In this document: positions 1-39,654 of the stretch, piece by piece
How positions within the stretch are numbered: the stretch's first letter is position 1
How the letters are laid out: each line of letters begins with the position of its first letter
NCBI GenBank assembly: GCA_027452265.1
Contig: DAIDGR010000076.1
Span: forward strand, 1 to 39,654
Source of the DNA: Caulobacteraceae bacterium
GTDB taxonomy: Bacteria; Pseudomonadota; Alphaproteobacteria; Caulobacterales; Caulobacteraceae
DNA length: 39,654 nt
Direction of reading: 5' to 3'
The notes under the pieces: model-generated
What the model saw: only the letters and a program-made list of their open reading frames with translations
What the model was told of the DNA's origin: nothing
Database searches by the model: none
Translations under genes and position numbers: made by a program

Positions 1-272
1 CCGACTCGTGGATCCCGCCCCCCCAAGGCCGGTCGCGCCGGCCCGATCAGGGTGAGGCGGCGAGCCTGGAGCTGGGCGTATCCGCGCGGTCATCAGGCGC
101 GCGCCTCTCGGTATCCGGGCCGGCGCGGCGCGGACGGACCCAGTTGCGGCCTTTGCACGCGAACGCCTTGCCCAAGGCGCATGGGACGCAACTCCGTCGG
201 CGGGGGTGGGCGAGGCAATCGCCCTATTCCGATTTAGGCGCGCCGGCCGCCAAGTCCAGTGTCGAATGCATC
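1..272. other. Left-edge stretch without a supported gene
   Basis: I see no supportable gene here. Short open frames exist on the plus strand, but they are rich in Arg, Gly and Pro, have no ribosome binding site and resemble no family I know, which is what random frames look like in GC-rich DNA. A gene lying to the left of the window could end here, but nothing shows it. Confidence 0.5.
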
Positions 273-284
273 ACCGGACCGCCA

Positions 285-511
285 GAGCGCGTTGCGCTTT
301 CGCGGAAATCGCGAAAGCGCTGAATCGGGCTCGGCCTTAGAGTCGCTGAGCGCGTTGCGACACGCCAGGTTAGTTCCGTCCAAACGCCACGCGCTCCCAG
401 AGCCCGATGCGTTTTAGCGGAATCCGCGAAAACGCTGAATCGGGCTCGGCCTTAGAGTCGCTGAGCGCGTTGCGACGCGCCAGGTCGGTTCCGTCCAAAC
501 GCCACGCGCTC
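285..511. repeat. 115-bp imperfect tandem repeat, two copies, each with a palindromic core
   Basis: Two copies with a 115-bp period run from about 291 to 396 and 406 to 511. The second half of each unit (about 321-396 and 436-511) is nearly identical, with only a few substitutions. The first half carries a dyad: arms 294-304 and 310-320 (gcgctttcgcg, 5-nt loop) are a perfect inverted repeat, and arms 409-420 and 424-435 pair with one mismatch. The dyad sequences differ between copies while pairing is kept. A shorter motif, gagcgcgttgcg, recurs at 285, 348 and 463. It is non-coding and resembles a dispersed intergenic repeat, but I do not recognise the family. Confidence 0.8.
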
Positions 512-552
512 GAGGCGCGATGGCGCCGCCACCCGTCCCGTACCCAAACGAA

Positions 553-580
553 AGGGGCGCGGCGAATTCGCCGCGCCCCT
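553..580 (-). terminator. Hairpin downstream of the first TonB receptor
   Basis: A perfect 28-nt palindrome (14-nt arms, centre between 566 and 567) lies 25 nt past the stop of the minus-strand receptor gene. On the minus strand it is followed by a short T-containing tract. It is probably an intrinsic terminator. Nearly the same hairpin follows the second receptor. Confidence 0.65.
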
Positions 581-604
581 CCATGTCCGTTTCCGACGGC
601 CTGA

Positions 605-3343
605 TCAGAACTTGTAGTGAAGTTCCATGCCGTAGGTGCGCGGCGGCGTCAGGTCGTAGGACGGCGCCTGGCCGAAGCCCCCGGCGCTGCTCTGGGTGAG
701 ATAGCCGGCGGCGGCGGCGTCGTAGCCCAGGGTGTTGAACAGATTGTCCACGAACAGCACCACCTCATAGTGGTCGCGTCGGCCGGACCAGGTGAGGCGC
801 ATATTGACCTGCGACCAGGACGGGGCCTCGTCATAGGTGCGGGTGAACACCGAGGCGTAGGACTTGTCCTTCCAGATATAGGTCGCCGACAGGCTCAGGT
901 TCCCCGGATCAAACACCCAGGTATAGACCGCATTCAGCGCGATCTTGTTCTCCGGCGCCTGGGGCAACTGGTCGCCCTTGACCGACTGGACCGCGACGCC
1001 GCCGACCGTGGTCACGGTCCTGGCCTGGGGCGAGAGACCGAACGGATCGGCCACATCCTCATAGCAGGCCCCAACCGCGGCGCCGTTCACCAGCGAACAG
1101 CCGCTGACGATCGAGGTCCGGTCGAGTGAATAGGTGAGGCTCAGATTGAGGTGATCGACGGGCGTCCAGTTGGTCGCCAGCTCGAAGCCCTCGGAGATCG
1201 AGCGCGGGATGTTGACGAATTCGGTCGACGTCGTCTGGGTGACGCCATTGCCCACGATGACGCCGATCGGAATCTGATCGTCCCAGTAGTTCTCGTAGAA
1301 GGCGTCGGCGTCGATCGTCAGGCGATGATTGATCGTGCCCTTGTAGCCGATCTCGAAGTCGTCGACGTGCTCAGGCTTGGCCTCCGGCTGGGCGTTCATA
1401 TAGCCGCCATAGAAGGCGAACGCCTTATAGCCGCGGTTGTAGCGGGCATAGAGCAGCGTATCGTCGTTGGGGTTCCACTCGATCCCGGCGGTTCCGGTGA
1501 CCGCCGAGGAGTGGTCGCTCAGGCACCGCGTATAGTCGCCGGCATAGGGGCCGGTGGACTGCAGGGTGGGGAGGCCGCACACGCCCGGAGCGGGGCCGAG
1601 GCCGATCTGGCTGGCGGTGATATCCAGGGCGGGGAGGGTCGAGCCCATGATGTAGGGATTGATCGGGCTGGCGCCGCCGAGGTCCCCGAAGAACACCTCG
1701 CGGGTCTCTTCCTGGCCGTGCTTCCAGTCGTTGGTGTAGCGCAGACCGCCGGTCAGCTTGAGCTTGGGCGTGACCTTCCAGTCGACCTGGGCGTAACCGG
1801 CGAGGCTCTGCACCCGATCCTGATAATCCAGGAACGCGTCATACAGACCCGGATTTGGAGCGGCGAGGCCGGTGACCTGACCGGCCGCGTTGGTTTCCAG
1901 CGGCTGAGCAAGCTGGGGCTGGTTGATCCGCTGGTCCGTAACCGGATTGTTGTCGGTCTCATTGTAATAATAGAGGCCGGCGATCCACTGCACAGGCTTG
2001 TTCCAGGTCGACGAGAAGGTGATCTCGTGGCTGAACCACTTGGTGTCGGTCTGGAAGGTGAAGAGCTGGTTCGGGTTCACCGTCAGGGGCGTACAGGCCA
2101 GGGCCGGCGCGACGGCCGAGGGAACCCCGAGCGATTCGGCGACGGCGGCGCCCAGCGTTCCGCACGCGCCGGCCAGGGTCGGCACCTGATAAGAGGTGAT
2201 CGGTGAATTATCGGTGGCCGTGTTGCTCGAATAGAACGGCGTGTGCAGCTCATAGTGATACTGGCTGTAGCCGCCGACATACTTCACGTCGAAGCCGTCG
2301 AAGTGATGGGTCCAGTGCAGCTGGACGGCATAGGCCTTGTCGAGGGTGATGTTGGTCGCGAACGCGTGAGCGAATTCACGCAGGTTGCCGCTGGTCACGA
2401 CCGGGTTGTTGGTCCCGATCTGACCGACCACCGAGCCCGGAACGGCGCCGCCGCCATAGGGGAAGTTCGGGTTGAAGCCGAGCGTGCCGAAGGGCGTCAG
2501 AGCCGTGCTGTAGTCGCCGGCCGTCGGCGTGCCGAGCAGGGCGCCGGGGCCGCCGCGATCGCCATTGAACCCGACCACATTGGCGTCGAGCCAAATTTCG
2601 TCGTTGTTGTTCTTGTACTGTAGTTGGACATCGCCATAGGGGTCATGCCTGACGCCGCCCTCGGAAGGGAGGCCTGGCACCACGTTCTGCAACCAGCCCT
2701 GGTTCTGCACGTCGTAATAGCCGCTGACGCGGAAATCGAGGTGGGGCGCCAGGGGGCCGGCCACCGTGCCCTCAACCTTGTAGGCGCCGTAGTTGCCGAC
2801 GATGACCCGCGCCTCACCGGTATAGTCATCGGTCGGGCGCTTGGAGACGGTGTTGATCAGGCCGCCGATGGAGTTACGGCCATAGAGGGTTCCCTGCGGC
2901 CCAACCAGGATTTCCACCTGGTCGATCAGCATGTCGTCCCGGCCCACCAGGAAGGTCGAGTTGGAGTAGAAGTCGTCGTAATAAACGGCGACGGACGAGT
3001 CCTGGAGATAGATGTTGGTGTCGCGCGCGAAGCCGCGCATGGCCGGACGGTCAAGCTGACTCGAATAGGTGAACCCGGGGGTGAAATCCGTCAGGTCCTG
3101 GACGGTCTCGATGCCCTTGATGTTGCGGTCCTTGGCCGTGAAGGCGGTCACGGATTCGGGCACGTCCTGGATGTTGGCCTCACGCTTTTCGGCGGTGACG
3201 ACAATCTCACCCACCGTGGTGGCGCTGTCGGCGGCGGCCGACGCCGTGGCGGGGGCCGGGGCGGCGGTGGGGGCGGCCAGGGCCGCGCCCGCGGTCATGA
3301 CGGCTCCAAAGGCGCAGGTCGCCATCAGATAAGATTTCAACAT
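605..3343 (-). CDS. TonB-dependent outer-membrane receptor (copy A)
   Basis: Predicted 912-residue TonB-dependent receptor that would import a bound substrate across the outer membrane using TonB/ExbBD energy. A signal peptide covers about residues 1-24 (MLKSYLMATCAF, then Ala-rich). A TonB-box-like stretch, TTVGEIVVTAEKRE, lies near 42-54, a plug domain follows to about residue 170 (VEILVGPQGTLYGRNSIGG), and a long beta-barrel ends in the terminal Phe typical of outer-membrane proteins. Several Cys pairs sit in extracellular-loop-like segments. The start at 3343 was chosen because GGGAGGA precedes it and the signal peptide follows; an upstream in-frame start would add 27 charged residues. 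The sequence is very close to the neighbouring copy. The substrate is unknown; no siderophore or vitamin gene is nearby. Confidence 0.93.
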   Translation of the reverse strand: MLKSYLMATCAFGAVMTAGAALAAPTAAPAPATASAAADSATTVGEIVVTAEKREANIQDVPESVTAFTAKDRNIKGIETVQDLTDFTPGFTYSSQLDRPAMRGFARDTNIYLQDSSVAVYYDDFYSNSTFLVGRDDMLIDQVEILVGPQGTLYGRNSIGGLINTVSKRPTDDYTGEARVIVGNYGAYKVEGTVAGPLAPHLDFRVSGYYDVQNQGWLQNVVPGLPSEGGVRHDPYGDVQLQYKNNNDEIWLDANVVGFNGDRGGPGALLGTPTAGDYSTALTPFGTLGFNPNFPYGGGAVPGSVVGQIGTNNPVVTSGNLREFAHAFATNITLDKAYAVQLHWTHHFDGFDVKYVGGYSQYHYELHTPFYSSNTATDNSPITSYQVPTLAGACGTLGAAVAESLGVPSAVAPALACTPLTVNPNQLFTFQTDTKWFSHEITFSSTWNKPVQWIAGLYYYNETDNNPVTDQRINQPQLAQPLETNAAGQVTGLAAPNPGLYDAFLDYQDRVQSLAGYAQVDWKVTPKLKLTGGLRYTNDWKHGQEETREVFFGDLGGASPINPYIMGSTLPALDITASQIGLGPAPGVCGLPTLQSTGPYAGDYTRCLSDHSSAVTGTAGIEWNPNDDTLLYARYNRGYKAFAFYGGYMNAQPEAKPEHVDDFEIGYKGTINHRLTIDADAFYENYWDDQIPIGVIVGNGVTQTTSTEFVNIPRSISEGFELATNWTPVDHLNLSLTYSLDRTSIVSGCSLVNGAAVGACYEDVADPFGLSPQARTVTTVGGVAVQSVKGDQLPQAPENKIALNAVYTWVFDPGNLSLSATYIWKDKSYASVFTRTYDEAPSWSQVNMRLTWSGRRDHYEVVLFVDNLFNTLGYDAAAAGYLTQSSAGGFGQAPSYDLTPPRTYGMELHYKF

Positions 3344-3633
3344 TCGTCCTCCCTCGGGACGGTCATCCCGCCCGGTCCTCGGCGCATTTGAGTCTGGATC
3401 TCTCGAATCGGACGCCCCGATCACGAGAGCGGCGTTTGCTGAAGGACGGGTCGCGGAGCGTCAACCCGCACCATCGTGCAGGCGCCATATCGCCGTGTTC
3501 GCTGTTGCAAAAAGGTCTCGGTTTCCCCGGGGAAAGGGCTGTTTCCTTTGGCGCGACGCCTGATTTAGGTCGTCGGGTCGGCGACCGGTCTCCGTGTGTC
3601 CCATGACCGCGCCTCGGGCGCCGCGAACGCGAA
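3344..3633. other. Intergenic region between the two receptor genes
   Basis: About 290 bp between the copy A start and the hairpin after copy B. It should hold the copy A promoter on the minus strand, because the hairpin would stop read-through from copy B. I see no confident -35/-10 pair, operator or small gene. The short open frames here lack ribosome binding sites. Confidence 0.5.
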
Positions 3634-3663
3634 AGGGGCGCGGCGATCGCTCGCCGCGCCCCT
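3634..3663 (-). terminator. Hairpin downstream of the second TonB receptor
   Basis: Inverted repeat with 13-nt arms at 3634-3646 and 3651-3663 and a TCGC loop, 32 nt past the copy B stop. The arms (aggggcgcggcga and its complement) match those of the hairpin after copy A, so the duplicated unit probably included its terminator. Confidence 0.65.
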
Positions 3664-3695
3664 CCCTGATTGGGTGCTCTGGTGTCCGGTGGGAC

Positions 3696-6461
3696 TCAGA
3701 ACTTGTAGTGCAGCTCCATCCCGTAGGTCCGGGGCGGGGTCAGGTCGAAGCCCGGAACCGAGGTCGGTCCGCCGCCGCCAACCTGGTTTCCGATATAATA
3801 ACCGCCGCCCGCGGCGTCGTAGCCAAGGGTGTTGAAGAGGTTGTTGACGAACAGCACCACCTCGTAGTGGTCGTGCTGGCCCGCCCAGGTCAGGCGCATA
3901 TTCACCTGGGACCAGGACGGCGCGGCATCGTAACTGCGGGTAAACAGCGACGAATAAGAGATGTCCTTCCAGATGTAGGTGCCCGACAGGCTGAGATCGC
4001 CCGGGTCGAAGTGCCACGTATAGACCGCGTTCAAGGCCAGCTTGTTCTCCGGCGCCTGGGGCAGTTCGTCGCCCTGGACCGACTGGACCCGGGTGCCGTT
4101 GGCCGCCGCCGGGCCCACAGGCCGCGCGTGGATCGACTGGGCGAACGGATCCGCCGCGTCTTCGTAGCAGGCGCCCACCGCGACGCCGTTGACGAGATTG
4201 CATCCCGTCTGAATCGAGGTGTGATTGAGACCGTAGGTGAAGGTCAGCTCGAGGTCCTTCACCGGATTCCAGTAGGTCACCAGATCGATACCCTCGGAGA
4301 TCGACCGGGGGATGTTGATGAACTCCGTGCTGGTGGTCTGGAAGGCGCCCGATCCGACGGTCACGCCGATCGGCACCTGATCGTTCCAGTAATTCTCGTA
4401 ATAGGCGTCGATATCGACGGTCAGGCGCGAATTGATCGTGCCCTTATATCCGATTTCGAAGTCGTCCACGCTCTCGGGCTTGGCCTCGGGTTGAGCGTTC
4501 ATATAGCCGGCATAGAAGGCGAACGCCTTATAGCCCCGGTTGTATCGGGCATAGATCAGCGTGTTGTCGTTGGGCGTCCACTCGACGCCCGCCGTTCCCG
4601 TCACGGCCGAGGAGTGATCGCTCAGACACCGGGTATAGTCGCCCGCGAACTGCCCGGAGGTCGCCAAGGTCGGCAGACTGCAGACGCCGGGCGCCGGATT
4701 GAAGCCGATCAGGGTCTGGGTCACATCGAGCGCCGGGAGGCCAGCGCCCAGGAGATAGGGATCGATCGGCGAGGCGGCGCCCGGAGTCGGCGTGCCCGTG
4801 GGATTGGTCGCCGGATCGTTATTGCCAAAGAAGTTGTAGCGCGTCTCTTCCGTCCCGTGCTTCCAGTCGTTGGTGTAGCGGACCCCGCCGGTCAGCTTGA
4901 GCTGGGGCGTGATCTTCCAGTCGACCTGGGCGTATTCGGCCAGGCTCTGGATCCGGTCCTGGTAGTCCAGGAAGAAGTCGTAAAGCCCCGGGTTGGGCGC
5001 CGCGAGGCCCGTAACGGCCCCCGTCCGACTGATCTCGAGCGGCTGGCCGAGTTGGGGTTGATTGACCCGCTGGTCGGTGACCGGGTTGTTGTCGGTTTCG
5101 TTGAAATAGTAGATGCCGGCGATCCACTGCACCGGCTTGTTCCAGGTCGACGAGAAGGTGATCTCGTGGCTGAACCACTTGGTGTCAGTCTCGAAGGTGA
5201 ACAGCTGGTTTGGATTCACGGTCAGAGGCGTACAGGCGACGCCAGGCGCCACGGCGGATGGATACCCGAGCGCCTCCAGAACCGCGGCCCCCGTCGTATT
5301 ACAGGCTCCGGGAATGGTCGGAATCTTGTAGGACGTGACGGAAGAGTTATCGAGGCCGAAATAGGGGTCGTGCAGCTCGTAGTGGTACTGGCTGTAGCCT
5401 CCGACATACTTCACGTCGAAGCCGTCGAAGTGGTGGGTCCAGTGCAGCTGGACGGTATAGGCCTTGTCCACGGTGATATTGGTGGCGAAGGCGTGCGCGA
5501 ATTCGCGCAGGTTGCCGCTGGTGACGATCGGGTTGTTGGTTCCCACCTGACCGACCACGGAGCCGGGCACGGCGCCGCCGCCATATGGGAAGTTCGGGTT
5601 GAAGCCGAGCGTGCCGAACGGCGTCATGGTCGTGTCGTAATTGCCGGCGGTGGGCACGCCGAGCAGGGAGCCCGGGCCGCCGCGGTCGCCGTTGAAGCCG
5701 ACGACATTGGCGTCCAGCCAGATTTCGTCGTTGTCGTTCTTATACTGCAGCTGGAAATCGCCGTAGGGGTCGTGCCTCACGCCGCCTTCCGACACCTGCC
5801 CGGGAGCCACGTTCTGCAGCCAGCCCTGATTCTGAACGTCGTAATAGCCGCTCAACCGGAAATCGAGGTGGGGGGCCAGGGGGCCTGCGATGGTGCCCTC
5901 AACCTTGTAGGCGCCATAGTTGCCGACATCGACCCGCGCCTCGCCGGTATAGTCGTCGGTCGGGCGCTTGGAGATGGTGTTGATCAGACCTCCGACCGCG
6001 TTCCGGCCGTAGAGGGTGCCCTGCGGGCCCACCAGGATCTCGACCTGGTCGATCAGCATGTCGTCCCGGCCGACCAGGAAGGTCGAGTTCGAGAAGAAGT
6101 CGTCATAATAGACCGCGACCGAGGAGTCGTTCAGGTAGATGTTGGTCAGGCGGGCGAAGCCGCGCATGGCCGGACGGTCGAGCTGACTGGAATAGGTGAA
6201 GCCCGGGGTGAAGTCCGTCAGGTCCTGAACGGTCTCAATGCCCTTGATGTCCCGGTCCTTGGCGGTGAACGCGGTCACCGACTCGGGCACCTCTTGGATG
6301 TTCGCCTCGCGCTTTTCTGCGGTGACGACGATCTCGCCCACCGTCGTGGTGGCCGCGGGGGCGGGAGCCGCGGCTTTGGCGGGAGCGGATTGCGCGAACG
6401 CGCCTCCGGCCAGCCACAAGGCTCCGAACGCACTGGTCACCAAAAGCCGAGACTTATTCAT
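3696..6461 (-). CDS. TonB-dependent outer-membrane receptor (copy B)
   Basis: Predicted 921-residue TonB-dependent receptor, a paralogue of copy A with most positions identical by eye across plug and barrel. The signal peptide is about residues 1-23 (MNKSRLLVTSAF, cleavage near AFA/Q). TTVGEIVVTAEKRE, the plug motif VEILVGPQGTLYGRNAVGG and the C-terminal MELHYKF are shared. Differences cluster in loop-like parts: the Cys loop near VTSYKIPTIPG, a short insertion (NPTGTPTPGA) and the C-terminal YYIGNQVGGGGP stretch. The start at 6461 is preceded by GAGGGAGG. It points away from the FAD oxidoreductase at 6780, so the two may share a control region. The substrate is unknown. Confidence 0.93.
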   Translation of the reverse strand: MNKSRLLVTSAFGALWLAGGAFAQSAPAKAAAPAPAATTTVGEIVVTAEKREANIQEVPESVTAFTAKDRDIKGIETVQDLTDFTPGFTYSSQLDRPAMRGFARLTNIYLNDSSVAVYYDDFFSNSTFLVGRDDMLIDQVEILVGPQGTLYGRNAVGGLINTISKRPTDDYTGEARVDVGNYGAYKVEGTIAGPLAPHLDFRLSGYYDVQNQGWLQNVAPGQVSEGGVRHDPYGDFQLQYKNDNDEIWLDANVVGFNGDRGGPGSLLGVPTAGNYDTTMTPFGTLGFNPNFPYGGGAVPGSVVGQVGTNNPIVTSGNLREFAHAFATNITVDKAYTVQLHWTHHFDGFDVKYVGGYSQYHYELHDPYFGLDNSSVTSYKIPTIPGACNTTGAAVLEALGYPSAVAPGVACTPLTVNPNQLFTFETDTKWFSHEITFSSTWNKPVQWIAGIYYFNETDNNPVTDQRVNQPQLGQPLEISRTGAVTGLAAPNPGLYDFFLDYQDRIQSLAEYAQVDWKITPQLKLTGGVRYTNDWKHGTEETRYNFFGNNDPATNPTGTPTPGAASPIDPYLLGAGLPALDVTQTLIGFNPAPGVCSLPTLATSGQFAGDYTRCLSDHSSAVTGTAGVEWTPNDNTLIYARYNRGYKAFAFYAGYMNAQPEAKPESVDDFEIGYKGTINSRLTVDIDAYYENYWNDQVPIGVTVGSGAFQTTSTEFINIPRSISEGIDLVTYWNPVKDLELTFTYGLNHTSIQTGCNLVNGVAVGACYEDAADPFAQSIHARPVGPAAANGTRVQSVQGDELPQAPENKLALNAVYTWHFDPGDLSLSGTYIWKDISYSSLFTRSYDAAPSWSQVNMRLTWAGQHDHYEVVLFVNNLFNTLGYDAAGGGYYIGNQVGGGGPTSVPGFDLTPPRTYGMELHYKF

Positions 6462-6779
6462 TTGACCTCCCTCGCGCCGGATCTGCATTCCGGTCGTCGT
6501 TCAATTTTGGCTTCAAGGCGGCGACTCTGCGGCCGCGTCTCCTCGATCATCGAATTGCTGCGGCAACTTGGCGTCAGCGTCAAGGCGGCGATGACGCTTT
6601 GTGGCCGCGCTTTTTCTGCGGTGTGGCCATTCCGCCGCAACCCGACGTCGGGGGCGGGCCGCAAATGGCGCGGATTGGCCCTGAATTGACAGGCGAAGTC
6701 ATGCGGGGCCTATCGCTGAGGATCGCGCCTGCGCCCGGTGCAGGCGTCGTCCCACACATCTGGTGACTCACGAGGCTCC
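6462..6779. other. Divergent control region between receptor B and FAD oxidoreductase
   Basis: This 318-bp region separates divergently oriented genes and must hold promoters for both. I see a direct repeat, tcaaggcggcga, at 6513-6524 and 6580-6591 (67 bp apart), which could be a regulator site or chance. No small gene, tRNA or riboswitch is recognisable. Confidence 0.4.
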
Positions 6780-8399
6780 ATGGCCGCCAAGAATCGATCC
6801 GCCCTTCTGATCGGCGGCGGGCACAACGGTCTCGTCTGCGCCTTCTATCTGGCGCGCGCGGGCCTGCGGGTGACCGTTCTGGAGCGGCGCGAGGTGGTGG
6901 GCGGAGCCGCGGTCACCGAGACCTTTCATCCGGGGTTCCGCAACTCCACGGCCAGCTACACGGTCTCCCTGCTGAATCCCAAGATCATCGCCGAGATGGA
7001 TCTGGCGCGCCATGGCCTGCGGATCCTTGAGCGCAAGGTGGCCAATTTCCTGCCCCTGCCGGGCGGCGAGAGCCTGGTGGTCGGCGGGGGTCGAACTCAG
7101 GCGGAGGTGGCCCGATTTTCGGCGCGCGATGCGGCGCGGCTGGACGCCTATGAGGGGCGCCTGCAAGCCATTGCCGGGCTGGTGCGCGACCTTGTCCTGA
7201 CCACGCCGGTCAATATGCCGGTGGCCGGCGGCCCGCTTGAGACGGTGCGCGCATGGCTCGACGCCGCGAGTGTGGGGCGGCGGATGTCGCGGCTCGACCT
7301 GACGGCGCGACGTGATCTTCTGGCCCTCTTTTCGCAGTCGGCGGGCGATTGGCTCGACGGCTGGTTCGAGAGCGATCCGATCAAGGCGGCGCTGGGCTTT
7401 GACGGGGTGGTGGGCAATTACGCCAGCCCCTACACGCCTGGCTCCGCCTACGTGCTTCTGCATCACGTGTTTGGCGGGGTGAACGGCAAGGCCGGGACCT
7501 GGGGCCACGCCGTGGGCGGCATGGGCGCCATCACTCAGGCCATGGCCGAGGCCTGCCGGGAGGCCGGGGTGGAGATCCGCACCGACTGCGAGATTGCCGA
7601 AGTGCTGACGGCCAAGGGCCGCGCGACGGGCGCGCGTACCCACCGAGGGGAGACGTTCACCGCCGACGTCGTCGCCTCAAACCTGCACCCCAAGCTGCTG
7701 TTCGAATCGCTGCTCGATCCGGCCCTGCTCCCGGCCGATTTCCGCGAGCGCATTTGGCGCTATCGCAGCGGGTCCGGGACCTTCCGGATGAACCTGGCCC
7801 TCAGCGCCCTGCCGCGCTTCATCGGTCAGCCTGAGCCCGGGGACCACCTCACGGGCGGCATCATCATCGCGCCGTCCCTCGCCTATATGGAGACCGCGTT
7901 TGCCGACGCCCGCAGGCTCGGCTGGTCTCGTGAGCCGATCGTGGAGATGCTGATCCCCTCGATCGTCGATGACAGCCTTGCCCCACCCGGCGCCCACGTG
8001 GCGAGCCTGTTCTGCCAGCATGTGGCGCCTCGCCTTCCGGACGGCCGCTCCTGGGACGATTGCCGGGAAGAGGTGGCGGATCTGATGATCGACACGGTCG
8101 AGACCTGGGCGCCGGGTTTCAAGGCCAGCGTGCTCGCCCGGCAGATTCATTCTCCCCTCGACCTGGAGCGAAAGTTCGGTCTGGTTGGCGGGGACATCAT
8201 GCACGGGGCCCTGGCTCTGGATCAGATGTTCAGCGCCCGCCCGGTCCTGGGCTACGGCGACTATCGCACGCCGATCGCCGGCCTCTATCAGTGCGGGGCC
8301 GGGACCCATCCCGGCGGCGGGGTTACCGGCGCCCCGGGGCACAATGCGGCGCGTGAGATCCTGGCCGACTTGAAGGGACGGCGCCGCCCGCTGGCGTGA
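6780..8399 (+). CDS. FAD-dependent oxidoreductase, phytoene-dehydrogenase/PYROXD2-like
   Basis: Predicted 539-residue flavoprotein of the amine-oxidase/phytoene-desaturase superfamily. The N-terminal dinucleotide-binding motif is LLIGGGHNGLVCAFYLARAG (about residues 9-28), followed by an acidic LERREVVGG segment and, near the C-terminus, the FAD-contacting GLYQCGAGTHPGGGVTGAPG. The overall pattern fits the PYROXD2-like branch rather than true carotenoid desaturases, and no other carotenoid gene is present. The start at 6780 follows a weak GAGG; an upstream in-frame ATG at 6738 would add 14 residues with no family likeness. Its substrate cannot be read from the sequence. It is convergent with the regulator at 8427. 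Confidence 0.85.
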   Translation: MAAKNRSALLIGGGHNGLVCAFYLARAGLRVTVLERREVVGGAAVTETFHPGFRNSTASYTVSLLNPKIIAEMDLARHGLRILERKVANFLPLPGGESLVVGGGRTQAEVARFSARDAARLDAYEGRLQAIAGLVRDLVLTTPVNMPVAGGPLETVRAWLDAASVGRRMSRLDLTARRDLLALFSQSAGDWLDGWFESDPIKAALGFDGVVGNYASPYTPGSAYVLLHHVFGGVNGKAGTWGHAVGGMGAITQAMAEACREAGVEIRTDCEIAEVLTAKGRATGARTHRGETFTADVVASNLHPKLLFESLLDPALLPADFRERIWRYRSGSGTFRMNLALSALPRFIGQPEPGDHLTGGIIIAPSLAYMETAFADARRLGWSREPIVEMLIPSIVDDSLAPPGAHVASLFCQHVAPRLPDGRSWDDCREEVADLMIDTVETWAPGFKASVLARQIHSPLDLERKFGLVGGDIMHGALALDQMFSARPVLGYGDYRTPIAGLYQCGAGTHPGGGVTGAPGHNAAREILADLKGRRRPLA

Positions 8400-8426
8400 G
8401 CGGATTCATCCGGGCTCGGCGTAAGG

Positions 8427-9863
8427 CTAGCCGGCGGAGAAGGGATAGGGCGACACGGTCTTTTCGAACGAGTCCACGGCCAGGGCGCGCCCGGCGGGCT
8501 CGGCCGCCCGCTGCGGACAGGCGGGCCGCTCGCAGATCCGGCAGGAGGGGCCGATCTGGGTCACTTGCGGGGCGCCAAGATCGAGCCCACGCGCATAGGC
8601 GAGCCGGTGGGCGTATTTCAGTTCACAGCCAAGCCCCAGGGACAGCTCCGCCTCGTCCTCGCCCGGGGGAGGGGCGACCCGCCGGACGGTCCGGGCGAAG
8701 GTGAAATAGCGCTGACCCTCAGGGGTCTCGATGATCTGCGTGACGATGCGGCCCGGCGTGCGGAAGGCGGCATGCAGGCGCCAGCGCGGGCACACCCCGC
8801 CAAAGCGTGAGAACGGAAAGGCTCCGGCGGCGAAGCGCTTGGAGGTGTTTCCTGCCGCATCGACCCGGAGCATGAAGAACGGGACGCCCCGCGCCGTGGG
8901 TCGCGAGAGGCTGGTGAGGCGATGGCAGGCCTGCTCAAATCCCACGCCGAAGCGGGCCCGAACCCGGTCCATATCATAGCCGGTCTCCTCGCAGAGGCTG
9001 CGGAAGGGGGCGTAGGGCATCATCTGGGCGGCGGCGAGATAGTTGGCCAGGGTGACCTTGAGGAGGCGCGCGGTCGCGATATCCGGCGGCGCCGCCCGGG
9101 CGACCAGAGCGGTCAGCAGGTCATCGCCCTCGAACAGGCCGAGCTGATAGGCGAGGGCGAAGGCGCGGCCCGCCGCATCAAGGCGTTCGGAGATGATCAG
9201 CCGACGGCGATGATGGTCGTAGCGGCGCACCAGATCGCTGACGAGGTCGGCTGAAGCGATACGGACCTGCACACCGTGGCTTTCGGCGAGGCGCTGGCGC
9301 GCCGCATCGAAAAAGCCGTGCGGTTCGGCGCGCAGCTCCCCGGCGAGGGTCTCGCCCAAATCCTCAAGTTCTGGGAAATGGTTGCGCTGGCCCTGAAAGT
9401 GGTCGCTGACCCAGTCCGAGGGCGTGATCGAGGCCGCCGGATCGGCCGATCGCGCGCCGCGCGAGGCCCCGTCATAGAGCCGTCGCTCGCCGTGGGCGCG
9501 ATAGAGCCGAACAAAGGCCTCCGCGAGGCCCGGCGTCGTCTCCAAGGCTTCGCCGATCTCATGTCGCGGCACGGCGAGATCCCGGAACAGAGGGTCGGCC
9601 AAGACCTCGGCGAGGTCCTGCGCGCCGCCCGCATCAACCTCGCTGGAGAGGCTACGCACATCGATGTCGTAGGTCTGGGCGAGGCGCAGCAGAATCTGCG
9701 CCGTCAGGGGCCTCTGATTGCGTTCGAGATGGTTGAGATAGCTCGGCGAGACGGCGAGCTCCTGAGCCATGCGCGTCTGGGTCAGGCCCAGCTCACGGCG
9801 CAAGCGGCGCAACCTGGCGCCAAGGAACAGCTTGCGGTCTTGCGCGGTTGCAGCGGCAGGCAT
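8427..9863 (-). CDS. ScfR/RamB-type transcriptional regulator (XRE HTH + IrrE-like + DUF2083)
   Basis: Predicted 478-residue regulator. An XRE-type helix-turn-helix lies at about 12-68 ([20 protein letters not shown]). The middle is an IrrE/ImmA-like domain whose usual HExxH motif is replaced by [12 protein letters not shown], so it is probably not a protease. The C-terminal DUF2083 region ends with a Cys cluster (C441, C444, C449 in [12 protein letters not shown]). Members of this family include RamB, which controls acetate and glyoxylate genes in Corynebacterium, and PccR, which controls propionyl-CoA carboxylation in Rhodobacter; both are thought to respond to acyl-CoA status. Its divergence from isocitrate lyase, with paired dyads between them, strongly suggests that it regulates the glyoxylate shunt. 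That role is inferred from family and position. Confidence 0.88.
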
Positions 9864-9874
9864 GCGGCCCTTCT

Positions 9875-9912
9875 GTCATATTTTGACCGGCTTTACGAGG
9901 TCATCTTTTGAC
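9875..9912. promoter_or_regulatory. Paired GTCA-N5-TGAC dyads between regulator and isocitrate lyase
   Basis: Two near-identical 13-nt sites, gtcatattttgac (9875-9887) and gtcatcttttgac (9900-9912), differ at one base, each forms a GTCA-N5-TGAC dyad, and they are spaced 25 bp apart. The first begins 12 bp upstream of the regulator's start codon; the second is about 110 bp before the aceA start. This arrangement fits cooperative binding by a dimeric regulator that represses itself and controls aceA. No binding is proven. Confidence 0.5.
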
Positions 9913-10023
9913 TTGCTGGCTTTTCGTCACACTCTTCGATTGCGAGCTGGCCAGCGCCGCTTCTATGGCCTGTCCCCTCGCGACGCCGCATCCGGCCGTC
10001 GCGTGATGGAGCATCAAGGCGTC

Positions 10024-11325
10024 ATGACCACCTTCCAGGATCTCGTTCCCGGCGCGCCAGCCGGCCGGTTCGCCAGCGTGCAGCGGCCCTACAGCCCGGC
10101 CGACGTGGCCAAGCTGCGGGGTTCGGTGACGGTCGCCCATACCCTGGCCGAACGCGGCGCCAACCGTCTTTGGGCGTCGCTGCACAGCGAGCCCTACATC
10201 AACGCCCTGGGCGCGGTGACCGGCAACCAGGCGATGCAGATGGCCCGGGCCGGACTGCAGGCCATCTATCTGTCCGGCTGGCAGGTGGCGGCCGACAACA
10301 ACACGGCCGGGGCCATGTATCCGGACCAGAGCCTCTACCCGGCGAACTCCGCGCCGGAGCTGGCGCGCAAGATCAACCGCACCCTTCAGCGCGCCGATCA
10401 GGTGGAGCACGCCGAGGGCGGGGCCAAGCGCGACTGGTTCCTGCCGATCGTGGGCGACGCCGAGGCCGGCTTTGGCGGGCCGCTGAACAGCTTCGAGATC
10501 ATGAAGGCCTTTATCGAGGCCGGCGCGGCGGGCGTACATTTCGAGGACCAGCTCGCCAGCGAGAAGAAGTGCGGCCACATGGGCGGCAAGGTTCTGATCC
10601 CCACCGCCGCCCACGAACGCAATCTGATCGCGGCACGTCTGGCGGCCGATGTGTGCGGCGTGCCGACCCTGGTCTTCGCCCGTACGGATGCGGAGTCGGC
10701 CAAACTGATCACGTCCGACATCGACGAGCGCGACCGTCCCTTCATCGTTGAGGGCGAGCGCACGGCCGAGGGCTTCTACCGGCTGAAGGACGGCACGGGG
10801 TTGCAGCACTGCATCGCCCGGGGCCTGGCCTACGCCAAATACGCCGACGCCCTGTGGTGGGAGACCTCGCATCCCAATCTGGAGGAGGCGCGCGCCTTCG
10901 CCGAGGCCGTGCACAAGGTCTATCCGGGCAAGCTTCTGGCCTACAACTGCTCGCCCTCGTTCAACTGGGAGGCGAACATCGACAAGGCCACCATCGCCAA
11001 ATTCCAGCGTGAGCTGGGGGCGATGGGCTATAAGTTCCAGTTCGTCACCCTGGCCGGGTTCCACAGCCTCAACATGGGCATGTTCGAGCTGGCCCTGGGC
11101 TACAAGGACCGGGGCATGGCCGCCTACTCCGAGTTGCAGCAGAAGGAGTTCGCCGCCGAGGCCATGGGCTATTCGGCCACGCGCCACCAACGCGAAGTCG
11201 GCACCGGCTATTTCGACGAAGTGGCCATGGTGATCTCCGGCGGGGCCTCGTCCACCACGGCCCTGGCCGAGTCCACCGAGGCGGCCCAGTTCAAGACCGC
11301 CAAGGGCGAGCCCGTCCCGGCCTGA
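10024..11325 (+). CDS. aceA: Isocitrate lyase
   Basis: Predicted 433-residue isocitrate lyase, which cleaves isocitrate to glyoxylate and succinate, the first step of the glyoxylate shunt needed for growth on acetate or fatty acids. The signature KKCGH is at residues 181-185 with the catalytic Cys at 183. The substrate/Mg segment GDAEAGFG is near 144-151, and the N-terminal region has the expected WQVAADNN motif. The length matches the bacterial family. The start at 10024 ([16 protein letters not shown]) matches the usual N-terminus; an in-frame ATG 18 nt upstream is possible, and neither has a strong ribosome binding site. It is followed by malate synthase on the same strand and is divergent from the ScfR-like regulator. 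Confidence 0.97.
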
Positions 11326-11339
11326 GGCCGGCGGGAAGG

Positions 11340-11364
11340 GACGCGGGCGACAGCCGCCCGCGTC
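11340..11364 (+). terminator. Hairpin after isocitrate lyase
   Basis: Inverted repeat with 10-nt perfect arms (gacgcgggcg at 11340-11349 and its complement at 11355-11364) and a 5-nt loop, starting 15 nt after the aceA stop. Only a weak T-containing tail follows. It may be a partial terminator or an mRNA-stabilising stem between aceA and aceB. Confidence 0.5.
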
Positions 11365-11401
11365 TTCGTCTCGACATACGATCGGCCAGGTTGCTGGCCC
11401 C

Positions 11402-11448
11402 CCTCTGTTCTGGCCCGCCTGTGTTCTGGCCCACCTGTGTTCTGGGAG
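11402..11448 (+). repeat. 16-bp tandem repeat in the malate synthase leader
   Basis: Nearly three units of a 16-bp sequence (ctgtgttctggcccac and variants) lie immediately upstream of aceB. The last unit runs into GGGAGG, the malate synthase ribosome binding site, so unit copy number would change the leader length. Confidence 0.7.
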
Positions 11449-11454
11449 GACGCC

Positions 11455-13056
<1,602 letters not shown>

Positions 13057-13207
13057 TCTTTCCGGTGCGCCTCCGCCATCTGGCGCGCTGACCTTGCGTC
13101 GCGATTGATCCGCGGCGAGGGCCGATCTAGGAGGCAGGATCAAAGCGACCCTCCAGGACGCGAGCGCGGCTGGACGATGGGCGCCGAAACTGGGCCAGGG
13201 AACGCAC

Positions 13208-15289
13208 ATGACCGCCATCAATTCCGTGACCGACTTCACGCGCGACGGCGAGGTCGGCGTCATCACCTTGAACTCTCCGCCGGTGAACGCGCTCTCCGCG
13301 CCGGTGCGCGACGGCCTGGCCGAGGGGATGAAGGCCGCCCTGGCGGACGCGGCGGTCAAGGCGGTGGTGATCATCTGTGAGGGCCGCACCTTCATCGCCG
13401 GCGCCGACATCACCGAGTTTGGCGGGGCGCAGAAGGGCGCCAGTCTGTTCGACGTGCAGAACGCCATCGAGGGCGCCTCTAAGCCGGTGATCGCGGCGAT
13501 CCACGGCACCGCCCTGGGCGGCGGGCTGGAGGTGGCGCTGACCTGTCATTACCGCGTGGCCGTGCCCTCGGCCCGTTGCGGTCTGCCGGAGGTGAATCTC
13601 GGCCTTCTGCCCGGAGCCGGCGGCACCCAGCGGCTGCCGCGCATCGTCGGCGCCCAAAAGGCCCTGGAGATGGTCACCTCCGGCCAGCACGTCCCGGCCA
13701 AGGACTGTCTGACCATGGGTCTGGTGGACGCGGTGGTGGAAGAGGGCAAGCTGCGCGACGGGGCCCTGGACTTCGCCCGCCGGATCGTGGCCGAGAACCG
13801 GCCGCTCAAACGCGTGCGCGACCTGGAAGACAAGGTCCAGGCGGATCGCGGACATCCGGAGATCTTCGACGCCTTCCGCAAGGCCAATGCCCGACGCTTT
13901 CGCGGCTTCCTGGCCCCTGAATACAATATCCGTTGCATCGAAGCGGCGGTGAACGAGTCCTTCGACGACGGGCTCAAAACCGAGCGCCGTCTGTTCGGCG
14001 AGTTGATCTCCGGCCCACAGAGCGCCGCCCAGCGCTATAGCTTCTTCGCCGAGCGCACGGCCGCCAAGATTCCCGACGTGCCGGACGACACCCCCGTCAT
14101 TCCCGTGAACCGAGTCGGCATCATCGGGGCCGGAACCATGGGCGGGGGCATCGCCATGAACTTCGCCAATGCCGGGATCCCCGTCACCCTGGTGGAGGTC
14201 AAGGCCGACGCGCTGGAGCGCGGACTTGGCGTGGTGCGCAAGAACTATGAACGCACCGCCGCGCGCGGGGGTCTGACGGCCGCCCAGGTCGAGGAGCGCA
14301 TGGCCCTGATCCAGGGCTCGCTCAGCCTTGAGGATCTGGCCGGGGTCGATCTCGTGATCGAGGCCGTGTTCGAGCGCATGGACATCAAGAAGGATATCTT
14401 CACCAGGCTCGACGCCATCTGCAAACCCGGCGCGATCCTCGCCACCAACACCTCGGCCCTGAACATCGACGAGATCGCCTCGGTGACCAAGCGTCCCGAA
14501 GCGGTGATCGGCCTGCACTTCTTCTCGCCCGCCAATGTCATGAAGCTTCTGGAGGTGGTCCGCGCCGACCACACCTCCAAATCGGTGATCGCCACCTCGA
14601 TGAAGCTGGCGCGCAAGATCGGCAAGATCGCGGTCCTCGTCGGGGTCTGCCCGGGCTTTGTCGGCAACCGCATCCTGGGGGCCCGCCAGCGTGAGGCGCA
14701 GAAGCTGGTGATGGAAGGGGCCATGCCCTGGGACATCGACCGGGTGCTCTATGACTTCGGCTTCCCCATGGGGCCCTTCGCCATGAGCGACCTCGCCGGG
14801 CTGGATATCGGCTGGGTGAAGGAGAAATCCAAGGGCGAAACCATACGCGATGTGCTGTGCGAGATGGACCGCCGGGGCCAGAAGACCGGCGCGGGCTATT
14901 ACGACTATGACGAGAACCGCACCGCCAGGCCCTCGCCCGTGACCGAGAAGATCATCCACGACTTCATCGTCAAGACCGGGGCCAATCCGCGTCACATCTC
15001 CGACGAGGAGATCCTCGAGCGCTGCCTCTATCCCATGGTCAATGAGGGCGCGAAGATCCTCGAAGAGGGCAAGGCCATCCGCGCCTCGGACATCGATGTG
15101 GTCTGGCAGAACGGCTATGGCTGGCCGGTCTATCGCGGCGGGCCGATGTTCTGGGGCGGTCAGATCGGTCTCGACAAGGTGCTGGCCGGGATGAAGCGTT
15201 TCGAAGCGACCATGGGCGAAGCCTACAAGCCTGCGGCGATGCTGGAGACCCTGGCCGCGGCGGGCCAGAAGTTCCCCGGCGCCGGCTGA
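13208..15289 (+). CDS. Fused enoyl-CoA hydratase / 3-hydroxyacyl-CoA dehydrogenase
   Basis: Predicted 693-residue bifunctional beta-oxidation enzyme (FadB/FadJ or peroxisomal MFE1-like). An N-terminal crotonase domain spans about residues 1-190 with both catalytic Glu in place: E108 in GGGLEVAL and E128 in [20 protein letters not shown] Rossmann NAD-binding domain starts near 300 ([14 protein letters not shown]), with the dehydrogenase His at about 437 ([11 protein letters not shown]). Two C-terminal dehydrogenase domains follow. It hydrates enoyl-CoA and oxidises 3-hydroxyacyl-CoA, producing acetyl-CoA that the neighbouring glyoxylate enzymes can use. The start at 13208 has AGGGA upstream. 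No thiolase is adjacent. I cannot separate a FadJ-type from a short-chain role. Confidence 0.93.
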
Positions 15290-15312
15290 CGGTTCGGGCG
15301 CCCCTTCCGGGG

Positions 15313-18300
15313 TCAGTGGAAGTCGCGGCTGCGGATCAGACGCGGTGGCGCGACCCCTGACGCGACCCCTGGCGCGCCGTCGGGCGCGCCGTCGGGCCGC
15401 TCAAGATCAGACGCCCAGAGCTCGGCGAGGCGGGGCGTGAGGTCGTCAAAGCCTTCGGCGACGACATGGATCACCTCGCCGGCGCGCTGCAGACGCCCCC
15501 GGACCTCCAGGAGCCTGGCGCTCATGACCGTGCGGCGATGGGCGGTAAAAACGTCGGGCCAGACCACGGCGTTGGCGACTCCAGCCTCATCCTCCAGGGT
15601 GAGAAAGACCACGCCCTTGGCCGTGCCCGGCCGCTGGCGGATCAGGACCAGTCCCGCCACCGCCAGACGCGCGCCATCGGCCAGGTCTCGCAGACTCGCA
15701 CAGGGGGTCACGCCTCGCGCGGCGAAGGCGGGGCGGAAGAAGGCGCAGGGATGGCCTTTGAGCGACAGCCCGACCGTGCGGTAATCCTCAGCCACCTCGG
15801 CGCCGGCGCGGAGCCGGGCGAGGGCGACGGGCTCCTCCCTTGGCGCGCCCATCAGCCGCAGCAGGGGCGGCGCCCTGACCTCCGCCGCCTTGGCCGCCCA
15901 CAGACCCTGCCGGCGCGGCAGGCTCAGGCCGCAGAGGGCGTCCGCCTCCGCCAGCCGCTCCCAGACCGGGCGCGACAGCCCGGCGGTCTGAACCAGGTCG
16001 GTCAGATCCCTGGCGCCGGCCTCACGCGCGGCGATCAGACGCGCCGCGTCCTCCCGCATCAGGCCCTTGATCTGGCGCAGGCCAAGCCGCACCGCCTGAA
16101 GAGGGCCGCGCCTTGTCGGCGGCTCCAGGCCGCTGTCCCAGTCGCTCATCATGATGTCCACGGGACGCACCTCGACATGATGCTGCTGGGCGTCGCGCAC
16201 GAGTTGGGCGGGCTGGTAAAATCCGAGCGGCTGGCTGTTGAGCATGGCGGCGCAGAACACATCCGGCCGGTGACGTTTGATCCAGGCGGAGACGTAGACG
16301 AGCTTGGCGAAGCTCACCGCATGGCTCTCCGGGAACCCGTACGACCCGAATCCCTCGATCTGGCGAAAGCAGCGCGCGGCGAAGTCCGGATCATAGCCCC
16401 GCCTGGTCATGCCGGTGACGAACTTGTCGCGATACAGTCTGAGATCGCCATCGCTCTTGAAGGTGGCCATCGCGCGGCGCAGCCCGTTCGCCTCTTCCGG
16501 CGTGAACAGGGCGGCTTCGATGGCCAGACGCATGGCCTGCTCCTGAAACAGCGGGACGCCCAGGGTCTTGCCGAGAATGGCGCGAAGCTCATCCGGCGGA
16601 CCGTGCTCGGGCGCCGGAGCGGGGAAGCTCACCGCCTCGCGGCCCTCCCGGCGCCGCAGATAGGGGTGCACCATGTCGCCCTGAATCGGACCGGGGCGGA
16701 CGATGGCGACCTCGATGACGAGATCGTAGAAGCGCCTGGGGCGAAGGCGCGGCAGCATGGCCATCTGGGCCCGGCTTTCGACCTGGAAGACACCCACCGA
16801 ATCTCCCGCCGACAGCATCTCGTAGACGCCTTCATCCTCGCGCGGCAGATCGGCCATGTCGGCCACGCCCAGGGCCTTGAGAGACTTGGCGATGGCGCTC
16901 AACATGCCCAGGGCGAGCACGTCGACCTTCATCAGGCCGAGCGCGTCAATGTCGTCCTTGTCCCATTCCAGAAACGTACGGTCGGCCATGGCCGCATTGC
17001 CCAGGGGAACCGTCTCGTCCAGGCGTTTCCGGGTCAGGACAAAGCCGCCCACATGCTGGGACAGATGGCGCGGAAACCCGATCAGGGCGGCGGCGATTTG
17101 CGTGGCCCGGCGGATGTCCGGGGCGTCCGGATCGAGCCCCGCCTGGCGGATGTGCAGGGCCGGATCGCCCTCGCCCCAATGCGACCAGATGGTTCGGGAC
17201 AAGGCCGAGGTGACGTCCTCTGACAGGCCCAGAACCTTGCCAACCTCGCGGATCGCGCGGCGACCGCGGAAATGAATCACCGTGGCGCAAATGGCCGCAC
17301 GCTCCCGGCCATAGCGCGCATAGATATGCTGGATGACCTCTTCGCGCCGCTCGTGCTCGAAATCCACGTCGATATCGGGCGGTTCGTCCCGGGCCTTGGA
17401 GATGAAACGCGCGAAAAGGATGTCGTGATCGGGCGCGGTCGGGTCCACCGCCGTCACGCCGAGACAGAAACACACCGCGGAATTGGCGGCCGAACCCCGC
17501 CCCTGGCACAGAATGCCCTGGCTGCGCGCCCAGCGGACGATGTCGTGAACGGTGAGGAAATAGTTGGCGAAGCCCAGTTCGGCGATCAGGGCGAGCTCTT
17601 GGTTCAGGTGCCGCTTGACCTTGTCCGGCACGCCGTCCGGATAGCGCCAGGCGGCGCCGGTCCAGGCCAGATCGGTCAGATGCGCCATGGCCGTGCGCCC
17701 AGGCGGCACGGGCTCGTCCGGATATTCGTAGCGAAGCTGGGACAGATCGAAGCCGATGCGGCCGGCCACTTCGCGCGCCCGGGCCAAGGCCCCCGGCCAG
17801 GCCTGAAACAGCCGCGCCATCTCCGCCGGAGCCTTGAGGCGCCGCTCGGCGTTGGGCTGAAGCGCCAGGCCCGCCTGCTCCAGGGTCACGCCCAGGCGGA
17901 TACAGGTGACCACGTCCTGCAGCAGGCGACGCTCAGAGCCGTGATAGAGCACGTCGCCGCCGGCCAGGAGCGGAGCGCCAGCGCGCCGGGCCAGGGCGTC
18001 GAGGCGGTGCAGGCGCTTGATGTCGTCGGCGTGATAGCGCCGCGCCCCCAGGAGCGAGACCTGATCAGGCCAGGCCTCGGCGAGGCGCGCCAGCCAAGTC
18101 TCGAAGGCCGTATCGATCCGTTCGGGCGGAACGACCAGAAGCTGCTGGCCCCGCGCGTGAGCCATGAGATCGGCGGTGTCGATCTGGCACTGGCCTTTGG
18201 GCGCGCGCCGCTTGCCGAGGGTGAGAAGCCGGGTGAGGCGTCCCCAGGCGTCACGATCGGTCGGGTAGCAAAGAACGCTGGGGGCCCCGTCACTCAGATC

Positions 18301-18525
18301 GAGCCGGGCGCCGGTGACGACCCTCTGGCCGATCTCACGGCCCTTTTTCCAGGCGCGCACCACGCCCGCCAGACTGTTGTGATCGGCGAGGCCCAGAACA
18401 GAGAGGCCAAGAGCCTTGGCCGTCAGAACCAGCTCTTCGGGGTGGGAGGCGCCGCGTAGAAAGCTGAAATTGCTGATCGTCCAGAGCTCGGCGTGGTCCG
18501 GCGCCTCCCCTTGCGGCGTCGGCAT
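15313..18525 (-). CDS. dnaE2: Error-prone DNA polymerase DnaE2 (ImuC)
   Basis: Predicted 1070-residue C-family DNA polymerase, the catalytic subunit of the SOS mutasome. An N-terminal PHP domain opens with [16 protein letters not shown]. The polymerase carboxylates lie in PDIDVDFEH (D384 and D386) and [10 protein letters not shown]. Finger motifs and helix-hairpin-helix segments follow, and an OB fold is near the C-terminus ([16 protein letters not shown]). The catalytic residues are intact, so it should be active. The start at 18525 overlaps the imuB stop as TGATG, indicating translational coupling. The extreme C-terminus ([17 protein letters not shown]) is encoded by 12-bp tandem repeats and may be variable. 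It is convergent with the beta-oxidation gene. Confidence 0.96.
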
Positions 18526-20207
18526 CAGAAAAGGCCGTGCAGCCACCAGCGGGCTGGGGCCCCGGCGGCGTGGGTTCCGGCCCGGAACAGCCAGAAGCGG
18601 GCGCCTGTCTCGTCCTCCACCCGATAATAGTCGCGCTCCGGCGCGGACTCCGCGGCGTCCCACGACCAACGCCACCATTCGGGCGCGAGGCGCTCGGGGC
18701 CCTCCGCCAAGCGGACGCGATGCAGAACGCCGCGCCAGCGGAACAGACGCGGCGGGTCGTCAGGCGCCAGGGCCACGGCCTCCACCGGTTCGGGCCGGGC
18801 GAAAAGGCGGACAGGGCGCGGGCGCGCGATGTCCCAGCCCCCGTGCTCGCCCCCGTGCTCGCCCCCGCGCTCGCCCATGTCCTCTCCTGGCGGCGCCAAG
18901 GGCGGCAGGACGCGGCACGCGCGCTCGGGCAGGTGGCTGGGATTTGGCGCCGCCCGCCAGACCTTCTCGACGCCAGGGCGATGAACGAGCCGATCCACCA
19001 GAGGCGCCAGGGTCTCGGGATCTTGAACGGCGGTGCGGGCCGGATCGCACCCAGGATCAAGACTGGGCCCAAGATCGCGCTGCCGCGAACGGTCCGGCGC
19101 CGTCTCCTGCGCCTCCAGGGTGGCGACCTCAATGCCGAATCCCGGATCCACCGTCTCCAGCTTGGGGCCCAGGAGCCGCATCAGGCCGTCAGGATCCCGC
19201 GCCGCCAGGGCCAGGCTCACCTCGCGGACGCGCGGCCGGCGGTCGACGCCATGCAGCTCCAGCCGGAAACGCCGCGCGCCAAGTCCCGCCTCATCGAGAC
19301 GCCTGCACAACTGTGCGCAGAGGTCCCGCGTCACCCGGGCCAGATCCTGCGGCGTGCTGATCGGCTCGGCCAGAGCCAGGCGCGCCAGATGCGGCGCGCG
19401 GGGGCGGCGGAAGACGAGCGCCTCGGGCATGCGGCCAAGCGCCTGATCCAGACGCAGGGACGCCTTGGGGCCAAACCGCCGGACCAGAGCCGCGCGCGGC
19501 AGGGACAGGAGATGGCCGATCCGGTCCAGCCCGAGCCGGCCGAACTGGGCGACCTCCTCGGGCGCAAGACGAAGCGCGGCCAGGGGCAGATCCTGCAAGG
19601 CCTCAGCCTCCTCGCCTGAGGCGAGCCGCGCCGGACGCTCTGGAGCGGCTGTGAAACGGGCCAGGGCCCAGGCCGCGCCCACCGTGGCGGCGACGCCGAT
19701 CCGCACCGGGACGCCCTGACGCGCCAGGCGCGTTTCCAGATCCCTGGCCAGATCGTGTTCGCAGGCCCAGAGCCGGTCCAGGCCGGTCACATCAAGAATC
19801 AGGCCTTCGGGGGGATCCGCCGCCACGGCCGGAGAAAACCGGGCAGCCCAATCGCACAGAGCCTCAAGGGCCGCGTGATCCCCCGTCGGGTCGGCCTCCT
19901 CGAGCGTCAGTTCGGGAACCAGGGCGGCGGCGTCCGCGGCCGGCTGTCCCACCCATAGCCCCAGGGCTGCGGCGGCGGGATCGACCGCGAAAAGCCGCCG
20001 CATGCCGCGCACGGAATGGACAAGGGCGAAGGGGGGCGCGAAGGGGCGCGCAAGGGGCGGAGCCGGAGACTCATCCAGCCCGTCGCAGGGGCATGGCGGC
20101 GAAGGCCTCGCCGGACTGTCCCGGCCCGAAGCCGGGGCCAGACGCCCGGCCCGAAGGGCGCGAACGATCGGCCAGTTCGGCAACCACGCGCAAAGGAAAC
20201 GCTCCAT
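18525..20207 (-). CDS. imuB: ImuB, Y-family-like mutasome protein
   Basis: Predicted 560-residue Y-family DNA-polymerase-like protein of the ImuB group. In characterised systems it lacks polymerase activity and bridges the beta clamp, ImuA and DnaE2 during SOS mutagenesis. The N-terminus [13 protein letters not shown] is typical of the group. The Y-family-like core includes [15 protein letters not shown] and a palm/thumb region ([14 protein letters not shown]). QDLPLAAL could be a clamp-binding segment, but that is a guess. The start at 20207 is preferred over the ATG at 20213 because GGAG sits seven bases upstream of 20207 but directly against 20213. It overlaps the imuA end by 137 bp. A linker, [13 protein letters not shown], comes from a 12-bp repeat. 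Confidence 0.92.
18838..18873. repeat. 12-bp in-frame triplication within imuB
   Basis: Three 12-bp units (cccccgtgctcg twice, then cccccgcgctcg) lie end to end in the imuB coding sequence. Each adds four residues (GGEH or GGER on the minus strand) to a probable surface linker, so copy changes would keep the frame. Confidence 0.8.
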
Positions 20208-20940
20208 CAACATGCTCCACGAGCCAGGCGCCGGGACGACCGCCCTGGGCGCGATCCAGCACAGCGCGCCAGCGGGGCGGACCAAGGCCCGAGGCCACCT
20301 CGTCGGGTAGACCGGACAGGAGAGAGCCGGACGGGGGAGAGCTGGGCGCGGGGGCCAGACGCCAGCGCGTGGCCGCCCCTGGACTGGCTTCGCTCTCATC
20401 CCGCCCGGCCTTCGGATCCTGGAGGCGCCGCGCGTCGCCAAAAGGCCGCCGCCGCACGACAAACCCCGTGGATCCATGCGTTGCGCAGGCCAGGTGCAGG
20501 CGTCGTCCGGCCACCAGATCGATGCGATCCACCTCGGCCAGAGCCGCCGCCACGCCCGGACTGGCGAGGCTTTCCTCCAGGGCGGCGAGGGCTTCGGCGT
20601 CGCGCCGCACACGCACCTGGATCAATCGCGTGGAGGGAAAGCCCAGACCCCACAGGCCCGGCGCATAAAGATCGTCCTGGCGCAGGATCCAGATCACGGC
20701 GCCGCGTCGCGCCAGGGGCGCACAGAGCGTCGCGGCGAAGGCCGCCGCCGCCGCGCCCGTTTCGCGCTCCAGCCCCTCCCCGATCAGTTCATGCCAGCGA
20801 CCGAGGGTCAGCCCCCCGCCAAGAGCCGCGTCCAGCCTTGCGTCGCCCAGGCTTAGGCGCGAGCGTGTCGCATCACGGCTGGCTGGGTCCAGGGCCGCAA
20901 TCCGGGCGCGCAAAGCCTGCAGGGGCGCCGCTTGCGCCAT
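20071..20940 (-). CDS. imuA: ImuA, SOS mutasome accessory protein
   Basis: Predicted 289-residue ImuA (RecA-like/SulA-like fold family), first gene of the imuA-imuB-dnaE2 operon. The core LDAALGGGLTLGRWHELIGEG (about residues 54-74) resembles the truncated P-loop region of this family, followed by RGAVIWILRQDDLYAPGL and FPSTRLIQV. Recent work on other bacteria describes ImuA as interacting with ImuB and modulating RecA; its role here is inferred from family. The start at 20940 has an excellent AAGGAGAG upstream and lies 31 nt from a LexA box, so SOS induction is expected. The C-terminal end overlaps imuB by 137 bp. Confidence 0.9.
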   Translation of the reverse strand: MAQAAPLQALRARIAALDPASRDATRSRLSLGDARLDAALGGGLTLGRWHELIGEGLERETGAAAAAFAATLCAPLARRGAVIWILRQDDLYAPGLWGLGFPSTRLIQVRVRRDAEALAALEESLASPGVAAALAEVDRIDLVAGRRLHLACATHGSTGFVVRRRPFGDARRLQDPKAGRDESEASPGAATRWRLAPAPSSPPSGSLLSGLPDEVASGLGPPRWRAVLDRAQGGRPGAWLVEHVDGAFPLRVVAELADRSRPSGRASGPGFGPGQSGEAFAAMPLRRAG

Positions 20941-20971
20941 GATCTCTCCTTGCGGGCCGCGCCGCGCGTGT

Positions 20972-20986
20972 GTTCTTGTTTTGTTC
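20972..20986 (-). promoter_or_regulatory. LexA (SOS) box upstream of imuA
   Basis: The sequence gttcttgttttgttc matches exactly the alphaproteobacterial LexA operator GTTC-N7-GTTC. It lies 31 nt before the imuA start codon and in front of the known SOS-regulated imuA-imuB-dnaE2 operon. It is also 112 nt upstream of the divergent carboxylase start. Confidence 0.9.
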
Positions 20987-21098
20987 TAGTCTGGCGTCCT
21001 CGAGAGTCAAGACAAGCGTTTGGATGAAAAGGGTCGCGCGGGCCCGCATCCGGCCTCTATGGTCAGGCAAAAGACGCGGAACGCGCCCGGGAGCCCGC

Positions 21099-24000
21099 AT
21101 GACGTTTTCGAAACTGCTGATCGCCAATCGCGGCGAGATCGCCATTCGCATCGCCCGCACAGCCCAGGACCTTGGCCTGGCCCACGCCGTGGCGTTCAGC
21201 GAGGACGATGCGACCTCTCGCCATGTCGCCCTGGCGCAAGAGGCGATTCCGCTCAAGGCGCGAGGCGCGCGGGCCTATCTCGACATCGACGGCCTGGTCG
21301 CCGCCGCCCGGGCCCATGGCTGCGACGCCGTCCATCCTGGTTATGGTTTCCTGTCCGAAAATGCCGCCTTTGCGCGCGCCTGCGCCGCGGCGGGTCTGAC
21401 CTTCATCGGCCCCTCGCCCGAGGCGCTCGACCTGTTCGGCGACAAGGCCCGCGCCCGGGCCCTGGCTCAGCGCCAGGGCGTGCCGGTTCTTCCCGGCCTC
21501 CCCGCCCCGGCGACGCCCGAAACCGTCGCCGACTTCTTCGCCGGTCTCGCCGAAGGTCAGGCGGTGATGATCAAGGCCGTAGCCGGCGGCGGCGGACGGG
21601 GGATGCGCGTCGTTCGGCGCGTCGAGGAGATCGCCGAGGCCATGGCCAGCGCCCGGCGCGAGGCGTTGGCGGCGTTCGGCTCCGACGCCCTGTTCGCCGA
21701 ACGGCTCCTGCCCCGGGCGCGGCATGTGGAGGTGCAGGTGGCCGGCGACCGCACCGGCGTCCTGGCCCTGGGCGACCGCGACTGTTCGCTGCAGAGGCGC
21801 CGCCAGAAACTGATCGAGATCGCCCCGGCGACTGAGCTTCCGGACGCTCTGCGGGAAAGATTGTGGGACGCCGCCGCCAGCCTCGCCGCCGCCGCCCATT
21901 ATCGCACCCTGGGAACCGTGGAGTTCCTGGTGGACCTGGAGGATGGCGGCTTCGCCTTCATCGAGGCCAATGCCCGCCTGCAGGTGGAGCATACCGTGAC
22001 CGAGGCGGTGACCGGGCTCGACCTGGTCGCCGTTCAGATCCGCCTGGCGGCCGGTGAAAGCCTGGCTAGTCTCGGTCTGTCCGAGGCCCCGCAGCCCCGC
22101 GGCGTGGCGATCCAGGCCCGGGTCAACCTCGAAACCCTCACGGCGACGGGTGAGACCGAACCGGCCGCCGGCGAACTGACCGCCTATGAGCCGCCCACAG
22201 GACCCGGCGTCCGGGTCGATGGCTATGGCTATGGCGGCTATCGCGCCGGTCTCGCCTACGACTCGCTCCTGGCCAAGGTGATCGTCTCCGGGGACAACCT
22301 CGCCCAGGCCGCCGCGAGGGCCGACCGGGCCCTCGCCGAGTTCCGTCTGGAAGGCCCCCCCTCCAATATCCCCTTCCTGCGCGCCCTGTTGCGTGACGCC
22401 GAGGCCCTGTCCGGGGTCGCGGACACGATGCTGGTGGAGCGTGAGGCCGGGCGCCTCGTCGCGGCCGCCGCGTCTCTGACGCCGCCGCCCTCTGATGCGC
22501 GACCACCGCAATCTCCCTCCGGCCCGAAGGGAGATCCAGGAGCGGATCTGGGGGCCGACCTGGGGGCGGACCCCGCCTCGCTGGCCCCGCCGCCCGGCGC
22601 CGAGGGGGTCCTGGCCCCCCTTCAGGCCACTGTGGGTAGCCTGACCGTCGCAGCCGGAGACAGGGTGCGCCGAGGCCAGACCCTGGCCATTCTCGAAGCC
22701 ATGAAGATGGAGCATGTGGTCGCCGCGCCGTTCAGCGGCGAAGTCGCGGCTCTGGCCGTCGCGCCTGGAACGGTGCTCGACAAGGGCCAGGCCCTGTTGT
22801 TCCTGATCCCCCGCGACGTGGAGGGCGACGACGACGGCGCCGCCGAAACCGTCGACCCAGACCATATCCGCCCCGATCTGGCCGAAGTGCAGGCCCGCTG
22901 GGCCCTGACCCGGGACCCCGCCCGCCCGGACGCCGTCGCCCGGCGTCGCGCGCGCGGACAGCGCACCGCGCGGGAGAATCTCGACGACCTGCTCGATCCG
23001 GACAGCTTCCTGGAATACGGCGCCTTCGCCCTCGCGGCCCAGAGACGCCGGCGATCGGAGGAGGAGCTCCTCGCCATGAGCCCGGCGGACGGGCTGGTCT
23101 GTGGTCTCGGGACCATCAACCGGGACCTGGTGGGAGCCGAACGCGCCCGCTGTGCGGCGCTCGCCTATGACTTCACGGTCCTCGCCGGCACCCAGGGCCT
23201 GATGAATCACCGCAAGACTGACCGGCTACTGGAGATCGTCGAGGATCAGGACCTGCCGGTCGTCTGGTACGCCGAGGGCGGCGGCGGTCGGCCCGGCGAT
23301 ACCGACGGGGTGGGCGCCTCGGGCCTCGCCACGCCCAGCTTCAAGGCTTTCGCCCGCCTCGCCGGCCGAGTTCCCAAGATTGCGGTCGTGGCGGGACGCT
23401 GTTTCGCCGGCAACGCCGCCTTCGCCGGCCTCAGCGATATCATCATCGCCACCGAGACGGCCAATCTGGGGATGGGAGGGCCGGCCATGATCGAGGGCGG
23501 CGGGCTGGGCGTGTTCACCCCCGAAGAAATCGGCCCGATGGCCGTCCAGGCGCGCAACGGCGTCGTCGACCTGGTGGTCAAGGACGAAGCGGAGGCGACA
23601 CGGCTCGCCCGGCAGGCGCTCAGCTATTTTCAGGGCCGGCTCAACGACTGGGCCGCGCCCGACCAGCGCGGACTGCGCCACGTCGTGCCTGAGAACCGCC
23701 TGCGGGTCTATGACGTGCGCGCGGCGATCTCGACCCTGTTCGACGCAGGCTCGTTTCTGGAGGTTCGCCCTGACTTCGCGCCCGGCCTGATCGCCGGGTT
23801 CGCTCGGCTCGAAGGCCGACCCATCGCCGTGATCGCCAATGATCCCCGTCACCTGGGCGGGGCGGTGGATTGCGACGGCGCCGACAAGGCCTCGCGTCAT
23901 CTCCAGATCGCCGACGCCTTCGATCTGCCGGTTGTGTCCCTGATCGATACGCCCGGCTTTATGGTGGGGCCCGACAGCGAGGCGGCGGCGGCCGTACGCA

Positions 24001-24413
24001 AGACCTCGCGCCTGTTCATCAACGCCGCCACCCTGGGCGTGCCGATGTTCGCCGTGGTGCTGCGCAAGGCCTATGGTCTGGGCGCTCAGGCCATGGCCGG
24101 GGGGTCGACCCAGGCGCCGGTCTTCTGCGTCGCCTGGCCAACCGGCGAATTCGGGGGCATGGGCCTGGAAGGCTCGGTCCGCCTCGGCTATCGCCGGGAA
24201 CTGGAGGCGGAGACCGACCCGGCGGCGCGCCAGGCCCTGTTCGACAAGCTGCTGGGGGCGCTCTATGCGCGCGGAAAGGCGGTGCAGGTCGCCGCCAGCC
24301 TGGAGATTGATGCGGTCATCGATCCGGCCGAGACACGGCGCTGGATCCTGCGCGGACTTGAGACCTGCCCGCCCCGGCACAAGCCGCCGCGCCGCTTCGT
24401 TGACGCCTGGTAG
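21099..24413 (+). CDS. Single-chain biotin-dependent acyl-CoA carboxylase
   Basis: Predicted 1104-residue protein joining all carboxylase parts. Biotin carboxylase spans about 1-450: HPGYGFLSEN at 79-88, ATP-grasp KAVAGGGGRGMRVV at 159-172, NARLQVEHTVTE at 291-302. A linker with a GADL repeat is near 482-493. The biotinyl domain has the lysine at 536 (EAMKM). Both carboxyltransferase halves follow from about 615 to the end (RARGQRTARENLDDLLDP; later GAVDCDGADKASRHLQ). Carboxyltransferases of this type act on acetyl-, propionyl- or longer acyl-CoA; the one-chain layout resembles the long-chain acyl-CoA carboxylase described from mycobacteria. The start at 21099 follows GGGAG. It stands alone, divergent from imuA. 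Substrate range is not readable from sequence. Confidence 0.92.
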   Translation: MTFSKLLIANRGEIAIRIARTAQDLGLAHAVAFSEDDATSRHVALAQEAIPLKARGARAYLDIDGLVAAARAHGCDAVHPGYGFLSENAAFARACAAAGLTFIGPSPEALDLFGDKARARALAQRQGVPVLPGLPAPATPETVADFFAGLAEGQAVMIKAVAGGGGRGMRVVRRVEEIAEAMASARREALAAFGSDALFAERLLPRARHVEVQVAGDRTGVLALGDRDCSLQRRRQKLIEIAPATELPDALRERLWDAAASLAAAAHYRTLGTVEFLVDLEDGGFAFIEANARLQVEHTVTEAVTGLDLVAVQIRLAAGESLASLGLSEAPQPRGVAIQARVNLETLTATGETEPAAGELTAYEPPTGPGVRVDGYGYGGYRAGLAYDSLLAKVIVSGDNLAQAAARADRALAEFRLEGPPSNIPFLRALLRDAEALSGVADTMLVEREAGRLVAAAASLTPPPSDARPPQSPSGPKGDPGADLGADLGADPASLAPPPGAEGVLAPLQATVGSLTVAAGDRVRRGQTLAILEAMKMEHVVAAPFSGEVAALAVAPGTVLDKGQALLFLIPRDVEGDDDGAAETVDPDHIRPDLAEVQARWALTRDPARPDAVARRRARGQRTARENLDDLLDPDSFLEYGAFALAAQRRRRSEEELLAMSPADGLVCGLGTINRDLVGAERARCAALAYDFTVLAGTQGLMNHRKTDRLLEIVEDQDLPVVWYAEGGGGRPGDTDGVGASGLATPSFKAFARLAGRVPKIAVVAGRCFAGNAAFAGLSDIIIATETANLGMGGPAMIEGGGLGVFTPEEIGPMAVQARNGVVDLVVKDEAEATRLARQALSYFQGRLNDWAAPDQRGLRHVVPENRLRVYDVRAAISTLFDAGSFLEVRPDFAPGLIAGFARLEGRPIAVIANDPRHLGGAVDCDGADKASRHLQIADAFDLPVVSLIDTPGFMVGPDSEAAAAVRKTSRLFINAATLGVPMFAVVLRKAYGLGAQAMAGGSTQAPVFCVAWPTGEFGGMGLEGSVRLGYRRELEAETDPAARQALFDKLLGALYARGKAVQVAASLEIDAVIDPAETRRWILRGLETCPPRHKPPRRFVDAW

Positions 24414-24463
24414 GACGGCCGGGCCCCGTCAGGACTCGGCCCGCCTTGGCGCCCCGGATCTCA

Positions 24464-24531
24464 GGCGAGACTCAGGTCCTGGCGAGACTCAGGCCTTGGC
24501 GAGGATCAGGCCTTGGCGAGGATCAGGCTGG
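24464..24531. repeat. 17-bp tandem repeat crossing the fabB stop codon
   Basis: Four units of 17 bp (ggcgagactcaggtcct, ggcgagactcaggcctt, ggcgaggatcaggcctt, ggcgaggatcaggctgg) run from the fabB C-terminal codons (LILAKA) through the stop at 24506-24508 into the intergenic region shared with the carboxylase gene. The external units look like duplicated coding ends. Confidence 0.8.
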
Positions 24532-25717
24532 CGTTGGTGCCGCCGAAGCCGAAGCTGTTGGACATCGCCGTCTCAATCGTGGCTGGCCGCGCCTCACGCA
24601 CGATAGGCAGGTCCGCGAAGGCCGGGTCGAGGGTGTCGATATTGGCGCTGCCGGCGACGAACCCCTCACGCATCATCAACAGGGCGTAGATGGCCTCCTG
24701 CGCGCCGGCGGCGCCCAGACTGTGACCGGTGAGGGACTTGGTCGAGGAGATCAGGGGGACCTGTTCGCCAAAGGCCTGGCGGACCGCCTCCATTTCGCGA
24801 AGGTCGCCCACCGGCGTGCCCGTGCCGTGCGGATTGAGATAGTCGATCTTGCGGCCCCCCGCGCCGGCCAGGGCCAGACTCATGCACCGCGCCGCGCCTT
24901 CGCCCGATGGGGCGACCATGTCGAACCCGTCTGAATTGGCGGCGTAGCCGACGATCTCGGCGTGGATCGGCGCCCCCCGGGCCCGCGCCCGGTCCATGTC
25001 CTCCAGCACGACGATCCCCGCGCCTCCGGCGATGACGAAGCCGTCGCGGTCGAGGTCATAGGGCCGGCTGGCCCGCTGGGGCGTGGCGTTGAAGGCGCTG
25101 GACATGGCGCCCATGGCGTCGAACAGGGCCGACAGGGTCCAGTCCAGCTCCTCGCAACCGCCGGCGAACATCACGTCCTGGCGCCCGGCCTGGATCTGCT
25201 CGGCGGCGAGGCCAATGCAATGGGCCGACGTGGCGCAGGCCGACGACACGGAAAAGTTGAGGCCGCGAATCTTGAACCAGGTCGACAGCACGGCCGAGGG
25301 CCCCGAGCTCATGGCCTTGGGGACGGCGAACGGACCGATCCGCTTGACGCCCTTTTCGCGGGCCGTATCGGCCGCGTCGACGATCGCGTGGGTCGAGGGA
25401 CCGCCCGAGCCGACGATCAGGCCGGTTCGCTCATGCGAGACCTCGCCCGGCTCCAGGCCCGCCTCGGCGATGGCCTGCTCCATGGCAAGGTGCGCCCAGC
25501 CCGTGCCGTCCGCGAGAAACCGCGCCGCCCGCCGGTCGACCAACTCCTCCCAGCGCACCTGGGGCTTGGCCGCGACCTGACAGCGAAAGCCGAGCCGCGC
25601 ATACTCCTCGGCGGCTCCGATCCCGGAGCGCCCTTGTTTCAGACTATCCACGACGTCCTGGGCCGTAGCCCCGATCGACGACACGATTCCAAGGCCCGTG
25701 ACGGCTACCCGCCGCAT
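24506..25717 (-). CDS. fabB: Beta-ketoacyl-ACP synthase I
   Basis: Predicted 403-residue condensing enzyme of the FabB type, which elongates fatty acyl-ACP with malonyl-ACP and, with FabA, makes unsaturated fatty acids. The catalytic triad is visible: C161 ([12 protein letters not shown]), H297 (NPHGTGTP) and H332 (TGHSLGAAG), with K327 conserved. Pairing with fabA and the overall pattern favour FabB over FabF. The start at 25717 follows AGGGA and lies 32 nt after the fabA stop, so the two are probably one operon. The last codons are part of a 17-bp tandem repeat. Confidence 0.96.
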
Positions 25718-25749
25718 GACTGGGAGTCCCTCTCTCCGCGTTTCATTCC

Positions 25750-26271
25750 TCAGGCCAGATCGGTCGCGTTGAATAGTCCGACCTTCAGATCCCTGGCCTC
25801 GTAGATAGGCTTTCCATCCGCCTCAAGCACGCCATCGGCCACCCCCATGACCAACTTGCGGATGATCACCTTTTTGAAGTCGATCCGGTAGGCGATACGA
25901 GAGACGCGCGGTGTCACCTGTCCCTGAAACTTCACCTCGCCGACCCCCAGGGCTCGCCCCCGGCCCGGTCCCCCCGACCAGCCGAGAAAAAATCCGACCA
26001 GCTGCCACATGGCGTCCAGGCCAAGGCATCCCGGCATGACCGGATCGCCGAGAAAGTGGCACTGAAAAAACCAAAGGTCGGGTCGTATGTCGAGCTCAGC
26101 CTGAATCTCGCCCTTTCCAAAGGCGCCCCCCGTGGCCGAGATCGACGTGATCCGGTCGAACATGAGCATCGGCGGCGCGGGAAGCTGGGCATTGCCCGGA
26201 CCGAACATCTCGCCCCGGGCGCAGGCCAGAAGGGCGTCATGGTCGAAACGGGTGGCTTTGGGCGCGTCCAT
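25750..26271 (-). CDS. fabA: 3-hydroxydecanoyl-ACP dehydratase/isomerase
   Basis: Predicted 173-residue FabA, which dehydrates 3-hydroxydecanoyl-ACP and isomerises trans-2- to cis-3-decenoyl-ACP, the branch point to unsaturated fatty acids. The active-site His is H72 ([14 protein letters not shown]) and the Asp is D86 ([14 protein letters not shown]); both match the E. coli pair at nearly the same positions, and length agrees with the family. The start at 26271 ([11 protein letters not shown]) was chosen on length; an in-frame GTG at 26289 would add six residues, and neither start shows a strong ribosome binding site. It lies between the SH3 lipoprotein gene and fabB, all on the minus strand with short gaps. 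Confidence 0.97.
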
Positions 26272-26305
26272 GGGGATCAGGGTTAGCACGCGGTCGTGAG
26301 CCGGC

Positions 26306-26923
26306 TCAATGACATTGCGGCGCGGGGTCGACGCCCCAAAGGGCCGCCGCCGGGACCCAGCCCTTCACGCCGCCAGCCTTCACCTTGCACCAGGCGTCGC
26401 GGCAGCCCTCGAGCTGGGCGAGGCCCTGGCCGGACAACCGGCCGGTGATCTTGCCGGCCCCGCCGGCCTCGGCGGCGAGGTCCACGGGCGCAGCTCCCCG
26501 GACGAGCACCATCCGCCTTCCATCCACCATCGTGCGGTTGACCCAGACCGCGCCGCCCTCGGGATCGCAGACCCGCCGCCACTCCTCCGTCTCAGCGACG
26601 ATCTGAACCGGCAGGCCGCGCGTGTGATAAATATAGACGGCGGGATAGTCCTTGCCCGGCCCCTTGCGGCCGAACACCTGATCGTGCCTCAGGCTGACAT
26701 AACGCGGCACGCAATATCCTGACACCGTGTGATCGCGCTGGGCGGCGGGACAGTCCTTGCCCTCAGCCACCGGGGCGTCGCACGCGGCCAGCAGGAGCGC
26801 GACGGTCAGACCTCCCGCCGTCAAGGCCCAACGCCACTTCCCCCTTGCCTCGCCGGAAAAAGGCGTCTTGGTAGGACTTCCCGTCCCCCTGGCTTTTCCT
26901 GACCCGCGCTCAACCACGCCCAT
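26306..26923 (-). CDS. SH3-domain lipoprotein of unknown role
   Basis: About 205 residues. A hydrophobic stretch near 32-47 ends in LLAAC (Cys 48), a good lipobox, so the mature protein is probably lipid-anchored. It is followed by two SH3b-like segments: one near 65-120 ([23 protein letters not shown], shown here only in part of its length; then [16 protein letters not shown]) and one near 150-195 ([18 protein letters not shown]). Bacterial SH3 domains often bind peptidoglycan, but no function is established. The start is uncertain: the ATG at 26923 shares CATG with the divergent gene's ATG and gives an unusually long pre-signal region; a TTG within the signal sequence is possible. It may be co-transcribed with fabA, 34 nt downstream. 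Confidence 0.75.
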
Positions 26924-27908
26924 GGCCCCCCGTAAGCCGAAAGTGATCGTGACCCGAAAGCTCCCGGATGCGGTGGAAACCCGCATGCGCGAGCTGTTCG
27001 ACGCCGAATTGAACCTCGACGACACCCCCATGGGCCCCGAGGCCCTGGCCGCCGCCCTCAAGCGCGCCGACGTCCTGGCGCCGACGATCACCGACCGACT
27101 CGACGCCGACCTCATCGCCCAGGCGGGGCCTCAGCTCAAGCTGATCGCCAATTTTGGCGTCGGGGTGGATCATATCGACGTCGCCGCGGCGCACGAGCGC
27201 GGCATCTTTGTCACCAACACGCCGGGCGTTCTGACCGAGGATACGGCGGACCTGACCATGGGCCTCATCCTGGCCTCGGCCCGTCGGCTCGTCGAGGGGG
27301 CCGGGATGATCCAGGCGGGCGAGTTCCACGGCTGGACGCCGACCTGGATGCTCGGCCGGCGGCTGCGCGGCAAGCGGCTGGGGATCATCGGCATGGGCCG
27401 GATCGGTCAGGCCCTGGCGCGCCGCGCGGCGGCCTTCGGCCTCGCCATTCACTATCACAATCGAAAACCGGTCAGCCCGCTGATCGCCGAGGAGCTTGAG
27501 GCGACCTACTGGGAGAGCCTCGACCAGATGCTGGCCCGGATGGATTTTGTCAGCGTCAACTGCCCGCATACGCCTGGCACCTACCACCTGCTTTCCGCCC
27601 GCCGGCTGAAGCTGCTTCAGCCGCACGCTTTCATCGTCAATACGGCGCGGGGTGAGATCATCGACGAGGCGGCCCTGGCCGGCCTTCTGGAGCGGGGCGC
27701 GATCGCCGGGGCGGGCCTCGACGTCTTCGAACACGAGCCGGCGGTGAATCCCAAGCTGCTCAAGCTCAGGAATGTGGTCCTGCTGCCGCACATGAGCTCA
27801 GCCACGATCGAGACCCGCCTGGACATGGGCGAGAAGGTGATCATCAACATCCGGACCTGGATGGACGGCCATAAGCCGCCCGATCGCGTGATCCCCGACC
27901 TTCTTTAG
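26922..27908 (+). CDS. Glyoxylate/hydroxypyruvate reductase (D-2-hydroxyacid dehydrogenase)
   Basis: Predicted 328-residue D-isomer-specific 2-hydroxyacid dehydrogenase of the GyaR/glycerate dehydrogenase type, which reduces glyoxylate or hydroxypyruvate with NAD(P)H. The NAD fold motif GIIGMGRIG is at 154-162. The catalytic triad R243 (TARGE), E272 (FEHEP) and H290 (LLPHMSS) is present. The N-terminal region with FGVGVDHID (79-87) is typical. The start at 26922 ([15 protein letters not shown]) fits the family; the longer frame upstream is an extension through the lipoprotein gene on the other strand. It could use glyoxylate made by isocitrate lyase, but no physical link connects them. Its stop overlaps the convergent moeB-like stop by three bases. 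Confidence 0.93.
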   Translation: MAPRKPKVIVTRKLPDAVETRMRELFDAELNLDDTPMGPEALAAALKRADVLAPTITDRLDADLIAQAGPQLKLIANFGVGVDHIDVAAAHERGIFVTNTPGVLTEDTADLTMGLILASARRLVEGAGMIQAGEFHGWTPTWMLGRRLRGKRLGIIGMGRIGQALARRAAAFGLAIHYHNRKPVSPLIAEELEATYWESLDQMLARMDFVSVNCPHTPGTYHLLSARRLKLLQPHAFIVNTARGEIIDEAALAGLLERGAIAGAGLDVFEHEPAVNPKLLKLRNVVLLPHMSSATIETRLDMGEKVIINIRTWMDGHKPPDRVIPDLL

Positions 27909-28660
27909 GCGCCCGTCCCCGACTGGACGCCACAGGCCGGGCAGGCCGGGTCGGCGGCGATGCGCACGGTGCGCGATGCGCCGGCAAGGGCGTCGAAGAT
28001 CAGGAGTCGGCCCAGCAACGGTGCGCCGGCGCCGACAATCAGCTTGATCGCCTCCAGAGCCATGAGCGACCCCGCCATCCCGGCCAGGGGGCCGGTCACC
28101 CCGGCCACGGCGCAGGTCTCGGCGTCCGGCGGCGCCTCAGGGACGAAGCAGCGATAACAGGGTCGCCCGACGAACACGCCGATCTGGGCCGTCCAGCGAC
28201 CCAGGGCGCCGCTGACCAGCGGCCTGCCCGCGGCCAGGCACACGGCGTTGACGCCAAAGCGGGTGGCGAAATCGTCGGTCCCGTCGAGGATCAGGTCGTA
28301 ATCCGCCGCAAGATCGGCTCCCGCCGCCTCGGTGAAGGCCTGGGCGTGGGTGAGGACCCTGGTGTGCGGATTGAGCGCGCCGAGCCGGCGGCGCGCCGCC
28401 TCCACCTTGGCCGCGCCCACATCCCCGGTGGTGAACAGAATCTGTCGCTGCAGGTTCGAGATCGCGACGCGGTCGGGATCCATGAGCCCCAGCACGCCCA
28501 CGCCAGAGGCGGCGAGATAGAGGGCGGCGGGCGATCCAAGCCCCCCGACGCCGACCAACAGCACCCTGGCGCGACTCAGAGCCTGCTGGCCTGGACCGCC
28601 GATCTCTCGCAGCACCAGCTGGCGGGCATAGCGCTCGACCTCGTCCTGCGAAAACGTCAT
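27905..28660 (-). CDS. moeB: MoeB/ThiF-family adenylyltransferase
   Basis: Predicted 251-residue E1-like enzyme that adenylates the C-terminal Gly of a small sulfur carrier (MoaD in molybdopterin synthesis, or ThiS-like proteins). The nucleotide motif GVGGLG is at 37-42, RQ at 72-73, the Mg-binding D130 in DGTDDFATR. Two zinc CxxC pairs are C168/C171 and C240/C243. [12 protein letters not shown] is near 183-194. It has no rhodanese domain. The start at 28660 was chosen because [15 protein letters not shown] matches the family; upstream in-frame starts would run into hslV on the other strand. No carrier-protein or molybdenum gene is in the window, so MoeB versus ThiF is an inference from sequence pattern. 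Confidence 0.88.
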
Positions 28661-28675
28661 GCCTTGCTCAACCGC

Positions 28676-28704
28676 CTTGAACCCGCCGCGCGAAGCGGCC
28701 ACAT
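28676..28704 (+). promoter_or_regulatory. Candidate heat-shock (RpoH) promoter for hslVU
   Basis: CTTGAA at 28676-28681 and CCACAT at 28699-28704 are separated by 17 nt. This resembles alphaproteobacterial sigma-32 promoters (CTTGAA-type -35, C-rich -10 ending in AT) and fits the known heat-shock control of hslVU. Transcription would begin within a few bases of the hslV ATG at 28713. Confidence 0.42.
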
Positions 28705-28712
28705 CGCGGGAC

Positions 28713-29266
28713 ATGTCCGTACATGATCCCCATCCCGGCTGGCATGGCACCACCATCCTGGCCGTGCGCAAGAATGGCGTCACGGTCGTCGCCGGCGATG
28801 GTCAGGTGACCATGGGCGCCACCGTGGTCAAGGCCAATGCCCGAAAGGTGCGGCGCCTGGCCGGCGGCAAGGTGGTGGCGGGTTTCGCGGGGGCGACCGC
28901 CGACGCCTTCACCCTGATCGAACGCCTGGAGGCCAAGCTCGAGCAATATCCCGACCAACTGGCCCGGGCCTGTGTCGACCTGGCCAAGGAATGGCGGACC
29001 GATCGCTACCTGCGTCGTCTGGAGGCGATGCTGATCGCCGCCGATCCGGGCGCCATCTTCACCTTGTCTGGCGTCGGCGACGTGCTGGAGCCGGAGGGCG
29101 GTGTGGCGGCGATCGGCTCGGGCGGGGCCTATGCCCTGGCGGCCGCCCGGGCTCTCGCGGAGATGGACATCGGGGCCGAGGAGATCGCCCGGCGCGCCAT
29201 GCGCATCGCCGGCGAGATCTGCGTCTACACCAATCACGAACTGACGCTTGAGACGCTCCAGGCGCC

Positions 29267-29270
<4 letters not shown>
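28713..29270 (+). CDS. hslV: HslV, protease subunit of the HslUV (ClpYQ) complex
   Basis: Predicted 185-residue N-terminal-nucleophile peptidase, forming a double hexamer that degrades proteins unfolded by HslU in the cytoplasm. The catalytic Thr is T13 in [10 protein letters not shown], exposed by removal of a 12-residue propeptide, a pattern common in alphaproteobacteria. GDGQVTMG (28-35) and the C-terminal half ([14 protein letters not shown]) match the family. The start at 28713 gives the usual short propeptide; the next in-frame ATG upstream (28659) would lie across the divergent moeB start. The stop overlaps the hslU start as ATGA. Confidence 0.95.
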
Positions 29271-30567
<1,297 letters not shown>

Positions 30568-30568
<1 letters not shown>

Positions 30569-30615
30569 GCGAGACTGGCGCCAGGCGAGACTGGCTCTAG
30601 GCAAGACTGGGCGCG
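30568..30615. repeat. 16-bp tandem repeat between convergent hslU and nitronate monooxygenase genes
   Basis: Three 16-bp units (ggcgagactggcgcca, ggcgagactggctcta, ggcaagactgggcgcg) start at the last base of the hslU stop and include the stop and last codons of the convergent gene. The core ggcgagact also starts units of the repeat at 24464. Confidence 0.75.
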
Positions 30616-31685
30616 CCAAGCAGAGCGCGCGCCTCGCCCCACATTCGGACCATGATCTCGGCCGCCGGAGCGGCGCGGGCCAAGCGGGCGGACTGACCGG
30701 CCCACGCCTGCATGCCGTCAAGATCATTGTTCGCCTGCGCCGCCTCGCGCATGGTCCGGCTGAGGCCGCGCTGGACGGGGTAGGGCGCGGGCGCCGGCGC
30801 CTCAGGCGCCTCGAGGGCGCGGACATAGGCGGTAGCCAGGGCGCGGCCGGCGCGGCCACTGAACCCCCGGGTCAGGCGCGTATCCTCAGGCCAGGCGGTG
30901 CTGAGGGCCTCGGCCCAGGCCGGCGGCGCCACGGCCTCATGGGCGCGCAGGAACCCCGTCCCCACCTGGACCGCGCTGGCGCCCAGGCTCAGAGCCGCCG
31001 CCACCCCGCGTCCGTCGGCGATCCCGCCGGCGGCGATCACGGGCAGGTCCACGGCGTCCGTGATCGCCGGGATCAGGGCCATCAGGCCGGTCTGGGTGCG
31101 CTCGGCGTCGGCGGCGAGGAAGGCCCCACGATGGCCGCCGGCCTCCGCCCCCTGTGCGATAATCGCCTCGGCCCCCGCCGCCTGAGCGGCCCGGGCCTCA
31201 CCCGCCGTCGTCGCCGTGGCCCACCAGGAAAGGCCCGCATCGCGAAACCGTTCGACCCATTGGGGCGAAAGCAGCCCCATGATGGTCGAAACCACGCGGC
31301 AACGCGCCTCGAGGATCGCCTGGGCCTGGGCGTCGAAGTCCTGGAGGCGCGCCTCGCCCGCCGAGTCCGGGACCTTGGGACCCCATCTGGCCAGAAAGGC
31401 GCGCACGCGGGTCTCATGGTCCTGGTCGCGGACCGGCGGCGGATCGGGGGTCCACAGGTTGATCTGAAAGGGACCCGGCGCCAGGGCGCGGGCGGCCTTC
31501 GCCCAGTCCCCGATCGCGGCAGGGGACAAGGTCAGAGCGCCCAGGGCTCCAAGTCCGCCGGCGCCCGATACGGCCGCGGACAGCTTGAGCGTATCCAGCC
31601 CGGCCATAGGGGCGAGCGCTATGGGGGAGCGCAGGCCAAACCGCCGACAGAAGGCTTCAGCGCGCTCCAGAGGGGCGGCCCTCAC
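30597..31685 (-). CDS. Nitronate monooxygenase-like flavoprotein
   Basis: Predicted 362-residue FMN-dependent TIM-barrel enzyme of the nitronate monooxygenase (2-nitropropane dioxygenase) family. The N-terminal PIALAPMAGLDTLKLSAAVS is followed by GGLGALGA. The signature AQGAEAGGHRG is at 178-188, with a probable catalytic His at 185. The FMN-phosphate segment VIAAGGIADGRGVAAALSLGA is at about 214-234 and is typical of the family. Members oxidise alkyl nitronates such as propionate-3-nitronate; the real substrate here is unknown. The start is GTG at 31685, overlapping the DUF2244 stop as GTGA, so the two genes are co-translated. Confidence 0.88.
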   Translation of the reverse strand: MRAAPLERAEAFCRRFGLRSPIALAPMAGLDTLKLSAAVSGAGGLGALGALTLSPAAIGDWAKAARALAPGPFQINLWTPDPPPVRDQDHETRVRAFLARWGPKVPDSAGEARLQDFDAQAQAILEARCRVVSTIMGLLSPQWVERFRDAGLSWWATATTAGEARAAQAAGAEAIIAQGAEAGGHRGAFLAADAERTQTGLMALIPAITDAVDLPVIAAGGIADGRGVAAALSLGASAVQVGTGFLRAHEAVAPPAWAEALSTAWPEDTRLTRGFSGRAGRALATAYVRALEAPEAPAPAPYPVQRGLSRTMREAAQANNDLDGMQAWAGQSARLARAAPAAEIMVRMWGEARALLGAPSLA

Positions 31686-32218
31686 GATCCCCCCTTTCTG
31701 GCCCGGGCCAGCGCCGCTTCCAGCCGGCTCGCCAGAGCCAGCCGCGCCGGACGGCCGAGCGCCTTGGCGATCTCGATGCGACGGTCAGAGAGCCGCAACC
31801 AGAGTCGCGCCGCGCCATATCCCTCATCCTGCAACTCGGCGCGGGTGAAATAGGTGGGCGAGGTCCAGACGACGCGCTCGAGTCCCGCCCCTTCCCCCGC
31901 CCCTTCCCCCGCCCCTTCCAAAGTCACCTGCACCTCGCCCTGGCTGACCCGCAGGCGTTGATAGCGCCTGGACGGGCGCGCATTGAACCAGAGGGCGAAG
32001 CCGAAGAGGATGATGCTTCCGCCCAAAAAGGGCGCCACAGGTCCGGCGCCCAGGCGATCAAAGACAAGGCCGACGATCAGGCCGAGACCCGCGACAAGGG
32101 CCAGAAGCCGCCCACGACCCGCGGCGGTGGAGGCGACGGGCGGCGACAGGGGCTCGTCGAGAATCCAGTCCTCCGGGGCTGCGGAAAGGCCTTGGCCAAG
32201 GTCGCCGCTTCCGGTCAT
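31682..32218 (-). CDS. DUF2244 membrane protein
   Basis: Predicted 178-residue protein matching the DUF2244 pattern: a short N-terminal cytoplasmic part, two closely spaced hydrophobic segments (about 37-53 and 60-78), then a soluble C-terminal domain (RRYQRLRVSQGEVQVTL, a gap, VVWTSPTYFTRAEL, LWLRLSDRRIEIAKAL). Its function is not known. An in-frame GEGAGEGAGEGAG linker near residue 107 comes from a perfect 12-bp triplication. The ATG at 32218 was chosen over the TTG six codons upstream. It is divergent from nth with only 9 nt between the start codons, and coupled to the downstream flavoprotein gene. Confidence 0.83.
   Translation of the reverse strand: MTGSGDLGQGLSAAPEDWILDEPLSPPVASTAAGRGRLLALVAGLGLIVGLVFDRLGAGPVAPFLGGSIILFGFALWFNARPSRRYQRLRVSQGEVQVTLEGAGEGAGEGAGLERVVWTSPTYFTRAELQDEGYGAARLWLRLSDRRIEIAKALGRPARLALASRLEAALARARKGGS
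31884..31919. repeat. Perfect 12-bp triplication within the DUF2244 gene
   Basis: Three identical units, cccgccccttcc, lie end to end and encode the (GEGA)n linker on the minus strand. Identity of all three units suggests recent or ongoing slippage. The frame is preserved whatever the copy number. Confidence 0.9.
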
Positions 32219-32227
32219 GTTCGCACG

Positions 32228-32899
32228 ATGGTCCAAAAGCGCCCACGGCCTCCCCGGCTCACTCCGTCAGAACGCGCCCGCGTGGTCGAGATCTTCGACC
32301 GTTTCGCCCATGCCGAGCCGGACCCGCGCACCGAGCTACATTATACGAGCCCTTACACGCTTGTCGTGGCCGTCGCCCTTTCGGCCCAGGCCACGGACGT
32401 CTCGGTGAACAAGGCCACGGAGCGCCTGTTTCGGCGCGCGGCGACGCCGCAAGCCATGCTGGACCTGGGCGAGGCCGAGCTTGCGCGGGAAATCTCCTCC
32501 ATCGGCCTGTTCAACACCAAGGCGCGAAACGTGATCGCCCTGTCCCGCCTCATCCTGGAGCGACATGGCGGCGAGACGCCCCTCAGGCGCGAGGACCTTC
32601 AGGCCCTGCCGGGCGTCGGGCGCAAGACCGCCAGCGTGGTGCTGAACGAACTGGGAATCGAACCGGCCATTGCCGTGGACACCCACGTGTTCCGGGTGGC
32701 TCACCGTCTGGGCCTCAGCCAAGGCGCCACGCCAGACAAGGTCGAGGCCGACCTGATGGTCGTTGTTCCCCCGGAACGGCGGACGCGCGCGCATCACTGG
32801 TTGATCCTGCACGGGCGCTATGTGTGCGTGGCGCGAAAGCCGCGATGCGGCGCCTGCATCGTGTCCGACCTCTGCCCCTCGCGCGATCTCTTCCCTTGA
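32228..32899 (+). CDS. nth: Endonuclease III
   Basis: Predicted 223-residue bifunctional DNA glycosylase/AP lyase that removes oxidised pyrimidines in base-excision repair. The helix-hairpin-helix LPGVGRKTASVVLNE carries the catalytic K133. D151 lies in AVDTHVFRV. The [4Fe-4S] cluster Cys are C200, C207, C210 and C216 (spacing C-X6-C-X2-C-X5-C). All key residues are present. The start at 32228 is only 9 nt from the divergent DUF2244 start and has no good ribosome binding site; no better in-frame ATG is near, so the message may have a very short or no leader. Confidence 0.96.
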   Translation: MVQKRPRPPRLTPSERARVVEIFDRFAHAEPDPRTELHYTSPYTLVVAVALSAQATDVSVNKATERLFRRAATPQAMLDLGEAELAREISSIGLFNTKARNVIALSRLILERHGGETPLRREDLQALPGVGRKTASVVLNELGIEPAIAVDTHVFRVAHRLGLSQGATPDKVEADLMVVVPPERRTRAHHWLILHGRYVCVARKPRCGACIVSDLCPSRDLFP

Positions 32900-32906
32900 G
32901 CGATGT

Positions 32907-32931
32907 GGCGAGGGCCCTCGCGGGCCTCGCC
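32907..32931 (+). terminator. Possible hairpin after nth
   Basis: GC-rich inverted repeat with arms 32907-32917 and 32922-32931 (one bulged base) and a TCGC loop, 7 nt after the nth stop. No T tract follows, so termination would be weak or factor-dependent. Confidence 0.35.
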
Positions 32932-33023
32932 AGCCGCCCCGGCTTGGTGTAGTGCCCGCCCGCCCAAAGCGCCACGCGCCAGCGGCCAGATCGCGCGTCG
33001 CGCGGCTTTCCCTGAGGCTTCCC

Positions 33024-34022
33024 ATGACCGCTGAATTCGACGTCCTGGCCATCGGCAACGCGATCGTCGATGTGATTGCGCCTTGCACGCCGGACTTCCT
33101 TGAGCGCGAGGGGCTCGATGTCGGGGCCATGACGCTGATCCCCGCGAGCCGCGCGGAGACCCTCTATGCGCGCATGGCCGCAGGCGTGGAGAGTTCGGGC
33201 GGATCGGCCGCCAATACGGCGGCGGGGGTGGCGAGTTTTGGCGGTCGCGCCGCCTTTATCGGCAAGGTGGCCGAGGACGCCCTTGGCGAGGTGTTTTCTC
33301 AGGACATGAACGCCACCGGGGTCGCTTTCGCCTCCGTCCCGCTGCGCCACGGCCCGTCCACGGCGCGCTGCCTGGTCCACGTCACGCCGGACGGGCAAAG
33401 AACCATGTGCACCTATCTGGGCGCCTGCGTGGAGCTGACGGTTGCGGATGTGGATCCGGCCCTGGTGACGTCCGCCGCGATTGTCTACCTCGAAGGCTAT
33501 TTGTTCGACCCACCCCAGGCGCGAGAGGCCTTCGCCAAGGCCGCGCGGGCGGCTCGGGACGCGGGCCGGCGCATCGCGCTCTCCCTCTCAGACCCCTTTG
33601 TGGCCGACCGCCATCGCGAAGCGCTGCTGACCTTCATCGAGACCGATGTGGACATCGTCTTCGCCAACGCCGCCGAGGTTTGCGCCTTGTTCGACACGCA
33701 GGATCTGACCGCGGCGCGTCGGGCCTTGGGCCAGCGGGTCGAGATCGCCGCCGTCACCGAGGGCCCTCACGGGTCGAAGGTGCTCCATGGTGAGCGGGTG
33801 GTCGGGATCGGCGCGGCGCCGGTCAACCCGGTGGTGGACACCACCGGCGCGGGCGATCAATACGCTGCGGGGTTCCTGTTCGGCCTCGCCCGGGGTCTCG
33901 ACCTCGCCGAGTGTGGGGCGCTCGGGGCCATGGCCGCGGCCGAAGTGATCTCGCACTATGGTTCGCGTCCAAAGATGGCCCTGGCCGAGCTGGGGCGCCA
34001 GAAGGGACTTCTCGCCGCATGA
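33024..34022 (+). CDS. PfkB-family carbohydrate/adenosine kinase
   Basis: Predicted 332-residue PfkB (ribokinase-like) kinase. The N-terminal motif [18 protein letters not shown] is at 57-74. The C-terminal anion-hole/catalytic motif [13 protein letters not shown] is at 272-284, with the catalytic Asp at 278. Alphaproteobacterial proteins of this pattern are usually named adenosine kinase or sugar kinase; the sequence does not settle the substrate. An adenosine kinase would be a sensible neighbour for histidine biosynthesis because both deal with purine intermediates, but that is only suggestive. The stop overlaps the hisB start as ATGA, making this the first gene of the his transcription unit here. 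Confidence 0.88.
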
Positions 34023-34609
34023 GCCGTTCCGCTTCCCTGACCCGAGACACCAAAGAGACGCAGATCGCGGTCTCCCTGGAGATCGACGGGACCGGCCGCG
34101 GCGACATCGCCACCGGGGTCGGCTTTTTTGACCACATGCTCGACAGTTTTGCCCGGCACGGCGGCTTCGACCTGACCGTGCGCGCCAAGGGTGACCTGCA
34201 CATCGACATGCACCACACGGTCGAGGACACCGGCATCGTTCTGGGGCAGGCCTTCTTTCAGGCCCTGGACGGGTTCCGGGGCATTCGCCGGTTCGGCGCC
34301 GCCTATATCCCCATGGACGAGACCCTGACCCGGTGCGCGGTGGACCTTTCGAACCGGCCCTATCTCGTCTGGAACGTCGCTTTCTCGCGGCCGAAGATTG
34401 GCGAGATGGATACTGAGCTGTTCAAGGAGTTCCACCACGCTTTCGCCATGAACGGCGGGGCGTGTGTGCACCTGGAGACTCTGTACGGCGAAAACTCGCA
34501 CCACATCGCCGAAAGCGGCTTCAAGGCCTTGGCTCGCGCCCTGCGCCAAGCCGTGGAGCTCGATCCCAAGACTCTCGGCCAGGCGCCGTCCACCAAGGGC
34601 ATGCTTTAG
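34019..34609 (+). CDS. hisB: Imidazoleglycerol-phosphate dehydratase
   Basis: Predicted 196-residue monofunctional HisB, the sixth step of histidine synthesis (imidazole-glycerol phosphate to imidazole-acetol phosphate). The duplicated metal-binding motifs are clear: HHTVED at 65-70 and, in the second half, [11 protein letters not shown] and ENSHHIAES. No fused phosphatase domain is present, as expected outside enterics. The start overlaps the PfkB stop (ATGA). hisH begins 26 nt after the stop. Confidence 0.97.
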
Positions 34610-34635
34610 GAGCCGGCGACGGTCTCACGACGACA

Positions 34636-35295
34636 ATGCGGCGCATCGCTCTGATCGATTATGGGTCGGGCAATCTTGCCTCGGCCGAGAAGGCGCTTCG
34701 TCAAGCGGGCGCTGCGGGCCCACGCGCCTATGAGATCGTGACGACGGATGATCCGGACGTGATCGCCAGGGCCGACGCCGTCGTCCTTCCGGGCGTGGGC
34801 GCGTTCGCAGCCTGCATGGCGGCGCTTCGCGCGAAGGCGGGAGTGGTCGACGCCCTGAGCGAGGCGTGCCAACGGCGCGGCGCGGCGTTTCTGGGTATTT
34901 GTGTCGGCATGCAGCTTCTCGCGGATCGGGGCGAGGAGTTCGGCTCGACCCCGGGCCTTGGCTGGATCGAGGGTGAGGTCAAGCGGCTGAAGCCCGCGGA
35001 CATCCGCTGCAAGCTGCCACACGTGGGCTGGAACGGGATCGACCCCCCGCTGGGGCGGCAGGCGTTTGGCGCGCCGCTGTTTCACGACCTCGCCCCAGGC
35101 GAACCGATGTATTTCACACACGCCTTCGCCCTCAGCCCGGCCGACCCGGCTGTCATCGCCGCGCGAACAGACCATGGCGGGGCGTTCGTCTCGGCGGTGG
35201 TGAAGGACAATCTGGCGGGGGTGCAGTTCCACCCCGAAAAGTCGCAGGGCGCCGGTGCGCGCCTTCTCGGCAATTTCCTGGAGTGGCGTCCTTGA
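34636..35295 (+). CDS. hisH: Imidazole glycerol phosphate synthase, glutaminase subunit
   Basis: Predicted 219-residue class I glutamine amidotransferase that delivers ammonia to HisF. The catalytic triad is C89 ([10 protein letters not shown]), H199 and E201 (VQFHPEKSQ). The N-terminal [11 protein letters not shown] is diagnostic. The length is normal. Its stop overlaps the TTG start of hisA (TTGA), so the two are translationally coupled. It works as a heterodimer with HisF, encoded two genes downstream. Confidence 0.97.
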
Positions 35296-36014
35296 TCCTT
35301 TATCCAGCGATCGACCTGAAGGACGGCCAGTGCGTCCGCGTCGTGCGCGGCGACCTCGCGACGGCGACCGTGTTCAACGCCGACCCCGCGGCCCAGGCGC
35401 GCACCTGGATGGCGGCCGGCTTTCGCTGGCTTCACGTGGTCGACCTGAACGGGTCGGTCGCCGGCCAGGGGATCAATGGCGACGCCGTCGAGGCGATCCT
35501 GGAATCGGTGAGCATCCCGGTCCAGCTCGGCGGCGGCATCCGCACCTTCGAGGACATCTCCCGCTGGATCGACCGCGGCGTGAGCCGGGTCATCCTCGGC
35601 ACGGCGGCGGTGCGCGATCCCGGTCTGGTGCGCATGGCCGCCCGCCACTGGCCGGAACAGATTGCCGTCAGCATCGATGTCCGCGGGGGCCAGGTGGCGG
35701 TTGAGGGCTGGACGAAGGATTCCGGTCTTGACGCGGTCAGCGTCGCGCGCCGGTTTGAGGACGCGGGGGTGTCCAGCCTGGTGGTCACCGATATTGACCG
35801 TGATGGGTCCCTCTCCGGCTTCAACGTCGAGACGTTCGGCGCCCTTGCGGACGCGGTGCGGGTTCCGGTGATCGCGGCGGGAGGTCTGGCCACCGTAGCC
35901 GACATCGACCGTCTCGCCGCCTGGGAGGGCGAGCCTATAGCCGGCGCCGTGCTTGGACGGGCCCTTTATGCCGGGACCATCCAGCCGGCCGAGGCCCTGG
36001 CGGCGGCGGCCTGA
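35292..36014 (+). CDS. hisA: Phosphoribosylformimino-AICAR-phosphate isomerase
   Basis: Predicted 240-residue TIM-barrel isomerase (ProFAR to PRFAR), the fourth step of histidine synthesis. The catalytic Asp residues are D8 (YPAIDLKDG) and D129 (VSIDVRGG), with phosphate-binding GGGIRT and [11 protein letters not shown] present. I place the start at TTG 35292: this gives the standard N-terminus [10 protein letters not shown], and GGAG at 35280-35283 is eight bases upstream. The in-frame GTG at 35283 would overlap that GGAG and add three residues. The stop overlaps the hisF start as TGATG. Confidence 0.94.
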
Positions 36015-36817
36015 TGCTTTGCACGCGGATCATCCCCTGCCTCGACGTGAAGGATGGCCGCGTCGTCAAGGGCGTGCGGTTCGTCGATCTGCGCGACGCG
36101 GGCGACCCGGTCGAGCAGGCCAGCGCCTATGACGCCGCAGGCGCGGACGAGCTGATGTTCCTGGACATCACCGCCAGCCACGAAGGTCGCAGCGCGATCC
36201 TGGACGTGGTCGCGCGCACCGCGGAGGTGGTGTTCATGCCCCTCTCGGTCGGCGGTGGCGTGCGCGACGTCGAAGGGGCGCGACAGCTTCTGCGGGCCGG
36301 AGCCGACAAGGTGGCGATCAACACCGCAGCGGTGGAGCGGCCTGAGCTTCTCTCGGCATGCGCCGACGCCTTCGGCTCCCAGGCGGTGGTGGCCGCGGTC
36401 GACGCCCGACGGCGACCCGAAGGCCGGTCGGGGGAAGGCCGCTGGGAGGTGTTCACCTATGGCGGGCGGCGGGCGACAGGACTGGATGCGGTGGATTATG
36501 CGCAACTGGCCGAGGCGCGGGGCGCGGGTGAAATCCTCCTGACTTCGATGGACGCTGACGGCGCCAAGTCCGGATATGACCTCGCCTTGATCCGGGCGGT
36601 GTCGCAAGCCGTCTCAATCCCGGTGATCGCCAGTGGCGGAGCGGGCTCGGCCGCCGATCTGGTGAAGGCGGTTCGCGAGGGCGGGGCCGACGCCGTCCTC
36701 GCCGCGTCGATCTTCCATTTCGGCGAGGTGAGCCTCGCGGAGGCCAAGGATGCCCTGGCGGCGGCGGGCGTCGCTGTGCGCCGGCCCTATCTGGCGCGGG
36801 GGGCCGTATCTCCATGA
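36014..36817 (+). CDS. hisF: Imidazole glycerol phosphate synthase, cyclase subunit
   Basis: Predicted 267-residue TIM-barrel cyclase that uses HisH-derived ammonia to convert PRFAR to imidazole-glycerol phosphate and AICAR. The catalytic Asp pair is D11 ([15 protein letters not shown]) and D130 ([10 protein letters not shown]). The phosphate-binding SVGGGVRD and [12 protein letters not shown] are present. The start is coupled to the hisA stop, and the stop overlaps hisE as ATGA. Confidence 0.98.
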
Positions 36818-37143
36818 GCCGGATCGCCCAGGTCCTTGATCGCTTGGCGGCGGTGATTTCCGCGCGCGCGGGGTCGGATCCCGGCGCCTCCTGGACGGCG
36901 CGCCTTCTGGCTGACCCGGTGCTGGCGGCGAAAAAGGTGATCGAGGAGGCGGGGGAAACGGCCCTGGCGGCGGCGGGCGGCGAGCGTGAGGCCTTGCCCC
37001 GCGAGGCTGCGGACCTCCTCTACCACCTGCTGGTTCTGCTCGCGGCGCATCGCGTCACCCTCGACGAGGTCGCCGCCGTTCTCGAGTCGCGGGAAGGGAC
37101 CTCGGGCGTGGCGGAAAAGGCGTCGCGGACTGATCGCCCCTGA
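36814..37143 (+). CDS. hisE: Phosphoribosyl-ATP pyrophosphatase
   Basis: Predicted 109-residue MazG-like all-helical enzyme that hydrolyses phosphoribosyl-ATP to phosphoribosyl-AMP, the second histidine step. The metal-binding acidic motif [14 protein letters not shown] (about 41-54) and [13 protein letters not shown] (64-76) define it. It is not fused to HisI; hisI, hisG and hisD must lie elsewhere. It is the last gene of the unit; a convergent smr gene ends 21 nt downstream. Confidence 0.95.
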
Positions 37144-37164
37144 CCTTTCGGCTTTTGGAGTGGG

Positions 37165-37680
37165 TCAGCGCTCGCGATTGGCCTTCAGCGCGACATAGAG
37201 GGCGCCGGCGCCGCCCTGGCGTCGATGGGCCTCGGCGAGACCCGCCACAACCTCGCGCAAGGGCGGCTCGGCCAGCCATTGAGGCACGCGCCGACGCAAC
37301 AGACCCTCGCCCCGGCTCCCCTTGCCCGTAATCACCAGCACCGCGCGTCCCCCCGCCGCGTGCGCGCCCAGGATAAAGGCGGTGAGGCGATCATAGGCCT
37401 CGGCCTCGCCGCATCCGTGCAGGTCCAGTCGCGCCGACATGGCTTCCCGACCGCGATCGAGGCGCCGGAGGCGGTTGGGCTCGATCATCTGCGGCCCGCT
37501 CGCGACCTTCGGCGACGCCCGAGGTTGCGGGGCGGGTCGATCGGGAGGCGGACGCCCGCCTTGAGGCGGTCGATCGTCCGGCGGTGGAGGGCTGGGGCGG
37601 ACCCGGCCGGGCAGGGGCCGGACGGTCGCGGTCACCGCCGCCCAGAGGCGTGCATCCTCGCGTACGCGGCCGCCCGTCAC
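37165..37680 (-). CDS. Smr/MutS2-type endonuclease-domain protein
   Basis: Predicted 171-residue protein with a Pro-rich, probably disordered segment (about 23-62) and a C-terminal Smr domain. The domain motifs are LDLHG at 85-89, VLVITGKGSRGEG at 115-127 and HRRQGGAGALYVAL near the end. Smr domains nick nucleic acids in other proteins; stand-alone alphaproteobacterial members have no assigned role. The start is GTG at 37680, overlapping the mltA stop (GTGA), so it is the last gene of a coupled tim44-mltA-smr operon. This trio is commonly adjacent in alphaproteobacteria. Confidence 0.9.
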   Translation of the reverse strand: MTGGRVREDARLWAAVTATVRPLPGRVRPSPPPPDDRPPQGGRPPPDRPAPQPRASPKVASGPQMIEPNRLRRLDRGREAMSARLDLHGCGEAEAYDRLTAFILGAHAAGGRAVLVITGKGSRGEGLLRRRVPQWLAEPPLREVVAGLAEAHRRQGGAGALYVALKANRER

Positions 37681-38822
37681 GGCCCTTCATCCGCTCGGGG
37701 CTCCAGGCGGTAGAGCCTTAGACTGTGCCGGATCCGCCCGGCCTCAACCCCGGCGGCGGCGCCCTCACCGACATAGAGATCCGCTCGCAGCGGTCCGCGT
37801 ATGGCGGACCCCACATCCAGGGCCACGGCCAGGCGGCGATAGGTGGGAAAGGCGCCGGCCAGGCCGCTCGCCTCGCCGTCGATCCAGAGCACCTCGCCCA
37901 TGGCGTGCGATGTGGGGTCCACCGCCAACGCCCTTCCCGGATCGAGATGGGCGCCCGCGGCCCCCACCGGGGTCAGCCCGTCATCGGGCGTCAGACGGAA
38001 GAAGACATAGCGGTGGTCCAGATCCATCAACGCCTTGGCCTCCGGCCCCCGGTGGGCCGCGAGCCAGTCATGCACCGCCTGAGATGAGGCGGCGTCCGGC
38101 GCCAACAGGCCGCGCGCGACCATCGGTCCGGCTATGCCGAGAAACGGGGCGCCATTGGCCCCGTCGAACACGGCCCGGCGACGCCGGCCATCAGGCGTGA
38201 CCAGCACGCCAGATCCTTGAATCTGCAAGAAAAACAAGTCTTCGGGTCGCATCCAGGCGAGCGCGTGCCTCGAAGGCCGCGCCTCGATCTGAGCGCGGTC
38301 GGCATAGTCGAACATTCCTCTGCGCCCGGGGAGATCCTCTGGGCGCGGTCGCACCGGGGCGGTGAATTCGCCCTCGCGCTGGTCCCGGGCGTCATAGACC
38401 GGGGTGTAGTATCCCGTGAGCAGACCGGCGCCATCGATGGGCGCCGCAGTGAAGTGAGTCTCCAGAAAGGTCCGGGCCGCCGCATCATCAACGGCCCCCA
38501 GGTCGAGGGCCTGACGACACAGCCTGGCCCGTCCCGCATCTGCCTGCACCGGGCAGCTGGCGACAAAAGCGGCGAGGGCGGCGACATGGTCCTCCGCCGC
38601 CCAGCCAGGAAGAGCCGCCACGGTGTCCGGACCCGCCGGTGGCCCCGCGAACGGCTCAGGCTTTGGCGCGGCCGGGGGCGCCGCGGCCGGCGCCGGAACG
38701 GGCCTTGAGGCTGCAGGCGCCTGATGGTGCGATTGGGCGGGAGCGATCCTGGGTTTCGGCGCGGTGGCGCATGCGGCCAGGAGCCCACACAGGGCGAGGC
38801 CGGCCAGAACCCTCCGGCGCAT
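37677..38822 (-). CDS. mltA: Membrane-bound lytic murein transglycosylase A
   Basis: Predicted 381-residue lipoprotein that cleaves peptidoglycan glycan strands to 1,6-anhydro products at the outer membrane. The signal peptide ends at a lipobox, LLAAC (Cys 18). A Pro/Ala-rich linker covers about 25-65. The MltA barrel begins near TGYYTPVYDARD, with FFLQIQGSG in the middle. The 3D domain near the C-terminus has VDPTSHAMGEVLWID and ALDVGSAIRGPLRADLYVG, which holds the expected catalytic Asp. The start at 38822 overlaps the Tim44-like gene stop (TGATG). Confidence 0.94.
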   Translation of the reverse strand: MRRRVLAGLALCGLLAACATAPKPRIAPAQSHHQAPAASRPVPAPAAAPPAAPKPEPFAGPPAGPDTVAALPGWAAEDHVAALAAFVASCPVQADAGRARLCRQALDLGAVDDAAARTFLETHFTAAPIDGAGLLTGYYTPVYDARDQREGEFTAPVRPRPEDLPGRRGMFDYADRAQIEARPSRHALAWMRPEDLFFLQIQGSGVLVTPDGRRRRAVFDGANGAPFLGIAGPMVARGLLAPDAASSQAVHDWLAAHRGPEAKALMDLDHRYVFFRLTPDDGLTPVGAAGAHLDPGRALAVDPTSHAMGEVLWIDGEASGLAGAFPTYRRLAVALDVGSAIRGPLRADLYVGEGAAAGVEAGRIRHSLRLYRLEPRADEGP

Positions 38823-39433
38823 CAGACCTCCGCGAGATCCACGTGCAGCAACAGCCAGTTCGGATCACGGCTCTTGAGCGCGCGCTCGAAGGTCCAGACC
38901 TCGGCCGTACGACGGTCATCAACCGCCTCCCCCTCGGGCCCCTTCGAACGGGTGCGAATTTCGGCGATGAACCTGACCGAGGCGCGAACCACATCATCGA
39001 CGAGATCGGCCCCTTCGAAATCAGCGCGTACGGGCTGAAGGAACTCCACCGTTTCGCTCCGCCCCTCGTTCTCTCTTTGCGTCATCGCCTGGTCGAAGGC
39101 TTCAAGGACGGCGGGGGCAAGCAACGGCTTGAGGGAGGCGCGGTCCCCGGCGGCGTAGGCGGCCACGATCATCTGGAACGCGGACCGCGCCCCTGACAGG
39201 AACCGGTCGAGATCGAAACTGGGGTCCCGCGCCTTGAGGGCGGCCACACCCGGCGGGCTGGCGGCGGCGTCGGGACGCGGGGTCGCGGCGCGGGGCGCGG
39301 GGTCGATGGGCAAAGGCGCAGCCCGCGCCGCTTCTTCCGCGCCACGGCCGACGCGACGGCCCAGAACCGCGTAGAGCTGGAACAGCACGATAGCGGCCAG
39401 GGCGGCCAGGAAGATGAGTTCGATCGCCTTCAA
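38822..39433 (-). CDS. Tim44-like (TimA) membrane-anchored protein
   Basis: Predicted 203-residue protein with one N-terminal transmembrane segment (about 5-23: LIFLAALAAIVLFQLYAVL), a Pro/Ala-rich linker, and a Tim44-like domain from about residue 70 (FDLDRFLSGARSAFQMIVAAYAAGD to DPNWLLLHVDL, quoted in parts). Homologues in alphaproteobacteria are related to the matrix-facing mitochondrial import protein Tim44; the bacterial role is poorly defined. The start is TTG at 39433: no in-frame ATG or GTG lies upstream, the hydrophobic segment follows at the usual distance, and GAGG is about ten bases upstream. It leads a coupled operon with mltA and smr. Confidence 0.9.
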   Translation of the reverse strand: MKAIELIFLAALAAIVLFQLYAVLGRRVGRGAEEAARAAPLPIDPAPRAATPRPDAAASPPGVAALKARDPSFDLDRFLSGARSAFQMIVAAYAAGDRASLKPLLAPAVLEAFDQAMTQRENEGRSETVEFLQPVRADFEGADLVDDVVRASVRFIAEIRTRSKGPEGEAVDDRRTAEVWTFERALKSRDPNWLLLHVDLAEV

Positions 39434-39516
39434 GGGTGTCGCACCTCTGTGAACATGAAGCCTATATAGGCGTCCGGGAGGGTCTCGTCAGCAAGGCTGC
39501 ACAGGCCCCTCGTCGC

Positions 39517-39654
39517 CAGGGGAATCGCTTGAAGCGGGTCACGCGGCTGCTGTGATGACGGCTTGGAGATAGTCGTCGTCCCATCCGGCTCGTTTTCTTC
39601 GGGTTTTCAGGCTTTCGGTGTTGGCGGTCTTGTTAAGCAGGTTGAGCGCCATGT
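39517..39654 (-). mobile_element. Edge of an ISAs1-type insertion sequence (partial)
   Basis: The transposase fragment below marks an IS entering from the right. A possible terminus is CAGGGGAATCGCTTG at 39517 on the plus strand, 22 bp outside the transposase stop, since ISAs1-family ends commonly begin CAGGG. The other end and the target duplication lie outside the window, so the boundary is a guess. Confidence 0.45.
39539..39654 (-). CDS. ISAs1-family transposase, C-terminal fragment (runs off the window)
   Basis: The minus strand reads MALNLLNKTANTESLKT then RRKRAGWDDDYLQAVITAAA and stops at 39539-39541. The pattern ALNLL followed by K-x-RRKRAGWDDDYL is the characteristic C-terminus of ISAs1-family (H-repeat-like) DDE transposases. 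The ATG at 39652 is probably internal, because the frame continues past the window edge. Whether the element is intact cannot be seen. It lies about 100 bp upstream of the Tim44-like gene, so it may affect that operon's promoter region. Confidence 0.72.
   Translation of the reverse strand, partial: MALNLLNKTANTESLKTRRKRAGWDDDYLQAVITAAA

Follow-up and report, generated by a model that had tools for sequence, protein, structure and literature searches.

Twin dyads between a RamB-like regulator gene and aceA as a predicted composite operator in the Caulobacteraceae

The ramB-aceA locus and its twin dyads

The window, i.e. the whole stretch of 39,654 nucleotides of Caulobacteraceae DNA that was analysed, carries a regulator gene of the ScfR family that is divergent from aceA and aceB, and two short dyads were found in the region separating the regulator gene from aceA. 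The features of the locus are:

8427–9863, minus strand: ScfR-family regulator, RamB-like, 478 aa, with HTH, IrrE-like/Peptidase_M78 and ScfRs domains
9867–9920, plus strand: whole predicted operator element as modelled, 54 bp, with a core at ~9873–9914; 33.3 bits on the held-out profile
9875–9887 (17-bp form 9873–9889), no strand: dyad 1, GTCATATTTTGAC; exact GTCA-N5-TGAC match at conserved profile columns
9893–9898, plus strand: weak middle half-site TTACGA (family consensus TnACAA), from the sequence and profile columns
9900–9912 (17-bp form 9898–9914), no strand: dyad 2, GTCATCTTTTGAC; exact GTCA-N5-TGAC match at conserved profile columns
10024–11325, plus strand: aceA, isocitrate lyase of the PRK15063 subfamily; NCBIfam 731.5 bits against a cutoff of 562
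11455–13056, plus strand: aceB, malate synthase A, downstream of aceA on the same strand; TIGR01344 855 bits against a cutoff of 594.5

The regulator has the HTH, IrrE-like and C-terminal ScfRs domains that together mark the ScfR/IsaR family, with a match to Pfam ScfRs (PF09856) at 6.5e-61 and matches to PF06114 and the HTH likewise over their cutoffs. The NCBIfam RamB model (NF038139) was matched over near its full length with 389 bits, a score that does not reach the RamB equivalog cutoff of 700 bits, and PDB 6cz6 (PrpR) was matched over residues 73–473 (E 2e-65). The family is further marked by a C-x2-C-x4-C motif and an upstream Cys for a [4Fe4S] cluster, and these were found, as a motif match only, at C441-x2-C444-x4-C449 and Cys358, all four cysteines being invariant in 12 aligned relatives. 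The motif positions correspond to C447/C450/C455 and C363 of MtPrpR, a member of the IsaR clade from Mycobacterium tuberculosis, in the accessible part of the relevant report (PMC6765138). The cysteines of the window regulator thus resemble the [4Fe4S] site of MtPrpR, and the cluster is putative. However, MtPrpR regulates the methylcitrate cycle (PMC6765138, same part), unlike the glyoxylate setting of the window regulator. The label 'class-2-like' RamB is applied here provisionally, from the gene order and the half-sites described below. A consensus promoter scan returned nothing for the regulator gene or aceA.

In the first-pass annotation, two 13-nt dyads that differ at one base and lie 25 bp apart had been reported between a regulator of RamB/ScfR type and aceA. 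This arrangement was confirmed, the 25 bp being the distance from start to start. Dyad 1 is separated by 11 bases from the ATG of the regulator gene (which ends at 9863 on the minus strand), and the ATG of aceA is 111 bp from the element. The middle half-site, TTACGA, begins 9 bp past the right half of dyad 1. The sequence GGCTTTTCGTCA was seen at 9918–9929 of the window, 5 bp past dyad 2, and by eye again at locus L002, and Phenylobacterium loci have a similar GCCTTTT at the same place, also by eye. It may be a component of the aceA promoter.

Taken singly, GTCA-N5-TGAC is at chance level genome-wide, with 26 sites in 2.73 Mb against ~29 expected (the window shuffle mean of 0.42 scaled up to the genome). 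Two matches anywhere in the window are only slightly out of the ordinary, since 9 of 100 shuffled windows also contained at least two, and what matters for the twin dyads is their adjacency rather than two matches somewhere in the window. At the density of single dyads, simple arithmetic gives ~2.5e-4 pairs exactly 25 bp apart per genome. There are 24 other single sites in the window's genome, and none of the 21 that were scored exceeded 15.9, whereas the window dyads scored 18.7 and 17.0. An open frame of at least 90 codons spans the site in 19 of these 21, which is a weak sign of a gene because the genome is GC-rich.

The element was also scored with a held-out profile of 67 non-redundant sequences, from which ten loci grouped as near relatives of the window had been left out. 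The window element gave 33.3 bits, whereas no other non-overlapping position in the window exceeded 0.9 bits and the best of 200 window shuffles (mononucleotide, one strand) gave 7.8 bits. The 94 bp surrounding the site were also shuffled locally with dinucleotides preserved, and none of 5000 such shuffles equalled the observed profile score.

Conservation of the element across the Caulobacteraceae

Relatives of the regulator were collected from 99 genomes of the family (91 with some match at E≤0.001), from named records (the best 80 of 408) and from further stretches, and those with ~52% identity or more were taken as the same regulator class, giving 134 loci. Comparison of the upstream regions of aceA in relatives, as proposed in the first-pass annotation, revealed that the dyad element is conserved, with a profile match at 128 of the 134 regulator loci. 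The profile behind this count was fitted iteratively to the very loci being counted, and duplicate genomes are included, as the named records and the G-numbered family genomes overlap; the held-out scan of the window (33.3 against 0.9 bits) is the cleaner test. Locus counts here and below are not independent, since rows share ancestry and some are duplicates, and 74 non-redundant loci remained after elements at least 85% alike were dropped.

With the spacing left free, the two dyads were 25 bp apart in 67 of the 74 non-redundant loci, 24 bp apart in three, 26 bp apart in one and otherwise spaced in the other three. The family consensus is TTGTCA-N5-TKACA followed by the half-site TnACAA and then GTC-N6-TGACAA, with the dyads 25 bp apart, or in a fuller spelling TTGTCACA-n3-TkACA, a spacer with TnACAA, and GTC-n4-TGTGACAA. 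Core half-site columns mostly carry 1.1–1.8 bits (0.64 for the k column and 0.58 for the C of the second GTC), and most spacer columns carry 0.1–0.5 bits. The symmetry was matched by 0 of 2000 column permutations for dyad 1 and by 4 of 2000 for dyad 2. The profile starts no more than 60 bp from the start of the aligned regulator in 127 of the 128 loci.

Exact twins of GTCA-N5-TGAC are present at 36 of the 128 loci (24 of the 74 non-redundant ones), and those other than the window look Brevundimonas-like. They include 24 named records (among the best 80 of 408), of which 21 are named Brevundimonas and three are MAGs without a genus name, and the remaining 11 are from G-numbered genomes of a single genus, g3. 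Six of the 134 loci lack a profile element. Five belong to genus g15 (G029, G060, G075, G089 and G094), where the model R1 described below places the element ~180–210 bp upstream of the regulator, and one (L134) has a truncated regulator match.

R1, a sequence-only model, was built from 42 elements, including that of the window, and used at stricter filters to scan the 99 family genomes, with 52% identity or more counted as 'with regulator'. At E≤0.01, a match was found in 41 of 54 genomes with the regulator and in 0 of the 45 counted as without it (Fisher 9e-17), and, on comparison of the coordinates by eye, none of the 41 matches is more than about 210 bp from the regulator. In G069, one of the 45, the end of a contig carries a fragment of 52 residues with 71% identity that is probably a truncated copy of the regulator, and more distant fragments are present in a few more of the 45. 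Among the 13 regulator-bearing genomes in which R1 misses the element, four (G007, G009, G010 and G018) favour another spacing and G014 has a truncated match. In the window's genome the only R1 match is the window element (E 1.9e-5, with the window in the training set). At the sensitivity of R1, no wider regulon was seen in the window's genome or the 99 family genomes (E≤0.01), which show only regulator-adjacent sites. As judged from sequence, the position, the spacing, the near-palindromic symmetry and the co-occurrence with the regulator class are conserved across the Caulobacteraceae.

The lyase gene next to the element varies. Using short text motifs, the lyases at the 134 loci were typed as PRK15063-like (64), as one of two PRK06498-like groups (32, two of which also have DUF4170), as DUF4170 only (6) or as 'other' (4), and 28 were untyped. 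A Pfam ICL search at E≤1e-20 missed the PRK06498 lyases in many genomes, and NF005074 was used instead. The same element adjoins a PRK15063 lyase in the window and in Brevundimonas, and a PRK06498 lyase in Phenylobacterium and Caulobacter. The element was absent at all 10 loci in which an ScfR paralog with 42–43% identity lies beside a PRK06498 lyase (best profile scores −19.5 to 6.2). Upstream of this paralog (L135–L144), a repeat of its own, roughly TTACAACATTACA ... TGTAAAGTTTGACA, was seen by eye and is possibly a candidate for an undescribed operator type.

In genus g21, the element was found upstream of ramB in all four regulator-bearing genomes (G020, G045, G054 and G062; 37–54 bits), with an R1 match in G054 only. 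Beside this ramB element neither a lyase nor a DUF4170 gene could be recognised, and the g21 lyase is on a different contig from ramB. At L010, L011, L012 and L016, a long open frame in the same direction, with a similar C-terminus in each, terminates within the element upstream of ramB or at its border; by eye, this frame is MobA-like. Weaker copies of the element were found upstream of the DUF4170-lyase stretch in three of the four g21 genomes, with 31.4, 32.8 and 34.5 bits, scores equalled by 4, 0 and 0 of 5000 local dinucleotide-preserving shuffles. Shuffles of the whole 901-bp stretches (maximum 8.8) overstate significance because promoters are AT-rich, and the local shuffles were therefore added. 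In the fourth genome, G045, only 400 bp precede the lyase match, which is about where the element starts in the other three. As R1 gave a partial, weak match to one of the three lyase-side copies and missed two, these copies are suggestive rather than firm.

A small DUF4170-like protein recurs near isocitrate lyase or directly past the RamB element in 24 of 151 sources (text motif, duplicates included), for example at L035, L037–L039, L043, L047, L056, L061 and L065, and also at L241, L243 and L244. PF13773 was confirmed for the L035 copy, the remaining copies being assigned by text motif, and no convincing copy was found in the window's genome (best E 0.23). The protein is a possible, hitherto unknown, partner of the glyoxylate shunt.

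Relationship to RamB operators outside the family

The accessible part of a study of the class-2 RamB of Paracoccus denitrificans Pd1222 (Kremer et al. 2023, PMC10370305) describes a protein that binds two boxes beside its own gene and controls glyoxylate genes, activating the glyoxylate operon on acetate, with repression on succinate proposed. The boxes, which are beside the ramB start, are required for expression of the divergent glyoxylate operon, and both are required for acetate induction. According to the same part of that study (PMC10370305), the protein goes from a tetramer to dimers with CoA esters, and intermediates of the ethylmalonyl-CoA pathway act on it, with beta-methylmalyl-CoA proposed as the ligand. 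From the wild-type and mutant oligonucleotides in Table 3 of the study (PMC10370305), the boxes were derived here as TGACAAACCTTACA and TGACAATACTGACT, 14 bp each.

Paracoccus and the window have in common an ScfR regulator divergent from glyoxylate-cycle genes, and two similar boxes or dyads right beside the ramB start and upstream of glyoxylate genes, and the half-sites TGACAA/TTACA, 9 bp apart inside a box, agree. However, in the part of the study available (PMC10370305), the Paracoccus half-sites are mainly head to tail, and an 18-bp spacer puts the starts of the two boxes at a distance of 32 bp, whereas the window has two inverted dyads 25 bp apart and lacks the 18-bp spacer and 32-bp distance of a class-2 operator. 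The operon order also differs, being malate synthase-icl in Paracoccus (PMC10370305) and aceA-aceB in the window. The Paracoccus operator scores −17.8 bits on the Caulobacteraceae profile, and as it does not match the profile only the half-sites agree. The earlier suggestion of a lineage-specific operator therefore holds for the geometry but not for the half-site, since TGACAA/TTACA is also found in the Paracoccus class-2 RamB operator as given in the accessible text (PMC10370305).

The upstream regions of the 28 best relatives from other alphaproteobacterial families (two pairs of which are near-identical) were also compared. Head-to-tail half-sites 9 bp apart were found in 14 of these 28 (shuffled mean 0.1) against 22 of 74 Caulobacteraceae loci, and inverted half-sites at the Caulobacteraceae distance in 3 of the 28 against 42 of 74. 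AT-rich upstream regions from the other families reached up to 28.8 bits on the raw profile, with 4 of the 28 at 15 or more. After correction for composition, the best two of 12 that were re-examined gave 12.6 and 5.5 bits, and 0 of 1000 local shuffles equalled either. As a few of the 28 keep profile-like stretches, the contrast in geometry between the Caulobacteraceae and other families is one of degree, and a related arrangement may be present in the other families. Closely similar recognition helices (SYLN...RNQRP or HNQRP) are shared by the window regulator, three members of its class and four relatives from other families, a set that does not include the Paracoccus protein.

RamB of Corynebacterium glutamicum, a class 1 regulator of acetate metabolism in the same family, has a TTTGCAAA-like motif. 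In a third ScfR class (L145–L150, 37–41% identity), TTTGCAA-type (TTTGCAAA-like) repeats were seen by eye upstream in four of the six (L145, L146, L148 and L149), and a different recognition helix, SYLSQIETNQRP, was present in the two members inspected. No published RamB/ScfR operator from the Caulobacteraceae was found in the open-licence literature, and such sequences may be present among the genomes listed by Kremer et al. or in their motif logo. Stationary phase strongly induces aceA and aceB in Caulobacter, and both are affected by CspC, aceA through mRNA stability, as described in the accessible part of an earlier report (PMC4551563). This CspC effect does not compete with the reading of the element as a RamB operator.

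A candidate RamB operator and its input signal

As the element keeps its place and spacing across the family, the twin dyads are very likely the operator by which the regulator governs the utilisation of acetate and fatty acids and, probably, its own gene. It is highly probable that a single composite operator, predicted here from sequence comparison, is made up of the two dyads and the intervening half-site and serves the adjacent class-2-like RamB of the ScfR/IsaR family. The element would most likely be bound by this RamB and control both aceA and ramB.

The single dyad is generic, its 26 copies in the genome being about the chance level, and another factor with GTCA/TGAC half-sites, e.g. 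of the GntR or CRP type, might bind there, the nearness of ramB being incidental. However, the composite element matches the window's genome only once, in the family every match to it adjoins a regulator of this class (41 of 54 genomes with the regulator, 0 of the 45 counted as without it), and it is absent where the regulator class differs though the lyase subfamily is the same, so that binding by such a factor is unlikely. An RNA hairpin, acting as a terminator or attenuator, would be in keeping with the folding of the 60-nt stretch, which on either strand is better than that of the majority of shuffled versions (z −2.5 and −2.7), though a nested palindrome would fold in this way too. A simple terminator scan returned no terminator-like site at the locus, and fixed half-site letters with variable spacers are the pattern of protein recognition. 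A chance pair is very unlikely given the held-out profile, the 25-bp spacing in 67 of 74 loci and the local shuffles, and a hairpin or chance origin of the paired repeats is, taken together, extremely improbable.

The element could alternatively be mainly autoregulatory for ramB, with little effect on aceA. Its place close to the regulator start at nearly all loci, with the aceA ATG 111 bp off in the window, and its position before ramB with no adjoining lyase in g21 are consistent with this. However, g21 copies also stand before the separate DUF4170-lyase stretch in three of four genomes, and the Paracoccus boxes, though likewise beside the ramB start, are needed for the divergent glyoxylate operon in the part of that study available (PMC10370305). 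A mainly autoregulatory role is thus quite unlikely.

If the element is the composite RamB operator, one RamB dimer would bind each dyad, and a tetramer or two cooperating dimers would extend over ~42 bp. Binding of an acyl-CoA would then change the oligomer and switch aceA, and perhaps aceB, from repressed to activated. The same binding of RamB would limit transcription of ramB, and this self-limitation is probable because the element begins 11 bp from the ramB start codon. Autorepression, suggested in the first-pass annotation from the position of the dyad nearest the regulator, is therefore plausible, and the g21 element that stands before ramB without an adjoining lyase is consistent with it, the sign of the regulation being presumed.

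Crotonyl-CoA carboxylase/reductase (Ccr) is the key enzyme of the ethylmalonyl-CoA pathway. At E≤1e-100, Ccr was found in 31 of the 99 family genomes, but not in the window's genome (98.9% complete) or in any of the 10 congeneric genomes searched. As Ccr was not found in the window's genome, the signal described in Paracoccus, beta-methylmalyl-CoA, is doubtful as the ligand of the window regulator, and the signal is probably another CoA ester. It is possible, if somewhat doubtful, that the RamB switch was rebuilt in the Caulobacteraceae, from head-to-tail repeats of TTTACAA/TGACAA at 9 bp, as found upstream of relatives in other alphaproteobacterial families, to a pair of inverted dyads with 25-bp spacing on which a tetramer would sit, with the input moved from intermediates of the ethylmalonyl-CoA pathway to another CoA ester where Ccr is missing and the glyoxylate output kept despite the exchange of the lyase.

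These findings raise the question of which ligand RamB responds to in lineages that lack Ccr of the ethylmalonyl-CoA pathway. Both the lyase subfamily and the regulator class have been exchanged at these loci, which represents a natural experiment on operators following regulators, and the element provides a concrete, searchable candidate operator for the glyoxylate-shunt regulator in Caulobacter, Phenylobacterium and Brevundimonas.
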